Part shown: piece after piece, positions 1 to 64,000 of the stretch
How positions within the stretch are numbered: the first letter of the stretch is position 1
How the letters are laid out: every line of letters begins with the position of its first letter
Source of the DNA: Pseudomonas sp. KBW05
GTDB lineage: Bacteria; Pseudomonadota; Gammaproteobacteria; Pseudomonadales; Pseudomonadaceae
NCBI RefSeq assembly: GCF_003852405.1
Contig: NZ_QAJM01000023.1
Coordinates: 62,001 to 126,000 of the forward strand
Length of the DNA: 64,000 bases
Reading direction: 5' to 3'
Notes under the pieces: model-generated
What the model saw: only the letters and a program-made list of their open reading frames with translations
Database searches by the model: none
Told to the model about the DNA's origin: nothing
Translations under genes and position numbers: made by a program

Positions 1-486
1 CCGTTCATCTTTGGTCGCGGTGGCGAGGAGATCGAAGAACTGGCGGCCCATGGCATCCCGTTCCAGGTCGTGCCGGGTATCACGGCGGCCAGTGGTTGTG
101 CGGCGTACGCCGGGATCCCGCTGACCCACCGCGACTATGCGCAATCGGTGCGTTTCATCACAGGGCATTTGAAGGACGGGACTTCGGACCTGCCCTGGCA
201 TGACCTGGTGGGGCCGTCGCAGACCCTGGTGTTCTACATGGGCTTGATTGGCTTGCCGATCATCTGCGAACAGCTGATCCAGCATGGACGCGCAGCCGAT
301 ACCCCGGCGGCGTTGATCCAGCAAGGCACCACCTCCAACCAGCGTGTGTTCACCGGCACCCTGGCCGACTTGCCGCGTATGGTGGCGGAGCATGAAGTGC
401 ATGCGCCGACACTGGTGATCGTGGGTGAGGTGGTGGTGTTGCGTGAAAAGCTAAAGTGGTTCGAAGGCGCGCAGTCACAGATCTGA
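1..486 (+). CDS. cysG: Siroheme synthase, C-terminal part (truncated by window edge)
   Basis: The frame is open from base 1 and ends at 486. It encodes the C-terminal uroporphyrinogen-III C-methyltransferase domain: GRGGEE near the start, then VPGITAASG and the YMGL and GEVV segments typical of the SAM-dependent tetrapyrrole methylase fold. The full protein methylates uroporphyrinogen III and, through an N-terminal dehydrogenase/ferrochelatase domain, makes siroheme for sulfite and nitrite reductases. Only the methylase end is visible, so a stand-alone CobA-type enzyme cannot be excluded; the full CysG form is common in Pseudomonas. A REP hairpin follows the stop. Confidence 0.88.
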
Positions 487-494
487 ACCTTACT

Positions 495-528
495 CTTGTG
501 GCGAGGGAGCAAGCTCCCTCGCCACAAG
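495..528. repeat. REP-type perfect hairpin between convergent genes
   Basis: A perfect inverted repeat with 16-bp arms (495-510 and 513-528) and a 2-nt AA loop, core GTGGCGAGGGAGC. It lies between the ends of convergent genes. This is the common P. fluorescens-type extragenic palindrome and may also act as a bidirectional terminator. Confidence 0.85.
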
Positions 529-534
529 GTGTTT

Positions 535-1530
535 TCAGCTCAAGACGCCGTTGCCTGTCAGGCGCTCACGATCATGCTTGCCATCAAAGTCCTGCAACGG
601 GCCTTTAGGCACAATCCCCGTCGGATTGATCGTGCGGTGACTGGCATAGTAATGCCCCTTGATATGCGCAAAATCCACCGTCTCGGCCACCCCCGGCCAC
701 TGGTATATCTCCCTTAGCCAATTCGACAAATTCGGATAATCCGCAATCCGCCGCAAATTGCATTTGAAGTGCCCGTAATACACCGCATCAAAGCGAATCA
801 GCGTGGTGAACAGGCGCACATCCGCCTCGGTCAGGTATTCACCCGCCAGGTAGCGATGGTCGCTAAGGTGCTGTTCCAGGTAATCCAATTCGGCAAACAC
901 ATCATCAAACGCGCCTTCGTACGCCTGCTGCGAAGTGGCGAAGCCTGCGCGGTACACGCCGTTGTTCACGGCCGGGTAAATACGCTCATTCAGTGTGTCG
1001 ATGGTCGGGCGCAGCGCTTTGGGGTAGAAGTCCAGGGTGTTGCCGGTCAGCCCGTTAAACGCGCTGTTGAACATACGGATGATCTCCGCCGACTCATTGC
1101 TGACGATGCGCTTGAGCTTCTTGTCCCACAGCACGGGCACTGTCACGCGGCCGGTGTAGTCGGCGGTGTCAGCGGTATAACGCTGGTGCATGAAGGCAAA
1201 GTCGTCGAGGGCGTCGCCGCTGGAGCCGTAGGCCTTGTCGAAGGTCCAGCCGTTTTCCAGCATCAGCCAACTGACCACGGACACATCGATCAGGCTTTCC
1301 AGTCCCTTGAGCTTGCGCAGGATCAAGGTGCGGTGAGCCCAAGGGCAGGCGAGGGACACATACAGATGGTAGCGGCCGGCTTCGGCCTGGAAGCCACCTT
1401 CGCCGCTCGGGCCAGACGCGCCGTCGGCGGTGACCCAGTGGCGGCGTTGCGCTTGTTCGCGCTGGAATGCGCCGTCCGCGCTACTTTCGTACCACTGGTC
1501 TTTCCAGTGTCCTTCGATCAGCAAACCCAT
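535..1530 (-). CDS. yqjG: Glutathionyl-hydroquinone reductase (YqjG/PcpF/ECM4 family)
   Basis: A 331-residue xi-class glutathione transferase. The thioredoxin-like N-terminal domain carries the family motif SLACPWAHR with catalytic Cys at about residue 62, followed by an all-helical GST C-terminal domain (AGEYLTEADVRLF). Members reduce glutathionyl-hydroquinones to free hydroquinones. The length matches the family (about 320-330). It is monocistronic, convergent with cysG across a REP hairpin. The family assignment is firm; the physiological substrate is unknown. Confidence 0.88.
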   Translation of the reverse strand: MGLLIEGHWKDQWYESSADGAFQREQAQRRHWVTADGASGPSGEGGFQAEAGRYHLYVSLACPWAHRTLILRKLKGLESLIDVSVVSWLMLENGWTFDKAYGSSGDALDDFAFMHQRYTADTADYTGRVTVPVLWDKKLKRIVSNESAEIIRMFNSAFNGLTGNTLDFYPKALRPTIDTLNERIYPAVNNGVYRAGFATSQQAYEGAFDDVFAELDYLEQHLSDHRYLAGEYLTEADVRLFTTLIRFDAVYYGHFKCNLRRIADYPNLSNWLREIYQWPGVAETVDFAHIKGHYYASHRTINPTGIVPKGPLQDFDGKHDRERLTGNGVLS

Positions 1531-1618
1531 GACTGGCTCCTTGGCTAATAAGCGTTGGAGCCCAGTCTAAAGGGATGGGTTCGATTTAAAAGCGCAAAGA
1601 CTGCGGGTGAATGATCGA

Positions 1619-2626
1619 TTAAATCGATTTATCCCGCGCGTCCCAGTATTGCTGGGCCAGGGCAAACGCCTGTTCCCGTGGGTGGCCGAGGCCGCGCAAG
1701 GCCAGGGCCATGGTGGCAATCAGCGCCAGTTGCGGGTAGCTGTCCTCGACATCACCGCGCCACAACGCCTTCAAGTGCTCGGGCTCAAGGCTGGCCGGCT
1801 TGACGTGGCGCTGGGCGGAGAGGGCAGGCCACTCTTCGTCCCAGCTTTCGCCGCCGGTGGTGCCATAGAGGTGGCTGGCGGAGTCGGGGTTGATCTCGAT
1901 CTCGCCGCCGTCACCCTTGACCACAATCACGTTGTCGCCGAGAAGGCCGCTGGCATCGCGGTGCACGCCCTGGTAACCGGGATGGAAAATGCTTTGCAGG
2001 CCCAGGCGTGCATGCAGCGGGTTGAGCAGGCGTGCCAGGGAGTGGATCGGCGAACGCAGGCCCAGGGTGTTGCGCAGGTCGATCATGCGTTGCAACTGCG
2101 GTGCCCAATCGCCCAGCGGAATAAACGCCAGGTTGCCTTGCCCATAGGCGGCTTCGACCTGCTGCCAGTTGCGGCACAGCGGGATCTGCAAGGTTTCCAG
2201 CAGTTGCTCGGTGTACAACCGGCCCGCCGTGTGCGCGCCGCCGCCGTGCATCAGGATGCGCACACCGTTTTGCGCCAGGCACTTGGCCGCCAACAGGTAC
2301 CACGGCAGGTGGCGTTTCTTGCCCGCGTAGGTCGGCCAGTCCACGTCCACGTTCAACGCTGGAGCATTGAGGCGGTCGCGCACGGCTTCGGTGAAGCCGG
2401 CGAGTTCTTCCGGGCTTTCTTCCTTGTGGCGCAGCAGCATCAGGAAAGCGCCGAGCTGGGTGTCTTCGACCTTTTCGTCGAGCAGCATGCCCATGGCTTC
2501 ACGGGCTTCCTCGCGGGTGAGGTTGCGCGCGCCGCGCTTGCCTTTGCCGAGGATGCGCACGAATTGCGCAAACGGGTGTTCGGCGGGGGTTTCCAGGATC
2601 AGGGGAGCAAAGTCGGTCATAAGCAA
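1619..2626 (-). CDS. ybiB: YbiB family protein (anthranilate phosphoribosyltransferase-like, TrpD2)
   Basis: 335 residues with the TrpD-like fold: an N-terminal helical domain (LTREEAREAMGMLL, LGAFLMLLRHKEES) and a phosphoribosyltransferase-like core (HGGGAHTAGR). E. coli YbiB-type proteins have been reported to bind nucleic acid rather than act in tryptophan synthesis; that is family knowledge, not visible here. It overlaps the end of tusE by about 10 bp and reads in the same direction, so it is probably the last gene of the tus operon. Confidence 0.82.
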   Translation of the reverse strand: MLMTDFAPLILETPAEHPFAQFVRILGKGKRGARNLTREEAREAMGMLLDEKVEDTQLGAFLMLLRHKEESPEELAGFTEAVRDRLNAPALNVDVDWPTYAGKKRHLPWYLLAAKCLAQNGVRILMHGGGAHTAGRLYTEQLLETLQIPLCRNWQQVEAAYGQGNLAFIPLGDWAPQLQRMIDLRNTLGLRSPIHSLARLLNPLHARLGLQSIFHPGYQGVHRDASGLLGDNVIVVKGDGGEIEINPDSASHLYGTTGGESWDEEWPALSAQRHVKPASLEPEHLKALWRGDVEDSYPQLALIATMALALRGLGHPREQAFALAQQYWDARDKSI

Positions 2627-2952
2627 TTCGTCGGCCTGGGCAGGCCCGCCAGCTTGGCGGCGAGTTTGGCGGGAGTGCCGTTGAACAGTTTGTTGAGGTG
2701 CAGGCTGTTGCCCTTTTCCGGGCCGAGCTTCAACGCGGTGTACTTGATCAGCGGACGCGTGGCCGGGGACAGCTGGAATTCGGCGTAGAAGCCGCGCAGC
2801 AGGTCGAGGATCTGCCAGTGGTCCGGCGTCAGTTTCAGGTCTTCGGCGGCGGCCAGGGCGCTGGCAACCTCGGCGGACCAGTCATTCAAGTCGACGAGGT
2901 AGCCGTCCTTGTCCAGCTCCAGGGTGCGCGCGCCTACGGTCAGGGTATTCAT
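2617..2952 (-). CDS. tusE: Sulfurtransferase TusE (DsrC family)
   Basis: 111 residues beginning MNTLTV, with the DsrC/TusE pattern DKDGYL..W.., LTPDHWQILDLLR and the C-terminal segment PRPTNCL, whose penultimate Cys is the persulfide-carrying residue. TusE takes sulfur from TusBCD and passes it to MnmA for 2-thiouridine at tRNA position 34. The start at 2952 was chosen because it overlaps the tusB stop by 4 bp and matches the family N-terminus; a longer frame reaches 3132 but lies inside tusB. Confidence 0.92.
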   Translation of the reverse strand: MNTLTVGARTLELDKDGYLVDLNDWSAEVASALAAAEDLKLTPDHWQILDLLRGFYAEFQLSPATRPLIKYTALKLGPEKGNSLHLNKLFNGTPAKLAAKLAGLPRPTNCL

Positions 2953-3227
2953 AACCAGCTGTTGACCTTGTCGTAATCGAGCGACAGTTGCACGAAGCCG
3001 GGATAGTCCACGCTGTCGGCCCAGTCCGGTAAGGGCAGGTTGCGTGCCTGCATGTCTTCGGCCAGCACAAACACCTTTACGCCCTTGGTGTGCAGGGCCG
3101 GGGCGTGCAGCCCGTAGGCGCCGTCGCCGCACAGCAGGATAGCGTCATCGGCGCCGCAGATGCGCAGGCAACTGTCGAGGCGGCTGTCGGAAAACGGCGA
3201 GTGAGACACCACATGTAAAGTCGACAT
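2949..3227 (-). CDS. tusB: Sulfurtransferase complex subunit TusB (DsrH family)
   Basis: 92 residues, the usual size for TusB/DsrH, starting MSTLHVVSHSPF and containing DAILLCGDGAYG. It forms the TusBCD hexamer with TusC and TusD, which relays sulfur during tRNA 2-thiolation. It is translationally coupled on both sides: its start touches the tusC stop and its stop overlaps the tusE start. The function rests on family similarity and operon context. Confidence 0.9.
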   Translation of the reverse strand: MSTLHVVSHSPFSDSRLDSCLRICGADDAILLCGDGAYGLHAPALHTKGVKVFVLAEDMQARNLPLPDWADSVDYPGFVQLSLDYDKVNSWL

Positions 3228-3577
3228 CAGAGGGTAATCACCTGGTCGTAACGGTCAATCAATTGGGAAATCGCGTCGTTGCTCAACGGTTGCGCCTCGG
3301 TGGGCGGCGTCAAGCCACGCACGGCCATGCTGTGGCGGCAGACAAAGACATCGTCGATGCCGAACAGCCCCAATGCCTGCAGGTTGGCACTCAAGTCCTT
3401 TTGTTGCACGGTCTTGGCGTTCTGGTGCGGTGCGAGCTGAAACACGCCGTCATCCATGAACAACAAGCCAATCGGCAAATCAAAGGCACCACCGGCCAGC
3501 ACGATATCCAGGGCTTCCCGCGCGCTGGGGCCGGACCACGGCGCCTGGCGGCTAATGACCAATAGGGATTTGGACAT
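3227..3577 (-). CDS. tusC: Sulfurtransferase complex subunit TusC (DsrF family)
   Basis: 116 residues beginning MSKSLLVISRQAPW, with the DsrE/F-fold segments GGAFDLPIGLLFMDDGV and LFGIDDVFVCRHSM. It is the middle subunit of TusBCD. The start at 3577 is preferred over a Met five codons upstream because it begins the conserved beta strand and lies 1 bp after the tusD stop. The gene order D-C-B-E is the same as the biochemical relay order. Confidence 0.9.
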   Translation of the reverse strand: MSKSLLVISRQAPWSGPSAREALDIVLAGGAFDLPIGLLFMDDGVFQLAPHQNAKTVQQKDLSANLQALGLFGIDDVFVCRHSMAVRGLTPPTEAQPLSNDAISQLIDRYDQVITL

Positions 3578-3578
3578 G

Positions 3579-3971
3579 TCACGGCCCTCCAAAACAGATC
3601 AGGCGGTCGGCGGCCTGGACGGCATCGTGCAACTGCCCCAGCCCCGACAACGCCCAAGGGGCTTCAATATTCACGGCGCTGCGCTGATAACGCGTGGCTT
3701 CTTCCTGGTTGAGCACGCCACGACGCAAGGCGGCGGCGATGCACACCACGCCGTCGAGCTGGTGCAGGCTGACGAACTCACGCCATTGGCGCGCGATGTC
3801 TTGCTCATCCTGGGGCGCGACGATGTTGTTGGACGCGCTGTACACGCCATCCTGATAGAAAAACAGCCGCACAATCTCGTGCCCGCCGGCCAGCGCCGCC
3901 TGGGCGAACAGCAGGGCGCGGCGCGAGGAGGGCGCGTGGGCGGCGGAAAACACTGCAATCGCAAACTTCAT
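3579..3971 (-). CDS. tusD: Sulfurtransferase complex subunit TusD (DsrE family)
   Basis: 130 residues starting MKFAIAVFSAAH, with FAQAALAGGHEIVRLFFYQDGVY and VCIAAALRRGV; the Cys of the latter is at the place of the TusD catalytic Cys that accepts sulfur from TusA. It is the first gene of the leftward tusDCBE-ybiB unit. An in-frame extension to 4085 exists but reaches beyond the conserved N-terminus. A roughly 157-bp divergent gap separates it from the CoA-transferase gene and should hold the promoters. Confidence 0.91.
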   Translation of the reverse strand: MKFAIAVFSAAHAPSSRRALLFAQAALAGGHEIVRLFFYQDGVYSASNNIVAPQDEQDIARQWREFVSLHQLDGVVCIAAALRRGVLNQEEATRYQRSAVNIEAPWALSGLGQLHDAVQAADRLICFGGP

Positions 3972-4128
3972 GGAACACTCTGCAAGCAAACGTCGGCCAA
4001 TGATAAAGCCGCCGCCAGGAAAAAGCCCGCCGTGATCAAAACGGTCACTGTCGCTGATCGTTCTGACGATTGCCCGTAGGACCAAGGCTGCCTAGTCTGT
4101 GGGCAATCGAAACGGAATTGGAGTGCCC

Positions 4129-5292
4129 ATGTCAGGTCCCTTGGCGTCCCTCAAAGTGCTGGATTTCTCCACCTTGTTGCCTGGCCCGTTTGCGTCCTTG
4201 ATGCTCGCGGACATGGGCGCCGAGGTCTTGCGCATCGAATCGCCCACACGCATGGACCTGTTGCGGGTGCTGCCGCCCCATGACCGGGGCACGTCGGCGA
4301 GCCATGCCTACCTCAATCGCAACAAGCGCAGCCTGGCCCTGGACCTCAAGCAGGCCGAAGCGTTGGAGATCGTGCGCGCGTTGGTCAAGGGGTACGACAT
4401 TGTGCTTGAGCAGTTTCGCCCTGGGGTGATGGAGCGGCTGGGTTTGGGCTATGAGGCGTTGAAGGCGATCAACCCGCGGCTGATTTATGTGTCGATCACC
4501 GGCTACGGACAGACCGGCCCTTACAAGGACCGTGCCGGGCACGATATCAACTACCTGGCGCTGGCCGGTGTGGCCAGCCACACCGGGCGCCAGGACAGCG
4601 GGCCGTTGCCCCTGGGCGTGCAATTGGCGGATGTGGGCGGTGGCTCGTTGCACGCCGTCGTCGGGTTGCTGGCGGCGGTGATTGCCCGGCAGCACAGTGG
4701 TGTTGGCCAATACCTCGACGTGAGCATGACTGACTGCTCGTTCAGCCTGAACGCCATGGCCGCTGCGGGTTATCTGGCGTGCGGGGTGGAGCCTGGGTGG
4801 GAAAACCATGTACTGAACGGCGGCAGTTTTTATGACTATTACCGCACCCGGGATGGGCGGTGGATGTCGGTGGGCAGTCTTGAACCCGCGTTTATGCAAC
4901 AGCTCTGCGCGGCATTGGGGCGTCCGGAGTTGGCGGCGCTGGGGCTGTCGCCCCAGCTCAAGCCTGCGCTGCAAGTCGAGTTTGAGAAGCGTAGTTTCGA
5001 TGAGTTGTGTGCATTGTTTGCCGAGGTGGATGCCTGCGTCGAACCGGTGCTGAGTTTCAGTGAGGCGGTTGAGCATCCCCAGTTGAAGGCGCGGGCATTG
5101 GTCAGCCAAGTGCCTAGGGGTGATGGTTCGAGCCAGGCGCAACTGGCGTGTCCGTTGAAGTTCTCGCAGGGTTTGCCGGCGCCTCGGCATATTGGGGTGG
5201 CGGTGGGGGCGCACAGTGATGAGGTGTTGGCGGAGTTGGGGTTCAGTGCTCAGCGGATCGAGGATTTGCGGCAGGCCAAGGTTATTGGTTGA
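4129..5292 (+). CDS. Class III CoA-transferase (CaiB/BaiF/Frc family)
   Basis: 387 residues. The N-terminus (LKVLDFSTLLPGPFASLMLADMG.EV..IE) and LNRNKRSLALDLK are family hallmarks, followed by the conserved Asp region (GHDINYLALAG) and a SMTDCS segment. These enzymes move CoA between acyl groups through a glutamyl or aspartyl anhydride intermediate. The substrate cannot be told from sequence; alpha-methylacyl-CoA racemase is a close alternative. The ATG at 4129 was chosen over a GTG at 4099 because a GGAG-type site (near 4119) precedes it. It is divergent from tusD and monocistronic. Confidence 0.82.
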   Translation: MSGPLASLKVLDFSTLLPGPFASLMLADMGAEVLRIESPTRMDLLRVLPPHDRGTSASHAYLNRNKRSLALDLKQAEALEIVRALVKGYDIVLEQFRPGVMERLGLGYEALKAINPRLIYVSITGYGQTGPYKDRAGHDINYLALAGVASHTGRQDSGPLPLGVQLADVGGGSLHAVVGLLAAVIARQHSGVGQYLDVSMTDCSFSLNAMAAAGYLACGVEPGWENHVLNGGSFYDYYRTRDGRWMSVGSLEPAFMQQLCAALGRPELAALGLSPQLKPALQVEFEKRSFDELCALFAEVDACVEPVLSFSEAVEHPQLKARALVSQVPRGDGSSQAQLACPLKFSQGLPAPRHIGVAVGAHSDEVLAELGFSAQRIEDLRQAKVIG

Positions 5293-5304
5293 CTGGTCCG
5301 GCGC

Positions 5305-5389
5305 CTTCGCGAGCAAGCCCGCTCCCACATTGGATCGGTGATCGACATGACAACGCGGTCAAATGTGGGAGCTGGCTTGCCTGCGATGA
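5305..5389. repeat. Pair of inverted REP sequences
   Basis: An outward copy (5305-5331, GCAAGCCCGCTCCCACATT) faces a diverged reverse copy (5361-5389). Such paired units (BIME-like) lie between convergent genes here. Confidence 0.75.
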
Positions 5390-5394
5390 GGCCC

Positions 5395-5889
5395 TCACTC
5401 CACCCGCGTCTCCCCGGTAAATACCAGGGTCTGCCGGCACCGCCGACACAAATACCGCCGCCCCTGGGCCACCAACCCATGGCGCTGCGCTGAAAACGGA
5501 AAGTCACTGTCCGCACACGGGCAGCGGTAGATGTACCGCATCACCTGGCGCCGTTTCACCGCATAGGTATGGCAACGGTCCGGCGGCAGTTCGTACACCC
5601 CGCGCATGATCAACTGCCATTCCTCGCCATGGGGCTGGATGCGCTCGCCAAACAGTTGGTGGGCAATCAAATGCGCCACTTCATGGGCCACGGTCTGTTT
5701 CAGGAAGTGCTGGCTGTTTTCGCGGTACAACTGGGGGTTGAAGCGCAGCAGGTTCTCGTGCAAATGCGCGACACCGGCCTTCTGGCCCCGCAGCTTGAGG
5801 CTGACCTGAGGGCGTTTGAAGCTTCGTTTGAAAAAGGATTCGGCTTGTTGGAAACAATCTTCGACGCGGGTGTTGAGCTGCTCGGGCAT
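5395..5889 (-). CDS. sprT: SprT-like zinc metalloprotease family protein
   Basis: 164 residues starting MPEQLNTRVEDC. The zinc-peptidase motif HEVAH (in QTVAHEVAHLIAHQ) lies in the middle, and the C-terminal half carries a Cys-pair zinc ribbon (YRCPC...YLCRRCRQ). SprT proteins are related to the SPRTN DNA-protein-crosslink proteases; their bacterial substrate is not established. The ATG at 5889 was chosen because the frame upstream (to 5985) has no family similarity and overlaps a terminator-like hairpin. It lies downstream of the Yip1 gene on the same strand. Confidence 0.85.
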   Translation of the reverse strand: MPEQLNTRVEDCFQQAESFFKRSFKRPQVSLKLRGQKAGVAHLHENLLRFNPQLYRENSQHFLKQTVAHEVAHLIAHQLFGERIQPHGEEWQLIMRGVYELPPDRCHTYAVKRRQVMRYIYRCPCADSDFPFSAQRHGLVAQGRRYLCRRCRQTLVFTGETRVE

Positions 5890-5976
5890 GCTGTACCTAT
5901 CTCCAGAGACGCCCAGTATGCCGCAAAGGCGGGTGTTTCCGAATCTGTCAGGCGCCGAATGGTCGCACATAACGCA

Positions 5977-6000
5977 CAAAGCCACCTTGCGGTGGCTTTG
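5977..6000. terminator. Hairpin between Yip1-like gene and sprT
   Basis: Inverted repeat CAAAGCCACC (5977-5986), loop TTGC, GGTGGCTTTG (5991-6000). It can form in both directions; there is no long T-tract, so its strength as a terminator is uncertain. Confidence 0.55.
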
Positions 6001-6018
6001 CCCAAGGTTTGAACGCGC

Positions 6019-6621
6019 TCAACTGGTGTAGATCGGCCCTACACCCAGGCCCCAGACAATCACGGTAAACGCCATGATTGCCACCAGCACGACCAGCCCT
6101 ACGGCCAGCACCGAACTGGAAAACAGGAAACCCTCGTCGGGGTCGATGTTCATGAAGGTCGGCAGCCCCACATACAGTAGGTACACCGTGTAGCAAATCG
6201 CCGCCGTGCCCACGACCATGCCCAGCCACATATGTGGATACAGCGCGGCCAACCCGCCGATAAACAACGGTGTCGCCGTATAGGTCGCGAACGCCACGCA
6301 CCGCGGCATGCTGGGGTTGGCATCGTAGGTACGGGCCATCCAATGAATGAACGCGCCCATCACCGCCACGCCGCCGAGCATGGCGGCGTAAGACATCAGG
6401 GTCATCCACAAGGCGCTTTCCTGGGTCAGCATGACCGGAGCGCGGTTGCCGATGACCCAGCCGACCTGGGTGGTGCCGATAAAGGCTGATACGGCGGGGA
6501 TCGCCGCAAGAATCAGCGTATGGGTGAGGTACATGTGGCCGATGCTTTCTTCTTTATCGCCACGGATTTCCCGCCATTCCCGGTCGGGATGGGTAAATAG
6601 CCCCACGACGTGATGGATCAT
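6019..6621 (-). CDS. Yip1 family inner-membrane protein
   Basis: 200 residues with about five hydrophobic segments, beginning MIHHVVGLFTHPDREWREIR, the N-terminus of bacterial Yip1/DUF1282 proteins. Further conserved pieces are FATYTATPLFIGG and the long C-terminal TM segment. Function unknown; a role in envelope or membrane organisation is inference. The start at 6621 was chosen for the family N-terminus; the frame extends to 6714 without similarity. It is single-gene, divergent from ttcA. Confidence 0.78.
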   Translation of the reverse strand: MIHHVVGLFTHPDREWREIRGDKEESIGHMYLTHTLILAAIPAVSAFIGTTQVGWVIGNRAPVMLTQESALWMTLMSYAAMLGGVAVMGAFIHWMARTYDANPSMPRCVAFATYTATPLFIGGLAALYPHMWLGMVVGTAAICYTVYLLYVGLPTFMNIDPDEGFLFSSSVLAVGLVVLVAIMAFTVIVWGLGVGPIYTS

Positions 6622-6824
6622 GCCAGTCACTCCTGTCGTTATTACCATCGCCCCCCAGCGGAGCGCCCACGGGCCAATTGGCCTGAAAGGTCCTGGATAT
6701 GTGTGCGACCTCAAGTCGCAGTATAGGAAGGGATGACCGGAATAACTGTAGGGCCTTTAGAGCAAATTGCGCTGTAAACATTGGCTCTAATCGCGCTGAG
6801 GTCTGTCAGGAGTGCCGTAATTAC

Positions 6825-6917
6825 AATGTGGGAGCGGGCTTGCTCGCGAAAGCGGTGTGTCAGTCACTGAATGTATTTCTGATCCACCGCTTTCGCGAGC
6901 AAGCCCGCTCCCACATT
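6825..6917. repeat. Inverted REP pair with 33-bp arms
   Basis: Arms at 6825-6857 and 6885-6917 are reverse complements (GTGGGAGCGGGCTTGCTCGCG core), with a 27-bp centre. It fills most of the gap of about 390 bp (6622-7013) between the Yip1 gene and ttcA. The remainder shows no other gene. Confidence 0.88.
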
Positions 6918-7013
6918 AAGCCAGCTCTCACATTGGATCGGCGTCGCCCATTGAAGTATTTTTGCGTAAAATACTGCGCTTTTCGTCACACACCTTTTGC
7001 GGATCCAAGCGCC

Positions 7014-7838
7014 ATGGGCACTCTTACGGTCAACCAGAACAAACTGCAAAAACGCCTGCGTCGCCTGGCCGGTGAAGCGGTCGCCGATTTCAACATGATC
7101 GAGGACGGCGACAAGGTCATGGTCTGCCTCTCCGGCGGCAAAGACAGCTACACCCTGCTCGACGTGCTGCTGCACCTGCAGAAGGTCGCGCCGATCACGT
7201 TCCAGATCGTCGCCGTCAACATGGACCAGAAACAACCGGGCTTCCCCGAGCACGTGCTGCCGGCCTACCTCAAGGAGCTGGGCGTCGAGTACCACATCGT
7301 CGAGAAAGACACCTATTCGGTGGTCAAGGAACTGATCCCGGAAGGCAAGACCACCTGCTCGCTGTGCTCGCGCCTGCGCCGTGGCACGCTCTACACCTTT
7401 GCCGATGAAATCGGCGCAACCAAGATGGCCCTGGGTCATCACCGCGACGACATCGTCGAGACCTTCTTCCTCAATATGTTCTTCAACGGCTCGCTCAAGG
7501 CCATGCCGCCCAAGCTGCGCGCCGATGACGGACGCAACGTGGTGATCCGCCCGCTGGCGTATTGCAACGAGAAGGACATCCAGGCCTACTCCGACTTCAA
7601 GCAATTCCCGATCATCCCGTGCAACCTGTGTGGCTCCCAGGAAAACCTGCAGCGCCAGGTGGTCAAGGAGATGCTGCTGGACTGGGAGCGCAAGACCCCA
7701 GGCCGCACCGAGAGTATCTTCCGCAGCCTGCAGAACGTGCAGCCGTCGCAGTTGGCCGACCGCAATCTGTTTGACTTCACCAGCCTCAAGATCGATGAGA
7801 GCGCCGCGTCGCGCTTCGTCAATGTAGTGAACCTCTAA
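7014..7838 (+). CDS. ttcA: tRNA 2-thiocytidine(32) synthetase TtcA
   Basis: 274 residues. PP-loop motif SGGKDS near residue 41, then two CxxC motifs (CSLCSR and CNLCGS) that, with a cluster ligand, hold the Fe-S centre used for thiolation. TtcA forms s2C at position 32 of some tRNAs using ATP and a sulfur donor. ATG 7014 begins [15 protein letters not shown], the usual N-terminus; the longer frame from 6699 runs through the REP element and is not coding. It is followed by a short terminator-like hairpin. Confidence 0.95.
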
Positions 7839-7856
7839 GGTTCTTCAACGCTCTGA

Positions 7857-7883
7857 AAGACGGCGCTCATGGGCGCCGTTTTC
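7857..7883 (+). terminator. Intrinsic terminator after ttcA
   Basis: GACGGCGCTCATGGGCGCCGTTTTC: stem of ACGGCGC with GCGCCGT, then TTTT. It lies 20 bp after the ttcA stop and upstream of the next gene. Confidence 0.75.
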
Positions 7884-7905
7884 ATTTGAATCCCCAGGAG
7901 AGGGC

Positions 7906-8577
7906 ATGCGCGATTACAAGTGGCTGCACGAATACTGTCTGAACCGTTTCGGTTCGGTCGCCGAGTTGGAAGCCCATCTGCCGGTGCCAAACACCCCGGC
8001 GCAATTGCGCAAGATCAGCGATGACCGTTACCTGTCGACCCTGGCCCTGCGGGTGTTTCGTGCAGGGCTCAAGCACAGTGTGGTGGACGCCAAGTGGCCG
8101 GCGTTCGAGAAAGTCTTCTTCGGCTTCGACCCGGAAAAAGTCGTGTTGATGGGTGCCGAGCACCTGGAGCGGCTGATGCAGGACACCAGCATCATCCGCC
8201 ACCTGGGCAAGCTCAAGAGCGTGCCGCGCAATGCGCAGATGATCCTGGATATCGCCCAGGAACACGGCAGCTTTGGCGCGTTTATCGCCGACTGGCCGGT
8301 GACCGACATCGTCGGCCTGTGGAAATACCTGAGCAAGCACGGCCACCAGCTGGGCGGTTTGTCGGCGCCGCGCTTCTTGCGCATGGTCGGCAAGGATACG
8401 TTTGTACCCAGTTATGACGTGGTGGCGGCGTTGAATGCGCAGAAGATCGTCGACAAGGCGCCGACCAGCCTGCGGGACCTAGCGACGGTGCAAGGGGCGT
8501 TCAACCAGTGGCATGCCGAGAGTGGGCGGCCGATGTGCCAGTTGTCGATGATGCTGGCCTATACGGTGAATCATTGA
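7906..8577 (+). CDS. DNA-3-methyladenine glycosylase I-like protein
   Basis: 223 residues resembling HhH-superfamily base-excision glycosylases of the Tag group: TLALRVFRAGLKHSVVDAKWPAFEKVFFGFDPEKV matches the Tag helical core, and later FLRMVGKDTFVPSYDVVAAL. It probably removes alkylated adenine from DNA. The classical Tag N-terminal zinc Cys is not evident, so it may be a divergent subfamily with another substrate. A GGAGAGGG ribosome site precedes ATG 7906. Confidence 0.7.
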   Translation: MRDYKWLHEYCLNRFGSVAELEAHLPVPNTPAQLRKISDDRYLSTLALRVFRAGLKHSVVDAKWPAFEKVFFGFDPEKVVLMGAEHLERLMQDTSIIRHLGKLKSVPRNAQMILDIAQEHGSFGAFIADWPVTDIVGLWKYLSKHGHQLGGLSAPRFLRMVGKDTFVPSYDVVAALNAQKIVDKAPTSLRDLATVQGAFNQWHAESGRPMCQLSMMLAYTVNH

Positions 8578-8590
8578 GACCGAGGTGATG

Positions 8591-8676
8591 CTTTCGCGAG
8601 CAAGCCCGCTCCCACATTTGACCGAGTTCCAGCTTTGGAATGCAGTCAAATGTGGGAGCGGGCTTGCTCGCGAAGG
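8591..8676. repeat. Inverted REP pair with 31-bp arms
   Basis: Arms at 8591-8621 and 8646-8676 are near-perfect reverse complements with the GCTCCCACATTTGA end; 24-bp centre. Located between convergent genes. Confidence 0.87.
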
Positions 8677-8701
8677 CGGCCGGTCAGGCACTACAGCGCT
8701 A

Positions 8702-10057
<1,356 letters not shown>

Positions 10058-10172
10058 GTGCGGGTCGCATCTTGCGTAAGGTGGCGGGTATTCTACCCGC
10101 GCTGCGTCCCGTCCTTAAACCGTAAGAGGCGATAGGTCGCAGCCAACGTTCATTTTTGCGAAGGATTACCCC

Positions 10173-10634
10173 ATGACAAATCGACTGATCGGTGCATTGG
10201 CGATCATCACAACCCTGCTGCTCAGTGGCTGCGGCAACGATTACGGCGTTGACCAATACGGCCAGAAAGTCGCGGCCGAGCGCTTGGACAAACAATGGGT
10301 GGTGGTCAATTACTGGGCCGAATGGTGTGGCCCGTGCCGCACGGAAATCCCCGAGCTGAACGCTTTGGCGGACCAGTTGAAAGGGCAGAACGTCGGGGTG
10401 TTCGGGGTTAACTTCGACAATGTGCAGGGCGAAGAATTGAAGACCGCCAGCGAGAAGCTGGGGATCAAGTTCACCGTACTGGCGCAGAACCCGGAGGGGA
10501 TTTTTGATATTCCGCGCAGTGAAGCGTTGCCGGTGACCTACATCATTGATGACAAGGGCAAGGTGCGTGAGCAGTTGATGGGGGAGCAGACGGCGGAGGG
10601 TGTGATTGCCAAGCTCAAGGCGTTGCGCGGCTGA
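10173..10634 (+). CDS. TlpA/thioredoxin-like lipoprotein
   Basis: 153 residues. An N-terminal signal peptide ends in lipobox LLSGC (Cys near residue 16), then a thioredoxin fold with active site WCGPC (in NYWAEWCGPCRTEIPELN) and the cis-Pro loop LPVTYIID. It is expected to be membrane-anchored in the periplasm and to reduce or oxidise thiols, for example in cytochrome c maturation or metal handling; the partner is unknown. An AAGGA site precedes ATG 10173. Confidence 0.85.
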   Translation: MTNRLIGALAIITTLLLSGCGNDYGVDQYGQKVAAERLDKQWVVVNYWAEWCGPCRTEIPELNALADQLKGQNVGVFGVNFDNVQGEELKTASEKLGIKFTVLAQNPEGIFDIPRSEALPVTYIIDDKGKVREQLMGEQTAEGVIAKLKALRG

Positions 10635-10653
10635 AGCTACAACACAAATCCCA

Positions 10654-10760
10654 TGTGGGAGCGGGCTTGTGTGGGAGCGGGCTTGCTCGCGAATGCGGTG
10701 CATCAGTCACAGTTGTGGTGTCTGCCCCGGCGCTTTCGCGAGCAAGCCCGCTCCCACATT
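10654..10760. repeat. Inverted REP pair with partially duplicated left arm
   Basis: TGTGGGAGCGGGCTTG occurs twice back-to-back (10654-10669 and 10669-10684), the second copy continuing into GCTCGCGAA. The reverse copy ends with CCCGCTCCCACATT near 10760. The left arm has thus been duplicated within the element. Compare the similar duplication at 12739. Confidence 0.82.
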
Positions 10761-10791
10761 TTGACCTCGCTCAATCCTGAGATTGGTGCTG

Positions 10792-11196
10792 TCAGCCCTC
10801 TTCAAGCCACAAGCGAATCGGCTTGCCTTCGGCCGGCCAGAAACGTGTCTGCTCGATCGGCGAAATATCCCAGCGCTGCACGCCTTGCAGGGCCTGGAAG
10901 AAGCGGTGTTCCTGCTCCATCAAGGCCTCGGCGCAGAGTTTGCGGGTGCTGCCGATCTGGCCGAAGCTGAGTTTTTCGCCGTCGACGGTGTACGGCGCAA
11001 ACCAGTGGTTGCAGCCGCCGTTGCCGTAGGCGCGACCGTCCGCACCCAAGGTGACGGTCAGGTGCGCGTAATCCATCAGCGGCCGTTCACCGATCCATTC
11101 CACCACGTAGCTGTGATCCTGCTTGAGCTTGACCGCATCCCCGGCACAACCCGTCAGGGCCGCACCAGCGGCGGCGAGCAGAAGCAGGCCTTTCAT
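10792..11196 (-). CDS. META-domain lipoprotein
   Basis: 134 residues starting MKGLLLLAAAGAALTGCAGD, a lipoprotein signal with lipobox LTGC. The mature part matches the META/HslJ fold: GRAYGNGGCNHWFAPY, FGQIGSTRKLC and EQEHRFFQAL. Members are outer-membrane or periplasmic proteins linked in some species to heat shock or motility; function here unknown. Start 11196 was chosen over a Met six codons earlier because it opens the signal peptide. It overlaps the next upstream gene by 4 bp. Confidence 0.82.
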   Translation of the reverse strand: MKGLLLLAAAGAALTGCAGDAVKLKQDHSYVVEWIGERPLMDYAHLTVTLGADGRAYGNGGCNHWFAPYTVDGEKLSFGQIGSTRKLCAEALMEQEHRFFQALQGVQRWDISPIEQTRFWPAEGKPIRLWLEEG

Positions 11197-11633
11197 TGCG
11201 CGGCCTGCTGGCATTTCGGGCAGCGGTGCTTGGCGCCTTCGCTGGCCCAGCCCAACTCCTTGATGCGCGCGTTGGCGGCCGGTTGCAGCGGCTCTTTGCT
11301 CAGCTTGGTTTCGACGGCGAATTCAAACTCCAGCACGCTGTCGCAGCTGTCGCAGTTGACCTTCCAGGTGTGAATCTCCAACTCGCCGAATTTCGGCCCT
11401 TGGGCCATGGCGACCCATTGGCCCGCCGGGCGGATGGAATAGCGCGCGTCGCCTTCGACGGTGAGGCGCATCGACAGGGTTTTGCTGCCGCGCAGGGTGA
11501 CGATCAACACGTCGCCGTGCTTGATCGCGCCACCGTTGCCGGTGACCTGGTAACGGCCCGGCACCAGGGCGCGGCATTCGATCAGGGTGTGTTGCGGGCT
11601 CAGCAAGCTGAAGCGGAAATCGTGTTCGGCCAT
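11193..11633 (-). CDS. Conserved hypothetical protein with CxxC pairs
   Basis: 146 residues starting MAEHDFRFSLLSPQHTL. The N-terminal half is predicted beta-rich (GDVLIVTLRGSKTLSMRLTVEGDARY); CDSCDS near the middle and CPKC at the C-terminus could bind a metal. I do not recognise the family. It is cotranscribed with the META lipoprotein gene (4-bp overlap). The start at 11633 follows a GGAGGAT-type site; the frame reaches 11657 with a second Met. Confidence 0.7.
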   Translation of the reverse strand: MAEHDFRFSLLSPQHTLIECRALVPGRYQVTGNGGAIKHGDVLIVTLRGSKTLSMRLTVEGDARYSIRPAGQWVAMAQGPKFGELEIHTWKVNCDSCDSVLEFEFAVETKLSKEPLQPAANARIKELGWASEGAKHRCPKCQQAAQ

Positions 11634-11704
11634 GGATCCTCCAAATAGGCGCGGCATCCTATCACGGGTGCCGGCCCATCATGGGCCTGGTATGTGACCG
11701 CTGA

Positions 11705-12694
11705 TCATCCCTCGACCAGGTTTTGTGTGCGGCCTTCGGCCCAGGCGGCAATGTTGGCCAGGGTGGTGCCGGCGATGGCGCCCAGGGCTTCGCGGGTCAA
11801 AAACGCCTGGTGCGCGGTGATGATCACGTTGGGGAAGGTCAACAGGCGCGCCAGCACGTCGTCTTGCAGGGGCAGGTCGGAGCGGTCTTCGAAGAACAAT
11901 TGGGCTTCTTCTTCGTACACATCCAGCCCCAGGTAGCCGAGCTGGCCGTCCTTGAGCGCTTCGATCAACGCCGGCGTATCCACCAGGCCGCCACGCCCGG
12001 TATTGATCAGCATTGCGCCGGGTTGCATATGGGCCAGGGAGCCGGCGTTGATCAGGTGTTTGCTGTCGGCGGTGAGCGGGCAGTGCAGGCTGATGATCTG
12101 TGCCTGCGCCAGCAGCTCGGGCAGGCTCACGTAGCGCGCGCCGAGGGCCAGCACCTGAGGGTTGGGGAATGGGTCGTAGGCGAGCAACTGGCAGCCGAAA
12201 CCGGCCATGATCTTGGCGAACGTGGCGCCGATCTGCCCGGTGCCGACCACGCCGACGGTCTTGCCCACCAGGTCGAAGCCGGTGAGGCCGTGCAGGCTGA
12301 AATCGCCATCGCGGGTGCGGTTGTAGGCGCGGTGCAGGCGGCGGTTGAGTGCGAGAATCAGCGCCACCGCATGCTCGGCCACGGCGTGCGGCGAGTAAGC
12401 GGGGACGCGCACGATGGTCAGGCCCAAGCGTTTGGCGGCGGCCAGGTCCACGTGGTTGTAGCCGGCCGAGCGCAGGGCGATCAGGCGCGTGCCGCCTTTG
12501 GCCAGGTGTTCCAGCACCGGGGCGCTGAGGTCGTCGTTGATAAACGGGCAGACCACTTCGTGGTGTTCGGCCAGGGCCACGGTGTCGAGGTTGAGGCGCG
12601 CGGGTTGGAATTGCAGCTCCACGCCGGGCGGTAGAGGCTCGCCGAGGAAGCTGTCGCGGTCGTAGGTTTGGCTGCTGAAAAGTATGACGCGCAT
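11705..12694 (-). CDS. ldhA: D-lactate dehydrogenase (fermentative, LdhA type)
   Basis: 329 residues of the D-isomer 2-hydroxyacid dehydrogenase family. Rossmann motif GVVGTGQIG, catalytic Arg in LRSAGYNHVD, Glu in the GLDVYEEE region, and His in TAHQAFLT. It reduces pyruvate to D-lactate with NADH, important in anaerobic survival in Pseudomonas. It sits beside gacS as in P. aeruginosa, supporting the name. Start 12694 gives MRVILFSSQ; a Met six codons upstream is less likely. Confidence 0.92.
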   Translation of the reverse strand: MRVILFSSQTYDRDSFLGEPLPPGVELQFQPARLNLDTVALAEHHEVVCPFINDDLSAPVLEHLAKGGTRLIALRSAGYNHVDLAAAKRLGLTIVRVPAYSPHAVAEHAVALILALNRRLHRAYNRTRDGDFSLHGLTGFDLVGKTVGVVGTGQIGATFAKIMAGFGCQLLAYDPFPNPQVLALGARYVSLPELLAQAQIISLHCPLTADSKHLINAGSLAHMQPGAMLINTGRGGLVDTPALIEALKDGQLGYLGLDVYEEEAQLFFEDRSDLPLQDDVLARLLTFPNVIITAHQAFLTREALGAIAGTTLANIAAWAEGRTQNLVEG

Positions 12695-12738
12695 TAAGAA
12701 TGCTCCCTGCAATTTACGATCTGAAAATACATAACCCC

Positions 12739-12845
12739 TGTGGGAGCGGGTTTGTGTGGGAGCGGGCTTGCTCGCGAAAGCGGTGGATCAGTCGAAACAT
12801 AGGTGACTGACACTCCGCATTCGCGAGCAAGCCCGCTCCCACACA
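12739..12845. repeat. Inverted REP pair with duplicated left arm
   Basis: TGTGGGAGCGGGTTTG is directly followed by a second TGTGGGAGCGGGCTTG that continues into GCTCGCGAAAGCGG; the opposite arm ends GCCCGCTCCCACAC at about 12843. It fills the gap between ldhA and gacS. Confidence 0.82.
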
Positions 12846-12884
12846 AAGCCATTCCCACATATGGCTGTTTCCTGCGGCTTTGCA

Positions 12885-15638
12885 TCAGGCGCTAACCCGC
12901 GCCTCACTGGCCAACCGAGCAATGGCCATGTCCAGTTCGTCCAGCGCACTCATGGCTTTGGCATCGTCCTGCTTGAGCAGGGTTTCCGCGCGCTGGCAGG
13001 CGGCGCGCAGTTGCGGCACACCACAATAGCGGGTGGCACCGTGCAGGCGGTGGACGCGTTCGATCAGGGCGTGGTGGTCATTGGCTTCGCGGGCCAGGGT
13101 AATGGCCAGGCGGTCGGCTTCCAGCGAGGCCAGCAGCATGGCCAGCATGTCGGCGGCCAGGTCGGTCTTGCCGGCGGCCAGGCGCAGGCCTTCTTCGTGG
13201 TCCAGCACCTGCAGGCGCACGGCCGGGGCCAGGCCGTCGGTGGCGCGCTCCGGCGCCTGGTTGCGCAGGGCCAGGCCGGTCCATTTGAGTACCACCTGGG
13301 CCAGTTGCCGTTCGCTGATGGGCTTGGTCAGGTAGTCATCCATGCCGCTTTGCAACAGCGCGCGTTTTTCGTTGGCCATGGCGTGGGCGGTGAGGGCGAC
13401 CACCGGCAGAGGTGTGCCGTGGCGTTCGCTTTCCCACTGGCGGATCGCTTCTGTGCTCTGACGACCGTCCATACCGGGCATTTGCACGTCCATCAACACC
13501 AGGTCGAAGGTTTCCTGCTTGACCGCATCAATGGCGGCAAAACCACTTTCGACCGCCTGCACCTTGGCCCCCATGTCTTCCAGCAGGGTTTGCACCAGCA
13601 GCAGGTTGGCCGGGTTGTCGTCCACGCACAGCACCCGCGGCGCACGGCTGGACAACGGCTCGCCGGGCTCGCTGCGCGAGGGGCGCGGGCTGATCAGGTC
13701 GGCCAGGGCGCGGCGCAGCTTGCGCGTGCAGGCCGGCTTGGCCTGCAACTGGCTGTTGGGGTTGGGCACCGATTGGGTGAACAGCATCTGTTCGGTGGTC
13801 GGGCACAGCACCATCACTTTGCAGCCCAGGTGTTCGAGGTCCCACAGGTGCTGGTTGAGGCGTTCCGGCGGTATGTCGTTGGCGGTGATGCCGAGCACCG
13901 CAAGGTCGATGGCCTGTTCGGTCTGGTGCGCGCTGGTAATGCCATTGGTCAGGCTTTCCAGGCTGTTGAACGGGGTGACTTCCAGACCGCAGTCTTCCAA
14001 CTGATGTTGCAGGGCCTGGCGCGCCAGCTCGTGGTTCTCCAGCACCGCAACGCGCCGCCCCAGCAGCGGCGCAGAGGGCAGGTCGTCCAGGTCGTCGCGG
14101 GTCTTGGGCAGGTTCAGGCTGATCCAGAACTCCGAGCCTTCGCCCGGCGTGCTGTCGACGCCGATCTCACCGCCCATCTGTTCGATCAAGCGCTTGGAAA
14201 TCACCAGGCCCAGGCCGGTGCCGCCGGGCTGGCGCGACAGCGAGTTGTCGGCTTGGCTGAACGCCTGGAACAGCGCGCGCACATCCTGGCTGGACAGGCC
14301 GATGCCCGTGTCCTGCACGCTGATGCGCAACTGCACGCTGTCTTCCTGCTCGTCCTCGATCATCGCGCGGGCGACGATGGTGCCTTCCCGGGTGAACTTG
14401 ATGGCGTTGCTGATCAGGTTGGTCAGGATCTGCTTGAGGCGCAGCGGGTCACCCACCAGTGCCAGCGGCGTGTCGCGGTAGACCAGGCTGACCAGTTCCA
14501 ACTGCTTGGCGTGGGCGGCCGGGGCGAGGATGGTCAGGGTGTCTTGCAGCAGGTCGCGCAGGTTGAAGGGCACGCTGTCGAGGACCAGCTTGCCGGCCTC
14601 GATCTTCGAGAAGTCGAGGATTTCGTTGATGATGCCCAGCAGGTTGTCGGCGGACTTTTCGATGGTGCTCAGGTAATCCAGCTGGCGCGGCGACAGCTCG
14701 CTTTTTTGCAGCAGGTGGGTGAAACCGAGGATGCCGTTGAGCGGGGTGCGGATTTCATGGCTCATATTGGCCAGGAACTCCGACTTGATGCGGCTGGCCT
14801 CCAGGGCTTCCTTGCGTGCCAGGTCCAGCTCGATGTTCTGGATCTCGATGGTTTCGAGGTTCTGGCGCACGTCTTCGGTGGCCTGGTCGATGCTGTGTTG
14901 CAACTCTTCCTGGGCGTTTTGCAGGGTTTCGGCCATGCGGTTGATGCCCGAGGCGAGTTGGTCCAATTCCTGGCTGCCCAGCGGCGGCAGGCGGGTTTCC
15001 AGGTTGCCGTCCTTGAGCTGGGCCACGGCTTGCTTGATCAGGCCAATCGGCGAATTGATCGTGCGGCTGATACGCAGTGCCAGGGTGGCCGTGCCGATCA
15101 GGCCGATGGCGATCAGCAGCAGGCTGGCAAACAGGCTGCGATAGCCGCGCAGCAACATGCCGTTGTGGGACAGTTCGACTTCGACCCAACCCAGCAGGCG
15201 GTCGGCTTCGTCGGGGATCAAGTCGCCCGCGAGGTTGCGATGGCGGCCAAACACCGGCAGCAGGTAACGAGTGGCATCGTTGCCGGTGCGTTGCAGCAGA
15301 TGGGAGCTGTTGCCGGCGGGAGGCTGGTTGAGCATGGTCGGGCCGGCGTGGGCCAGGGGCGTGCGGTCGGGGCCGAGGAACGACACGGCGCGCACGTCCG
15401 GCTGCTCCAGAGACTGGGTGGCGATGCGCTCCAGCAGGTCGACGTTCTTCGCGCTCAGGGCCGGTGCCACCAGCGGTGCCAGTTGTTCGGCGATCATTTC
15501 GCCGCGTTGCAGCAATTGGCTCTGTAATTCCGACAGTTGCATCCAGGTGAAGTAGCCCCCCAACACCAGGGCCATCAGGCTGGTCGGCAATAAGGTCAGC
15601 AACAGTACGCGGCCTTTTATCCCCATTCTTCTAAGCAC
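12885..15638 (-). CDS. gacS: Hybrid sensor kinase GacS (BarA orthologue)
   Basis: 917 residues: an N-terminal TM, a periplasmic loop, a second TM near 165-190, HAMP, a kinase core with phospho-acceptor His in SHEIRTPLNG (about residue 294), ATP-binding motifs (NLISNAIKF, DTGIGL, GGTGLGLVIS), a receiver (LVLMDVQMPGMDG) and a C-terminal Hpt domain (RVHRLHGATRYCG). GacS phosphorylates GacA, driving RsmY/RsmZ small RNAs and so secondary metabolism, exoenzymes and biofilm. The length, all three phosphorelay modules and the place next to ldhA fit the orthologue. No truncation is seen, which matters because gacS is often mutated in laboratory culture. Confidence 0.96.
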   Translation of the reverse strand: MLRRMGIKGRVLLLTLLPTSLMALVLGGYFTWMQLSELQSQLLQRGEMIAEQLAPLVAPALSAKNVDLLERIATQSLEQPDVRAVSFLGPDRTPLAHAGPTMLNQPPAGNSSHLLQRTGNDATRYLLPVFGRHRNLAGDLIPDEADRLLGWVEVELSHNGMLLRGYRSLFASLLLIAIGLIGTATLALRISRTINSPIGLIKQAVAQLKDGNLETRLPPLGSQELDQLASGINRMAETLQNAQEELQHSIDQATEDVRQNLETIEIQNIELDLARKEALEASRIKSEFLANMSHEIRTPLNGILGFTHLLQKSELSPRQLDYLSTIEKSADNLLGIINEILDFSKIEAGKLVLDSVPFNLRDLLQDTLTILAPAAHAKQLELVSLVYRDTPLALVGDPLRLKQILTNLISNAIKFTREGTIVARAMIEDEQEDSVQLRISVQDTGIGLSSQDVRALFQAFSQADNSLSRQPGGTGLGLVISKRLIEQMGGEIGVDSTPGEGSEFWISLNLPKTRDDLDDLPSAPLLGRRVAVLENHELARQALQHQLEDCGLEVTPFNSLESLTNGITSAHQTEQAIDLAVLGITANDIPPERLNQHLWDLEHLGCKVMVLCPTTEQMLFTQSVPNPNSQLQAKPACTRKLRRALADLISPRPSRSEPGEPLSSRAPRVLCVDDNPANLLLVQTLLEDMGAKVQAVESGFAAIDAVKQETFDLVLMDVQMPGMDGRQSTEAIRQWESERHGTPLPVVALTAHAMANEKRALLQSGMDDYLTKPISERQLAQVVLKWTGLALRNQAPERATDGLAPAVRLQVLDHEEGLRLAAGKTDLAADMLAMLLASLEADRLAITLAREANDHHALIERVHRLHGATRYCGVPQLRAACQRAETLLKQDDAKAMSALDELDMAIARLASEARVSA

Positions 15639-15843
15639 GCCACTCTCCTGCTACCACACTGATATCAATGAACCACGCAAGCATCCGGGCCGCGCCACCT
15701 GCGCAGTGTAGCCATTTGCGCGCGGTGGAATCTTGCAAATTAATGACATGTGGCAATCTTCGAGCCATTGGCGGCCGGATGGCGATTGCCTGTGGCGGGT
15801 TAATCTTGAATAATCAGTCATTGAGAATGACTTGCAGACGCTA

Positions 15844-16572
15844 ATGAATCCCGCAGTAGTTGGCCTACCCAGTATCCTGACCATCGAAGATGACCCTGTG
15901 CTCGGCGCCTATGTCCACGAGCATCTTGGGCGTTGCGGCTTCCAGGTGACCTGGTGCCAGAACGGCCAGCAAGGCCTGCAGATGGCGCGCGACCAGGCAT
16001 TTGATGTGGTGTTGATGGATATCTTGCTGCCGGGGATGGATGGCTTGTCGATCCTTACGCATTTGCGTCAGAGCCATTCGATCCCGGTCATCCTGATGTC
16101 GGCCCTGGGGGCCGAAGCCGACCGTATCAGCGGTTTTCGCCTGGGGGCCGACGACTACCTGCCCAAGCCGTTCAGCATGATCGAACTGCGCGTGCGCATT
16201 GAAGCTATCCTGCGCCGCGTCGCCCTCGACCGGCGGCCGTTGCCGAGCCTTGCACCGTTGCGCGACGACCTGCGCCCCCTGCGTTTTGACGATGAACTGT
16301 GTGATGTGTTCTACCAGGAACAATGGGCCGGGCTGACCCGCAGCGAATACCGCTTGCTGGAAACCCTGCATCGCAACGGTGAAGAAGTCCTCAGCAAAGC
16401 CTTCCTTTATCAGCATGTGTTGCAGCGCGGTTATGCGCCCCACGACCGCAGCCTGGACATGCATATCAGCCAGATCCGCCGCAAGCTCAAGGCCGTCGGC
16501 TACAACGAACGTGAAGTGCGCACGGTGTGGGGCAAGGGCTACGTGTTGAGCGGTGCTGATGAGGTTCTTTGA
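15844..16572 (+). CDS. OmpR-family response regulator (PirR-like by position)
   Basis: 242 residues: a receiver domain (ILTIEDDPVLGAYVHEHL, phospho-acceptor Asp in VVLMDILLPGMDG, Lys in LPKPFSMIEL) and a winged-helix DNA-binding domain (LTRSEYRLLETL, DRSLDMHISQIRRKLK, VRTVWGKGYVL). In P. aeruginosa the pair next to gacS is pirR-pirS (enterobactin response). Here no pirA receptor gene follows, so the role is open. ATG 15844 is taken as start; an upstream frame to 15832 is possible. It is divergent from gacS across a 205-bp gap and overlaps the kinase gene. Confidence 0.86.
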   Translation: MNPAVVGLPSILTIEDDPVLGAYVHEHLGRCGFQVTWCQNGQQGLQMARDQAFDVVLMDILLPGMDGLSILTHLRQSHSIPVILMSALGAEADRISGFRLGADDYLPKPFSMIELRVRIEAILRRVALDRRPLPSLAPLRDDLRPLRFDDELCDVFYQEQWAGLTRSEYRLLETLHRNGEEVLSKAFLYQHVLQRGYAPHDRSLDMHISQIRRKLKAVGYNEREVRTVWGKGYVLSGADEVL

Positions 16573-17929
16573 ACGCCCGTTGACGCGGCTGCCGGGCAAG
16601 CACTCGTTATTCTGGAAGCTGGCGTGCCTGTTGATTGCCTTCTGCCTGCTGATGATCTGGCTCAGTTGGTCCTGGGGCCGCTACATGGAGCAGAAGAACC
16701 GGTACCTGTCCGACGAGGCGCGGATCACCTTGAGTGGTTACGCCGTGAGTGCCGAACAGGCCTGGAATCGCGGCGGTCACGCCGGCGTCGACGCCTGGCT
16801 GCAAGCGATGGGCAAGCTCGAACGCACCTGGATCGGCGTGATTGGCAATGACCTGCAATCGTTGAGCAGCTACCCACTGACCGACAAGGAAAGCCAGCGC
16901 CTCACCTCCCTGCGCGGGCTCGACTGGCCCGTCAGTCGCCACGTGCAGGGTTTGCCGTGGTTGAAAATCCCCTTTCCGGTGGACCCGTCGGTAGGCTCCC
17001 TGGTGATCGAGTTGCCACAACGCTTCGTGCCGGGGCGCTATCAGTTGTTCTGGCGGATAGTGACCAATGGCGTGATTCCGGGCCTGTTTACCTTGTTGCT
17101 GTGCATTGGCCTGTATCGTTTGTTGATCATGCCCCTCAATCAACTGCGCGAGCAGGCCAACGCCTGGCGCGCCGATCAATTGAATACGCGGCTGTCCCAC
17201 GCGGCGATCAGCCGCCAGGATGAGTTGGGTGAGCTGGGGCGGGCTTTTGACCACATGTCCGAGCGCCTGCAAGGCACGGTGGTGTTGCAGCAGCAGTTGC
17301 TGCGGGACATGTCCCACGAGTTGCGCACGCCGTTAAGCCGCTTGCGGGTGGCCTGTGACAGTGAGCAGGATCTGACGCAACTGCGTGAACGCCTGGGCCG
17401 GGAGATCGACGCCATGCAACGCCTGGTGGAGGACAGCCTGCAGCTCGCCTGGCTGGATACCGAACGCGCGCCGCTGCCCCAGGAAGACATCCAGTTGCAG
17501 GCGTTGTGGGACATGTTGCGGGAGAACGCGTGCTTCGAAAGCGATTGGCCGGCTTCGCGCCTGCCGTGCTTGTTGGAGGCTGATTGCTGGGTGCGCGGCA
17601 ACCTGAACGCGTTGGCCCAGGCCCTGGAAAACATCGTGCGCAACGCTATCCGCCATTCTCCCGCCGAAGGGGTGGTCAGCCTGGACGGGCGGCGTGAGGG
17701 CGATTACTGGCACCTGTGGCTGGAGGATCAGGGCGGCGGCATCGCCGAGCAGGACCTGGAACGGATCTTCGCGCCGTTCACCCGCCTGGACGGCTCGCGC
17801 CCCGGCGACGGCGGCTTTGGCCTCGGCTTGAGCATCGCGCGCAATGCCGTGCAACGCCAGGATGGCAGCCTGTGGGCGCAAAACACCGGGCTTGGCCTGC
17901 GGGTGCACCTGCGTTTGCGGGCGCGCTAG
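16559..17929 (+). CDS. Sensor histidine kinase (PirS-like by position)
   Basis: 456 residues. N-terminal TM (WKLACLLIAFCLLMIWLSW), a periplasmic sensor of about 120 residues, a second TM (GVIPGLFTLLLCIGLYRLLI), HAMP, then DHp with RDMSHELRTPLSRLR and an ATPase domain with NIVRNAIRHSP, DQGGG and GFGLGLSI. It phosphorylates the adjacent regulator. The start was placed at ATG 16559, overlapping the regulator stop by 14 bp; two codons earlier (16553 GTG) is possible. The signal is unknown. Confidence 0.86.
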   Translation: MRFFERPLTRLPGKHSLFWKLACLLIAFCLLMIWLSWSWGRYMEQKNRYLSDEARITLSGYAVSAEQAWNRGGHAGVDAWLQAMGKLERTWIGVIGNDLQSLSSYPLTDKESQRLTSLRGLDWPVSRHVQGLPWLKIPFPVDPSVGSLVIELPQRFVPGRYQLFWRIVTNGVIPGLFTLLLCIGLYRLLIMPLNQLREQANAWRADQLNTRLSHAAISRQDELGELGRAFDHMSERLQGTVVLQQQLLRDMSHELRTPLSRLRVACDSEQDLTQLRERLGREIDAMQRLVEDSLQLAWLDTERAPLPQEDIQLQALWDMLRENACFESDWPASRLPCLLEADCWVRGNLNALAQALENIVRNAIRHSPAEGVVSLDGRREGDYWHLWLEDQGGGIAEQDLERIFAPFTRLDGSRPGDGGFGLGLSIARNAVQRQDGSLWAQNTGLGLRVHLRLRAR

Positions 17930-17932
17930 GCC

Positions 17933-18448
17933 TCAAGCGCGCCGTTGTTTGCGCTTCTTCCATTGATGAGCGACCCACCAGCGCCAATACAGCATGGTCA
18001 GGCAATAGGCCAGGGCGCCCAACACCAGGCCCAGCACCACTGAACCCAGCAGGAACGGCTGCCACAAGGTACTCAGCTGGCCGCTGATCCATTCCCAGGT
18101 GAGGTCATCCGGCAGGCTGCGCGGCGGTACATTCATCAGCCAGGCGCCGGTCAGGTACGTGCAGAAAAACACCACCGGCATGGTGATCGGGTTGGTCAGC
18201 CACACCAGGCTGACGGCAATGGGCATATTGCCGCGCACCACGATGGCCAGCACGGCCGCCAACAGCATCTGCAAGGGGATCGGGATAAACGCCGCGAACA
18301 AACCCACGGCCATGGCCCGCGCCACCGAGTGTCGGTTCAGGTGCCAGAGGTTGGGATCATGCAGCAGGGTGCCGAGGAATCGTAAGGACTTGTGTTCCCT
18401 GATACTGGTCGGGTCGGGCATGTAGCGTTTGAATAAGCGCCGGGGCAT
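17933..18448 (-). CDS. DUF2062 domain membrane protein
   Basis: 171 residues; MPRRLFKRYMPDP start, then HDPNLWHLNRHSVARAMAVGLFAAFIPIPLQMLLAA, the DUF2062 signature, and two or three further hydrophobic segments. The C-terminus is strongly basic (WKKRKQRRA). Function unknown. It is convergent with the sensor kinase gene (3-bp gap, stop to stop) and divergent from comEC. Confidence 0.82.
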   Translation of the reverse strand: MPRRLFKRYMPDPTSIREHKSLRFLGTLLHDPNLWHLNRHSVARAMAVGLFAAFIPIPLQMLLAAVLAIVVRGNMPIAVSLVWLTNPITMPVVFFCTYLTGAWLMNVPPRSLPDDLTWEWISGQLSTLWQPFLLGSVVLGLVLGALAYCLTMLYWRWWVAHQWKKRKQRRA

Positions 18449-18583
18449 AAGGGGTCCAGGTCAGTTCGAGGGGCAAGTATGCCCGCATTCTATAAACAGA
18501 AAATTCAGACTTTGTGACAAAACATCATAGGCCGTGCTCGGCGTCCGGCTAAGACTGAGTGGATCACTTGAAAGGGATGATCC

Positions 18584-20836
18584 ATGAGAGCAGGGATGTT
18601 CGCGTTTGCATTGGGGTTGCTGGCGTTGCGCTATTTGCCGGCATTGCCATCTGTCGGCTGGCTGTTCGCCATGTTGGTGGTGGCATTGATGTTGTTGCCG
18701 TTTCGTACGTATTGGCTGGCGTTCTTCCTACTGGGCTTGAGTTGGGCCTGCCTGAGTGCGCAGTGGGCGCTGGATGATCGGCTGCGGCCGACACTGGACG
18801 GGCAGACGCGCTGGCTGGAGGGGCGTGTTGTCGGGTTGCCGCAGCAGACGGGCAGCGGTGTGCGTTTCGAACTGGCTGACAGTCGGTCGCGCCATGCCCG
18901 CTTGCCCAAGCGTATCCAGGTGTCCTGGCACGGCGGGCCGCCCGTGCGCAGCGGTGAGCGCTGGCGCCTGGCGGTCACGCTCAAGCGGCCCTCCGGGTTA
19001 CTCAATTTTCATGGCTTTGACCGCGAAGCCTGGCTGCTGGCCCAGCGCATTGGCGCCACGGGCTCGGTAAAGGATGGCGTGCGCCTGACGCCGGCGCGCA
19101 ATGCCTGGCGCGACAACGTGCGCCAGCGCCTGCTGGCCGTGGATGCCCAGGGCCGTGAAGCGGCGGTGGCGGCCCTGGTGCTGGGCGACGGCTCCGGGCT
19201 GGCGCCCCAGGATTGGCGGGTGCTGCAGGCCACCGGCACGGTGCATCTGCTGGTGATTTCCGGCCAGCACATTGGCTTGCTCTCGGGCCTGATCTACGGG
19301 CTGATCGCCGGGATGGCGCGTTACGGTTGCTGGCCGCGAACATTGCCTTGGCTGCCGTGGGCCTGTGGCCTGGCCTTTGCCGCAGCGTTGGGTTACGGCT
19401 TGCTGGCGGGGTTCGGTGTGCCGGTGCAGCGCGCTTGCGTGATGGTCGGGCTGGTATTGTTGTGGCGTTTGCGGTTTCGGCACTTGGGGGTGTGGTGGCC
19501 GTTGTTGCTCGCGCTCAATGGGGTGTTGGTGCTTGAGCCGTTGGCCAGTCTGCAAGCGGGGTTCTGGTTGTCGTTTGCGGCGGTTGCGGTACTGGTGCTG
19601 GCATTTAGCGGGCGTTTGGGGGCGTGGAGTTTCTGGCACGTGTGGACCCGTCCGCAGTGGCTGATTGCTATCGGTTTGTTGCCGATCTTGCTGGTGCTGG
19701 GCTTGCCCATCAGCCTCAGCGCGCCGTTGGCCAATCTGTTCGCGGTGCCGTGGATCAGCCTGGTGGTGTTGCCATTGGCATTGCTGGGGACTGCGCTGTT
19801 GCCGGTGCCATGGCTGGGCGAGGGGCTGTTGTGGTTGGCGGGCGGTGCACTTGATGGGCTGTTCAAGGGCCTTGAACTGTTGGCCGGGCAAGTGCCGGCG
19901 TGGGTCCCCGGCGAGGTCCCCTTGGGGTACTGGCTGATCAGCCTGTTGGGCGCGGTGTTGCTGCTGCTGCCCAAAGGCGTACCGTTTCGACTGCTGGGCT
20001 GGCCGATGCTGCTGTTGGCGGTGTTCCCACCCAGGGAGCCGGTGCCCCATGGCCAGGTGGACGTGGTGCAACTGGATGTGGGGCAGGGCCAGGCGTTGAT
20101 CCTGCGTACCCGCAACCATACCTTGCTGTACGACGCAGGCCCGCGCTTGGGGATGGCCGACATGGGTGCGCAGGTGGTGCTGCCCGCCTTGAAAAAACTC
20201 GGGGTAGGGCAGTTGGACCTGATGCTGCTCAGCCATGCGGATGCCGATCACGCGGGTGGCGCGGCGGCTGTGGCTCGTGGGCTGGCCATCCGTCGCGTGG
20301 TAGGTGGCGAGACCGAAGGCTTGCCGGCGTTTCTCGGCACCCAGCCGTGTGTGAGCGGGGAACGTTGGGAATGGGATGGCGTGGTGTTTGAACTATGGCA
20401 ATGGCCTGATGCTATTGAAGGCAATGCGAAGTCCTGCGTGTTGCAGGTCCAGGCCAGTGGCGAGCGGCTGTTGCTGACCGGCGATATCGACCGCGCCGCC
20501 GAGCGGGCCTTGCTCGCATCGCCCCTGGCGGTACCGACTGATTGGCTGCAAGCGCCCCATCATGGCAGCCGCAGCTCCTCGTCCTGGCCCTTTGTACAGC
20601 GGCTCTCGCCCACGTCAGTGCTGATTTCCCGAGGTAGAGGCAATGGGTTCGGTCATCCTCACCGGCAAGTGATAGAGCGGTATCAGGCGCTCGGCAGCCG
20701 GATCTACGACAGCGCCGAACAGGGTGCCGTGCGCTTGCGGTTGGGGGCCTTCGCACCACCGGTTGTTGCGCGCAGTCAACGTCGCTTCTGGCGCGAAGCG
20801 TTACCCTCAGGGCCTGTGGTCGGCGAACCCCGCTGA
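18584..20836 (+). CDS. comEC: DNA internalization-related competence protein ComEC/Rec2
   Basis: 750 residues: an N-terminal OB-like region, a central competence domain with about ten TM segments (VHLLVISGQHIGLLSGLIYGL is diagnostic), and a C-terminal metallo-beta-lactamase domain (LDVGQGQALILRT, LLSHADADHAGG, APHHGSRSS). ComEC forms the inner-membrane channel for single-stranded DNA in natural transformation. The gene is intact and of normal length. It leads the conserved comEC-exbB-exbD-lpxK series. Confidence 0.92.
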   Translation: MRAGMFAFALGLLALRYLPALPSVGWLFAMLVVALMLLPFRTYWLAFFLLGLSWACLSAQWALDDRLRPTLDGQTRWLEGRVVGLPQQTGSGVRFELADSRSRHARLPKRIQVSWHGGPPVRSGERWRLAVTLKRPSGLLNFHGFDREAWLLAQRIGATGSVKDGVRLTPARNAWRDNVRQRLLAVDAQGREAAVAALVLGDGSGLAPQDWRVLQATGTVHLLVISGQHIGLLSGLIYGLIAGMARYGCWPRTLPWLPWACGLAFAAALGYGLLAGFGVPVQRACVMVGLVLLWRLRFRHLGVWWPLLLALNGVLVLEPLASLQAGFWLSFAAVAVLVLAFSGRLGAWSFWHVWTRPQWLIAIGLLPILLVLGLPISLSAPLANLFAVPWISLVVLPLALLGTALLPVPWLGEGLLWLAGGALDGLFKGLELLAGQVPAWVPGEVPLGYWLISLLGAVLLLLPKGVPFRLLGWPMLLLAVFPPREPVPHGQVDVVQLDVGQGQALILRTRNHTLLYDAGPRLGMADMGAQVVLPALKKLGVGQLDLMLLSHADADHAGGAAAVARGLAIRRVVGGETEGLPAFLGTQPCVSGERWEWDGVVFELWQWPDAIEGNAKSCVLQVQASGERLLLTGDIDRAAERALLASPLAVPTDWLQAPHHGSRSSSSWPFVQRLSPTSVLISRGRGNGFGHPHRQVIERYQALGSRIYDSAEQGAVRLRLGAFAPPVVARSQRRFWREALPSGPVVGEPR

Positions 20837-20883
20837 CGAACCGATATGGTAAAGTGGCGCACTTTTTCAAGGGGACATTCACT

Positions 20884-21519
20884 GTGTGGGAATTGGTCAA
20901 ATCCGGCGGCTGGATGATGTTGCCGATCATCATGAGTTCTATCGCCGCACTCGGCATCGTTGCCGAACGCCTGTGGACCCTGCGCGCCAGTCGCGTCACC
21001 CCCGAACACCTGCTGGGGCAGGTCTGGGGCTGGATCAAAAGCAAACAGCTCGACAAGGAAAAACTCAAGGAACTGCGGGCCAATTCGCCCTTGGGTGAGA
21101 TCCTCGCCGCTGGCCTGGCCAACTCCAAGCATGGTCGCGAGATCATGAAAGAGTGCATCGAAGAGGCCGCCGCCCGGGTTATTCATGAACTGGAGCGCTA
21201 TATCAATGCCCTCGGCACCATCGCCGCCATGGCGCCATTGCTCGGTTTGCTGGGCACTGTACTGGGCATGATCGACATCTTCAGTTCGTTCATGGGCTCG
21301 GGCATGACCACCAACGCCGCGGTGCTGGCCGGTGGTATTTCCAAGGCGTTGATCACCACCGCTGCCGGCCTGATGGTCGGTATTCCTTCAGTGTTCTTCC
21401 ACCGTTTCCTGCAACGGCGCATCGATGAGTTGGTGGTGGGCATGGAGCAGGAAGCCATCAAGTTGGTGGAAGTGGTGCAGGGCGACCGTGATGTGGACCT
21501 GGTCGAGGGCAGAGCGTGA
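20884..21519 (+). CDS. exbB: ExbB/TolQ/MotA-type proton channel protein
   Basis: 211 residues with three TM segments (MMLPIIMSSIAALGIVAERLW; IAAMAPLLGLLGTVLGMIDIF; ISKALITTAAGLMVGIPSVFF). With ExbD it harvests the proton motive force for a TonB-like system. GTG 20884 (VWELVKSGG) is preferred because AAGGGGA lies about 8 bp upstream; an ATG at 20854 would place the ribosome site inside the gene. This copy lies in a cell-envelope cluster, so its partner TonB may not be the siderophore one. Confidence 0.87.
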   Translation: MWELVKSGGWMMLPIIMSSIAALGIVAERLWTLRASRVTPEHLLGQVWGWIKSKQLDKEKLKELRANSPLGEILAAGLANSKHGREIMKECIEEAAARVIHELERYINALGTIAAMAPLLGLLGTVLGMIDIFSSFMGSGMTTNAAVLAGGISKALITTAAGLMVGIPSVFFHRFLQRRIDELVVGMEQEAIKLVEVVQGDRDVDLVEGRA

Positions 21520-21944
21520 AATTTCGCCGCAAGCAACGGGAAAACGTTGATATCAACCTTGCGTCGCTGATCGACGTGGTGTTTATCCTGCTGCTGTTTT
21601 TTGTCGTCACCACCACCTTCACCCGCCAAACCGAGTTGCGCGTCGATTTGCCGGAAGCGGTCAGCGGCTCGCCGGCAGAAGACCAGCAGGTCAAGCAACT
21701 GGACATCGCCATCAGCGCCGACGGCGTGTTTTCGGTGAATAACCAGTTGCTGGCGAAGAACGACCTTGCCAGCCTGATGGACGCCTTGCAGAAGGAGTCC
21801 GGCGGCGACACCAAGATGCCGCTGTCGATCAGTGCCGATGGCAAGACCCAGCATCAGGCGGTGATCACGGCGATGGATGCGGCCGGCAAGCTCGGTTTCA
21901 GCCATCTGCGCATGACCACTGTCGAGGCGGCGAGCCAACCCTGA
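21516..21944 (+). CDS. exbD: ExbD/TolR family biopolymer transporter
   Basis: 142 residues, starting [29 protein letters not shown]: a basic N-terminus, then a single TM segment with the functional Asp in [10 protein letters not shown], and a periplasmic domain. It partners the ExbB-like protein encoded just upstream (4-bp overlap) and overlaps lpxK by 1 bp, so all three are translationally coupled. Confidence 0.9.
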
Positions 21945-22954
21945 TGGCCATGTCTGATCGTTTACTCAAGGCCTGGTATGAAGGGCATCCGGCTCTCGCG
22001 TTGCTGCGCCCGCTGGAGGCGCTGTATCGCCGGGTAGTGCAGGGCAAGCGCGCGCGCTTCCTGGCGGGTGAAGGCCAGATCTACCAATCGCCCGTGCCGG
22101 TGGTGGTGGTCGGTAATATCACGGTGGGTGGCACCGGCAAGACGCCGTTGATCCTGTGGCTGATCGAGCACTGTCGCCGCAGCGGGTTGCGGGTGGGCGT
22201 GGTCAGTCGTGGCTATGGCGCCAAACCGCCGCAGTTGCCGTGGCGGGTCGAAGCCAGCCACAGCGCCGAAGTCGCCGGCGATGAGCCGTTGCTGATCGTG
22301 CAGCGGTGCGGTGTACCGCTGATGATCGACCCGGACCGTAGCCGTGCCGTCCAGGCCTTGCTGGCCAGTGAAACCCTGGACCTGATCCTGTCCGATGACG
22401 GCCTGCAACACTATCGCCTGGCCCGCGACCTTGAGCTGGTGCTGATCGACGCTGCCCGCGGTCTCGGCAACCGCCGTTGCCTGCCGGCCGGGCCGTTGCG
22501 CGAGCCGGTGGAGCGCCTGCAGAGCGTCGATGCGCTGCTCTATAACGGCGCGGCAGCCGATCGCGAAGATGGCTTTGCCTTTCGCCTGCAACCCACGGCG
22601 TTGGTCAACCTGCAAACCGGTGAGCGCCAAGCGGTCGAGCATTTTCCAGCGGGGCAGCGGATACACGCGGTCGCCGGTATCGGCAACCCGCAACGTTTCT
22701 TCAACACCCTTGAAACGCTACACTGGCAGGCGATACCCCATGCGTTTGCCGACCATGCGCCCTACAGCGCAGAGGTCTTGAATTTTATGCCGTCATTGCC
22801 GCTGGTCATGACCGAGAAGGACGCGGTGAAGTGCCGCGCCTTTGCCCAGCCCGACTGGTGGTACCTTGCGGTGGATGCGGTGCCGTCGCCGGCGTTCGTC
22901 GCCTGGTTCGACACGCAGCTGATGCGTCTGTTGCCCGCCCGTCTCTTGCCTTAA
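21944..22954 (+). CDS. lpxK: Tetraacyldisaccharide 4'-kinase LpxK
   Basis: 336 residues. Walker A-like P-loop [12 protein letters not shown], then [21 protein letters not shown] and AGPLREP, all LpxK signatures; an N-terminal membrane-associated helix precedes them. It phosphorylates the 4' position of the lipid A precursor. Two starts are possible, ATG 21944 (overlapping the exbD stop) and ATG 21950. Confidence 0.94.
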
Positions 22955-22977
22955 CTGCTTCTTTCCAGGAAACACTC

Positions 22978-23163
22978 ATGGACACCAAATTGCTCGACAT
23001 CCTCGCTTGCCCGATCTGCAAAGGCCCGCTCAAGCTCAGCGCCGACAAAACCGAGCTGATCAGCAAAGGCGCCGGCCTGGCCTATCCGATCCGTGATGGC
23101 ATCCCGGTTATGCTGGAAAGCGAAGCCCGCACTCTGACTTCCGATGAGCGCCTGGATAAATGA
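22978..23163 (+). CDS. Trm112/YcaR family zinc-ribbon-like protein
   Basis: 61 residues: [18 protein letters not shown] with a CPIC pair, and [16 protein letters not shown], the Trm112 pattern; the second Cys pair of the zinc-binding form is missing, as in many bacterial members. A CCAGGAAA site precedes ATG 22978. It overlaps kdsB by 4 bp. Function in bacteria is not established; the position between lpxK and kdsB is conserved. Confidence 0.87.
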
Positions 23164-23924
23164 CCACCGCCTTTACCGTTGTCATTCCTTCGCGCTTTGC
23201 CTCGACGCGCCTGCCGGGCAAGCCGCTGCAATTGATCGGCAAAAAGCCGATGATCCAGCTGGTGTGGGAACAGGCCTGCAAAAGCAGCGCTGAACGGGTT
23301 GTAGTCGCCACTGATGACCCACGCATCATCGCCGCCTGCCAGGGCTTTGGCGCCGAAGCGGTGCTGACCCGCGAAGACCACAACTCCGGTACCGATCGCC
23401 TGGCCGAAGTGGCCACGCAACTGGGCCTGGCTGACGACGCCATTGTGGTGAACGTGCAAGGCGATGAGCCGCTGATCCCGCCAAGCGTCATCGACCAAGT
23501 GGCCGCCAACCTCGCGGCCCACGGCGAAGCGCGCATGGCGACGCTGGCCGAGCCGATCGAAGACATCGACACCCTGTTCAACCCGAACGTGGTGAAAGTG
23601 GTCAGCGACATCAATGGCCTGGCGCTGACGTTCAGCCGCTCGACCCTGCCTTGGGCGCGCGACGCCTTCGCCAAGCACCCTGACGTATTGCCAGAGGGCG
23701 TGCCGTACCGTCGTCACATCGGCATCTATGCCTACCGTGCCGGCTTCCTGCATGACTTCGTCAGCTGGGGCCCGTGCTGGCTGGAAAACACCGAATCCCT
23801 GGAACAACTGCGTGCCTTGTGGCATGGCGTACGTATCCACGTGGGTGACGCCCTGGAAGCGCCGCCTGCGGGTGTGGACACGCCGGAAGACCTTGAGCGC
23901 GTCCGTCGCCTGCTGGGGGCGTGA
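23160..23924 (+). CDS. kdsB: 3-deoxy-manno-octulosonate cytidylyltransferase KdsB
   Basis: 254 residues of the GT-A-like nucleotidyltransferase fold: [36 protein letters not shown] and [11 protein letters not shown]. It activates Kdo as CMP-Kdo for the LPS inner core, matching its lpxK neighbour. It starts inside the end of the Trm112-like gene and ends overlapping the phosphatase start by 1 bp. Confidence 0.95.
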
Positions 23925-24388
23925 TGGAAGTCCTGTTTGTCTGCCTGGGCAACATCTGCCGCTCGCCAACGGCCGAAGGTGTGTTGCGCCACAAATTGCG
24001 CGACGCGGGGCTGGCTGGGCAGGTCGAGGTCGCGTCCGCCGGTACGGGTGACTGGCATGTCGGCAACCCACCGGACCAGCGCAGCCAGCGCGCGGCGTTG
24101 GCGCGCGGTTACGACTTGTCGGCGCAGCGTGCGCAACAGGTCAGCCGTGCCGACTTCGCGCGCTACGACCTGATCCTGGCCATGGACCACAGCAACCTGC
24201 GCAACCTGAAGGCGCTGCAGCCGGGGCAGGGCAAGGCACAGTTGGACTTGTTCCTGCGCCGCTATGACGCTGAGGTTGACGAGGTGCCAGACCCTTACTA
24301 CGAAGGCGAACAGGGCTTCGAACGGGTCCTGGACCTGATCGAACACGCCTGTGATTTATTGGTGATCGAAATCAAGGGGCGGCTATGA
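23924..24388 (+). CDS. Low molecular weight protein-tyrosine phosphatase
   Basis: 154 residues. The P-loop CLGNICRSP lies at the N-terminus (Cys near residue 7) and the acid loop DPYYEG is near residue 125: both catalytic elements are intact. Substrates may include envelope or capsule tyrosine kinases, but none is encoded nearby. ATG 23924 overlaps the kdsB stop; a GTG three bases upstream is an alternative. The stop overlaps murB by 4 bp. Confidence 0.9.
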   Translation: MEVLFVCLGNICRSPTAEGVLRHKLRDAGLAGQVEVASAGTGDWHVGNPPDQRSQRAALARGYDLSAQRAQQVSRADFARYDLILAMDHSNLRNLKALQPGQGKAQLDLFLRRYDAEVDEVPDPYYEGEQGFERVLDLIEHACDLLVIEIKGRL

Positions 24389-25404
24389 CCTTGCAAGTGC
24401 TCTCGCAGGTATCCCTCAAGCCCTTCAACAGCTTTGGCATCGACGTGCGTGCCCAACTGTTTGCCGAAGCCCACAGCGACGCGGACGTCCGTGAGGCCTT
24501 GGCCTACGCGGTTACGCAAGCGCTGCCGCTGCTGGTGATCGGTGGTGGCAGCAATTTGTTGCTGACTCAGGATGTTCCGGCGCTGGTGCTGCGTATGGCC
24601 ACCCAGGGTATCCGGGTGCTGCACGATGACGGCAAGTCTGTGGTGGTCGAAGCGGAAGCAGGCGAAGCCTGGCACCCGTTTGTGCTGTGGACCCTGGAGC
24701 AAGGTTTTTGTGGGTTGGAAAACCTCAGCCTCATCCCAGGTACCGTTGGCGCGGCACCGATGCAAAACATCGGCGCCTATGGCGTCGAGATCAAGGACGT
24801 ATTCGCCGGCCTGACCGCCCTGGATCGCCATACCGGCGAACTGCGGGATTTCAGCCTGGAAGAATGCAACTTCGCCTATCGCGACAGCCTGTTCAAGCAC
24901 GAAACCGGGCGCTGGTTGATCCTGCGTGTGCGTTTTGCCTTGAGCCGCACCAGCCATCTCAAGCTTGATTACGGCCCGGTGCAGCAGCGTCTGGCCGGGC
25001 AGGGCATCTCTGAGGCGACGCCGAGCGATGTGAGCCGCGCCATTTGCAGCATCCGCCGCGAAAAACTGCCAGATCCGGCAGAGCTGGGGAATGCTGGCAG
25101 CTTCTTCAAGAACCCGTTGGTCTCCCAGGTGCTCGCGACCGAATTGCAGGCGCGATACCCCGACCTGGTGGCTTACCCGCAGGCCGATGGCCAGATGAAA
25201 CTCGCTGCCGGTTGGCTGATCGACAAGGCCGGCTGGAAGGGCTTCAGGGACGGTGATGCCGGCGTACACGCGCTGCAAGCGCTGGTACTGGTCAACTACG
25301 GTGCTGCCACGGGGCACGATATTGCGAACCTGGCGCTGCGTATCCAGCGAGACATTGCTGAGCGTTTCAAGGTCGAACTGGAAATGGAACCCAACCAGTA
25401 CTGA
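24385..25404 (+). CDS. murB: UDP-N-acetylenolpyruvoylglucosamine reductase MurB
   Basis: 339 residues, the type I (E. coli-like) length. FAD-binding signatures VIGGGSNLLLTQD and LIPGTVGAAPMQNIGAYGVEIKD, the YRDS segment with catalytic Tyr, and GSFFKNP with the proton-donating Ser. It carries out the second committed step of peptidoglycan precursor synthesis. It ends the comEC-to-murB cluster and is followed by a strong bidirectional terminator. Confidence 0.95.
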   Translation: MTLQVLSQVSLKPFNSFGIDVRAQLFAEAHSDADVREALAYAVTQALPLLVIGGGSNLLLTQDVPALVLRMATQGIRVLHDDGKSVVVEAEAGEAWHPFVLWTLEQGFCGLENLSLIPGTVGAAPMQNIGAYGVEIKDVFAGLTALDRHTGELRDFSLEECNFAYRDSLFKHETGRWLILRVRFALSRTSHLKLDYGPVQQRLAGQGISEATPSDVSRAICSIRREKLPDPAELGNAGSFFKNPLVSQVLATELQARYPDLVAYPQADGQMKLAAGWLIDKAGWKGFRDGDAGVHALQALVLVNYGAATGHDIANLALRIQRDIAERFKVELEMEPNQY

Positions 25405-25416
25405 CCCCTTGAAAAC

Positions 25417-25452
25417 AAAAAAGCCCCGTATCTTTCGATACGGGGCTTTTTT
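25417..25452. terminator. Bidirectional intrinsic terminator
   Basis: A-tract plus GCCCCGTATC (to 25432), loop TTTC, GATACGGGGC plus T-tract (25437-25452): 16-bp stem flanked by A and T runs on both sides. It serves murB (+) and the convergent BI-1 family gene (-). Confidence 0.93.
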
Positions 25453-25466
25453 TTGCGTTACTTGGA

Positions 25467-26138
25467 TCAGTCGTCGCGGCTCATGATGCCGAAGATCTGC
25501 AACAGGCTGATAAACAGGTTGTAGATCGACACATACAGGCTGACGGTCGCCATGATGTAGTTACGCTCACCGCCGTGGATGATGGCGCTGGTCTGGAACA
25601 GGATGCACACCGAGGAGAACAGCACAAAACCCGCGCTGATCGCCAGTTGCAGGCCGCTGATCTGGAAGAACATGCCTGCAACCACGGCCGCCAGCAACAC
25701 GAAGAAACCCGCGGTGATGAAGCCGCCGAGGAAGCTCATGTCCTTACGGGTAATCAGCACGTAGGCCGACAGGCCGCCAAACACCAGCGCCGTCATGGCA
25801 AATGCCGAGCTGACCACTTCCGCGCCGCCGGCCATGCCGAGGTAACGGTTAAGGATCGGGCCGAGGATAAAGCCCATGAAACCGGTCAAGGCAAACGCCG
25901 ACACCAGGCCCCAGGCCGAGTCACGCAGCTTGTTGGTCAGGAAGAACAGACCGTAGAAGCCGATCAACACGACAAAGATATTCGGATAGCCAACGCGCAT
26001 CTGCTGCGCCACGAACGCCATCACGCCGCTGAATGCGAGGGTAAGGGCGAGCAAGCCGTATGTGTTGCGCAACACGCGGCTGACTTCAAGCTGCTCAGCC
26101 TGCGCGTTGCCATTCACTGCGTAATTCTGTTCGCGCAT
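25467..26138 (-). CDS. yccA: Bax inhibitor-1/YccA family membrane protein
   Basis: 223 residues with seven hydrophobic segments, beginning MREQNYAVNGNAQAEQLEVSRVLRNTYGLLALTL, and with the C-terminal ...SVCILFQTSAIIHGGERNYIMATVSLYVSIYNLF segment typical of BI-1/TMBIM proteins, including the di-Asp end (SRDD). E. coli YccA modulates FtsH proteolysis; the same is a fair guess here. It is a single gene, with a 152-bp gap before tRNA-Ser. Confidence 0.9.
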   Translation of the reverse strand: MREQNYAVNGNAQAEQLEVSRVLRNTYGLLALTLAFSGVMAFVAQQMRVGYPNIFVVLIGFYGLFFLTNKLRDSAWGLVSAFALTGFMGFILGPILNRYLGMAGGAEVVSSAFAMTALVFGGLSAYVLITRKDMSFLGGFITAGFFVLLAAVVAGMFFQISGLQLAISAGFVLFSSVCILFQTSAIIHGGERNYIMATVSLYVSIYNLFISLLQIFGIMSRDD

Positions 26139-26290
26139 GGCGACACTCCTTCAGTTTTGAAACGTTCAGTCGCAAAGATCATAACAGACGCTCTGTAACA
26201 AGCGATGCCGAGAGTTTGACAGTGTGTTTCATTCGGGTATTATGGCGCCCGCTGAGACAGGATGGTCTACTCTAATCCTGTGATGCAAAA

Positions 26291-26381
26291 GGGAAATTGG
26301 CAGAGTGGTTGAATGCACCGGTCTTGAAAACCGGCGAACGTTAATAGCGTTCCCAGGGTTCGAATCCCTGGTTTCCCGCCA
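26291..26381 (+). tRNA. tRNA-Ser(UGA)
   Basis: A cloverleaf with acceptor GGGAAAT/GTTTCCC, D-arm, anticodon stem CCGGT/ACCGG enclosing anticodon TGA, a long variable arm typical of class II tRNAs, the T-arm CAGGG-TTCGAAT-CCCTG and an encoded CCA end. The gene is complete and abuts the integrase end of the prophage, so its 3' half is the probable attachment site (attL). No second copy of the 3' end is visible in the window. Confidence 0.96.
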
Positions 26382-26390
26382 AGATTCAAA

Positions 26391-26417
26391 CAAAAGCCCC
26401 GCAATGTGGGGCTTTTG
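26391..26417 (+). terminator. Hairpin terminator after tRNA-Ser
   Basis: CAAAAGCCCC (26391-26400), 7-nt loop, GGGGCTTTTG (26408-26417), followed by TGTTTTT. It ends tRNA transcription and, read the other way, can end the leftward integrase transcript. Confidence 0.85.
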
Positions 26418-26455
26418 TGTTTTTGGGGTTTGGGTGGAACGCGGCGGTTTTTCAG

Positions 26456-26494
26456 AGGCGTTCCGAAACTTTCGGGTAGGCGTTCCGAAACTTT
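26456..26494. repeat. Two 17-bp direct repeats beside attL
   Basis: AGGCGTTCCGAAACTTT occurs exactly at 26456-26472 and 26478-26494 (22-bp spacing, about two helical turns). An inverted partial copy GGAACGC is at 26436-26442. Position between the tRNA core and the integrase gene fits arm-type integrase binding sites. Confidence 0.7.
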
Positions 26495-26496
26495 GC

Positions 26497-27546
26497 CTAT
26501 TTTGATGGTTTAGCAGTGGCGCCGATCCTCCTGTAAACCCGCTTCGTGATCTCCTGCTTGCTGTGTCCAAGTAGCAGGCTTGCGTCGCCAATATCGATGA
26601 TTTCCGATGCTGCTTTAGGTCGGATGTCGCGAAACTGAAAACCGCCAATCTTCGCGGCGAGGAGGGGATCGCCCTCTTCGACTGCTTTGGCGCAAGCTTT
26701 TTCCCGCGCCTTGTCCCAGCGCAAGCGCAGCATTCCCTTCGTCATCCGCTTTCCGTGCCTGTTTATCAGCAAGTACTTCGAGAGGTGACCGGCATTCCTC
26801 TCCGTAATTTCCCGAATCAGCCTACCCAAGCTGTTTTCTCCCTCCTCTGTGCACATCAGGATCCTTAGCTTCAGCCCCGTTTTGCCTTGCGTGACCAAGA
26901 AGTAGTCGCCCTCAACGTCGTCCCTGCGCATGGCGATCACGTCTGCTGGCCGCTGGCCTGTCAGGTAGCCCAGGTCCATGGCTTCCTTGAGTTCCGGCTC
27001 AGCCATCCCGTAGACCGCATCCCAAACCGCGGCGTTGGCGTAGTAATCACGTGGTGTTTCCTTGTTCTTGCGGATGCCCTGGCACGGATTCTCCCGCTCG
27101 GTCAGGCCCCATTCCCGCGCCATGTTGAACACGTGGGAGAGTAGGGCGATCTCCCGATTCGCCCGTACTTTGGCGGTACGGGCGTCGCGGTATCCGGCGA
27201 TACTGGCTGGTGTGATTGAGTCGATGGGCGCCCCGTCGAACATGGGCCGCAATTGTTTGAGCTCGGCTAGGTTGTCCTTCTGGGTACGCTCGCCTTTTTT
27301 CGGAATGACGTCGCGGGCGTATCGATCAAAGATCCCCTTCATCATCGTCAGATCGGCTGGCTTTTCTTTGGACTCAAGCTCTGCCCACTTCAATCGGGCT
27401 TTGCTCAAATCTCCCCCAAGCGGGATCTCCTTTCCCGTTGAGTCTCTGTAGTAATAACCCACCCAAACTTTACCGTTCTTACGAGGGCGTTTTCTCCGCA
27501 CCATTCCCGGCGGTAAGTCCCTGTTCTCAGTGTTTCGAGGTCGCAT
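26497..27546 (-). CDS. int: Tyrosine-recombinase phage integrase
   Basis: 349 residues: an N-terminal arm-binding part, a core-binding SAM-like domain (about 65-150) and a catalytic domain. Catalytic residues visible: Arg199 (TGQRPAD), Lys222 (QGKTG), Arg309 (FRDIRP), His328 (LLGHS) and Tyr338 (RVYRR). The first histidine of the usual HxxR box is replaced by Arg306, as in some families. It reads toward the tRNA and is last in the leftward operon, its start 2 bp after the DUF4224-like stop. It catalyses integration at tRNA-Ser. Confidence 0.94.
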   Translation of the reverse strand: MRPRNTENRDLPPGMVRRKRPRKNGKVWVGYYYRDSTGKEIPLGGDLSKARLKWAELESKEKPADLTMMKGIFDRYARDVIPKKGERTQKDNLAELKQLRPMFDGAPIDSITPASIAGYRDARTAKVRANREIALLSHVFNMAREWGLTERENPCQGIRKNKETPRDYYANAAVWDAVYGMAEPELKEAMDLGYLTGQRPADVIAMRRDDVEGDYFLVTQGKTGLKLRILMCTEEGENSLGRLIREITERNAGHLSKYLLINRHGKRMTKGMLRLRWDKAREKACAKAVEEGDPLLAAKIGGFQFRDIRPKAASEIIDIGDASLLLGHSKQEITKRVYRRIGATAKPSK

Positions 27547-27547
27547 C

Positions 27548-28045
27548 TCAGTTCACCCTGGAGAAGTCAGGTGTCCAAGCTGGTCTCGCCGGCGGTGTGC
27601 TCTGTTCTGCGAACGTTGGACTGGTCATGCCAAGCTTCATACGAGCGTACATTCGCCCGACCAATGGGCGGCCACCACGGCTCTCAACGAATACCCAATT
27701 GCGGTCGTTGAGCCATCTCCGTTGATGGGCACGCTGCTTGTATCCAGTCAGGTCGGCCAGTTCTTCGTCCGAGAAAATTTCAGTTTCTAAAGTTCTGGTG
27801 AGTGAATGGTGCGTATACCCCAAGGCAGGCTGCGCGAGCGGGCGTTCCTGAGCGTTTAGCGTTGCATCAGCGAGCGCTGCCCCGCGCAGCTTTTCGTGGG
27901 GTACACGTGCCTCGGCAGTGGCGCTGGAAGGAGCAGTAATGCCTGCTGCTGCGCAGCAGAGACTGTTTGTTTCTAGCGTGTCGCCACCATTGGCTATGCG
28001 GAGCAAAGCGGGCAGGGCGTTGGTGTTGTCCTGGTGGTTCTTCAT
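27548..28045 (-). CDS. DUF4224-like small phage protein, adjacent to int
   Basis: 165 residues. The C-terminal third (about 95-150: FSDEELADLTGYKQRAHQRR followed by WL..RNW and GRPLVGRMYARMKLG) resembles the DUF4224 domain often encoded next to phage integrases; a role as recombination directionality factor has been suggested by position only. The N-terminal half is low-complexity. Start 28045 (MKNHQD) overlaps the HD gene stop by 4 bp; the longer frame to 28291 lies inside that gene. Confidence 0.68.
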   Translation of the reverse strand: MKNHQDNTNALPALLRIANGGDTLETNSLCCAAAGITAPSSATAEARVPHEKLRGAALADATLNAQERPLAQPALGYTHHSLTRTLETEIFSDEELADLTGYKQRAHQRRWLNDRNWVFVESRGGRPLVGRMYARMKLGMTSPTFAEQSTPPARPAWTPDFSRVN

Positions 28046-28584
28046 GCCGCTTTCCTCCGGTGTTCGATAGCGAGCTGGTCCATCAGGCGCTGGTGGTAGG
28101 TGAGTCGGGCTTCTGCGGCAGGCCATGAACGGATGGTTTCGGCCATGGGTTCGATGCCGACCAAGCAATCCCAGATAGCCGGATCTGTTGGCATGAGGTC
28201 GCGGCGTTCGGTCGCCAGTGCAATCAGGTCGGCCTTGTAGATGCAGGCGGGGAGTTCTGGAGCGATGTCGAAACGCTCGCAAATACGCCACCAGATGCAG
28301 TCCTCGAAGTGCTGGTAGGCGCTAAGCCACTGCTTGAGTGGCCGTGTCATGTCGCCCACGTACGCCTCGGCGGCATCGTGGAGCAAGGCCGCGAGCTTGT
28401 ACTCTTCCGGCACCAGCTCGGCGACGATGCAGCTGTGCTGGGCCACGCTGTAGAACTCGCGGGTGTGGCCGTTGAAGCGGCACAGGTGGGCCAGCGAGTG
28501 CGAGATGTCCCGTGGGTCGATCATGTCGGCGTCGGGCTCGAACAGGTCGAAGCGCTTGCCGGTGGAGGTGAGGATCCAGTTCAT
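28042..28584 (-). CDS. HD-domain phosphohydrolase, phage type
   Basis: 180 residues. HD motif: FYSVAQHSCIVAELV (His), LLHDAAEAYVGDM (His-Asp) and a later Asp (ADLIALATER), as in YfbR-like nucleotidases. Such phage genes may adjust nucleotide pools. The N-terminus (TSTGKRFDLFEPDADMIDPRDIS) is typical of the phage form. Coupled by 4-bp overlaps to both neighbours in the leftward operon. Confidence 0.82.
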   Translation of the reverse strand: MNWILTSTGKRFDLFEPDADMIDPRDISHSLAHLCRFNGHTREFYSVAQHSCIVAELVPEEYKLAALLHDAAEAYVGDMTRPLKQWLSAYQHFEDCIWWRICERFDIAPELPACIYKADLIALATERRDLMPTDPAIWDCLVGIEPMAETIRSWPAAEARLTYHQRLMDQLAIEHRRKAA

Positions 28585-28802
28585 GCGGCTTCCCTCACCA
28601 GATCGGCCAGTAGCAGGGCGTTGGCGGTGGCCTTGTAGAGCTGACGCAGGGCGTCGTGGCCGATCAGCGCTTTCAACTGGTGGTCGAGTTCCTTGTTGTA
28701 GCGGGTCAGTTCGCGCAGCTCCTGGGTTGCCTTGGTGTGCTGCTGTTGCAGTGTGCCGGCGGCCTGAGGTGTCAGGCGAAGCATTTGGATGGCCTGGCTC
28801 AT
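28581..28802 (-). CDS. Small phage protein, unknown
   Basis: 73 residues, MSQAIQMLRLTPQAAGT..., mostly helical and rich in Gln, Leu and Lys, with heptad-like spacing (LRELTRYNKELDHQLKALI) suggesting a short coiled coil. I do not recognise it. It is supported by 4-bp ATGA overlaps with both neighbours. Confidence 0.65.
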   Translation of the reverse strand: MSQAIQMLRLTPQAAGTLQQQHTKATQELRELTRYNKELDHQLKALIGHDALRQLYKATANALLLADLVREAA

Positions 28803-29197
28803 GCAGCGTCCTCCTGAAAGAAGGAGTCCAGCCCTGTTGCCATGTTCAAGGCTTTGTCACGCAAGGCAAGGGCCTGTGATGCCTGGCTTTCTGCTTTAAC
28901 CGCTCGGAAGGTATCAGCGGCTAGCTTGAGCTTTTCTGCTATGGCGAGAAGGTCGAGGCGGTCTTGTGGTTCTCGGTGCAATATTTGTTCAAGACGCTGG
29001 CAACGCGTCGACACCTTTTCGATAGAGCGTGCGTACGCGGCTGAGGCATCGTCCTGCCCCATGGTGAAACCATCAGAATGGCCGTCTTCGTAACCGTCAT
29101 TTTTACCGTCAGTGAGGCCGCCTCGGTAGCCGGTCCAATAGAGGATTGCGGCGGCGGTAATGAGGCTAATTAGTGCGCAAATTTGAATTGCAGTCAT
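28799..29197 (-). CDS. Membrane-anchored small phage protein with xDGx repeats
   Basis: 132 residues: an N-terminal TM segment (ICALISLITAAAILYWTGY), then four tandem tetrapeptides of the form xDGx at residues 29-44 (TDGK NDGY EDGH SDGF), then a helical region. Family unknown. A membrane anchor plus a Gly-Asp linker suggests an envelope-facing or cytoplasmic tether. Coupled to the 73-residue gene; a 48-bp gap separates it from the PrtN-like gene upstream. Confidence 0.66.
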   Translation of the reverse strand: MTAIQICALISLITAAAILYWTGYRGGLTDGKNDGYEDGHSDGFTMGQDDASAAYARSIEKVSTRCQRLEQILHREPQDRLDLLAIAEKLKLAADTFRAVKAESQASQALALRDKALNMATGLDSFFQEDAA

Positions 29198-29245
29198 GTG
29201 GTGTGCTCCTAGTAGTTTCGTGGCTGGTGGTGGCAGCCGTTGGGG

Positions 29246-29572
29246 TTACTGGTCCTGCTCGGTTGAATCGTTTTGTGGCCGCGGCATGTCTTCGTCTGCT
29301 CGGTAAGCGCGGATGTCGATCAGTGCTGCGACGTGTTTGATGTGGGCATACCGGATCGCCTTGACGCTGTGGTCCAAGGTGGTCACCGGCAGTTGAATAC
29401 GGCCGCTGTTGATCGCCTCGGTGAAGGTCTTTTCGTTGAGGTTCTTGAAGTAATGCACGCGCAGCTTTTCCAGGGGGATAAGCACGTCGCCGAAAAGTTG
29501 ATGCAGCATCTCGACGGTGGCGCTATCCGGCGCGGGTTGCAGTCGTAGCGGTGTCTGGCTGGTGTTGCTCAT
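29246..29572 (-). CDS. PrtN family (pyocin-activator-like) regulator
   Basis: 108 residues resembling the pyocin activator PrtN: MLHQLFGDVLIPLEKLRVHYFKNLNEKTFTEAINSGRIQLPV then the HIKHVAALIDI segment. PrtN activates pyocin genes by binding P-boxes; in prophages the homologues are of unknown target. Here it is inside the leftward early operon. It overlaps the end of the upstream 72-residue gene by 50 bp, which is unusual and may mean the start is further in. Confidence 0.76.
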   Translation of the reverse strand: MSNTSQTPLRLQPAPDSATVEMLHQLFGDVLIPLEKLRVHYFKNLNEKTFTEAINSGRIQLPVTTLDHSVKAIRYAHIKHVAALIDIRAYRADEDMPRPQNDSTEQDQ

Positions 29573-29741
29573 GGGCTGCGGCCTCCCTGCGTTTGAGTCT
29601 TGAGGGGTGGTTCCAGGCGTTCAGGCAATGGCGTTTGGTCAGCTCCCGCAGATGTTCCGGCACTTCGAGGAGCGCAGCGTTGCGCTCCTCGCGTGTGCTC
29701 ATGGCGACGATCTGGCGGGCGTATTCCCTAGGCCACGTCAC
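29523..29741 (-). CDS. Small phage protein, unknown
   Basis: 72 residues, MTWPREYARQIVAMSTREERNAALLEVPEHLRELTKRH..., a basic helical protein of a type often seen in Pseudomonas prophage early regions. Function unknown. The last 50 bp overlap the PrtN-like gene; the first 14 bp overlap the next upstream gene. Confidence 0.6.
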   Translation of the reverse strand: MTWPREYARQIVAMSTREERNAALLEVPEHLRELTKRHCLNAWNHPSRLKRREAAAHEQHQPDTATTATRAG

Positions 29742-30012
29742 GGTTGTCTGCCGGGATGGCTGGAAGTTCGAGTCCCAGTTGGTCGGCGAGCCAGCGGATG
29801 CCGGCTTGTCGGACCTTGGTCGACTGGCTGTACTGCATGCCGGCGGTCTCGTGGAACCAGTTGCTGTCCTTAACGCGCAGGTACTCGCGATCCCGCACAG
29901 GGAAGGTCGGTAGGTTGCGGTCGTTCAGCAGACCTTTTTCGCGCATTAGTGCAATCAGCTTTGGGCGTGTCAGGCCGAAGTACTTGGCGGCTTTTTCAAG
30001 GCTGCGTTCCAT
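29728..30012 (-). CDS. KilA-C-like antirepressor fragment or small DNA-binding protein
   Basis: 94 residues. KAAKYFGLTRPKLIALMREKGLLNDRNLP and WFHETAGMQYSQSTKVRQAG resemble the C-terminal ANT/KilA-C domain of phage antirepressors, but without any N-terminal domain. It may be a stand-alone DNA-binding protein. The domain match is from memory of the motif only. It lies in the leftward operon. Confidence 0.62.
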   Translation of the reverse strand: MERSLEKAAKYFGLTRPKLIALMREKGLLNDRNLPTFPVRDREYLRVKDSNWFHETAGMQYSQSTKVRQAGIRWLADQLGLELPAIPADNRDVA

Positions 30013-30021
30013 CGCGATCTC

Positions 30022-30591
30022 CTAGGCTGCATGCGCGGCAGGAGTCGCCACGGCAGCCAGGTGGGTGATGGATTCGGCGACCATGGAGTAGATCTCCACG
30101 TCGCTGCCGTACACCGTGAAGCACTTGGAGCGCGGCTTTCTGACGCCGATGCTCATGATGGTGGTGATGCCGGTGCGGGATTTGTTGCGGTGGATCGCCA
30201 GGTTGATTGGTTGCTCAAAACCCATGTCGAGGCTGAGCGCGCCGCCGGTTCGCACCAGGTCGAACACCTGTTGCCTGTGCTCCGTTTCAAACACACCGTA
30301 ACGGCGATCAGCGTGCGGCGTGGCAGGGTTGGAAGGCCCGTTGACGATCTCTTCAATGAAGTCCGCAAGCTTGAGGTGCATCTTCTTGCTGTTGGTCAGG
30401 GTCAGCGTGTGGCGTTCGCTGCCTAGTTCAACGGTGAAGTGCGTGTCGGCAATGCGGCGTTCGACTTTCAGGCGAAAGGACAGGGCTTGGCGCTGTGTTT
30501 CGGTGCGGAGGAGGTGGTTAAAGGTTTCGGTCAGGCTGACCTGGGCCTTGAGCAAGGCCAGGGTGCGGTTGTCGAGTTTGTACTTGCTCAT
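30022..30591 (-). CDS. Phage early protein, unknown
   Basis: 189 residues, MSKYKLDNRTLALLKAQVSL..., with an N-terminal basic helix and a mixed alpha/beta body (MHLKLADFIEEIVNG, YGVFETEHRQQVFDLV). No recognisable domain. It is coupled to the 58-residue gene by a 4-bp overlap. Confidence 0.68.
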   Translation of the reverse strand: MSKYKLDNRTLALLKAQVSLTETFNHLLRTETQRQALSFRLKVERRIADTHFTVELGSERHTLTLTNSKKMHLKLADFIEEIVNGPSNPATPHADRRYGVFETEHRQQVFDLVRTGGALSLDMGFEQPINLAIHRNKSRTGITTIMSIGVRKPRSKCFTVYGSDVEIYSMVAESITHLAAVATPAAHAA

Positions 30592-30764
30592 GCCGCTTGC
30601 CCTCCGCCGTTCGGATCGAACGGAGCAGGTGCGGAGCGCTGTTTCAGCTTGGGTTTGGACGCGATGAAGGCGCAGCCGCAGTCTTGTGCCAGGCGGCGGA
30701 TTTCGAAGATGCGGGAGGGGTTAGCAGCGGCCGGGTGGACGTGCAGGGTGGCTGTGGTGTGCAT
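30588..30764 (-). CDS. 58-residue first gene of the leftward early operon
   Basis: Starts MHTTATLHVHPAAANPSRIF and continues with EIRRLAQDCGCAFIASKPKL before ending GGGQAA. Support for a real gene: ATGA overlap with the next gene (stop 30588-30590, start 30591), a start about 35 bp from a good promoter, and acceptable codon use. No family recognised. It is shorter than common ORF cut-offs. Confidence 0.66.
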   Translation of the reverse strand: MHTTATLHVHPAAANPSRIFEIRRLAQDCGCAFIASKPKLKQRSAPAPFDPNGGGQAA

Positions 30765-30799
30765 GGTGTTGCCTCGCTCTGTGGTGGAAGAGTGAGGCG

Positions 30800-30828
30800 A
30801 ATATCAACTGATAGTTGATTTTTGTCAA
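30800..30828 (-). promoter_or_regulatory. Leftward early promoter with 17-bp palindromic operator
   Basis: On the minus strand: -35 TTGACA (30828-30823), 17-bp spacer, -10 GATATT (30805-30800). The palindrome ATCAACTGATAGTTGAT (30803-30819) occupies the spacer and enters the -10. The same half-sites occur at the repressor/cro boundary (33773-33789), so this is the likely PL operator. The ATPase gene starts about 90 bp to the right. Confidence 0.78.
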
Positions 30829-30910
30829 TGATGTCCATCGTTTGATGGCAAATTGCTTCCTCCGTCTGTACGCTTTAATCAACCTCAATGGAATGTAAAG
30901 GGTGTAAAAA

Positions 30911-32281
30911 TTGATCCATTCATGTGAGTTTCAAGGGAAAACGATAAAGTTTTATAATGATAATGTGGTAGACGGTAGAAATATTTTTACTACGATTGTC
31001 GGGAAAAATGGTTCTGGTAAAAGTCGTCTTTTAAGGCATTTGATTACAACTTGTATTAATCTTTATAAGCAAGCTGGAGTGCCTGTAACTTTGTTGGAGA
31101 GTATTAATGCATCTCAAGAAATCCCTAGTAATATAATTGCTCTTTCGACAAGTCCGTTCGATAGGTTTCCTATTGGAAATATGATTGGAGGTGCGCGAGA
31201 GGATGCGAGCCTATTAAATGATGTTCAAGGCTATTATTACTATCATGGGCTCAGAGGGCTTTATAGTTCTAATTTAAGCATATCTTTTATGACGCGAATC
31301 ATCGGTGGAGTGATCAAGGCGCTAACATCAGATAATGGCAGACTTGGTACGGTTCTCGATGTTCTGGATTATTTAGGATACCACAAAAACATTAGGGCTC
31401 GTTTTATATGTGGTATTACAAGTTCTATGTTGACGCAACTTGCTTTTTCAGAAGATTTTATGGGGGATCGTGAGAAGCTATATAATCGAGGGGGCGCAGA
31501 TTTAAAGCGGGTCATCGGTCGATTAGAGGAAATGCCCAATAGCTATAGAGTTGCTGTATTCGATGCGATTAAAAATTATGTTGGAGATCTGCATAAAGGA
31601 GGTATAGAAGTCTCTATCTCGGTGGATGGAACTTTAAATGCAATGACTAATTGCCCGATTGAGGGCAATTTTGCGTTGCTCATGGAGTCTGGAGTATTAA
31701 GGCTTCGAGATCTAGTGTTGCACAAAAAAAATCTTGAAAAAGGTTTTAGGATTAGCGATGCCAGCTCTGGTGAACAGTGTGTTTTGCTTGCTATGTTGGG
31801 TATAGCTTCCAGGATTACAGATGGATCTTTGATTTGCATTGATGAGCCAGAGATCTGTCTGCACCCTGAGTGGCAAGAAAGATACATTAAGCTTTTGATT
31901 TCGACTTTTAGAGAGTTTAAGTCTTGTCACTTTATTATTGCGACTCACTCTCCGCAAATCATATCGCGATTAGAGGATGTTAACTGTTTTATACTGGACT
32001 TACAGCATAATTTAGTAATGAATGCTGGTGATTATAGTCGGCGCTCGGCCGATTTTCAGTTGGCTCATGTTTTCGGCGCTCCCGGCTACAAAAATGAATA
32101 TTTGATGCGGGAGCTATTGGCTGTTATTGGCAAGCTCTCTGCAGGCTTGGAGATGGCGGAAGATAAGAAAGAAATGTTCAGGCGGCTCGTAGCACTTAAG
32201 CCTGTTTTAGAACCATCGGATCCAGTTTATCAGCTGACGCAGCTTCTTGAGGAAGCACTCGGAGATACTGGTGATGAGTAA
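30911..32281 (+). CDS. ABC-type ATPase of a Septu-like anti-phage module (PtuA-like)
   Basis: 456 residues. Walker A GKNGSGKS (31-38), ABC signature SSGEQC (285-290), Walker B SLICIDEPE (306-314) and switch His in ATHSPQI (346); the middle (50-280) has no domain I know. It belongs to the AAA/ABC-ATPase type seen in Septu, OLD-like and related defences. The HNH gene follows with an 8-bp overlap, the PtuA-PtuB arrangement. The start is TTG 30911, 8 bp after AAAGGG. Codon use is strikingly AT-rich compared with neighbouring phage genes, suggesting recent transfer. The exact Septu subtype cannot be set without a search. Confidence 0.78.
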   Translation: MIHSCEFQGKTIKFYNDNVVDGRNIFTTIVGKNGSGKSRLLRHLITTCINLYKQAGVPVTLLESINASQEIPSNIIALSTSPFDRFPIGNMIGGAREDASLLNDVQGYYYYHGLRGLYSSNLSISFMTRIIGGVIKALTSDNGRLGTVLDVLDYLGYHKNIRARFICGITSSMLTQLAFSEDFMGDREKLYNRGGADLKRVIGRLEEMPNSYRVAVFDAIKNYVGDLHKGGIEVSISVDGTLNAMTNCPIEGNFALLMESGVLRLRDLVLHKKNLEKGFRISDASSGEQCVLLAMLGIASRITDGSLICIDEPEICLHPEWQERYIKLLISTFREFKSCHFIIATHSPQIISRLEDVNCFILDLQHNLVMNAGDYSRRSADFQLAHVFGAPGYKNEYLMRELLAVIGKLSAGLEMAEDKKEMFRRLVALKPVLEPSDPVYQLTQLLEEALGDTGDE

Positions 32282-32984
32282 TAGTACGCCTTATTTGAGT
32301 CCGATTGTTTTTGTTGGAAATGAAAAGGCGTATGTAGATGCGTATAATAAAAAGCCGAAGTCGGAAAAAAATGGCGCGACATGGGATGGTGATGATGCTG
32401 GTCTGGTAAAAGTTAAAAAAGTAATTAAAGATTATTACCTAAAAATTCAGGATTATACTTGTGCCTATTGCAGACAGAGGATTGAAGTCGGGCATAATGG
32501 CGCTTGGGATACTGAACATATAATTCCTAAGGATAGCTATCCTCAGTTTCTATTCGAGCCAGAGAACTTGTGCGTGAGTTGTAAAGATTGCAATGGAGCT
32601 AAAACTAATAAGGAAGTATTGAGGCGTAAGGGGCGGGTGAAATTTCCACGAGAAGCTAAAGACTATCTGTTTTGTCATCCTTATTTTCATGTCTACACAG
32701 ATCACGTCAGAGTAGTAAGGAAGGCTGCTCTTTACCTACCCAAGACTGAAGAGGGTAAGCGGCTAATTGAAATTTGTGGCTTGCTTAGGTTTGTACTGAA
32801 GTTTGCTGATTACGACTGTGTAGATGAAGAAATTAGTATGAAATTGATTATGCTTGCTACAGAATTGCAGAATACATCCAGTCCTATGGAGCAGATGGCA
32901 ATAATGATGCTTGCCAATAAAATGCTTGAAGAGAAAATGCAAGGCATGACCGTGGCTGCGATGAAGAGATATGCCCAAGATTAG
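32274..32984 (+). CDS. HNH endonuclease of a Septu-like module (PtuB-like)
   Basis: 236 residues. Zinc pair C63-C66 (TCAYC), then the HNH core: E81-H82 in DTEHIIPK, N98 in PENLC, C103-C106-N107 in SCKDCN and K110. Known PtuB proteins pair an HNH nuclease with a PtuA ATPase. The C-terminal half is helical with no known domain. ATG 32274 lies within the ATPase end; a GGAG site precedes it. The gene is also AT-rich. Its end is 8 bp from the convergent repressor gene's end. Confidence 0.78.
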   Translation: MSNSTPYLSPIVFVGNEKAYVDAYNKKPKSEKNGATWDGDDAGLVKVKKVIKDYYLKIQDYTCAYCRQRIEVGHNGAWDTEHIIPKDSYPQFLFEPENLCVSCKDCNGAKTNKEVLRRKGRVKFPREAKDYLFCHPYFHVYTDHVRVVRKAALYLPKTEEGKRLIEICGLLRFVLKFADYDCVDEEISMKLIMLATELQNTSSPMEQMAIMMLANKMLEEKMQGMTVAAMKRYAQD

Positions 32985-32992
32985 AAGCTTAA

Positions 32993-33724
32993 TTATTCGG
33001 GTATGAATGAGCCGACTACCTTGCCGCAGATATGCGTCTCCTCCGTAATGTCAATGATTGGATATTGCGGATTGATCGGTCTAAGAAACTGTCGGCCAGC
33101 GTCTTCTACCAGTATTTTAAAAGTTGCTTCATTCGTCCGCGGTACTCTCGCAATAACGCGATCTCCTGTTTTTGTCTCAGCTTCAGGATCAACGAAAATT
33201 ATACAGCCTGTTGGATAGCTTCGGCCTGGTCCTGGATTGGTCATTGAGTCGCCTAAGACTTTTAATGCATAACCGTGAATACTGATGGGGACTGGGCATG
33301 ACAACCAAGATTCACTATCATAATTCTCAAAGTTTGAAATCGCTTCGCACCAGGCACCAGCTTGAACCCACGAAATCAATGGAACCTTGCCAAAGCGTTG
33401 ATTGATTTCACTGACGTTGCTTCCGTCACCGTCGTCGAAATTGCGAACGTTGCTTTCGCCTGTCTGCTTTTTCGGTAGCACTCCATACTCTAGCCACTCC
33501 CGCCTAACCTTGAGCCAACAGCACAGCGCAGACATGCTGTCTGCCTCGGCCATCGCTTCCCCATTCAGCCACTTGCTGATGGCCTGGGTAGTCTTGTCCA
33601 CGCCTACGCTTTTCAGCTGACGATGAATATCCACGCCCCGACCCCGACTACGTACGCCGGCATCGTCGAGGGCTTCGTGTAGGCGCTCGCTAAAAGCTGC
33701 GCGAAGAGAGTTTTTATCAACCAT
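32993..33724 (-). CDS. CI-type, LexA-like phage repressor with S24 peptidase domain
   Basis: 243 residues. N-terminal DNA-binding half (about 30-80: KTTQAISKWLNGEAMAEADS) and C-terminal autoprotease: cleavage site Ala122-Gly123 (VQAGAWCE), nucleophile Ser160 (LGDSM) and Lys203 (TFKIL). The full set of catalytic residues suggests RecA-stimulated self-cleavage and SOS-inducible prophage. It is divergent from the Cro-like gene across operators. Target sites are the 17-bp palindromes noted separately; this is inference. Confidence 0.9.
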   Translation of the reverse strand: MVDKNSLRAAFSERLHEALDDAGVRSRGRGVDIHRQLKSVGVDKTTQAISKWLNGEAMAEADSMSALCCWLKVRREWLEYGVLPKKQTGESNVRNFDDGDGSNVSEINQRFGKVPLISWVQAGAWCEAISNFENYDSESWLSCPVPISIHGYALKVLGDSMTNPGPGRSYPTGCIIFVDPEAETKTGDRVIARVPRTNEATFKILVEDAGRQFLRPINPQYPIIDITEETHICGKVVGSFIPE

Positions 33725-33745
33725 TGGTTGAGCGTCTCACAAACG

Positions 33746-33789
33746 TTGCACAATAGTCAGTTGATCTATAACATCAACCGTAAGTTGAT
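33746..33789. promoter_or_regulatory. Repressor/cro operator region with divergent promoters
   Basis: A good palindrome ATCAACCGTAAGTTGAT (33773-33789) and a weaker site of the same 17-bp layout (33749-33765, right half AGTTGAT), centres 24 bp apart. Overlapping rightward elements: TTGCAC (33746-33751) and TATAAC (33767-33772). Leftward elements for the repressor: TTGATG and TATTGT on the opposite strand. Spacing between sites resembles lambdoid OR1/OR2. Confidence 0.72.
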
Positions 33790-33803
33790 AAGTGGAGTTC
33801 GTC

Positions 33804-34064
33804 ATGCTTGACCCCGAAGATTTTCCGAGCGCTATTGCGTTCGCGTTTGAGGCCGTAGGCGGCATTGGAGCCGCTGCGAAGGTATGTAATAGAAGCTATC
33901 AAGCGCTGAATAAATGGCGTCAGTCTACATGCCTGCCGCGCACGGATTACACAGGTGAAACCCAATATGCTGAGCTGTTGGCCACTGCGGCGAAGCAGAG
34001 AGGCAATAAATTCCAAGCTGCTTGGCTGTTGAACGCTTCGGCTCCACAAAAAGCTGCTGCGTAG
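33804..34064 (+). CDS. Cro/YdaS-like DNA-binding protein
   Basis: 86 residues, MLDPEDFPSAIAFAFEAVGG..., with a helix-turn-helix (AVGGIGAAAKVCNRSYQALNKWR) and a short C-terminal tail. It is divergent from the repressor and probably counters it. ATG 33804 follows an AGTGGAG site by 7 bp; an in-frame GTG 33792 is less likely. Confidence 0.77.
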   Translation: MLDPEDFPSAIAFAFEAVGGIGAAAKVCNRSYQALNKWRQSTCLPRTDYTGETQYAELLATAAKQRGNKFQAAWLLNASAPQKAAA

Positions 34065-34393
34065 TAAGAAAAAAGGCGACCCAAAGGCCGCCCAGTTCCT
34101 CCCGGCACACACCACCACAGTGCTGTCGGGTCGCGACGGAGGTAGGAGGGCACACCACATGCAAACCACCTCCCTTTATCGCGCTACCAAGACACGGATG
34201 TCTTGGGTTGCTGCCTTTTCCACCACAGATTAGGCAGCTGTTGCGCCAGAGGTGAGCAACGGATTGCTCGCCTCGGCACGGTGCCGGTTTCGATCCCTAA
34301 GATCTGGCCGGCGTTTGGGCCCTTTCAAGCCACGCGGCAAATGTAACACCACTGCATGTCGCGGGGCACTGGCAACTTAGTAGGATTAATGCC
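34065..34393. other. Gap between cro-like and CII-like genes
   Basis: About 330 bp with no convincing gene. It holds hairpin GGCGACC-CAAA-GGCCGCC (34075-34092, one mismatch), whose A-run on the left would act as a terminator for leftward transcripts, and a second hairpin GGTGAGCAA-CGGA-TTGCTCGCC (about 34251-34272). A 23-codon frame from the ATG at about 34159 is possible but unsupported. The CII gene has no strong Shine-Dalgarno except AGTAGGATTA at 34380. Confidence 0.5.
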
Positions 34394-34912
34394 ATGAGCC
34401 GAGTAGCTTTAAGCTGTGTTGATAGAGCGCAAAGGGAAGTCCTGACGCTCGAATTAGCCCTGTACCACGCCGCACGAGACTATCCCGGCGGTGCCGCTGC
34501 AATCGCCGCCACCACCGGCCGCAATGCCACCACCTTGCAGCACAAGTTGTCTCCCACCCATCCCTCCCACACGGTCAACATTCAAGAGTTCGGCGAGATC
34601 CTCGAACTGACCAAGGACCGGCGCATCCTCGATGCGGTGCATGCCTTGGTCGGCGATACGACCTGGCAGGAGCTGGCTGAAACCTATACCAGCGACATGC
34701 CCGAGACGTTGACCACTGGTATTGCAGGGTACTTCCGGCAGGTGGCCGATCTGGCCGACACCTGGGCCAAGAGCATCGGCGACGGTGTTGTGAGTGATCA
34801 GGAACTGGCCGAGATTCGCCTGCAGGTGTTTCGTGGCATTCAGGGGTTGTTGGGGATGTTGAATCGCGCCACCTACGTCAACCAGACAACTCGGGGGACG
34901 GACCGTGGCTGA
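34394..34912 (+). CDS. Phage regulatory protein, CII family
   Basis: 172 residues resembling the P2-type phage regulatory CII/YmfL family: LELALYHAARDYPGGAAAIAATTGRNATTLQHKL is the helix-turn-helix region, then NIQEFGEILELTKDRRILDAVHALVG. It is expected to act in early gene control. It overlaps the next gene by 8 bp and opens the replication operon. Confidence 0.82.
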   Translation: MSRVALSCVDRAQREVLTLELALYHAARDYPGGAAAIAATTGRNATTLQHKLSPTHPSHTVNIQEFGEILELTKDRRILDAVHALVGDTTWQELAETYTSDMPETLTTGIAGYFRQVADLADTWAKSIGDGVVSDQELAEIRLQVFRGIQGLLGMLNRATYVNQTTRGTDRG

Positions 34913-35132
34913 TGACATCGACTTTGCAAATGACCTGGTACAGAAGCAGATTGATCAGGCCGTCGAGGCGCGTCTCGCGCTGCTGTCCGACATTGTTCTG
35001 CCTTCCTTGATGTTCTGTGATGAATGTGAAGAGCCGATTCCCGAGGGGCGTCGCTTGGCACAGCCCGGTTGCACGCTCTGCATTGAGTGCCAGTCCACTG
35101 ATGATCTGAGGGCATCCCGTTATGCTCGATGA
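34905..35132 (+). CDS. TraR/DksA-type zinc-finger protein
   Basis: 75 residues: N-terminal helix, then CDEC and CIEC pairs (FCDECEEPIPEGRRLAQ..CTLCIECQ), the TraR zinc ribbon. TraR/DksA proteins bind the RNA polymerase secondary channel. GTG 34905 (VADDIDFAND) overlaps CII; the stop overlaps the primase start. It probably helps phage transcription. Confidence 0.86.
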   Translation: MADDIDFANDLVQKQIDQAVEARLALLSDIVLPSLMFCDECEEPIPEGRRLAQPGCTLCIECQSTDDLRASRYAR

Positions 35133-37338
35133 AGTGCTCAATCAATTCGCCGACTATGGCCTCGAACCCGCCCAGCCCCTGATCTTCGGCAAACTCACCC
35201 GCTGCAAAACCACCCAAGACAAGGGCAAGGAAAAAAACGGCTGGTACGTCATCCACGAACACCGCACCGAAAAAAACGAGATTCTGATCTTCGGCAGCTT
35301 CGGTGACTGGCGCTCCGGCGACACCCAAAAGATCAAGGTCAAGGCCGGGCGCATGAGCCCCGAAGAGCGCGAAGTCATGCGCGCTCGCCAGGAAGACGCC
35401 AAGCGCAAGGCCGCCGAGATCGCTGCCAACGCATCACGCCGAGCGGCCAACCGCGCTGCCGGCCTGTTCAAGCGCATGCCGGAAAAGGGCAAGAGCGCCT
35501 ATCTGGATCGAAAGCAGATCGTCGGCTTCAAAGTCCGCTATGCGCCACGTACCGGCGCATTTTTGGTGCCCATGTGCAACGTACGCGACCAGATCGTCGG
35601 CCTGCAGGTGATCTTCCCCGCGAAGCAAGAGGACACCGGGCGCGACAAAGCGTATTGGCCCTACGGCATGTCGAAAGAGGGCGCCTTTCACCTGATCGGC
35701 CCGCACCCTGAACCCGGTGAGCCGGTGCTGGTGTGTGAGGGCTACGCCACCGGCGCCAGCCTGCACATGGCGACCTCGCTCACCGTCGCCATCGCCTTCG
35801 ATGCGGGCAACCTGCTGCCGGTCTCCAAGGCCATGCGCGAGCGTTTCCCCGGTTGCCCCCTGATCATCTGCCGGGACGACGACTGGAAGACCAAACGCCC
35901 CAACGGTGACGCCTGGAACCCAGGCGAAGAGAAGGCCGCCAACGCCGCGCTGGTCGTCGGCGGTCAAGTGGTCGCCCCGGTGTTCTCCGGCGAGCGCGAG
36001 GTCAAGTGGACCGACTTCAACGACCTGCACGTTGCCGAAGGTTTGGAGGCCGTCCGCCGCCAGGTGCTGGCGGTGGTCAAGCCTCCCGCAGCGGGCGGTT
36101 GGAAAGATCAACTAGCCCGCACCGAAAACGGCTCCCTGATCGCGCACATGCAAAACGTCGAGCTGATCCTGGGCAACGACGAGCGCTGGGCCGGTGTCAT
36201 CGGTTACAGCGTGTTTAGCTCCAAGATCGTCAAGCTGCGGTCTGCGCCCTTCGGTGGCGGTGCTGGCGATTGGGCCGACATCGACGACATGCGCGTGATG
36301 AAGTGGCTCGCGCAGCAGTACAACCTGCGAGTCAAAGCCTCCCACGTGATCGAGGCGGTCAGCGTCGTCGCCCACGACCACGCCTTCCACCCCGTGCGCG
36401 AGTACCTGGAGAAGCTGGAATGGGACCGCGTGCCCCGTATCGAAACCTGGCTGACTGACGTGCTGGGCGTGAATGCCAGCGAGTACTCGGCCAAGGTCGG
36501 CAAGCGCTGGCTGATCTCCGCAGTCGCACGGGTGATGCGCCCAGGCTGCAAGGCCGACTCGGTGATGATCCTCGAAGGCGGGCAGGGCGCCGGTAAGTCC
36601 ACGGCCATGGGCGTCCTCGGCGGCGAGTGGTTCATGGACACGCCGTTTGCCCTCGGTGACAAGGACAGCTTCCAGGCGATTCGCGGCAAGTGGATTGTCG
36701 AGCTGGGCGAGCTGGACAGCTTTAACAAGGCTGAAAGCACCAAGGCCAAGCAGTTCTTCTCCGCGTCAACCGACACTTACCGCGAGAGCTACGGCCGCAG
36801 AACGAATGACGTGCCACGCCAGTGTGTTTTCGTGGGCACCACCAACCAAGAGGAATACCTCAAGGACGCCACGGGCAACCGTCGCTACTGGCCGGTGTTC
36901 TGCAACAAGGTCGACCTGGAGCAACTGCGCGAGATACGCGACCAGCTGTGGGCCGAGGCGTTGTTCTGCTTCGAGGCGGGCGACATCTGGTGGGTGAACA
37001 AGGACGAATCCAAGATGTTCGCCGAGGCCCAGGACGAGCGCTTCGTCGTCGATGAATGGGAAGGGCCGATCCTGGCCTGGATGGAAGAGTCGCAGATCGG
37101 CGAGACGGCCACCGGCAACGAGATCCTGACCCAGGCGCTGAAGCTGGACTTCGGGCACTGGGGTAAGCCCGAGCAGATGCGTGTCGGCGCGATCATGCAC
37201 CGGTTGGGTTGGCGCAAACGGCGTATGCCGGCGTTGCCGAAAAGCGGGGTGCGGCCGTGGGCCTATGAAAAGCCAGCGGGCTGGGGGCGAGCGCCTGCGT
37301 TGCAGCAGTCGGTGATTGAGGAGCCTTGCTTTGATTAA
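35122..37338 (+). CDS. Toprim primase fused to VapE-type SF3 helicase
   Basis: 738 residues. N-terminal part (to about 110) basic and helical; a toprim-like catalytic core around 200-290 (EPVLVCEGYATGASLH, PLIICRDDDW); then a VapE/SF3 helicase domain with Walker A EGGQGAGKST (about residue 487), DSFQAIRGKWIVELGELDSF Walker B-like and the FVGTTNQEEYL sensor. It likely starts phage DNA replication like P4 alpha. It is followed by the repeat array at 37721-38037, a candidate target. Confidence 0.88.
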   Translation: MLDEVLNQFADYGLEPAQPLIFGKLTRCKTTQDKGKEKNGWYVIHEHRTEKNEILIFGSFGDWRSGDTQKIKVKAGRMSPEEREVMRARQEDAKRKAAEIAANASRRAANRAAGLFKRMPEKGKSAYLDRKQIVGFKVRYAPRTGAFLVPMCNVRDQIVGLQVIFPAKQEDTGRDKAYWPYGMSKEGAFHLIGPHPEPGEPVLVCEGYATGASLHMATSLTVAIAFDAGNLLPVSKAMRERFPGCPLIICRDDDWKTKRPNGDAWNPGEEKAANAALVVGGQVVAPVFSGEREVKWTDFNDLHVAEGLEAVRRQVLAVVKPPAAGGWKDQLARTENGSLIAHMQNVELILGNDERWAGVIGYSVFSSKIVKLRSAPFGGGAGDWADIDDMRVMKWLAQQYNLRVKASHVIEAVSVVAHDHAFHPVREYLEKLEWDRVPRIETWLTDVLGVNASEYSAKVGKRWLISAVARVMRPGCKADSVMILEGGQGAGKSTAMGVLGGEWFMDTPFALGDKDSFQAIRGKWIVELGELDSFNKAESTKAKQFFSASTDTYRESYGRRTNDVPRQCVFVGTTNQEEYLKDATGNRRYWPVFCNKVDLEQLREIRDQLWAEALFCFEAGDIWWVNKDESKMFAEAQDERFVVDEWEGPILAWMEESQIGETATGNEILTQALKLDFGHWGKPEQMRVGAIMHRLGWRKRRMPALPKSGVRPWAYEKPAGWGRAPALQQSVIEEPCFD

Positions 37339-37696
37339 GCGAATCGACGAGATGCTCAAACTATGGGCGCAGGATCTGCATTCGCCCGTACCGGAAAACG
37401 TGGGCGGGCCGAGTGGCGGCAACATGATCGCCATGCTGATGGATTGCAAAGGGGAGTTGATACGTCGCACGCGGGGTAGTCGGGTGCTGCTGGATGAATC
37501 GGCGGACATCGAGCTGATCGTCAAAAAGCACCTTCCGCCCCGGCTCGCCCTGGTCGTGTGGGAGCACTACTGCAACCACGAAAGCTTCCTTTCGCAGAAG
37601 CTTCTGCACTGCGCATGCAGCTCGCGGACGTACTACATGCGGCTGCATGACGCCCATGTATTCATCCAGGGGATGCTGATGGGGAAAGCTGCATGA
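37331..37696 (+). CDS. Phage protein downstream of primase (possible late regulator)
   Basis: 121 residues. LALVVWEHYCNHESFLSQKLLHCACSSRTYYMRLHDAHVFIQG is the most conserved-looking part and has paired Cys residues (HCACSS). By position just before the holin/late region it could be an antiterminator, but no family is certain. TTG 37331 has GAGGAG 7 bp upstream and overlaps the primase stop; TTG 37316 is the alternative. Confidence 0.6.
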   Translation: MIKRIDEMLKLWAQDLHSPVPENVGGPSGGNMIAMLMDCKGELIRRTRGSRVLLDESADIELIVKKHLPPRLALVVWEHYCNHESFLSQKLLHCACSSRTYYMRLHDAHVFIQGMLMGKAA

Positions 37697-37720
37697 CCCT
37701 CGGCATCACTCTGCGTGCCT

Positions 37721-38037
37721 CTGTCCTACTGTCTCGCCTTGTCCGACTCGCCTTTTGCGCAGTTGGACAGGTGCAGGCCGCGCCGTTGTTGACCTGTCCT
37801 ACTGTCCAACCTTCACCCGCCCCACGCACACATGAGCATAGCGGGCACGTATTCGCGCCCGTAGCGCGCACGCGTGCTTTTAGCTTTCTCTCTATACACA
37901 AGAAAAAGGAATAAAAGGTAGGACAGTAGGGCAGAGCCCCGTATTCAGGCGCCTGTAGCTGTCCCACTTCGATCCAGAATAGTGGGACAGGTCAGACAGG
38001 GCACCAGAAGCGATAACCGATTGAATGCGTTGTCCCT
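37721..38037. repeat. Array of GGACAG-type iterons downstream of the primase gene
   Basis: CTGTCC or its reverse GGACAG occurs at 37721, 37765, 37794, 37802, 37921, 37959 and 37985; close variants occur at 37729, 37929, 37994 and 38031. Three pairs sit exactly 8 bp apart: 37721/37729, 37794/37802 and 37921/37929. The pattern in both orientations resembles replication-origin iterons. The region from 37697 to 38223 (527 bp) carries no well-supported gene. Confidence 0.65.
37959..37990. repeat. Perfect 10-bp inverted repeat within the iteron array
   Basis: CTGTCCCACT (37959-37968), 12-nt spacer, AGTGGGACAG (37981-37990). It joins two opposed iterons into one dyad, which could be a hairpin or a site for two bound initiators. 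Confidence 0.8.
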
Positions 38038-38180
38038 CCGTTGTACCTGCGTCATACCCCTGTCGCACCCATATTGCGCCATGGCATTAAAACTCCCTTG
38101 CTGCCAGTAAAATCCACCTGTAAAAAGTACCCATCTTCGATAGGTGCGACCGCAAGCAGCGGGACACACCACCACACTGA

Positions 38181-38205
38181 ACCCGGCCATTGCGCCGGGT
38201 TTTTG
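38181..38205 (+). terminator. Terminator-like hairpin before the holin gene
   Basis: ACCCGGC (38181-38187), loop CATTGC, GCCGGGT (38194-38200), then TTTT. The first of a set of similar hairpins placed upstream of late modules. Confidence 0.7.
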
Positions 38206-38223
38206 CGTTTATGGGGTAGGGCG

Positions 38224-38568
38224 ATGACGAACGAGCAGCAAGCGCTTATTGAGATGCCGATCTGGATGGTGATCGTACTGTCCCTGGTCGGCGGGATTTC
38301 AGGCGAGGCATGGCGGGCCGACAAGGCGGGGGTGAGCGGTTGGTCTTTGGTTCGACGCTTGCTGCTGCGGTCCGGGGCCTGCGTGGTCTGCGGGGTTTCC
38401 ACCGTGATGTTGTTGCATGCCTCGGGCATGTCGGTCCTGGCGGCGGGGAGCATCGGCTGCCTCACCGCGATGGCCGGCGCCGATGTCGCCATCGGCCTGT
38501 ACGAACGCTGGGCCGCCAAGCGGTTGGGCGTGTGCGATGTGCCGCCCTCGGGGGGCGGTCAAGGGTGA
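38224..38568 (+). CDS. Phage holin family protein
   Basis: 114 residues with two to three hydrophobic segments (IWMVIVLSLVGGISGEAW; SGACVVCGVSTVMLLH; VLAAGSIGCLTAMAGADVAIGLYERWA) and a charged N-terminus, the form of P2/HP1-type holins. It makes the inner-membrane lesion that releases endolysin. Unusually the endolysin and spanin genes lie 21 kb away at the end of the tail operon. ATG 38224 follows GGGGTAGGG. Confidence 0.75.
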   Translation: MTNEQQALIEMPIWMVIVLSLVGGISGEAWRADKAGVSGWSLVRRLLLRSGACVVCGVSTVMLLHASGMSVLAAGSIGCLTAMAGADVAIGLYERWAAKRLGVCDVPPSGGGQG

Positions 38569-38774
38569 TGTGCTGGAGGCCACGTAATACGTGGTCTACA
38601 TGCCGTTGCACCAAAATGTGGCACCGAAAAGTCGCCGGGGACCCTGGCGATATTCGAGGGACACGGGGCATGAAACCCGCGGGAAAGCGTTAGCGGGTGG
38701 GCTGCCAGCTTACTGAAATTCAATCCATTGAAATTGAAAGGTTTCCATTGAAAAGCCGTTGAAAAGGAGGGCTT
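38569..38774. other. Gap before terminase genes, probable cos region
   Basis: 206 bp without a gene. Contains a palindrome TTCAAT-CC-ATTGAA (38721-38734) and three further TTGAAA copies up to 38765, and GC-rich stretch 38636-38660. In lambda-type phages cos sits just upstream of the small terminase gene, so a cos function is plausible but not shown. Confidence 0.45.
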
Positions 38775-39380
38775 ATGACGGATCCACTGTTCCTGTCTAA
38801 AAGCGCTTTCGCGGTTCGCATCGGCAGGACGCCGAGTTACATCACCTGGCTCAAAGGCAACAATCGCCTGGTGCTGTCGCCGGACGGCAAGAAGGTGGAC
38901 GTGCTGGCAACCGAAGCACTGATCCTCGAAACTGCCGACCCCAGCAAGGCCGCCGTCGCGGCTCGCCACCAGCAAGACCGGCTCCAGCGTGACGTTTACA
39001 GCCAGCTGTCCCCCCTGGTCGAGCCGACTAACACGGCTGCGCCGCCGCAGCCTGCTGGCGCGAAGAGCGGGCAACCGGACTTCCAGAAGGCCCGCGCACA
39101 CCGCGAGTACTACTTAGCCCAGTTGGCCGAGGCCGAGTTCCACAAGGTGCAGGGCTCGCTGGTGGACATGAAGGCAGTCACCACCGGGGCCTACAACGCG
39201 GGGCGCATGCTGCGCGATCAACTGCTCAGCATGCCCCCGCAACTTGCCCCCGAACTGGCGGCGATGACCGACCCTTGGGAGATCGAACAGCACCTGACGA
39301 AGGCGTTGCGGTTGTCCCTGGAAGAGGCCGAGCGCATGTCCTCGGCCGACCTTGAACGCGATCTGACCCCGACGAGTTAA
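38775..39380 (+). CDS. Terminase small subunit (Nu1-like)
   Basis: 201 residues: N-terminal winged-helix-like start MTDPLFLSKSAFAVRIGRTPSYITWLKGNNRLV, a central linker rich in Pro/Ala, and a C-terminal helical part (REYYLAQLAEAEFHKVQGSLVDMKAV). The first domain binds cos in lambda gpNu1. A GGAGGGC site precedes ATG 38775; the stop is 3 bp from the large subunit start. Confidence 0.82.
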   Translation: MTDPLFLSKSAFAVRIGRTPSYITWLKGNNRLVLSPDGKKVDVLATEALILETADPSKAAVAARHQQDRLQRDVYSQLSPLVEPTNTAAPPQPAGAKSGQPDFQKARAHREYYLAQLAEAEFHKVQGSLVDMKAVTTGAYNAGRMLRDQLLSMPPQLAPELAAMTDPWEIEQHLTKALRLSLEEAERMSSADLERDLTPTS

Positions 39381-39383
39381 CCC

Positions 39384-41369
39384 ATGCAGACGGAAAAACC
39401 TGACGGCGCCGAGGTGTACCGTGAGGCGTATTTCCGTGGGCTGCGTCCAGATCCCAGCCTGTGGGTGGACGAGTGGGCCGACGAGTACATGCGTATCCCG
39501 CGTGATACCGGTGCCGCCGAGCCAGGGAAATATCGCACCGTGCGAACGCCGTACGCCCGCGAGCCGATGCGGTGCCTGTCGCCGGCGCACCCGTGCAAGC
39601 GTGTGGTCACCATGGTCGCCTCGCAGCTGATGAAAACCCAGATCGCCTTGAACTGGATCGGCGCGCTGATCCACATGGTGCCGTCGAACATCCTCACGCT
39701 GCTGCCAAGCCTGGGCCTGGCAAAGCGGGTGTCGTCGCGGATCGGCAAGACCATCAAGGCCACCCCGGTGCTGCGTGAACGTGTGGCGGCCAGCCGCTCG
39801 CGGGACTCGCGCAACACCATGGACACGAAGGAGTTCGAGGGCGGCTCGCTGTACGTCACCACCGCCGGCTCTGCGGCCAACCTGGCCGAGCTGTCGGCGC
39901 GCTATGTGTACGGCGATGAGATCGACCGCTGGGAGGTAGACGTCGGCGAGGAGGGCGACCCCATCGAGCTGGCGGAAACGCGGGGCAGTACCTTCGGCCG
40001 CAACGCCAAGTTCTACTTCTCCAGCTCGCCGACGATCAAGGGCGCCTCGCGCATCGACGATCTATTCGAGGGCAGCGACCAGCGTTACTACTACGTGCCG
40101 TGTCCGACCTGCGGGCACATGCAGACCCTGGAGTGGGAACGGCTGCATTACTCCCAGGACTTCAATGTGGTGCACTACGAGTGCGCCGGGCCTGACTGCG
40201 ATGTGCTGATCGAGGAACACCACAAGGGCGACATGCTCGCCCGTGGTGAGTGGCGCGCCCATGCCAAGGGCGACGGCGAGACGGTCGGCTTCCACCTCAA
40301 CGCGCTGTATTCACCGTTGGGGTGGACGGGCTGGAAGTCGCTGGCGAAGCAATTCGAGAAGGCGAAAAAGGCCCAGGCCAAGGGCGATCTTGAGCCCATG
40401 CAGGTGTTCTACAACACCCGCCTGGCGAAGGTCTGGGACAGTGCGCAAGAGCAGACCAAGGCCACGGTGCTGATCGAGCGGGCACGCCGGGAAGGCTTCT
40501 CCCTCGGCGCGATGCCTGCCGCCGTGATGATGATCACCGGCTCCGTGGACGTACAGGCCGACCGCCTGGAGTTCATGGCAATGGGTTGGGGCGTCGGCAT
40601 GGAACGCTGGGTCATCGATCACCGGGTGATCGCGGGCGACCCTTCGGACGAACGCACCTGGGCGGTTCTGGATGAGTTGCTCAAGGAACGCTACCGGCAC
40701 CCGTGTGGCGTTGGCCTGGGCATTCTCGCGGTTGCTGTTGACTCCGGCGGTCACCACACGGACGAGGTCTACCAGTTCTGCCGCGTGCGTCGCTGGCGCA
40801 ACATCTTCGCCATCAAGGGTGCGAGCAAGCCGGGTAAGCCGGTGATTGCTCAGCGGCCGTCCATGGTCGACGTGACCTGGAAGGGCCAGACCGAACGCGG
40901 CGGCGCCGAGCTGTGGTTTGTCGGCACCGACACGGCAAAGGACTGGATCTACAACCGCTACCCGTTCGAATCCGGCCCAGGCGCGCTGCACTTTGCCAAC
41001 GACCTGCCGGACGAGTTCTTCGCCCAGTGCGTGGCCGAGCGCAAGGTCGCCAAGTACGTGCGGGGCCACAAGCGGATCGAGTGGATCAAGGGCAAGGCCG
41101 AGCGCAACGAAGCGCTCGACCTGATGGTTTACAACCTGGCGATGGCGCATTACCTCGGTATCAACCGCTACCAGGAACACGATTGGGAGCGGGTGCGACA
41201 GTCGCTGGCGCAGTCGGGTTTGTTCGATGAAAAGGTGGTCGCCGCCGAACGTGTCACGGTTGCTGAACAGGCTCCCGCAACACCTCCGCCGCAACCTGTC
41301 GCCCAACCGCGACCCGCCGTACCCCCACAACGCCGCAGCTCCACCAGCGGTTACCTGAAGAGACGCTGA
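39384..41369 (+). CDS. Terminase large subunit (GpA family)
   Basis: 661 residues of the lambda gpA family: N-terminal ATPase (RTVRTPYAREPMRCLSPAHP, MVASQLMKTQIALNWIGALI, DEIDRWEVDVGEEGDP), an internal zinc-finger-like CPTCGHMQ...CAGPDCD, and a nuclease half (SVDVQADRLEFMAMGWG, VAVDSGGHHTDEVY). It cuts cos and drives DNA packaging. Tail RRSSTSGYLKRR is the usual C-terminus. Confidence 0.92.
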   Translation: MQTEKPDGAEVYREAYFRGLRPDPSLWVDEWADEYMRIPRDTGAAEPGKYRTVRTPYAREPMRCLSPAHPCKRVVTMVASQLMKTQIALNWIGALIHMVPSNILTLLPSLGLAKRVSSRIGKTIKATPVLRERVAASRSRDSRNTMDTKEFEGGSLYVTTAGSAANLAELSARYVYGDEIDRWEVDVGEEGDPIELAETRGSTFGRNAKFYFSSSPTIKGASRIDDLFEGSDQRYYYVPCPTCGHMQTLEWERLHYSQDFNVVHYECAGPDCDVLIEEHHKGDMLARGEWRAHAKGDGETVGFHLNALYSPLGWTGWKSLAKQFEKAKKAQAKGDLEPMQVFYNTRLAKVWDSAQEQTKATVLIERARREGFSLGAMPAAVMMITGSVDVQADRLEFMAMGWGVGMERWVIDHRVIAGDPSDERTWAVLDELLKERYRHPCGVGLGILAVAVDSGGHHTDEVYQFCRVRRWRNIFAIKGASKPGKPVIAQRPSMVDVTWKGQTERGGAELWFVGTDTAKDWIYNRYPFESGPGALHFANDLPDEFFAQCVAERKVAKYVRGHKRIEWIKGKAERNEALDLMVYNLAMAHYLGINRYQEHDWERVRQSLAQSGLFDEKVVAAERVTVAEQAPATPPPQPVAQPRPAVPPQRRSSTSGYLKRR

Positions 41370-41370
41370 T

Positions 41371-41577
41371 ATGTCGTTTACCCCAAAGCACCTCGACGCC
41401 ATCGAGCGCGCCATCGCACGCGGTGAAAAGACCGTGCGCTACAGCGACCGCACGGTGGAGTACCGCTCCATCGACGAACTGCTCAAGGCTCGCGACGAGA
41501 TCCGCACGTCGCTGAGCCAAGCTGCCGGGCCGCGCTCTCGCGTGGTTCGGCTTACCCACGGAGGCAAGGGACTCTAA
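41371..41577 (+). CDS. Head-tail joining protein, gpW-like
   Basis: 68 residues matching the lambda gpW size and pattern: LDAIERAIARGEKTVRYSDRTVEYRSIDELLKARDEIR. It lies between terminase and portal as in lambda and overlaps the portal start by 1 bp. Confidence 0.87.
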   Translation: MSFTPKHLDAIERAIARGEKTVRYSDRTVEYRSIDELLKARDEIRTSLSQAAGPRSRVVRLTHGGKGL

Positions 41578-43058
41578 TGGCCCGACATTATCCGACGCTG
41601 ACCCGTAATGGATTCTTGCTGCCGTCGAACATCAAGGCCAGTTACGAAGGCGCCGGGGAGGGCCGGCGTTCGGCCAGTTGGGAAGCCACCGACAACGGCA
41701 TCAACAGCATCAACACCCCGGCCCTACGTAACCTGCGGGCACGTTCGCGGGCGGCGGTGCGCAACGACCCGTATGCGTTCAACGTCATCGACAAGCGCGT
41801 CAGCAACCTGATCGGCACCGGCATCACGCCCAGGCCGACCACGGACGACGCGGCGCTGCGCAAGCTCAAGCAGCAGCTGTGGGATGACTGGGTGGACGAA
41901 GCAGACGCAGACGAGCTGACCGACTTCTACGGCATGCAGGCCCTGGTGGCGCGCACTGTTGAAACGGCCGGTGAGTGCTTCGTGCGGTTGCGGCCGCGCA
42001 GCCCGAGCGAAGGTTTGGCGGTGCCGCTGCAACTGCAGGCGCTGGCCCCTGAGTTTGTCCCGCACGACAAGTTCGAGGCGGCCAAAAACGGCAACGTGAT
42101 CCGCGCCGGGATTGAGTTCAACCCGGCCGGCAAGCGTGTGGCGTACTGGATGTACCTCTCGCATCCCCGCGACTCGTCGTCGTCGAACGCCGGTTACAAC
42201 CAGTTGGTACGCGTACCGGCCGCACAGGTGCTGCATATCTTCGAACCGATGGAGCCGGGGCAGTTGCGCGGTGTGCCGCGTCTGGCCCCGGTGTTGAAGC
42301 GCTTGCGCAGCCTGGACAACTACGACGACGCGGTGCTGTTCCGCCAGGAAGTGGCGAACTTGTTCGCGGGCTTCATCAAGCGCCCGGCGCCGGACAGCGG
42401 GCAAACGCCACGCGATCCTGTCACCGGGCAGCTACTGACCACTGACCGCGACGGCTTCACGCCGATGGTCGCCCTGGAACCCGGCACCATGCAGGAGCTG
42501 GGGCCAGGTGAAGAGGTGGAGTTCTCCAAGCCACCGGACGCCGGCAACAACTACCCGGACTTCATGCGTCAGCAACTGATGGCTGCGGCGGCGGGATCGG
42601 GCACGCCTTACGAGATCCTCACCGGCGACATGCGGGAGGTCAACGACCGGGCGCTGCGCGTGGTGCTCAACGAGTTCCGGCGCCGTCTGGAGCAACTGCA
42701 ATTCGGCGTGTACGTGCATCAGCTGTGTCGCCCGGTGCGGGCTGCATGGATGGACATGGCGGTGCTCTCCGGCGCCCTGGTGCTGCCGGACTACGCACAA
42801 CGTCGGCGCGAATACCTGCGCACGCGGTGGGTGCCGCAAGGCTGGGCCTACATCCAGCCAGTGCAGGACGTACAGGCGCGGCGGATGGAAGTGCAGGCGG
42901 GCTTTGCCTCGCGCAGCGAGATGGTGTTGCGCACAGGCTACGACGCAGAAACGGTCGACACGGAAAACGCCGCCGATCTCGTCAGGGCGACTGGCCTCGG
43001 CCTCAACTACACGACTCTTGATGCCATCGAGACGATTGATGAAAAGGAACAACCATGA
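41577..43058 (+). CDS. Phage portal protein (lambda family)
   Basis: 493 residues. Conserved N-terminus (ASYEGAGEGRRSASWEA), RARSRAAVRNDPYAFNVIDKRVSNLIGTGI, AAGSGTPYEILTGDMREVN and the C-terminal region. Twelve copies form the vertex through which DNA enters. Overlaps the protease gene by 4 bp. Confidence 0.93.
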   Translation: MARHYPTLTRNGFLLPSNIKASYEGAGEGRRSASWEATDNGINSINTPALRNLRARSRAAVRNDPYAFNVIDKRVSNLIGTGITPRPTTDDAALRKLKQQLWDDWVDEADADELTDFYGMQALVARTVETAGECFVRLRPRSPSEGLAVPLQLQALAPEFVPHDKFEAAKNGNVIRAGIEFNPAGKRVAYWMYLSHPRDSSSSNAGYNQLVRVPAAQVLHIFEPMEPGQLRGVPRLAPVLKRLRSLDNYDDAVLFRQEVANLFAGFIKRPAPDSGQTPRDPVTGQLLTTDRDGFTPMVALEPGTMQELGPGEEVEFSKPPDAGNNYPDFMRQQLMAAAAGSGTPYEILTGDMREVNDRALRVVLNEFRRRLEQLQFGVYVHQLCRPVRAAWMDMAVLSGALVLPDYAQRRREYLRTRWVPQGWAYIQPVQDVQARRMEVQAGFASRSEMVLRTGYDAETVDTENAADLVRATGLGLNYTTLDAIETIDEKEQP

Positions 43059-44185
43059 GCAAAAAGACGAAGCCCCGCGTTTATGACAAGGCGGGCAAGC
43101 AGGTCAAGGTGGCCGACAAGAGCTGGTACACCTTCCAGGCCAGCGGGGAAGCCGAGCAGCGCAACATCGAGATCTTCGTGTATGGCGAGATCGGCACCTG
43201 GGGCATCACCGCCAATCAGTTTGTGCAGGATCTGCGGGCCATGGATGACGGTGTGTCGCCGGTGATTGTTGCGTTCAACAGCATCGGCGGTGATCTGTTC
43301 GATGGTCTGGCAATCCACAACGCGCTGTCGCGTTTGGGTGAGCGCTGCACCGGCCGCATTGATGCCCTAGCAGCCAGTGCGGCCAGTGTTGCGGTCTGCG
43401 GCGCTCACCGAGTGGTCATCGCGGCCAACGCCATGCTGATGATTCATAACCCCTACACCTTCACCAGTGGCGATGCCGACGACTTTCGCCGTGTCGCGGA
43501 TGTGCTTGACCAGACCCTGGAAGCGATTATCGCGGCCTACAAAGCCAAGGCCCCGGACATTGACGAAGCCGAGCTTCGACGCTTGGTCAACGCGGAAACC
43601 TGGCTCACGGCCAGCGAAGCGGTGGCGCTGGGCCTGGCCGACGAGGTGGGCGATGGTCTCAAGGTCAAAGCGTGCTTGGGGCAGGGCAGCGTGTTGCAAC
43701 GTTTCCAGCATGCCCCGCCTGAGTTACTCGCCCAGTTGGATGAAGAGCCTGAAGTCGAGCCGCCGGAGCTCGATCCGGCGCCGGTGCTGGACGCGGCAAG
43801 ACTGGCGCTGATGGTCACGCAAGGTTGTGCGGCGGGGGGCATCAGCAATCTGGTGGAGCCGCTGCTGGCCGCGACCAGGCTCGAAAGCGAAGCGGTGATC
43901 CAGGCCGCACTGACCAATGCCAAAGCGCTGCACGGTCTCTGTGTCGCGGCCCGACTGCCAGAGCTGACCGGTGAATTCATTACGGCCGGCCTCGACGAAG
44001 CCGCCGTCCGCGCTCGTCTCTTCGACAAGCTGGTCGGCAGCGGCGGCGGCTTTGAAATCAACAACAGCCTGCCGCTGGACGATGACCCTGTACCCAAGGT
44101 CAATGCCAAGCAGGTTGATACCCACTCGATCTGGGCTACCCGTCAGGCGGCGCAGAACGGAACCTCGAAAGGAGCAAGAGCATGA
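43055..44185 (+). CDS. Head maturation protease, ClpP-like
   Basis: 376 residues. Catalytic Ser in ALAASAASVAV (near residue 108) and His131 in MLMIHNPYTF, as in S14 phage proteases, then a C-terminal scaffold-like half rich in Glu/Pro and Ala. It cleaves head precursor proteins. Coupled to the decoration gene by a 4-bp overlap. Confidence 0.9.
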   Translation: MSKKTKPRVYDKAGKQVKVADKSWYTFQASGEAEQRNIEIFVYGEIGTWGITANQFVQDLRAMDDGVSPVIVAFNSIGGDLFDGLAIHNALSRLGERCTGRIDALAASAASVAVCGAHRVVIAANAMLMIHNPYTFTSGDADDFRRVADVLDQTLEAIIAAYKAKAPDIDEAELRRLVNAETWLTASEAVALGLADEVGDGLKVKACLGQGSVLQRFQHAPPELLAQLDEEPEVEPPELDPAPVLDAARLALMVTQGCAAGGISNLVEPLLAATRLESEAVIQAALTNAKALHGLCVAARLPELTGEFITAGLDEAAVRARLFDKLVGSGGGFEINNSLPLDDDPVPKVNAKQVDTHSIWATRQAAQNGTSKGARA

Positions 44186-44520
44186 AAACCGAATCGATGC
44201 ACGCAGGTGAGTTCCTGCTGTCTGAGGGCGCCGGCAATATTTCCCGCGAGGCGATCAACGTCGCAGCGGGTGCGGCCCTTGAACCGGGCCAGATCCTCGG
44301 CCTGATCACCGCCACCAGCGAGTTTGCCCCGTACCAGCCGACCGCCGAGGACGGCACCGAAAACGCCGTCGCGATCCTGTACGGGCCGCTTGGCGAGTCG
44401 GATGTTGTCCGTCGCGGTCGCGCTGTGGTGCGCTTGGCGGAGGTCAGCGAAGCACACCTTACCGGCCTCGACCTCGCTGCCGAAAAAGCCCTGGCCGCGC
44501 ATTTCCTGATCGTCCGCTAA
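44182..44520 (+). CDS. Head decoration protein (lambda gpD-like)
   Basis: 112 residues, MKTESMHAGEFLLSEGAGNISREAINVAAG, the lambda gpD/HK022 decoration fold. It stabilises the expanded capsid. A terminator-like hairpin lies just after it, before the capsid gene. Confidence 0.87.
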   Translation: MKTESMHAGEFLLSEGAGNISREAINVAAGAALEPGQILGLITATSEFAPYQPTAEDGTENAVAILYGPLGESDVVRRGRAVVRLAEVSEAHLTGLDLAAEKALAAHFLIVR

Positions 44521-44541
44521 GACGCTCATCCCCGTTTATCC

Positions 44542-44565
44542 ATCCCGCCGAGTGCGGGATTTTTC
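44542..44565 (+). terminator. Terminator-like hairpin before major capsid gene
   Basis: ATCCCGC (44542-44548), loop CGAGT, GCGGGAT (44554-44560), then TTTTTC. Followed by TGGAGAG and the capsid start. Confidence 0.72.
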
Positions 44566-44584
44566 GTTTCTGGAGAGTACCCCC

Positions 44585-45580
44585 ATGGCCGAGATCGCCA
44601 TTTTTGAAGACGATGCGTTCAGCGTCTCCTCGTTGACCGCTGCAATCAATGACCAGGAATACCTGCCGGGCCGCATTAGCAGCCTGGGCCTGTTCCGCGA
44701 AGAGGGCATCAGCACCCTGACTGTGCAGATCGAGAAGGACGGCGACACCCTGGCCCTCGTGCCGGCGGGTGAGCGTGGTACGTCGGGCCTGGTGGTCGGC
44801 GCGACCAAGCGGACGCTGATCCCTTTCAACACCGTGCACCTGCCGGAACGCTTCACCATCAAGGCCGATGAGATCCAGGGCATCCGCGCCTTCGGCACGC
44901 GCACCGAGTTGCAGGCGGTGCAGGATGTGGTCAACAAGCGTCTGGCGAAAGCTCGCCGTCAGTTGGATGCGACCCACGAGTTCCAGCGCATGGGCGCCCT
45001 GAACGGGCAAGTTCTGGACGCCGATGGCAAGACAGTCCTGTTGGATATTTATAAATCCTTCGGCGTGAATCGCCAGAAACTGCAGATGGGCTTGAACAGT
45101 CCAGACACCGAACTGCGGGTCAAATGTGGCGAAGCGCTGGATATGCAAGAGGAGGCACTCGGTAGCGTCACCAGCAGCGGCTCCCGTGGTCTGTGCGGCA
45201 AAAACTTCTGGAACAAGCTGATCGTCCACAAATCGGTCAAAGACACCTACCTCAACACCATGCAGGCCGCAGCGCTCCGTGGCGATGCGCGTGAAATCTT
45301 CGAGTTCGGCGGGATCGTCTGGGAGCGCTATCGCGGCAAGGTGGCGGGTGTTTCGTTCGTCCATGACGACAAGGCGCTGCTGGTTCCCGAGGGCGTGCCG
45401 GATCTGTATATCTCGTGCTTCGCACCGGCTGACTACATGGAAACGGTCAATACCCAGGGCATTCCGTACTACAGCAAGATCGAGCCAATGCAGTTCGGCA
45501 AGGGTGTGGCCGGTGAGGCGCAGTCCAACCCGCTGCACCTGTGCACGCGGCCTCGGGCGCAGATCCTGCTGGAGATGTGA
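44585..45580 (+). CDS. Major capsid protein (lambda gpE family)
   Basis: 331 residues starting MAEIAIFEDDAFSVSSLTAAIND, with NTVHLPERFTIKADEIQGIRAFG and the C-terminal FAPADYMETVNTQGIPYYSKIEPMQFGKGVAGEAQSNPL (split here for brevity), the lambda gpE pattern. ATG 44585 was chosen because GGAGAG lies about 8 bp upstream; an in-frame GTG-type start at 44552 would begin inside the hairpin region. Confidence 0.92.
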   Translation: MAEIAIFEDDAFSVSSLTAAINDQEYLPGRISSLGLFREEGISTLTVQIEKDGDTLALVPAGERGTSGLVVGATKRTLIPFNTVHLPERFTIKADEIQGIRAFGTRTELQAVQDVVNKRLAKARRQLDATHEFQRMGALNGQVLDADGKTVLLDIYKSFGVNRQKLQMGLNSPDTELRVKCGEALDMQEEALGSVTSSGSRGLCGKNFWNKLIVHKSVKDTYLNTMQAAALRGDAREIFEFGGIVWERYRGKVAGVSFVHDDKALLVPEGVPDLYISCFAPADYMETVNTQGIPYYSKIEPMQFGKGVAGEAQSNPLHLCTRPRAQILLEM

Positions 45581-45582
45581 CC

Positions 45583-45903
45583 GTGGCCTTCCGCGACCTG
45601 ATCGACGACATCGACGACGTGGTGTTTGAAACCCTCGGCGACAGCGCCTTGATCGAAGGCCGCGCCGAGCCGGTGCTGGGCATGTTCTCGGCACCGTGGA
45701 AGCAACCGGCGTTCGGCAAGGTCCAGACCGCCATCCGCGAGCCACGCTTCGAGATTCGCGTGAAGGATTCGGAAGGTCTGAGCAGAGGTCTGCGGGTCAC
45801 GGTCGATGTGCCAGCCCTGGATGGCGGCGGTGACTACGACCTGCTGCAACTGGAACCCAACGGCAACGGCCTAGTGGCCCTGATCCTGAGGAAGCGCCCA
45901 TGA
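45583..45903 (+). CDS. Head-tail attachment protein (gpFII-like)
   Basis: 106 residues from a GTG start (VAFRDLIDDIDDVVFETLGD), with a beta-rich body (RFEIRVKDSEGLSRGLRVTVDV). Size and place after the capsid gene fit the lambda FII/phage-attach family. A longer frame starts inside the capsid gene. It overlaps the next gene by 4 bp. Confidence 0.77.
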   Translation: MAFRDLIDDIDDVVFETLGDSALIEGRAEPVLGMFSAPWKQPAFGKVQTAIREPRFEIRVKDSEGLSRGLRVTVDVPALDGGGDYDLLQLEPNGNGLVALILRKRP

Positions 45904-46556
45904 GCGTCGGCAGCTACGTCCATCAGACGCGTGACAGCGGGATGCTCAACATCCAGCCGTCAGCCGTGCATTCCCAGGCGCTGCGCGAGTTCGGGCAGTT
46001 GGTGCCCAAGGCAGCGGCAGCGGCGCAACGGCGTGCGATCAACAAGACGTTGGGTTGGCTGCGCACCCACATCGCCCGCGCCGTGGGCAAGCAGGAGCGC
46101 ATTGCCATCGGCGCCGTCCGGCAACGCCTGCGGGCTTACCCGGTCAGCGGCGGGGCGATGCGCGGCAAGTTGTGGTTCGGGGTCAACGCCATCGAAGCCA
46201 GCCGGATCGGCAAGGCTCGGCAAACCCGCGCCGGGGTTTCGGTAGCGGGGCGGCGTTACCAGGGTGCGTTCTTCAAGCAGGTGTATGGCGGCAGTCCGGA
46301 CATCTGGATCCGCACGTCGAGCAAGCACTTCGACGCCGCCGACTATCCCGGCAGCACGCAGGGCCGACGCAGCTCAGGCTTCATCGCGGAAAGCGACAAC
46401 CGCTTCCCGCTGGCGAAGGCCAAGGTCTCGCTGGACCAGGTGCGGCCGCACTTCGACAACTGGGTGAAACAGGCCGATGAGCGCTTGCTGGAGATCCTCA
46501 AGCAAGAACTCAACTTTGAACTGCAGAAGTACCTCAAGGGGACTGCCCGTGTCTGA
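45900..46556 (+). CDS. Minor tail protein Z family
   Basis: 218 residues. AAAAQRRAINKTLGWLRTHIARAVGKQERIAIGAVRQRL and YGGSPDIWIRTSSKHF match the phage minor tail Z (GPZ) type, here longer than lambda gpZ (about 192). It follows the FII-like gene as in lambda, although the tail genes further on are P2-type. Confidence 0.76.
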   Translation: MSVGSYVHQTRDSGMLNIQPSAVHSQALREFGQLVPKAAAAAQRRAINKTLGWLRTHIARAVGKQERIAIGAVRQRLRAYPVSGGAMRGKLWFGVNAIEASRIGKARQTRAGVSVAGRRYQGAFFKQVYGGSPDIWIRTSSKHFDAADYPGSTQGRRSSGFIAESDNRFPLAKAKVSLDQVRPHFDNWVKQADERLLEILKQELNFELQKYLKGTARV

Positions 46557-47067
46557 TCAGCCTTTTACTCTCGACGTCTTGTACGAGGCCATTGAGCGGC
46601 GGTTGCAGCAGCAGTTGCCGGGTATTCAGGGCGTGTCGTTTTGGCCTGATTTGTCGGCAGACACCACCATCCCCACGCCTGTGGTGTTGCTGGAAATGGC
46701 CGAGATGGAGCCGGCGCAGGATCTCGGCACGGGTGAAACCGCGCTGACCTGCAAGATCGAGGCGCGGATCATCGTCGATTCCATCAGCACGGATCCACAG
46801 CGTCAGGCGGTGCAGTTGGCCTCCCAACTGGCCGTGCTTTTACGCGGACAGAGCTGGGGCCTTGAGGTGGATTGTGCGCAGTTCATGCGCTCCACCCAGG
46901 ACTGGACCAAGCCCGAGCTGGATGGCTATTTCGTTTGGCTGGTGGAGTGGGACCAGACGGTCTACCTGGGCGTTGAAGAATGGCCGTGGCCGGATGAACC
47001 GCCGGGCACCTTGGTCATCGACCTCGGGCCGGGCGTTGGGCAGATCAAGCCGGAGGATCTGGAATGA
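46549..47067 (+). CDS. Tail completion/terminator-type protein, unknown family
   Basis: 172 residues, starting VSDQPFTLDVLYEAIERRLQQQLPG from GTG 46549, with LTCKIEARIIVDSISTDPQRQAVQLASQL. Family not recognised; by position between Z and V it may be a tail terminator. It overlaps Z by 8 bp and V by 4 bp. Confidence 0.68.
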   Translation: MSDQPFTLDVLYEAIERRLQQQLPGIQGVSFWPDLSADTTIPTPVVLLEMAEMEPAQDLGTGETALTCKIEARIIVDSISTDPQRQAVQLASQLAVLLRGQSWGLEVDCAQFMRSTQDWTKPELDGYFVWLVEWDQTVYLGVEEWPWPDEPPGTLVIDLGPGVGQIKPEDLE

Positions 47068-47639
47068 GCTACGCCACGGCGCAACATGATCGGATGATCG
47101 CTTCCACGGTGATGCCTTGCGTTGTCGTCGCGGTGGACTTGCCGGCCGCCATGGTGCGTGTGCAGTCGGGCGATTGGACCAGCGCCTGGGTGCGCTGGCA
47201 CAGCCAGGCTGCCGGCAAGGCGCGCCACTGGCGGGCGCCGAGCCTGGGCGAGCAGGGCGCACTGATCAGCCCCAGCGGGGAGCCGGCGATAGGCACATTC
47301 ATCGCCGGTCTGTACGGCAATGCCGGCGCGCAACCCGACAACCGCGACCATGTGGAAGTCTGGCGTTTCGATGACGGTGGTTCGCTGGTTTACGACTGGG
47401 CGGCACACAGCTACACCATCGATCTGCCGGCGGGCAACGTCACGGTCAAGGTCGGCGGCTCGGTTATGGAGATAACGCCGGACAGCATGCGGCTGGCGTC
47501 GGGCCAGATCCACTTGGTCGGTGTAGTCACCATCGACGGTGCGACCCAGATCAACAGCACGTTGAACACGACCGGCGACATCAACAGTGCCGGTAAGGTC
47601 ATCGATGTCGGTGGCAATACGCCGAACCACAAACACTGA
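47064..47639 (+). CDS. Baseplate assembly protein V
   Basis: 191 residues. OB-fold-like N-terminus (VMPCVVVAVDLPAAMVRVQSGDW, GEQGALISPSGEP) and a beta-helical C-terminus ending in ISINSTLNTTGD-type repeats and the His-rich NTPNHKH end, the gpV spike with metal-binding tip. A terminator-like hairpin follows. Confidence 0.88.
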   Translation: MSYATAQHDRMIASTVMPCVVVAVDLPAAMVRVQSGDWTSAWVRWHSQAAGKARHWRAPSLGEQGALISPSGEPAIGTFIAGLYGNAGAQPDNRDHVEVWRFDDGGSLVYDWAAHSYTIDLPAGNVTVKVGGSVMEITPDSMRLASGQIHLVGVVTIDGATQINSTLNTTGDINSAGKVIDVGGNTPNHKH

Positions 47640-47644
47640 CCCAT

Positions 47645-47665
47645 ACCCGCCTTGTGCGGGTTTTT
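47645..47665 (+). terminator. Terminator-like hairpin after gene V
   Basis: ACCCGC (47645-47650), loop CTTGT, GCGGGT (47656-47661), TTTT. Followed by TTTTAGGAGCC and the next start. Confidence 0.7.
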
Positions 47666-47685
47666 CGTTTTAGGAGCCTCCGTTG

Positions 47686-47883
47686 ATGAGCAAGACCAAA
47701 CCCGAAAGCCTGGAGCCCATCGGGCCTGCTCGCGTGTTCCGCGACAAGCTCTACACCTCGCGCACTCTAGTCTTCCCCGATGGCAGCACGGCGCCGGTGA
47801 TCAAGGGGCGTGTCACGGCCTGTGGCGATGAGCAGTTCGCACTCCTCAAGGCCCACCCGGATCTGGAACAGGTGCAGGAGTAA
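47686..47883 (+). CDS. Small phage protein between V and W
   Basis: 65 residues, MSKTKPESLEPIGPARVFRDKLYTSRTLVFPDG..., with GRVTACGDEQFALLKAH. Small baseplate-associated proteins occur at this place in P2-like phages; family not recognised. ATG 47686 follows an AGGAG site. Confidence 0.66.
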   Translation: MSKTKPESLEPIGPARVFRDKLYTSRTLVFPDGSTAPVIKGRVTACGDEQFALLKAHPDLEQVQE

Positions 47884-47888
47884 CCCCG

Positions 47889-48215
47889 ATGATCGGAATG
47901 GATCGCCGCACCGGCAAACCGCTGTCCGGGCTCGACCATCTCCGGCAGTCCATCGAGGACATTCTCGCCACGCCCGTGGGCAGTCGGCGGATGCGACCCG
48001 AGTACGGCAGCCAGATCCGACGCTTCGTTGACCTGCCGGTTAACGGCGGCTGGAAAAGCGCTGTCCAGGCCGAGGTGGCTCGCTCTTTGGGTCGCTGGGA
48101 GCCGCGGCTAAAGCTGGAACAGGTGCAGGTCGTCGCCATCGTCGGTGGCCGCATCGACTTCAAGCTGACCGGCGAATATAAAGGCGAAAGCCTGTTGTTG
48201 GAGGTGTCGGCATGA
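47889..48215 (+). CDS. Baseplate wedge protein W (GPW/gp25 family)
   Basis: 108 residues with the gp25 pattern: GLDHLRQSIEDILATPVGSRRMRPEYGS and WEPRLKLEQVQV. A wedge component of contractile tails. Overlaps J by 4 bp. Confidence 0.92.
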   Translation: MIGMDRRTGKPLSGLDHLRQSIEDILATPVGSRRMRPEYGSQIRRFVDLPVNGGWKSAVQAEVARSLGRWEPRLKLEQVQVVAIVGGRIDFKLTGEYKGESLLLEVSA

Positions 48216-49093
48216 GCACGGTGGATTTATCGGCGTTGCCGGCGCCGCAGGTGCTGGAGACGCTGGACTACGAAGCCCTGTACGACGAAGGGCTCGCGGC
48301 GTTTCGCGGGTTCATGGGAGACAACTGGTCGGCGGCGCTGGAGAGCGATCCGGTGGTCAAGCTGGTGGAACTGGGCGCCTACGGCAAGATGCAGAACCGG
48401 GCACGGGTCAACGATGCGGCCAAGGCCTTGCTGCTGGCCTACGCGGAAAAGGAAGACCTCGATCAGCTCGCGGGCAACGTCAAGCTGCAGCGATTGGTCA
48501 TTCAGCCGGCCAACCTGCTGGCGGTGCCGCCGGTCGAAGAGGTCCGGGAATCGGACGACGCGCTGCGCGAGCGGATCCAGCTGGTGTACGAAGGGTTGAC
48601 CACAGCCGGCCCGCGTAACAGCTACATCTTCCACGCACGCAACGCGTCGGCGCTGGTGGCCGATGCCACGGCGGAAAGCCCATCGCCGGCCGTGGTGATG
48701 GTCACCGTTCTCAGCCTGATCGGCAGCGGTCAGGCTGATCAGGCCTTGCTTGACCAGGTGTACTCCACGCTTAGCGACGACGACATCCGCCCAGTTGGCG
48801 ACCGTCTCACCGTGCAGAGCGCGCAGATCCTGGAGTACCGGATCGACGCCGTGCTGCACATGATCGGCGCCGGCCCGGAAAACGACGCGATTTTATCCGA
48901 AGCCATCAAACGCCTTGCTGCCTGGATCAACCCGCGCAAACGCCTGGCACTGGAAGTCGCTCGCTCCGGCATCGACGCTCAACTGCACATCAGCGGTGTG
49001 GGACGGGTCGAGTTGAAAAACTGGGTCGACCTGAAACCGACCAAATACCAGGCGGCGTACTGCACAGGCTTCAGTGTGGTGCTCGGAGGATGA
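48212..49093 (+). CDS. Baseplate assembly protein J
   Basis: 293 residues: LETLDYEALYDEGLAAF start, GRARVNDAAKALLLAYAEKEDLDQLAG and IQLVYEGLTTAGPRNSYIFHAR. The P2 gpJ family connecting the wedge to tail fibres. Confidence 0.92.
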   Translation: MSTVDLSALPAPQVLETLDYEALYDEGLAAFRGFMGDNWSAALESDPVVKLVELGAYGKMQNRARVNDAAKALLLAYAEKEDLDQLAGNVKLQRLVIQPANLLAVPPVEEVRESDDALRERIQLVYEGLTTAGPRNSYIFHARNASALVADATAESPSPAVVMVTVLSLIGSGQADQALLDQVYSTLSDDDIRPVGDRLTVQSAQILEYRIDAVLHMIGAGPENDAILSEAIKRLAAWINPRKRLALEVARSGIDAQLHISGVGRVELKNWVDLKPTKYQAAYCTGFSVVLGG

Positions 49094-49094
49094 C

Positions 49095-49700
49095 ATGAAC
49101 AGTTTGTTGCCCCTCCACAGCACGCAACTGGAGCGCGCCGTTGAAGTCGCGTTCGCCGAAAAGACCGAGATCCCGTTGCGCTCGCTGTACAACCCGGACA
49201 CCTGCCCGGTGCAGTTGTTGCCGTGGTTGGCCTGGACCTGGTCGGTCGACCGCTGGGACAACAAGTGGTCGGAGGCCGTCAAGCGCTCGGCCATCCGCTC
49301 CGCGTTCTACGTGCATGCGCACAAGGGCACCATCGGCGCCCTGCGGCGGGTAGTCGAGCCGCTGGGCTACCTGATCGACGTCATCGAGTGGTGGCAGACC
49401 ACACCGAAAGGCGTGCCCGGCACCTTTGCCCTGAAGGTTGGCGTGCTGGACACCGGCATTACCGAAGAGATGTACCTGGAGCTGGAGCGCCTGATCGACG
49501 ACGCCAAGCCCGTCAGTCGGCCCATGACCGGGCTGGCGATCAGCCTGGAAAGCACCGGCACCGTGTTTATCGGGGCCTGCGTGTACGAAGGCGACGAACT
49601 CAGCGTTTACCCACCGATACAGCGCGATATCGACGTCAGCGGCGTGTACCGCGTCGGTGGTCGCGAACACCACATCGACACGATGGACATCTATTCATGA
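49095..49700 (+). CDS. Phage tail protein I
   Basis: 201 residues starting MNSLLPLHSTQLERAVE, with YNPDTCPVQLLPWLAWTWSVDRWD and AHKGTIGALRRVVEPLGY, P2 gpI signatures. Overlaps the tail-fibre gene by 4 bp. Confidence 0.9.
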   Translation: MNSLLPLHSTQLERAVEVAFAEKTEIPLRSLYNPDTCPVQLLPWLAWTWSVDRWDNKWSEAVKRSAIRSAFYVHAHKGTIGALRRVVEPLGYLIDVIEWWQTTPKGVPGTFALKVGVLDTGITEEMYLELERLIDDAKPVSRPMTGLAISLESTGTVFIGACVYEGDELSVYPPIQRDIDVSGVYRVGGREHHIDTMDIYS

Positions 49701-51526
49701 CCGACCAAGACAGCCAGTACTTCGCGATCCTTACCGCCATCGGTGAGGCCAAACTAGCCAACGCCATCGCCCTCGGTACGACCTTGACCTTCGCGCAAAT
49801 GGCCGTGGGCGATGCCAATGAAACCAAGCCCATCCCCAACCGCCTGCAAACCAAGCTGATCAACGAGTGTCGACGTGCGCCACTGAATCAGGTGAAGCCC
49901 GACCCGAAAAACCCCGGAGTGATCATCGCCGAGCAGGTCATCCCGGAAAGCGTCGGTGGCTGGTGGGTGCGTGAACTAGCTTTATACGATGCAGCCGGCG
50001 ACATGGTCGCCATTGCCAACTGCGCGCCGACTTACAAGCCGTTGCTCTCGCAGGGTTCCGGCCGGACGCAGGTGATTCGAATCAACCTGGTGGTCAGCAG
50101 CACGGCCAACATTGAACTGAAGATTGATCCGTCCGTAGTGCTCGCCACCCGTGAATTCGTTATCGAGGGATTCGCGCGGATCGATTCACAGGTGTTTACC
50201 GGCACGCCCAAGGCACCGACACCCGATCAATTCGATAGCAGCTCCAGGCTGGCGACGACAGAAGCGCTCTGGCGCGCTGCTGGCAGCTATCGGGGCCAAT
50301 ACGCTGTGGACCGTTCGTTTACGCTGTCTGTCCTGCACCTTGGACAGATTGGGCGTGTGACCGGCGCCGGCGGCTACAGCGTGACCCTGCCGCCAATGGC
50401 GGGTATTCCGCCGGGTCCGGTTATTCGAATTCTCAACGCTTCCCTGGCTGCGATCACCATCATATCGTCCGGGCCGCCCATCAGCGGCGCGGCGCTGACG
50501 CCTGAAGGCGCGGTGATTCTGCCGAGAACCGGCAGTATTGAGTTTTATTGGAACGGCGCGGCTTTGGTCGTCTGGGGCGGCACGGAAGCAATGCGTTTCG
50601 CCGGTTTTGCCGCGCTGGCCTCGCCAGACTTTACCGGTATTCCAACTGGGCCTACCGCATTGGCTGGCAGCAACAGCTATCAGTTGGCGAACGCCGCATT
50701 TGTCTGGGCAGCTGTGAACGCCTATGCCACGACGGTGACTGCCGCACTTGCGTTGAAAGCACCTCTCGCAAGCCCTGCCTTTAGCGGGGTGCCCACGGCC
50801 CCCACAGCGGCGGCAGGTACCAACACGCTGCAACTGGCAAACACGGCGTTTGTTTGGTTGGCAATCAACACCTATGCCACCACGGTCAGTGCCTCGCTGA
50901 ATTTGAAAGCGAACGTGGACAGCCCTGGTTTTACCGGAGTGCCTACAGCACCAACACCAGCCGCCGGGGCCAGTACCAAGCAGATCGCTACGGCCGAGTT
51001 CGTGCAAGCGGCGTTAGCGGCGATTGACCCATGGGCAATGGTGCCGGTTGGTTCGTATGTCCCCCTGCATGATGTCGGGTCCGTACCCGCGCCATCAAGA
51101 ACCAGCCCCTTTTACAAGTACATCAGGTTGACGGCGAGCGATGGTTACAACAACCCCATCCTTGTATCGGAATCAGTCTCCGGCACAGCGCCCGAGCTTA
51201 TCGCTACAGGTGTGGTCAGCTTGGCCGGTAGTCCTTTGAATGGGGTGAGGATCAGCCTGATCAACACCGAACGCCGAACGCTGAAAGCGGGCCTACCGGG
51301 AGTTGTAGAGCAGGATGCCTTGCAAAACATTACGGGTACGTTTGGTGGCGCTGAGGCGAGTCCGTCAACTACCGGCGCGTTCTCTAACGGCGGATGGTTT
51401 GGCAGCGTTGCAGCAGGTGGAAACACCCGAAACGTTTTAAATTTTGATGCCTCGTTGGTTGTCAGGACGGCCGCAGAAACCCGAGTTAAGTCTCTTGGTG
51501 TTACCTATTACTTGAGGGTCAAATAA
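49697..51526 (+). CDS. Tail fibre protein H
   Basis: 609 residues. The N-terminal attachment part (FAILTAIGEAKLANAIALGTTLTFAQMAVGDAN, GGWWVRELALYDAAGDMVAIAN) is the P2 gpH/DUF3751 type; the middle has three-plus copies of a 50-residue repeat; the C-terminus is Thr/Ser/Gly-rich and variable, the receptor-binding part. ATG 49697 overlaps gene I; the frame to 49223 is a shadow. This protein sets host range. Confidence 0.88.
   Translation: MTDQDSQYFAILTAIGEAKLANAIALGTTLTFAQMAVGDANETKPIPNRLQTKLINECRRAPLNQVKPDPKNPGVIIAEQVIPESVGGWWVRELALYDAAGDMVAIANCAPTYKPLLSQGSGRTQVIRINLVVSSTANIELKIDPSVVLATREFVIEGFARIDSQVFTGTPKAPTPDQFDSSSRLATTEALWRAAGSYRGQYAVDRSFTLSVLHLGQIGRVTGAGGYSVTLPPMAGIPPGPVIRILNASLAAITIISSGPPISGAALTPEGAVILPRTGSIEFYWNGAALVVWGGTEAMRFAGFAALASPDFTGIPTGPTALAGSNSYQLANAAFVWAAVNAYATTVTAALALKAPLASPAFSGVPTAPTAAAGTNTLQLANTAFVWLAINTYATTVSASLNLKANVDSPGFTGVPTAPTPAAGASTKQIATAEFVQAALAAIDPWAMVPVGSYVPLHDVGSVPAPSRTSPFYKYIRLTASDGYNNPILVSESVSGTAPELIATGVVSLAGSPLNGVRISLINTERRTLKAGLPGVVEQDALQNITGTFGGAEASPSTTGAFSNGGWFGSVAAGGNTRNVLNFDASLVVRTAAETRVKSLGVTYYLRVK
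50621..51025 (+). repeat. 150-bp tandem repeat in tail fibre gene
   Basis: Repeat units start at 50621, 50771 and 50921, exactly 150 bp (50 residues) apart. Shared motif: SPxFxGxPTxPT...QLAN.AFVW.AxNxYATTV. The third copy is partial (about 35 residues). Confidence 0.87.
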
Positions 51527-51945
51527 TGCCTTATGCCGCAAACAATCAAATCGCCTTCGACCAATTCCACGGTTCGATCAAGATTACGAAAGAGCAGTAC
51601 TCGCAGGCGCTGGAGGGTATGCAGAACGGTCTGGTGGTTAACATTGACGACGGCTTTAAGGTGATCCCGCCGCCGCTGACGTTGCCGCCGGAAACGCCCG
51701 TTCCTACACCGGAGCAGCTCACGCAACTGGCGTTGGCCGAACGAGATCGGCTGCTGGCATACGCGACGATTCGGATTGCTCCACTTCAGTACGCGGTGGA
51801 TCTGGAGGACGCCTCACACGAAGACAAGGAGAAGCTCGACGCCTGGAAGCAATACTGCGTGGCGTTGAACAGGATCGAAGTGCAGGCAGGTTTTCCGCAA
51901 TCCATCAATTGGCCGGTACTGCCTGATAAACCCGTCGCCCCTTAA
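51526..51945 (+). CDS. Tail fibre assembly protein
   Basis: 139 residues, MPYAANNQIAFDQFHGSIKIT, with the LLAYATIRIAPLQYAVDLEDAS end typical of fibre-assembly chaperones. Starts 1 bp into the fibre stop. A chaperone for the fibre C-terminus. Confidence 0.82.
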   Translation: MPYAANNQIAFDQFHGSIKITKEQYSQALEGMQNGLVVNIDDGFKVIPPPLTLPPETPVPTPEQLTQLALAERDRLLAYATIRIAPLQYAVDLEDASHEDKEKLDAWKQYCVALNRIEVQAGFPQSINWPVLPDKPVAP

Positions 51946-51961
51946 GCCTTTTAACCCCTAC

Positions 51962-51986
51962 AAGCCCCGCCCGTGCGGGGCTTTGT
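51962..51986 (+). terminator. Terminator-like hairpin before sheath gene
   Basis: AAGCCCCGC (51962-51970), loop CCGT, GCGGGGCTT (51975-51983), then TGTCG. Followed by TGGAGAG before the sheath ATG. Confidence 0.78.
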
Positions 51987-52005
51987 CGTATCTGGAGAGC
52001 GCACA

Positions 52006-53178
52006 ATGAGTGCAAGTGGATTCTTTCACGGTGTCACCGTCACCAACGTCGACACCGGCTCGCGGCCTATCGCCGTGCCGTCGTCCTCGATCATCGGCCT
52101 TTGCGACACCTTCATCCCTGGCCCCGCTGCCAGTGCCTTGCCCAACCAACTGGTGCTGATCACCCGCGAGAGCGAAGCCGTCGCTGCCTGGGGTGCAGAC
52201 GCGGCCATCACCCAGGCGATCAAGGCCATCTACGTTCGCGCCAAAGCGGTGATCGTTGCCTGCGGCGTGGTGAAGGTGGAGGACGCCGCCGCGCAGACCT
52301 CGGCCATCATCGGCGGCGTGCTGGCGAACGGCACCCGTACCGGCATGCAGGCGTTGCTCGACGGGAAGAGCCGCTTCAACGCGCAGCCGCGTTTGCTGGC
52401 TGCGCCCAAACACACGGCGACCTTGCCCGTCGCCACGGCCTTGGTGGCGTTGAGCGACAAGCTACGGGCCATGGCGATTATCGACGGCCCCAACACCACC
52501 GACGAAGCCGCGATGGAATACCGCGAAAACTTCGGCAGCAAGCGTGTATTCCTCGTCGATCCGGGCGTGCAGTACTGGGACACAGCGGCAAGTGCGACCG
52601 TCAATGCACCGAGTTCCGCGTGGGTCGCCGGGCTTTTCGCCTGGACTGACTCGGAGTACGGCTTCTGGGCCTCGCCGTCGAACAAAGAGTTCGTCGGCCT
52701 CACCGGCACCGGTCGCCCCATTGAGTTCCTGGACGGCGACGAAACCTGCCGGGCCAACCTGCTCAACAACGCGCAGATCACCACGATCATCCGCGATGAC
52801 GGCTACCGCCTGTGGGGCAACCGCACCTGTTCCAGCGATCCAAAGTGGGCGTTTGTCACCCGCGTGCGGACCATGGACATCGTCATGGACGCGATCCTTT
52901 ACGGCCACAAATGGGCGGTCGACCGCTCGATCACCAAGACCTATGTCAGCGACGTGACCGAAGGCCTCGCAGCGTTCATGCGTGACCTGAAAAACCAGGG
53001 CGCGGTGATCAACTTCGAGGTGTTCGCCGACCCCACGCTGAACACGGCCAGCCAACTGGCGCAGGGCAAGGTGTACTGGAACATCCGCTTTACCGACGTA
53101 CCGCCGGCAGAAAACCCCAACTTCCGGGTCGAGGTCACCGACCAGTGGCTGACAGAAGTCCTCGACACCAACGCATAA
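52006..53178 (+). CDS. Tail sheath protein FI
   Basis: 390 residues: MSASGFFHGVTVTNVDTGSRPI, IAVPSSSIIGLCDTF, and the C-terminal GTYRLWGNRT-type sheath core (DGYRLWGNRTCSSDPKW). Contractile sheath subunit of P2-type tails. ATG 52006 follows GGAGAG. Confidence 0.93.
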   Translation: MSASGFFHGVTVTNVDTGSRPIAVPSSSIIGLCDTFIPGPAASALPNQLVLITRESEAVAAWGADAAITQAIKAIYVRAKAVIVACGVVKVEDAAAQTSAIIGGVLANGTRTGMQALLDGKSRFNAQPRLLAAPKHTATLPVATALVALSDKLRAMAIIDGPNTTDEAAMEYRENFGSKRVFLVDPGVQYWDTAASATVNAPSSAWVAGLFAWTDSEYGFWASPSNKEFVGLTGTGRPIEFLDGDETCRANLLNNAQITTIIRDDGYRLWGNRTCSSDPKWAFVTRVRTMDIVMDAILYGHKWAVDRSITKTYVSDVTEGLAAFMRDLKNQGAVINFEVFADPTLNTASQLAQGKVYWNIRFTDVPPAENPNFRVEVTDQWLTEVLDTNA

Positions 53179-53191
53179 AGGAGAACCGCCG

Positions 53192-53695
53192 ATGGTTCCG
53201 CAAACGCTCTACAACATGAACGCCCATATCGACGGCGTTGCCTTTAACGGGGAGATGACCAGTGTGACGCTCCCCAAGCTCACCTTGAAAACCGAGGAGC
53301 ATCGCGCCGGTGGCATGGATGCCCCGGTGGAGATGGACCAGGGCATGGAGAAACTGGAAGCCGGTTTCGCCGGCAAAGGTGCGCGCCCTGAAGCCATGAA
53401 GTTTTTTGGGCTGGCCGATCAGACGGCGTTCAACGGCGTGTTCCGAGGTTCCTTCAAAGGTCAGAAAGGCGCGACGACGGCAGTGGTCGCCACCCTGCGC
53501 GGCATGCTCAAAGAGATCGATCCGGGCGACTGGAAAGCCGGCGAGGCGGGGGAGTTCAAGTACTCCGTTGCAGTCAGCTATTACAAGCTCGAAGTAGGCG
53601 GCCGCCTGATGTACGAGATTGATCCAATCAACTGCGTCCGGGTTATCAACGGCGTTGATCAACTTGCCAGCGTCCGTCGCGACCTGGGCATGTAA
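53192..53695 (+). CDS. Major tail tube protein FII
   Basis: 167 residues, starting MVPQTLYNMNAHIDGVAFNG, with EEHRAGGMDAPVEMDQGMEKLEAGFAG and the C-terminal YEIDPINCVRVINGVDQLA. P2 FII tube subunit. A GGAG site precedes ATG 53192. Confidence 0.93.
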   Translation: MVPQTLYNMNAHIDGVAFNGEMTSVTLPKLTLKTEEHRAGGMDAPVEMDQGMEKLEAGFAGKGARPEAMKFFGLADQTAFNGVFRGSFKGQKGATTAVVATLRGMLKEIDPGDWKAGEAGEFKYSVAVSYYKLEVGGRLMYEIDPINCVRVINGVDQLASVRRDLGM

Positions 53696-53709
53696 GGGAA
53701 ATAGCTTTC

Positions 53710-54312
53710 ATGAAGACACTGAAAAAGCTGCCGTCCTGGCTCACCGTCGAGGCGGATAGCGCGACGATCACGTTGACGCGTCCCAGCGATGTTAACGGCG
53801 TAAAGGTCGACCAACTGACCCTGCGCGCTCCGACCTTGCGCGAGGTCCGTGCCTCCGACGCAATCGGTGGCGACGACGAGGTAATGCGCGAAGTGACGTT
53901 GTTCGCATCCCTGGCGGATGCCGGCATTGTTGACCTCGACGGACTCAAGCTGACGGACTATTCACGCTTGCAGTCCGCCTACTCGCGGTTGTTGCAAGAC
54001 GCCGGCATGCCCGAAAACAAGGGCGACACGCCGACCTGGTTGGTCGTTGGCTCCGATGGCGCAGTGGTCACGCTGTCCAAGGCGTATGACATCAACGACA
54101 TCAAACTCGACCGCCTGACATTCCGGGCGCCCACGGTACGCGACGTGCGCACCGCAACTTCAGCCTCCAATGGCGACGACGAACAGCGCGAAACCATCCT
54201 GCTTGCCAGCCTCTCTGAATCCAACACCAAGGATCTGGAGGGGCTCAAGCTGACGGACTACCAGCGGCTGCAAGCCGCCTACTTTCGCCTGGTGCAGGAT
54301 GACGGGGTTTAG
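53710..54312 (+). CDS. Tail assembly protein gpE, tandem-duplicated
   Basis: 200 residues formed of two copies of the P2 gpE-like unit (usual length about 90-100). Residues 8-99 and 108-199 align at an exact 100-residue period: W10/W110, RAPTLREVR/RAPTVRDVR, DGLKLTDY/EGLKLTDY, RLLQDAG/RLVQDDG. About half the positions are identical by eye. gpE is a tail assembly chaperone in P2, made with an E' frameshift extension. The duplicate is in one reading frame with no internal stop. Confidence 0.85.
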   Translation: MKTLKKLPSWLTVEADSATITLTRPSDVNGVKVDQLTLRAPTLREVRASDAIGGDDEVMREVTLFASLADAGIVDLDGLKLTDYSRLQSAYSRLLQDAGMPENKGDTPTWLVVGSDGAVVTLSKAYDINDIKLDRLTFRAPTVRDVRTATSASNGDDEQRETILLASLSESNTKDLEGLKLTDYQRLQAAYFRLVQDDGV

Positions 54313-54424
54313 CGCCTCCCTGCAGCGACAGGTCGCGAAGCGTTTGGCGACGCAGTATTCCTTCGCCGCCAACGAAATCGAGACCATGCCCTTTTCCACG
54401 ATGATCTGGTGGCTCACGGACTGA
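54299..54424 (+). CDS. GpE'-like small tail protein (separate frame)
   Basis: 41 residues from ATG 54299: MTGFSASLQRQVAKRLATQY, then ANEIETMPFSTMIWWLTD, the P2 E' pattern with a MPFSTMIWWL end. It overlaps the end of gpE by 14 bp in the +1 frame relative to gpE, so a simple -1 slip does not reach it; a -2 slip or independent start is needed. Tail assembly function by family. Confidence 0.7.
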   Translation: MTGFSASLQRQVAKRLATQYSFAANEIETMPFSTMIWWLTD

Positions 54425-54452
54425 GCCCCACATCCCTGCCTGGAGTGTTCTC

Positions 54453-56978
54453 ATGGCAAACAACCTGGCGCTCGGCCTGGTCATCGGCGGCGTCGTCAGC
54501 TCCACGGTCGGCGCCGCCTTCAAGGACGTTGAAGGCCGCATCAAGAAACTCGGCGAAACCGGCACCAAGGCCCGCGTGCTGCAAAGCACCATCGGCGACA
54601 CCATCCGCCTGCGTGATGAATGGAAAAAAGCCCACGACACCGGTTCAGCCTCGGCCGGTGACCTGCTGCGAAAGCTGGAGGGCAACCTCAAAACCCTGAA
54701 AGAGCAGGGCATTGAAGTCGGCAAACTGCGCAAGGAATACCTGGCCCTCGGCCAGGTAGCGCGGGGCGCCGAACTCAAGGCGCTGGGCCACACGCAGATC
54801 CAGCAGGGCAAGGAGGGGATGAAGAATTCCCTCGGCAAAGCGGCGGCGCTCACGGCGTCGTTGGCGATCCCGACCAAGGTCTCCGGCGATTACCAGGCGC
54901 AGATCCGCCAGATGTCGTTGTGGGCACACACCGCCGGCACAGGCGATGAAGCCGAGCTGGCAGCAAGCATCAGCAAGGTCGCGGCGGAAAAGGGCATCAG
55001 CCAGCAACTGTTGGCGAAGTCGGTCGGCGCCTTGATCGAAAAGGGCGTTGAGTGGGACGTGGCCGCCGGTTACGCCGGGCAGATCGCCGACTTGATCGAC
55101 GGCCAGGGCATGGAGCCCGAAACCATCGCCACGCTGATCAACGCCTTCAAGGAGGCCGGCGTAAAGCAGGCTGACATGGCTGCATCGCTGGGGCAGGTGG
55201 CCGCCGCTGGTGACATCGGCGCGTTCGGCCCCAAGGAGATGGCCAAGTACTTGCCGGCCATGCTCGGCAATATCAAACGCCTGGGCATGGAAGGCCCAGA
55301 GGCGGTGCGCTTCCTCGGTGCAAGTTTGCAATCGCAGTTCTCGCAAACCCAGGACGCGGCGGCTGCGGCCACCAACATGAACAACCTGCTCAACGCGGTG
55401 ATCAGCAGCACCAGCCAGGAGCGCTTCGCCAAGGAAGGTTATGACCTGGCCGGCTCGATCCTCGCCGCGACCAAAAGCGGCAAGGCGGCGAACCCGGTCG
55501 ATGCGTTCATCATGCTCAGCGAGCAGTTGATCAAGAAACAGGACCCGGCCAAGGCCAAGAAGATCGAGGCGCTGAAGGCCAAGATCAAAGGCTCGGTGGA
55601 TGGCAGTGCGGAGGAAGCGCAGGCCATGGTCGCGCTGACCGAGGCGGCGGGGTTGGCGACGATTGTCAGCGATCAGAGTGCCAGTGCGGGTTTGCTCGCG
55701 CAGATCAAATATGGCGACAAGATCAAGGCTGATATGTCGGTGATCAAGGGCACGGATGGCAAGGCCAAGATCGAGGCGGATGCGGCGAAGGCGCGGGAGA
55801 CGTCCAACAGGAAGTGGGCGACGGCGACTGCCGGCATTGAATCGTCGATGACGCGCATTGGTGATGCGGTGAGGCCTTTGACTGACCTGGCTGCGGATGG
55901 GTTGGCGAAGGTTGCGTATGGGCTTGGGGAGTTGGCCGGCAAGTTTCCAACGGTAATCAGCGGGGCGACGGTGCTGGCTGCTGGTGTGATCGGCCTGGGT
56001 GCGGCGATCAACGCGATCAAGATCGGCAAGGGCTTGGTGAATGTGGCCCGCGGTTCGCTGATGGGCAACCCGAATGTGATCCAGCGGGTGTTCGTCACCA
56101 ACCCTTCCGGCGGTGCTGGTGGGGTCGATGTCGGGGACGGTAAGCGGCGGCGGGGCAAGGGCAAGCGTGGTCGCGGTGGCCGTGGGGCTGTTGGTAGCGC
56201 TGCTGCGGCGGCTGCGCCGATTGGTGCGACGGCCAGCCGATTTGCACCCAAGGCGATGATGGGCAAGGGGCTTGGGTTCGCCAAGGTCGGTGCGCCCATG
56301 GCGCTGATCGAGGCCGGGTTGATTGCCGCTGACACTTATCAGAACGCCGAGACCCGCGACGAAAAGGCCGAGGGTTATGGCAATGCCGCTGGCACGCTGG
56401 CCGGGACATTGGCCGGTGCAGCAGCTGGGGCAGCGATTGGTTCTGTTGTCCCGGTGATCGGCACCGTGGTCGGTGGATTGATCGGCGGCTTCCTTGGCAG
56501 CTGGGGCGGCGGTGAGCTGGGCGGTGCAGTCGGCAAGGCTGCATTCGGCGGGCCAGACGCACCTGCCGAGCGATTGGTGCTGCCGGTTCAGCCTTCGCCG
56601 TTGCTGCTGCCACCACCTGGTGCATTGCCCATGCCGCGCTTGGCGCAGATGGCGCCGCCGTTAGCGGCAGGTCCACTGATGCTCAGGGCTCCCGCAGCAC
56701 CTGGGCCAGCTTTGGGCGACGTGTCGCGTTCGTTGGGTGTTGCCCCGGCAGCGGCGGTTGCTCCTGCCTTGCTCAGTGCCGGGGTTACCGCGAAGTCGGA
56801 ACCCCCTCGGATTGATCAGCAGTGGCAATTCTCCCCGACCGTGGGTGTCACGGTGCAGGGAGACGTCAAGGATCCACGGCAACTGGCGCAGGAGATGATG
56901 CCGCACATGCGTCAGCTGTTTGAGGAATTCAGCCGGGAGCAGGCGCGACGCAGCCTGTTCGACGCGCCACATGTTTAA
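54453..56978 (+). CDS. Tail tape measure protein (gene T)
   Basis: 841 residues. N-terminal coiled coil (KDVEGRIKKLGETGTKARVLQ), the TP901-type core (QIRQMSLWAHTAGTGDEAELAASISKVAAEKGIS), hydrophobic segments around 500-530 and 640-690, and a Pro/Ala-rich C-terminus. It sets tail length and is usually ejected first. An AAGG-like site is weak; ATG 54453 begins the conserved MANNLALG. Confidence 0.9.
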   Translation: MANNLALGLVIGGVVSSTVGAAFKDVEGRIKKLGETGTKARVLQSTIGDTIRLRDEWKKAHDTGSASAGDLLRKLEGNLKTLKEQGIEVGKLRKEYLALGQVARGAELKALGHTQIQQGKEGMKNSLGKAAALTASLAIPTKVSGDYQAQIRQMSLWAHTAGTGDEAELAASISKVAAEKGISQQLLAKSVGALIEKGVEWDVAAGYAGQIADLIDGQGMEPETIATLINAFKEAGVKQADMAASLGQVAAAGDIGAFGPKEMAKYLPAMLGNIKRLGMEGPEAVRFLGASLQSQFSQTQDAAAAATNMNNLLNAVISSTSQERFAKEGYDLAGSILAATKSGKAANPVDAFIMLSEQLIKKQDPAKAKKIEALKAKIKGSVDGSAEEAQAMVALTEAAGLATIVSDQSASAGLLAQIKYGDKIKADMSVIKGTDGKAKIEADAAKARETSNRKWATATAGIESSMTRIGDAVRPLTDLAADGLAKVAYGLGELAGKFPTVISGATVLAAGVIGLGAAINAIKIGKGLVNVARGSLMGNPNVIQRVFVTNPSGGAGGVDVGDGKRRRGKGKRGRGGRGAVGSAAAAAAPIGATASRFAPKAMMGKGLGFAKVGAPMALIEAGLIAADTYQNAETRDEKAEGYGNAAGTLAGTLAGAAAGAAIGSVVPVIGTVVGGLIGGFLGSWGGGELGGAVGKAAFGGPDAPAERLVLPVQPSPLLLPPPGALPMPRLAQMAPPLAAGPLMLRAPAAPGPALGDVSRSLGVAPAAAVAPALLSAGVTAKSEPPRIDQQWQFSPTVGVTVQGDVKDPRQLAQEMMPHMRQLFEEFSREQARRSLFDAPHV

Positions 56979-56987
56979 GGGGGAGCG

Positions 56988-57833
56988 ATGACTTATATGG
57001 AGCAGTTGCAGGCCGGCTTTAAATCCCTGGTCAAGGCCGGGGAGGCTGGCCGGCACAGCATTGACGACATGATCGGCCCGGTGAACGGCGCGATCAGCGA
57101 GATCACCGGGGCGGCTGAGGAGATCGCCAGTCTTCCCGGTGTACCGCCCGAGGTTGGTGCAAAGCTGCAGCGCGTCATGCGCGGGATCGGCGCGGCTCAA
57201 TCAAAAGTCGGGACGGTGCTGGCAACCTACAACAAAGCCACCCGAACGATGACGGGCATTGATGAGCGTATGGGAACGCTCAAGGAGCAAGCCTACCGGG
57301 CCGGAACGGCAATCAACCAGGTTGCCGGGAAGGTCGATCCCCGGTTGGCGAATATCCTGCCCACCAGCGCTCTGGCGCCCAATGCCACACCGATGGCGGA
57401 AGCGGTCAAACCGTTCCCGCATCTGCTGATTTTGCAGCCGCTGAAAACCAACGCGCAGCCGTTCTACTTCAACCTGGACACGGCAGCGTTCGACGAACTT
57501 CGCCGGCAAACAGAATTCCGCTGGGCCTCGCAAGAGCGACTCAGTCGGCGGCCGGCGCAGCAGGCTGTGGGGATGGGCGAAGAAAAGCTCAGCCTCAAGG
57601 GCGCGATCTTTCCTGCGTTCAAGGGTGGGCTCAAACAGTTGGATACCTTGCGTTCCATTGGCGCTCAGTTGCTGCCGCTGAACTTGACCACTGGCTACGG
57701 CTTTGTCCTGGGCACCTGGTGCTTGCGCAGCCTGGAGGAAGAGCAGGGCGCGTTGCTGGCAGGCGGGATACCGCGCAAGCAAACCTTTAGTTTGGAGTTC
57801 ACGCGCTATGGCGATGATATGCAGAACGTCTGA
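56988..57833 (+). CDS. Tail protein U with N-terminal extension
   Basis: 281 residues. The C-terminal half (about 150-275: PFPHLLILQPLKTNAQPFYFNLDTAAFDEL, GWASQERLSRRP, VLGTWCLRSLEEEQGALLAGG) is P2 gpU; the first 145 residues are a helical extension (AGEAGRHSIDDMIGPVNGAISEITGAAEEIASLPGVPPEVGAKLQ) absent in P2 gpU. GGGGGAGCG precedes ATG 56988. Overlaps X. Confidence 0.84.
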   Translation: MTYMEQLQAGFKSLVKAGEAGRHSIDDMIGPVNGAISEITGAAEEIASLPGVPPEVGAKLQRVMRGIGAAQSKVGTVLATYNKATRTMTGIDERMGTLKEQAYRAGTAINQVAGKVDPRLANILPTSALAPNATPMAEAVKPFPHLLILQPLKTNAQPFYFNLDTAAFDELRRQTEFRWASQERLSRRPAQQAVGMGEEKLSLKGAIFPAFKGGLKQLDTLRSIGAQLLPLNLTTGYGFVLGTWCLRSLEEEQGALLAGGIPRKQTFSLEFTRYGDDMQNV

Positions 57834-58014
57834 CGGCGACCTGCTCGACACGCTGTGTTACCAGCATTACGGGCACCTCAATGGCACGGTTGAAGCGGTG
57901 CTTTCGGCCAACCGACTGTTGGCGGATGAGCCGCAGCCTATGCGAACTGGGTTGCTGATCACCTTTCCGGATATTGAGCAGTCGACGGTTGAGCAGGTGC
58001 AGTTGTGGGATTGA
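57808..58014 (+). CDS. Tail protein X
   Basis: 68 residues, MAMICRTSDGDLLDTLCYQHYGHLNGTVEAVLSANRLLADEPQPMRTGLLITFPDI (a gpX/LysM-like fold; split here by family). ATG 57808 overlaps the end of U by 26 bp. Needed for tail assembly in P2. Confidence 0.88.
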   Translation: MAMICRTSDGDLLDTLCYQHYGHLNGTVEAVLSANRLLADEPQPMRTGLLITFPDIEQSTVEQVQLWD

Positions 58015-58082
58015 TGGTTCTTTGCCCATGAAAGTTTCGCGCTGATAGACTCCTTCGCTTATTTGCATACATGGAGTCCTCT

Positions 58083-58400
58083 ATGGAAAGAGTCAGCGAA
58101 ATTCGGCTGGTCAAACGGAGTTTTTGGGGCGAGCTTAGCTATCGGTCAAACTGGTTTATCTTCGGTCTGATCGCTTGCATTCTTTTGGCACTCATTCCAA
58201 TTGTCGGTTGGTTCATGGCTGCCGGCGTATTCGTGGCGATGGTGTGGAAAACCTTTGGCCTCAGGGAAAAGCAAAAGGTCGGGGATTGTCCTGTGTGTAC
58301 CCAGACGCTGTTGATTGAGCCCAAGGTTGAAGGGATCGATTGCCCTGTGTGCCAAAGCTACGTCGAGATTAGTGACGACAAGCTGATCGTCGAGAGCTGA
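58083..58400 (+). CDS. Small membrane protein with C-terminal zinc ribbon (possible moron)
   Basis: 105 residues: two TM segments (WFIFGLIACILLALIPIV; GWFMAAGVFVAMVWKTF), then a zinc ribbon of two CPVC pairs (GDCPVC and IDCPVC). It sits between X and D, which are adjacent in P2, and is followed by its own terminator-like hairpin. Function unknown. ATG 58083 follows GGAG by 6 bp; an in-frame ATG 58071 is less likely. Lysogenic-conversion genes often look like this. Confidence 0.72.
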   Translation: MERVSEIRLVKRSFWGELSYRSNWFIFGLIACILLALIPIVGWFMAAGVFVAMVWKTFGLREKQKVGDCPVCTQTLLIEPKVEGIDCPVCQSYVEISDDKLIVES

Positions 58401-58425
58401 CATCGCGTTTCGCTATACCAAGTTA

Positions 58426-58452
58426 AGCCCTGCCATCGTGCGGGGCTTTGTT
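58426..58452 (+). terminator. Terminator-like hairpin before gene D
   Basis: AAGCCCTGC (58426-58434), loop CATCGT, GCGGGGCTT (58441-58449), then TGTTATTTTT; one mismatch in the stem. Followed by GGAGG and the D start. Confidence 0.7.
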
Positions 58453-58470
58453 ATTTTTGGAGGTTTACTT

Positions 58471-59514
58471 TTGAAGCCAATCTTTCGGATCGTCGCTGAC
58501 GGCACTGACATAACAGCGCTGATCAACGACCGCCTGCTGTTGCTGCGCACCCTCGACAAGCCCGGCATGGAGTCGGACGAATTCGAGCTGCGTATCGATG
58601 ATCGTGACGGCGCCGTCTTGCTTCCCAGAAAGGGCGCCGGGATCGAGGTCTACCTCGGCTACGACAGCAAGGTACTGGCACGCGTCGGCCGTTACACCGT
58701 CGACGACATCGAGGTCTCCGGCCCGCCCGACACCCTGGTCATTCGCGGCAAGGCCAGCGACATGCGCGGCAGCGGCAAGACCACCCGCAGCGGCAGCTGG
58801 GAAAACGTACCGCTGTCCAAGATCGTCAGCGACATCGCTGCACGCAACGGTTGGAAGCCTGAATGCTCGGTCGGCACAGTCGTGCCTCGGGCTGACCAGT
58901 TGAACGAGTCGGACTACAACTTCATCACCCGGCTCGCCAAAGGCTACGACTGCACAGCCAAAGTCGCCGACGGTAAGCTGCTGGTGCTGCCTCGCCAAAG
59001 CGGCCAGACCGCCAGCGGCAAGAGTCTGCCGGCGATCACCCTCCGGCGCAGTGACGTCAGTCGCTGGCAATTCCGCTTCCCCGACCGTACCACCCAAAAG
59101 GCCGTCAAGGCCAAGTACCAGGACAAGAAAACCGGCGATCTGGTCAACCTGACCCTGGACAACGACGACGCGCCTGCCGGTTTGCCGCCGGTTCACACCG
59201 ACCGCCACATCCACCCGAACAAATCTGCCGCTGAGCAAGCCGTGAAAGCCCGGCTCGCCGCGTTCAACCGCTCGACCTCTGAGGTGCGGCTGGAGATGGT
59301 GGGGCGCACGGATTTGTTTGCTGAACGCCAGATCAATACTCAGGGCTTCAAGGAGGGAGTGGATGGGGAGTTTCTGGTTGACTCCGTGGAGCAAGTTTTT
59401 ACCCGGTCCGGCTGGAGTACCACGGTTGAGTGCAACGCAGGGAAGAAGGGCAAGGCCAAGGCGGCCGGCAAGAAAAAGAAGAAGTCCAAGGAGGTCAAAG
59501 TCCTGGAGCTGTAG
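58471..59514 (+). CDS. Late control/tail protein D
   Basis: 347 residues. RIVADGTDITALINDRLLLLRTLDKPG start, ESDYNFITRLAKGYDC and the C-terminal basic tail (KKGKAKAAGKKKKKSKEVKV). P2 gpD family baseplate hub. The start is TTG 58471, 7 bp after GGAGG; a longer frame enters the hairpin. Confidence 0.88.
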   Translation: MKPIFRIVADGTDITALINDRLLLLRTLDKPGMESDEFELRIDDRDGAVLLPRKGAGIEVYLGYDSKVLARVGRYTVDDIEVSGPPDTLVIRGKASDMRGSGKTTRSGSWENVPLSKIVSDIAARNGWKPECSVGTVVPRADQLNESDYNFITRLAKGYDCTAKVADGKLLVLPRQSGQTASGKSLPAITLRRSDVSRWQFRFPDRTTQKAVKAKYQDKKTGDLVNLTLDNDDAPAGLPPVHTDRHIHPNKSAAEQAVKARLAAFNRSTSEVRLEMVGRTDLFAERQINTQGFKEGVDGEFLVDSVEQVFTRSGWSTTVECNAGKKGKAKAAGKKKKKSKEVKVLEL

Positions 59515-59539
59515 CTCTCCGTACCTGCTTCACCACCCG

Positions 59540-59561
59540 CCGCCATCGAGCGGTATTTTTT
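59540..59561 (+). terminator. Terminator-like hairpin before endolysin
   Basis: CCGC (59540-59543), loop CATCGA, GCGG (59550-59553), TATTTTTTT. A short stem, but it sits in the same place (before a module start) as the other late hairpins. Confidence 0.55.
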
Positions 59562-59577
59562 TGTCTGGGAAAAAGCG

Positions 59578-60141
59578 ATGTCCATTACCGAGCAACAACT
59601 CCAACGCATCATGCCCAACGCCCGCCGCCAAGCGGGCGTTTTTGTATCCGCGCTCAACGCGGCCATGACCAACCGCAAGATCGATTCGCCAAAGCGGCAG
59701 GCCGCGTTCCTCGCCCAGATCGGCCACGAGTCAGGCCAGCTGCAATACGTGCGTGAGCTGGGCAGCGATCAGTACCTCAGCAAGTACGACACCGGCCCGC
59801 TGGCCGCCAAGCTGGGGAACACGCCGGCAGCCGACGGTGACGGCCAACGCTATCGCGGTCGCGGGCTGATCCAGATCACCGGCCACGATAACTACCTGCG
59901 CTGCAGTCTGGCGCTGTTCGGCGATGAGCGATTACTGCGCACTCCGGAACTGCTCGAACTGCCGCAATGGGCTGCTGAGTCGGCCGCGTGGTTCTGGTCG
60001 ATAAACGGATTGAACGCGCTGGCAGATCAAGAGCAATTCAACACCATCACCCGGCGAATCAACGGCGGCCTCAACGGCCTGGAGGATCGACTGCAACTGT
60101 GGGCCAGGGCGAGGGCGGTGTTATGCGTCTCTTCGACCTGA
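59578..60141 (+). CDS. Endolysin, glycoside hydrolase family 19
   Basis: 187 residues. Catalytic Glu in IGHESGQLQYV, then GRGLIQITGHDNY and PQWAAESAAWFW, GH19 signatures. It cleaves peptidoglycan. There is no secretion signal, so it relies on the holin at 38224. Overlaps Rz by 19 bp. Confidence 0.9.
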   Translation: MSITEQQLQRIMPNARRQAGVFVSALNAAMTNRKIDSPKRQAAFLAQIGHESGQLQYVRELGSDQYLSKYDTGPLAAKLGNTPAADGDGQRYRGRGLIQITGHDNYLRCSLALFGDERLLRTPELLELPQWAAESAAWFWSINGLNALADQEQFNTITRRINGGLNGLEDRLQLWARARAVLCVSST

Positions 60142-60665
60142 TCCCCACGCAATACCGGATTGCGGCGGTCGGTCTGCTGCTGGTGATGTTGGCCGCCGGA
60201 TCTGGAGCCCTGGCCTGGACCGCTCAAGACTGGCGCTACGGCAAGCAGCTGGAGCACCAGGCCCGGCTCCATGCCGACACCCTCGGCGAGTTATCCCAGG
60301 CCGCTGCGGCCCTGCAGCGCAAAGAGCAGGACAAGCGCTTCGCCCTGGAGCAGCGCCTGCACAACAACGATGAAACCCACCACAAGGAATTGACCGATGA
60401 GCAAACGAAGCAGGCTCGTCTGCGTGATCGCTTGGCTACTGCTGATCTGCGGCTGTCAGTCGTTCTCTCCGCCACCGAAGCCACCAGCAGCTGTGCAGTG
60501 CCAACCACCACCGCCACCGGCCGCGTGGTTCATGGCCCCACGAGAGCCCAACTTGACCCAGCGCATGCTCAACGAATTATCGGCATCACCGATGTCGGCG
60601 ACCAAGGATTGATCGCCCTGCGGGCCTGTCAGGCCTACGCAATAGAAGTCTCTACACCGAAGTAA
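60123..60665 (+). CDS. Spanin inner-membrane subunit Rz
   Basis: 180 residues: an N-terminal TM anchor (AAVGLLLVMLAAGSGALAWT) then a long helical coil (LEHQARLHADTLGELSQAAAALQRKEQDKRFALEQRLHNN...). Spans the periplasm and fuses the membranes with Rz1. ATG 60123 overlaps the endolysin end. The Rz1 gene is nested inside. Confidence 0.86.
   Translation: MRLFDLIPTQYRIAAVGLLLVMLAAGSGALAWTAQDWRYGKQLEHQARLHADTLGELSQAAAALQRKEQDKRFALEQRLHNNDETHHKELTDEQTKQARLRDRLATADLRLSVVLSATEATSSCAVPTTTATGRVVHGPTRAQLDPAHAQRIIGITDVGDQGLIALRACQAYAIEVSTPK
60397..60612 (+). CDS. Spanin outer-membrane lipoprotein Rz1 (nested in Rz)
   Basis: 71 residues fully within Rz in another frame: signal peptide MSKRSRLVCVIAWLLLICGC with lipobox and lipid-modified Cys near 20, then a Pro-rich short mature part (SFSPPPKPPAAVQCQPPPPP), the Rz1 pattern. 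Works with Rz in the final lysis step. Confidence 0.88.
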   Translation: MSKRSRLVCVIAWLLLICGCQSFSPPPKPPAAVQCQPPPPPAAWFMAPREPNLTQRMLNELSASPMSATKD

Positions 60666-60672
60666 AAGGAGC

Positions 60673-60706
60673 GGCCGGGCCGGATGCGTCAACATCCAGC
60701 CCGGCC
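60673..60706 (+). terminator. GC-rich hairpin after Rz
   Basis: GGCCGGGCCGGATG (60673-60686), loop, CATCCAGCCCGGCC (60693-60706); one mismatch, 6-nt loop. No T-run, so the terminator role is tentative. The following stretch to 60814 holds no convincing gene. Confidence 0.6.
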
Positions 60707-60814
60707 ACCTTCCCCGCAGAATGCCCCTGCAAGTCCAGCCAAGGCTCCTGCTTCGTGCACAAAGCGGAGCGAGCCTAGCACTGTTTATCCATACAGCAAA
60801 GGTCTTGCTTTTAT

Positions 60815-61609
60815 ATGTCCACACCCATCATCCCTTGGATGGGCGGCAAACGCCGCCTGGCCGACCGCCTTATCCCACTTTTCCCACCCCACGAATGCTA
60901 CGTCGAAGTGTTTGCCGGCGGAGCTGCGCTGTACTTCATGCGTCCCCAGGCCGCGCCGGTTGAAGTCCTCAACGACATCAACGGCGACCTGGTGACGCTG
61001 TACCGCGTCGTGCAGAACCACCTGGAAGAATTCGTGCGCCAGTTCAAATGGGCGCTCAGTTCTCGGCAGGTGTTCGAGTGGCAGAAGATGACACGTCCTG
61101 AAACCCTGACCGACATCCAGCGCGCCGCCCGGTTCTTTTATCTGCAGCACCATGCCTTTGCTGGCAAGGTTACAGGGCAGACTTTCGGCACCGCAACAAC
61201 TGGACCGGCAATCAATCTGCTGCGGATCGAGGAAAACCTGTCTGCAGCGTGGCAGCGGTTGTCCGGCACCTACGTTGAAAACCTACCCTGGCTTGCTTGT
61301 GCTGAGCGCTACGACCGTGCCCACACCTTCCACTACATGGATCCACCTTACTGGCAGACCGCCGGGTATGGCGTGGATTTTCACTTTGAGAATTACGAGC
61401 GCATGGCGGACTTTATGCGTCGCTGCAAAGGCAAGGTCATGGTCAGCATCAATGATCACCCGGACATTCGGCAGGTCTTTGACGGCTTCCATTTTGAAAC
61501 CGTCGATATTCGCTACAGCACTACAAACCAGCGCCAGGGAAGGGCCGATGTCAGTGGAGAGTTGGTAATCATGAACTGGGAGCCAGCCGCATTAGGGGGG
61601 CTGTTTTGA
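60815..61609 (+). CDS. Dam-family DNA adenine methylase
   Basis: 264 residues. Motif FxGG in EVFAGGAALYF, catalytic DPPY (YMDPPYW), and N-terminal PIIPWMGGKRRLADRLI, the Dam/D12 class pattern. No restriction gene is nearby, so it is an orphan methylase, perhaps shielding phage DNA. ATG 60815 begins MSTPIIPWMGG. The stop overlaps the following frame by 4 bp. Confidence 0.9.
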   Translation: MSTPIIPWMGGKRRLADRLIPLFPPHECYVEVFAGGAALYFMRPQAAPVEVLNDINGDLVTLYRVVQNHLEEFVRQFKWALSSRQVFEWQKMTRPETLTDIQRAARFFYLQHHAFAGKVTGQTFGTATTGPAINLLRIEENLSAAWQRLSGTYVENLPWLACAERYDRAHTFHYMDPPYWQTAGYGVDFHFENYERMADFMRRCKGKVMVSINDHPDIRQVFDGFHFETVDIRYSTTNQRQGRADVSGELVIMNWEPAALGGLF

Positions 61610-61683
61610 TGGTCGCCATGTTCGATCTGATTGGCTTGCTATGTGTTTATGGTAGAGCGTTACTGTGGTCACGCAAACGAAGG

Positions 61684-61878
61684 ATGAACCCCATGGAAAC
61701 TGCCTCCCACCACTTGAATGTCCTGCCCTCTCAGCTTCTTGCGGCGGCCTCGCGAGGAGAGATTGACCTTAACGAATTGGCTGCTGTTGTGTTGGCTGGC
61801 CGTGGGCTTGATCACAACGCAGCCTGGGTAGGCTTCCCGGCGGCCGCTCAATGGCTCGAGCAGCACTTACAGGGCTAA
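61684..61878 (+). CDS. Small conserved protein, unknown
   Basis: 64 residues, MNPMETASHHLNVLPSQLLAAASRGEIDLN, then LDHNAAWVGFPAAAQWLEQHLQ. Helical and acidic; a type found in pseudomonads without a known role. The frame extends to 61606, but ATG 61684 follows AAGG; ATG 61693 is possible. Its end overlaps the convergent HMCES gene by 4 bp. Confidence 0.58.
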   Translation: MNPMETASHHLNVLPSQLLAAASRGEIDLNELAAVVLAGRGLDHNAAWVGFPAAAQWLEQHLQG

Positions 61879-62576
61879 TCATCCGCTGATGACAACGGGA
61901 GCAGTAGCTCGGCTCCCTGATGTTTCACGTTCCCTACCTCTTTGCCAACGGCATACCACTCAAAATCCTCGGTTGGTTGACAGCACTCAGTGGCTATTTC
62001 TTGAGCGCGCTCTGGCGCAAGGCCTGGATCCAGCCACTCCCTAGCATGCTCAGGCGTCAGCACCAAAGGCTTGCGATCATGGATGTCCACCATGCCTTGG
62101 TCGCTGGCGGCGGTGATGATCACGAAACCGTCTCCTTCGTTGGGCTCCAGGCCAAGGCTCACTTGGGCGAGAGCCCCGAAAAACATGGGTTTCTGACTTT
62201 TCAGGCGAATGAAGTAAGGCTGTTTCTTCTTCGGGTCGTCGGGGTCTTTGACCCACTCATACCAACCTTCACTCGGCACCACGGCTCGGCCATTCGGCCA
62301 CAGTTGCTTGAAAAACTTGCCCGTAGTGACCGTCTCCACGCGGGCGTTGATTGGGTCGGGGCGTTTGCCCTTGGCCCAGAACGGCGCCCATCCCCATTTG
62401 ACTGCATCGATATGCAGGCCATTCTCTGCGGTGTGCAGCACTTGCACCCGTGTCGTTGGAGCGACGTTGTAGCGATTGATCGGCACGGCGTCGTACCCAC
62501 TGAACAGCTCCATCTGTGGGTTTAACTCTTCGATAAAAATCGCCATCCCTTCGTGCTGCACGAATCGCCCACACAT
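61875..62576 (-). CDS. HMCES/YedK-type SOS-associated protein
   Basis: 233 residues beginning MCGRF, with catalytic Cys2 (exposed after Met removal), NARVET, and WYEW(V)K, the SRAP-domain motifs. Family members cross-link to abasic sites in single-stranded DNA via Cys2. ATG 62576 was taken so that Cys is residue 2; a frame to 62582 adds two codons. A LexA box lies 66 bp upstream and is shared with umuD. Confidence 0.92.
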   Translation of the reverse strand: MCGRFVQHEGMAIFIEELNPQMELFSGYDAVPINRYNVAPTTRVQVLHTAENGLHIDAVKWGWAPFWAKGKRPDPINARVETVTTGKFFKQLWPNGRAVVPSEGWYEWVKDPDDPKKKQPYFIRLKSQKPMFFGALAQVSLGLEPNEGDGFVIITAASDQGMVDIHDRKPLVLTPEHAREWLDPGLAPERAQEIATECCQPTEDFEWYAVGKEVGNVKHQGAELLLPLSSADD

Positions 62577-62641
62577 ACGCACCTCTCCGCTTGTCGAAAT
62601 CCCCTACAGAAAAATTGACCGCAAGCGTCCTACAAAGTTAA

Positions 62642-62657
62642 CTGTACATTCGTACAG
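62642..62657. promoter_or_regulatory. LexA-type SOS box
   Basis: CTGTACATTCGTACAG: perfect CTGT-N8-ACAG with symmetric ends, matching the LexA consensus. It lies 21 bp before umuD and 66 bp from the HMCES start, so one box can serve both divergent units. Confidence 0.88.
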
Positions 62658-62677
62658 TATATGTAAAAGGTCGCGCC

Positions 62678-63103
62678 ATGAGCTTTACCATTTTAGGTCC
62701 CATCGCTGAAGTCGGCGCGAAGCTGCCTTTGTGCTCGTTCCAGGTTCCGGCCGGCTTCCCGTCGCCGGCAGCGGACCACATTGAGCAGCACATCTCACTG
62801 GATGAGGTTTTGAACATCCGTGCGCCTCATGTGTACCTGGTAGCGATCACCGGTGAAAGCATGCAAGGCGTCGGGATTTTCGATGGTGACCTCGCCGTGG
62901 TGGATCGTGCCATTGAGCCTGTCCACGGGCATGTGGTGGTGGCGCTGCTGAATAATGAGCCCGTGTGCAAGCGTCTATGTAAGCGCGGCCAGGAAGTGGT
63001 ACTGCTTTCCGAGAACCCCAAATTCCCAGCGCGCTACGTTCTCGAAGGCGACGAGCTGTCGATCTGGGGCGTGATCACCAGCACAGTGCGCAGCCATGTC
63101 TAA
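62678..63103 (+). CDS. umuD: UmuD-like SOS mutagenesis protein
   Basis: 141 residues. Cleavage site Ala25-Gly26 (PAGFPSPA), nucleophile Ser61 (GESMQG) and Lys98 (PVCKRL), the full LexA-type set. RecA-promoted cleavage yields UmuD', which joins UmuC as Pol V. ATG 62678 is 21 bp after the LexA box. Overlaps umuC by 8 bp. Confidence 0.93.
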
Positions 63104-64000
63104 GCCAGAGCCGACCTTTGCGCTGATCGACTGCAACAGTTTCTACGCCAGTTGCGAGCGCGTATTTCGGCCCGACCTGGCGAAGGTGCCCATCGTGGTG
63201 CTGAGCAACAACGATGGCTGTGTCATCGCCCGTAGCTACGATGCCAAGCCGTTCATCAAGATGGGCGAGCCGTATTTCCAGATCAAGCACAAGCTCAAGC
63301 AGCACGGCATTGTCCCGTTCTCCTCCAACTATGCGCTGTACGGCGACATGAGCGAGCGCGTGATGAGCCTGATTGAGGCGATGGTGCCGGCAGTTGAGGT
63401 GTACAGCATCGACGAGGCGTTTGCCGACTTGACGGGTATCGGTGGATTGGATGCATTGGGTCGACAGATTCGTGCCCAGGTGCTTCGCTGCACAGGCATC
63501 CCGGTCGGTGTTGGTATCGCTCACACAAAGACCTTGGCGAAGCTGGCAAACCACACCGCGAAGCGCCTGCAGTCTCAAACCGGCGGGGTGGTCAACATCA
63601 CCGATCCGGTTAAGCGTGACTGGGTGCTACGCAATACGGACGTGGCGGAAGTTTGGGGCGTTGGCCGCAAGATGAAACTCCATCTTGATGCCATGGGTAT
63701 CAAGTCGGCTATGGACCTGGCTAAGGCCGATCCGTGGACGCTCCGTAAGAAGTTCAGCGTTGTGATCGAGAAGACAGCTAGAGAGTTGGGCGGCACGCCT
63801 TGCTTGAAGCTGGATGAGCCGGATCCGCCAAAGCAGGAGATCTGCTGCAGCCGCATGTTCGGTATGAGGCTGACAGAGCTGCGGCCCATCAAGGAGGCGG
63901 TGGCCACCTACATGATGCGTGCCTCTGAGAAGCTCCGCGCCCAGGGCTCGCTGTGCAAGAAGGTGAGGGTGTGCATCCGCACTGGCATGTTCAACCCAGA
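63096..64000 (+). CDS. umuC: DNA polymerase V catalytic subunit UmuC (truncated by window edge)
   Basis: The frame runs from ATG 63096 to the window edge, about 301 residues. Y-family signatures: [16 protein letters not shown] with Asp12, [14 protein letters not shown], and catalytic YSIDEAF (Asp106-Glu107), then the thumb region ([18 protein letters not shown]). Translesion synthesis with UmuD'. The C-terminal finger and clamp-binding regions are outside the window. Confidence 0.93.

Follow-up and report, generated by a model that had tools for sequence, protein, structure and literature searches.

A type I Septu gene pair in a Pseudomonas prophage lies in a variable cargo slot at the lambda rex position

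The window analysed here, a stretch of 64,000 nucleotides of a Pseudomonas sp. KBW05 contig (NZ_QAJM01000023.1), contains a prophage in which two genes, ptuA and ptuB, lie between a leftward operon including a KilAC-domain gene and the gene of an S24-type repressor, cI, whose end, in the opposite orientation, is 8 bases past the pair (Table 1). A preliminary description of this DNA had drawn the two open reading frames between a leftward early operon and cI, and both were found there. The TTG start of ptuA is backed by a relative from P. helleri that aligns from its own residue 1, and translation of ptuB likely begins at the ATG at 32274 rather than at the upstream TTG at 32247; a longer version of ptuB, read as an HNH protein of 245 aa, was used for the PtuB profile coordinates given below. 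The pair is single-copy in the 6.5 Mb genome. Its G+C content is 0.405 for ptuA and 0.397 for ptuB, compared with 0.612 for the remaining prophage, and when stretches of 2,154 bases were sampled at 250-base steps across the window (mean 0.608, sd 0.043), ptuAB was the most AT-rich of them all (0.404), confirming an AT-richness that had been noted by eye.

Table 1. The cargo slot and its edges (positions count from the first letter of the window)
Feature	Coordinates	Strand	Remarks
phrog_15582 backbone gene, left anchor	30022..30591	-	PHROG E 7e-74; carried by 48 of the 399 genus genomes, counting the window's own
Candidate PL promoter of the leftward operon (TTGACA-17-GATATT)	30800..30828	-	10 of 12 in consensus scan; overlaps the operator-like palindrome
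Left operator-like palindrome ATCAACTGATAGTTGAT	30803..30819		left slot edge; 17 bases
ptuA, Septu ATPase	30911..32281	+	456 aa, TTG start; PADLOC PDLC00283, conserved motifs, predicted fold
ptuB, Septu HNH nuclease	32274..32984	+	236 aa from the ATG at 32274; 8-base overlap with ptuA
cI, S24-type prophage repressor (family I)	32993..33724	-	right slot edge; Pfam Peptidase_S24 E 2.5e-23; PHROG transcriptional repressor
Right operator-like palindrome	33773..33789		right of cI, ahead of the next rightward gene

Elsewhere in the window, a tRNA-Ser (UGA) adjoins the phage integrase (26291-27546) and is a likely attachment site; a search for the attachment repeat at 56-64 kb gave shared words of at most 12 bases. 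The early-operon gene at 28042-28584 matches phage deoxyribonucleoside 5' monophosphate phosphatase families.

Profile searches assigned both proteins to Septu. The PADLOC profile PtuA1 (PDLC00283) matched the ATPase in one stretch over residues 8-450 of 456 (E 6e-128), PtuB1 (PDLC00345) matched the HNH protein over residues 18-233 of the 245-aa reading (E 4e-74), and AAA_21, AAA_15 and HNH of Pfam were above cut-off. In structure comparison of the AlphaFold models (pLDDT 87.5 for PtuA and 89.4 for PtuB), PtuA chains took ranks 1-17 for PtuA (VIA-align), and for PtuB ranks 1-11 went to chains from PtuAB complexes or from retron effector complexes, with chain G of 8eea, the Septu complex of E. 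coli, at the top. AriA of the PARIS system, the best PDB match in a single-sequence search, was rejected as a candidate, the match being mainly to the shared ATPase core (residues 284-357). The preliminary description had proposed a profile search against PtuA and PtuB, which returned these near end-to-end matches, and together with the structure search it placed the pair with Septu and not in a non-defence family. The same description had considered a new subtype, having failed to recognise about residues 50-280 of the ATPase and the C-terminus of the HNH protein; both regions lie inside the near full-length profile matches, which places the pair in the catalogued PtuA1/PtuB1 group, and the new subtype was rejected.

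The motifs that had been read from the sequence as a complete ABC-type ATPase (Walker A, signature, Walker B and switch His) and a complete HNH core are conserved among relatives. For PtuA, the window's protein and nine relatives show no or almost no variation at Walker A (G31 to S38), at S285-S286-G287 of the signature, at the Walker B residues D311-E312 and at H346, and in PtuB W37, C63, C66, E81, H82, N98, C103, C106, N107 and K110 are invariant in the window's protein and eleven relatives; the earlier numbering of E312 (Walker B) and H82 (HNH) was correct. In alignments of 32 sequences of each protein the catalytic positions were again invariant or nearly so, with the exception of E81 of PtuB, which fell outside such columns. 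The pairing is conserved as well: a search of viral contigs gave 80 PtuA relatives, the loci of 33 of which were examined, and in all 33 an ORF of 201-262 aa begins within 120 bases of the ptuA end, a crude HNH string being present in 26 of these downstream ORFs. With a PtuA ATPase carrying its motifs, an HNH PtuB downstream and predicted folds of both like the solved chains, ptuAB is an ordinary type I Septu pair carried by a prophage, and the pairing first suggested for this immunity region is thereby borne out by profiles, pair conservation and predicted folds alike. Six phage records matched PtuA, only one of them, from a Vibrio phage (31.7% identity), with at least 80% coverage. A PtuA relative was found at E <= 1e-20 in 11 of 299 genus genomes, the window's own included, and in P. 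syringae Septu has been reported to outnumber all other defence mechanisms (PMC13182921); the pair is therefore not a rare one.

PtuAB proteins are also the effectors of the retrons Ec78/Eco7 and Ec83, solved chains of which count among the top fold matches, and retron PtuA and PtuB models are included in the NCBIfam matches. The pair might accordingly be read as a retron-type (I-A) effector, in which a reverse transcriptase and msDNA would restrain PtuAB, the retron part having been lost or lying elsewhere. We regard this as very improbable, since the cut-offs of the retron Ec78 equivalog models (NF041760 and NF041761) were far from reached, with scores of 46.8 bits against a required 500 and 29.2 bits against a required 150, respectively, and the slot is filled by ptuA and ptuB only, without a reverse transcriptase ORF. 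A tRNA was the sole Rfam match at 26-38 kb, with no retron RNA at the thresholds used, a result that bears on retron RNAs as far as Rfam covers them.

The slot that holds the pair is bounded on its left by a putative operator. With up to three mismatches allowed, the palindrome matched four times at two places in the window (0.04 expected). Promoter hits of the kind listed for PL in Table 1 numbered nine in the consensus scan against 5.4 expected (sd 2.7), not clearly above chance, so that it is the overlap with the operator-like palindrome that speaks for the candidate PL. Given the repetition of the palindrome to the right of cI and the PL-like sequence overlapping its left copy, the cargo sits between the left operator-like motif and cI. 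The slot between this putative CI-type operator and the cI end, with its cargo at 30829-32985 of the window, is the lambda rex position, where lambda has rexAB.

Related sites were gathered in two samples. The first, anchored on the phrog_15582 gene, comprised 52 sites in the 48 genus genomes that carry it, picked regardless of cargo and all of them read; the second comprised 80 viral contigs, the best 80 of 81 relatives, and partly overlaps the first. At least three elements are shared by the two, among them the window's own (L202) and near-identical cargo in L252/L081 and L263/L089, and the viral sample also holds near-identical pairs within itself. Three sites reached only through cI (L118-L120) stand outside the occupancy counts. 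In the phage collection the anchor gene itself was closely matched once, by a 7.5 kb fragment that carries no annotation; two more matches, distant at 31.9 and 38.6% identity, came from named Pseudomonas phages. Extension to the order level gave 2 of 390 genomes, the window's own and one already known.

Six repressor groups were distinguished among the 52 sites, and occupancy followed them closely. AT-rich cargo, judged by eye from a table in the first sample, was present at 18 of 19 family I and 11 of 11 family II sites (29 of 30 together) and at none of the 22 sites of four other families. In the viral sample, with ORFs of at least 150 aa and a G+C content below 0.475 as the criterion, the counts were 47 of 48, 19 of 19 (66 of 67 together) and 0 of 13, respectively. 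Fisher values for family against cargo, with relatedness ignored, were 8.5e-14 and 4.4e-14. In the first sample only one of the 30 slots with a family I or family II repressor is empty, L080 in genome G178, which measures 286 bases and has its operator motif intact. One family I site of the viral sample (L270) has a slot of 1,076 bases without a qualifying ORF. Six of the 22 other-family sites (L101, L104, L107, L112, L116 and L117) have extra ORFs between anchor and repressor with a G+C content of at least 0.48, L107 being borderline at 0.48, and at three family V viral sites the anchor and the repressor are about 720 bases apart.

The operator-like motifs also follow the families. The family I motif (at most two mismatches) occurs 150-300 bases past the anchor gene at all 19 family I sites and at none of the 11 family II or 22 other sites, and the family II motif at 10 of 11 family II sites and at none of the 19 family I or 22 other sites, both motifs being derived from the same sequences in which they were counted. 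At the 33 of the 52 sites that have the anchor motif (19 do not), the 40 bases preceding it show a column agreement of 0.92-0.98, which declines to 0.57 by 30 bases past the motif start, at the putative operator. Cargo is opposed to cI at 17 of 18 and 46 of 47 filled family I sites in the first and the viral sample, respectively, and at 6 of 11 and 8 of 19 family II sites. The slot thus has the features of a rex-type slot, namely cargo between an operator-like motif and cI, variation among relatives and an empty allele in G178. Its coupling to the repressor family is unusual. We recognised no published report of the slot or of this link in literature judged mostly by title or the start of the abstract, which is weak evidence of absence, and the passages considered from PMC10884400 and PMC12945033 make no mention of the slot.

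Collected mostly from the two samples, and including two proteins from the cI-only sites L118 and L120 as well as duplicates such as the window's copy, 130 cargo proteins were grouped by BLASTP into 63 families, 37 of them singletons. A PADLOC scan of the larger ORFs of each slot gave a match at E <= 1e-6 in 16 of the 29 filled slots of the first sample: Septu (twice), Lamassu, PD-T4-10B with PDC-S21, PDC-S20, PDC-S25/ThsA-like (twice), OLD-like, NsnA, a retron-type reverse transcriptase (twice), PDC-S59, a DNA methyltransferase and PDC-M01, together with two weak matches in L070 and L077. With cargo that varies across related prophages, this agrees with the earlier view of the locus as a position where defence genes accumulate. 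Thirteen cargo sets had no PADLOC match (L067, L071, L072, L073, L074, L076, L078, L079, L083, L084, L087, L097 and L114). Two of them, L073 and L084, encode a NACHT protein with SNaCT13, of which L118 holds a BLASTP relative, leaving eleven filled slots with neither. Recurrent families without a PADLOC match were also seen: DUF2806 proteins in L071 and L072, a HIT-domain protein with a partner in L074 and L076, and paired relatives of 352 and 453 aa in L078 and L079. Cargo of this kind provides candidates for undescribed defence genes.

Lying within the immunity region and adjoining operator and repressor gene, ptuAB could alternatively serve the phage itself, for example in DNA processing or lysogeny control, rather than protect the lysogen. 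This is highly unlikely in our judgement, as the slot genes of related prophages are mostly unrelated to one another and the slot is empty in one of them; such variable content together with an empty slot means that no single slot gene is needed for the life cycle. In addition, none of ten backbone proteins of the prophage had a PADLOC match at E 1e-6, in contrast to the slots counted above. A role as lysogeny cargo thus remains the preferred reading, and the recurrence of Septu in the slot bears on it further.

Close relatives of PtuA, each followed by PtuB, occupy the slots of four viral contigs (L205, L206, L237 and L281, L206 being near-identical to L205) and score 499-534 bits, compared with 533 for the window's copy; weaker PtuA-like matches (33-70 bits) occur in six further viral slots. 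A Septu pair of 30% identity lies in the slot of L075 (genome G275, 5262-7299) on the opposite strand. The copies look like separate acquisitions. Three slots, those of L111, L230 and L271, also hold a PtuA-like ATPase together with an HNH-like partner, running in the same direction as cI; it is PDC-M01 in L111, to which the other two are related. In viral contigs of this phage group (L134 with L238 and L136 with L235), a PtuA relative lies on the far side of the anchor gene, outside the slot, at a possible second cargo site, and such relatives outside the slot on two contigs argue against a strict link between Septu and the slot.

This recurrence also bears on whether ptuAB is a passive, silent insertion without function in the lysogen, as its foreign base composition and the lack of a recognised promoter directly upstream might suggest. 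Both frames are nevertheless intact with their motifs, and divergent intact Septu copies recur in the slot, which suggests selection; we consider a functionless insertion very improbable.

Taken as a whole, ptuAB is in all likelihood a prophage-borne type I Septu, carried as lysogeny cargo at the lambda rex position and acting like the characterised Septu systems. Expressed in the lysogen, PtuA and PtuB would assemble into a complex and remain inactive until the cell is infected by another phage, whereupon PtuB would cleave nucleic acid, the candidate targets being phage DNA that is nicked and host tRNA (tRNA-Tyr, for example), and the invading phage would be left with few progeny. That the action is an infection-triggered nuclease activity with an abortive outcome appears very likely, and the defence role of this particular pair is deduced from its homologs. 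Septu EcB88 requires its ATPase (Walker) and HNH residues, and host tRNA-Tyr is cleaved in the variable loop upon T6 infection (PMC13096335). PtuAB of retron-Eco7 depletes tRNA-Tyr, tRNA is probably not the target of the Eco4 pair, and the Septu of E. coli ATCC 25922 is reported to act on nicked DNA (PMC11555353). Since targets differ among these relatives, that of the window's PtuAB cannot be read from homology.

More tentatively, the rex-position slot as a whole may be a dedicated defence locus whose near-obligatory occupancy is set by the repressor family, with cargo, operator and repressor forming one immunity cassette and most of the unrecognised cargo representing undescribed anti-phage systems, a possibility to which we give somewhat less than even weight. 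If it holds, repressors of families I and II might control or tolerate cargo on the operator side, or the phages might depend on the cargo. As for ptuAB, it is a further case of a Septu carried by a prophage. The slot is of greater interest than the pair: a flanking gene serves to locate it in related prophages, and its cargo without a PADLOC match makes a shortlist of candidates for new defence systems. The link to the repressor family in turn poses a testable question, namely how prophages couple self-immunity with immunity to others.

Compared with known systems, the pair shares with type I Septu (PDLC00283/PDLC00345) the two-gene order, near full-length profile matches, intact motifs and a unit without reverse transcriptase, and with EcB88, an E. 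coli system, the ptuA-ptuB pair (PMC13096335). In sequence it resembles the structurally solved E. coli Septu (8ee4, 8eea) only distantly, and the C-terminal helices of its PtuB lie outside most matches to solved PtuB structures. The retrons Ec78/Eco7 and Ec83/Eco4 use the same two effector protein families but come with a reverse transcriptase and msDNA (PMC11555353), neither of which was found at the window's pair. As for the location, defence cargo near cI is an already known idea: the cI-N region of lambdoid phages is a hotspot of mosaic diversity and bstA is located downstream of cI (PMC8585504), and RexAB-type genes adjoin the repressor of a P. putida prophage (PMC12894663). Like the window's pair, lambda rexAB, bstA and RexABpp thus adjoin cI; they are described as lying downstream of the repressor gene, whose promoter or operon is presumably shared by bstA and RexABpp (PMC8585504, PMC12894663), whereas family I cargo is nearly always opposed to cI and the window's cargo is a Septu. 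The hotspots of P2-like phages, P4-like satellites and the Vibrionaceae cI-integrase region also combine a fixed locus with swappable defence cargo, Septu included, in other phage groups and at other loci (PMC9122126).
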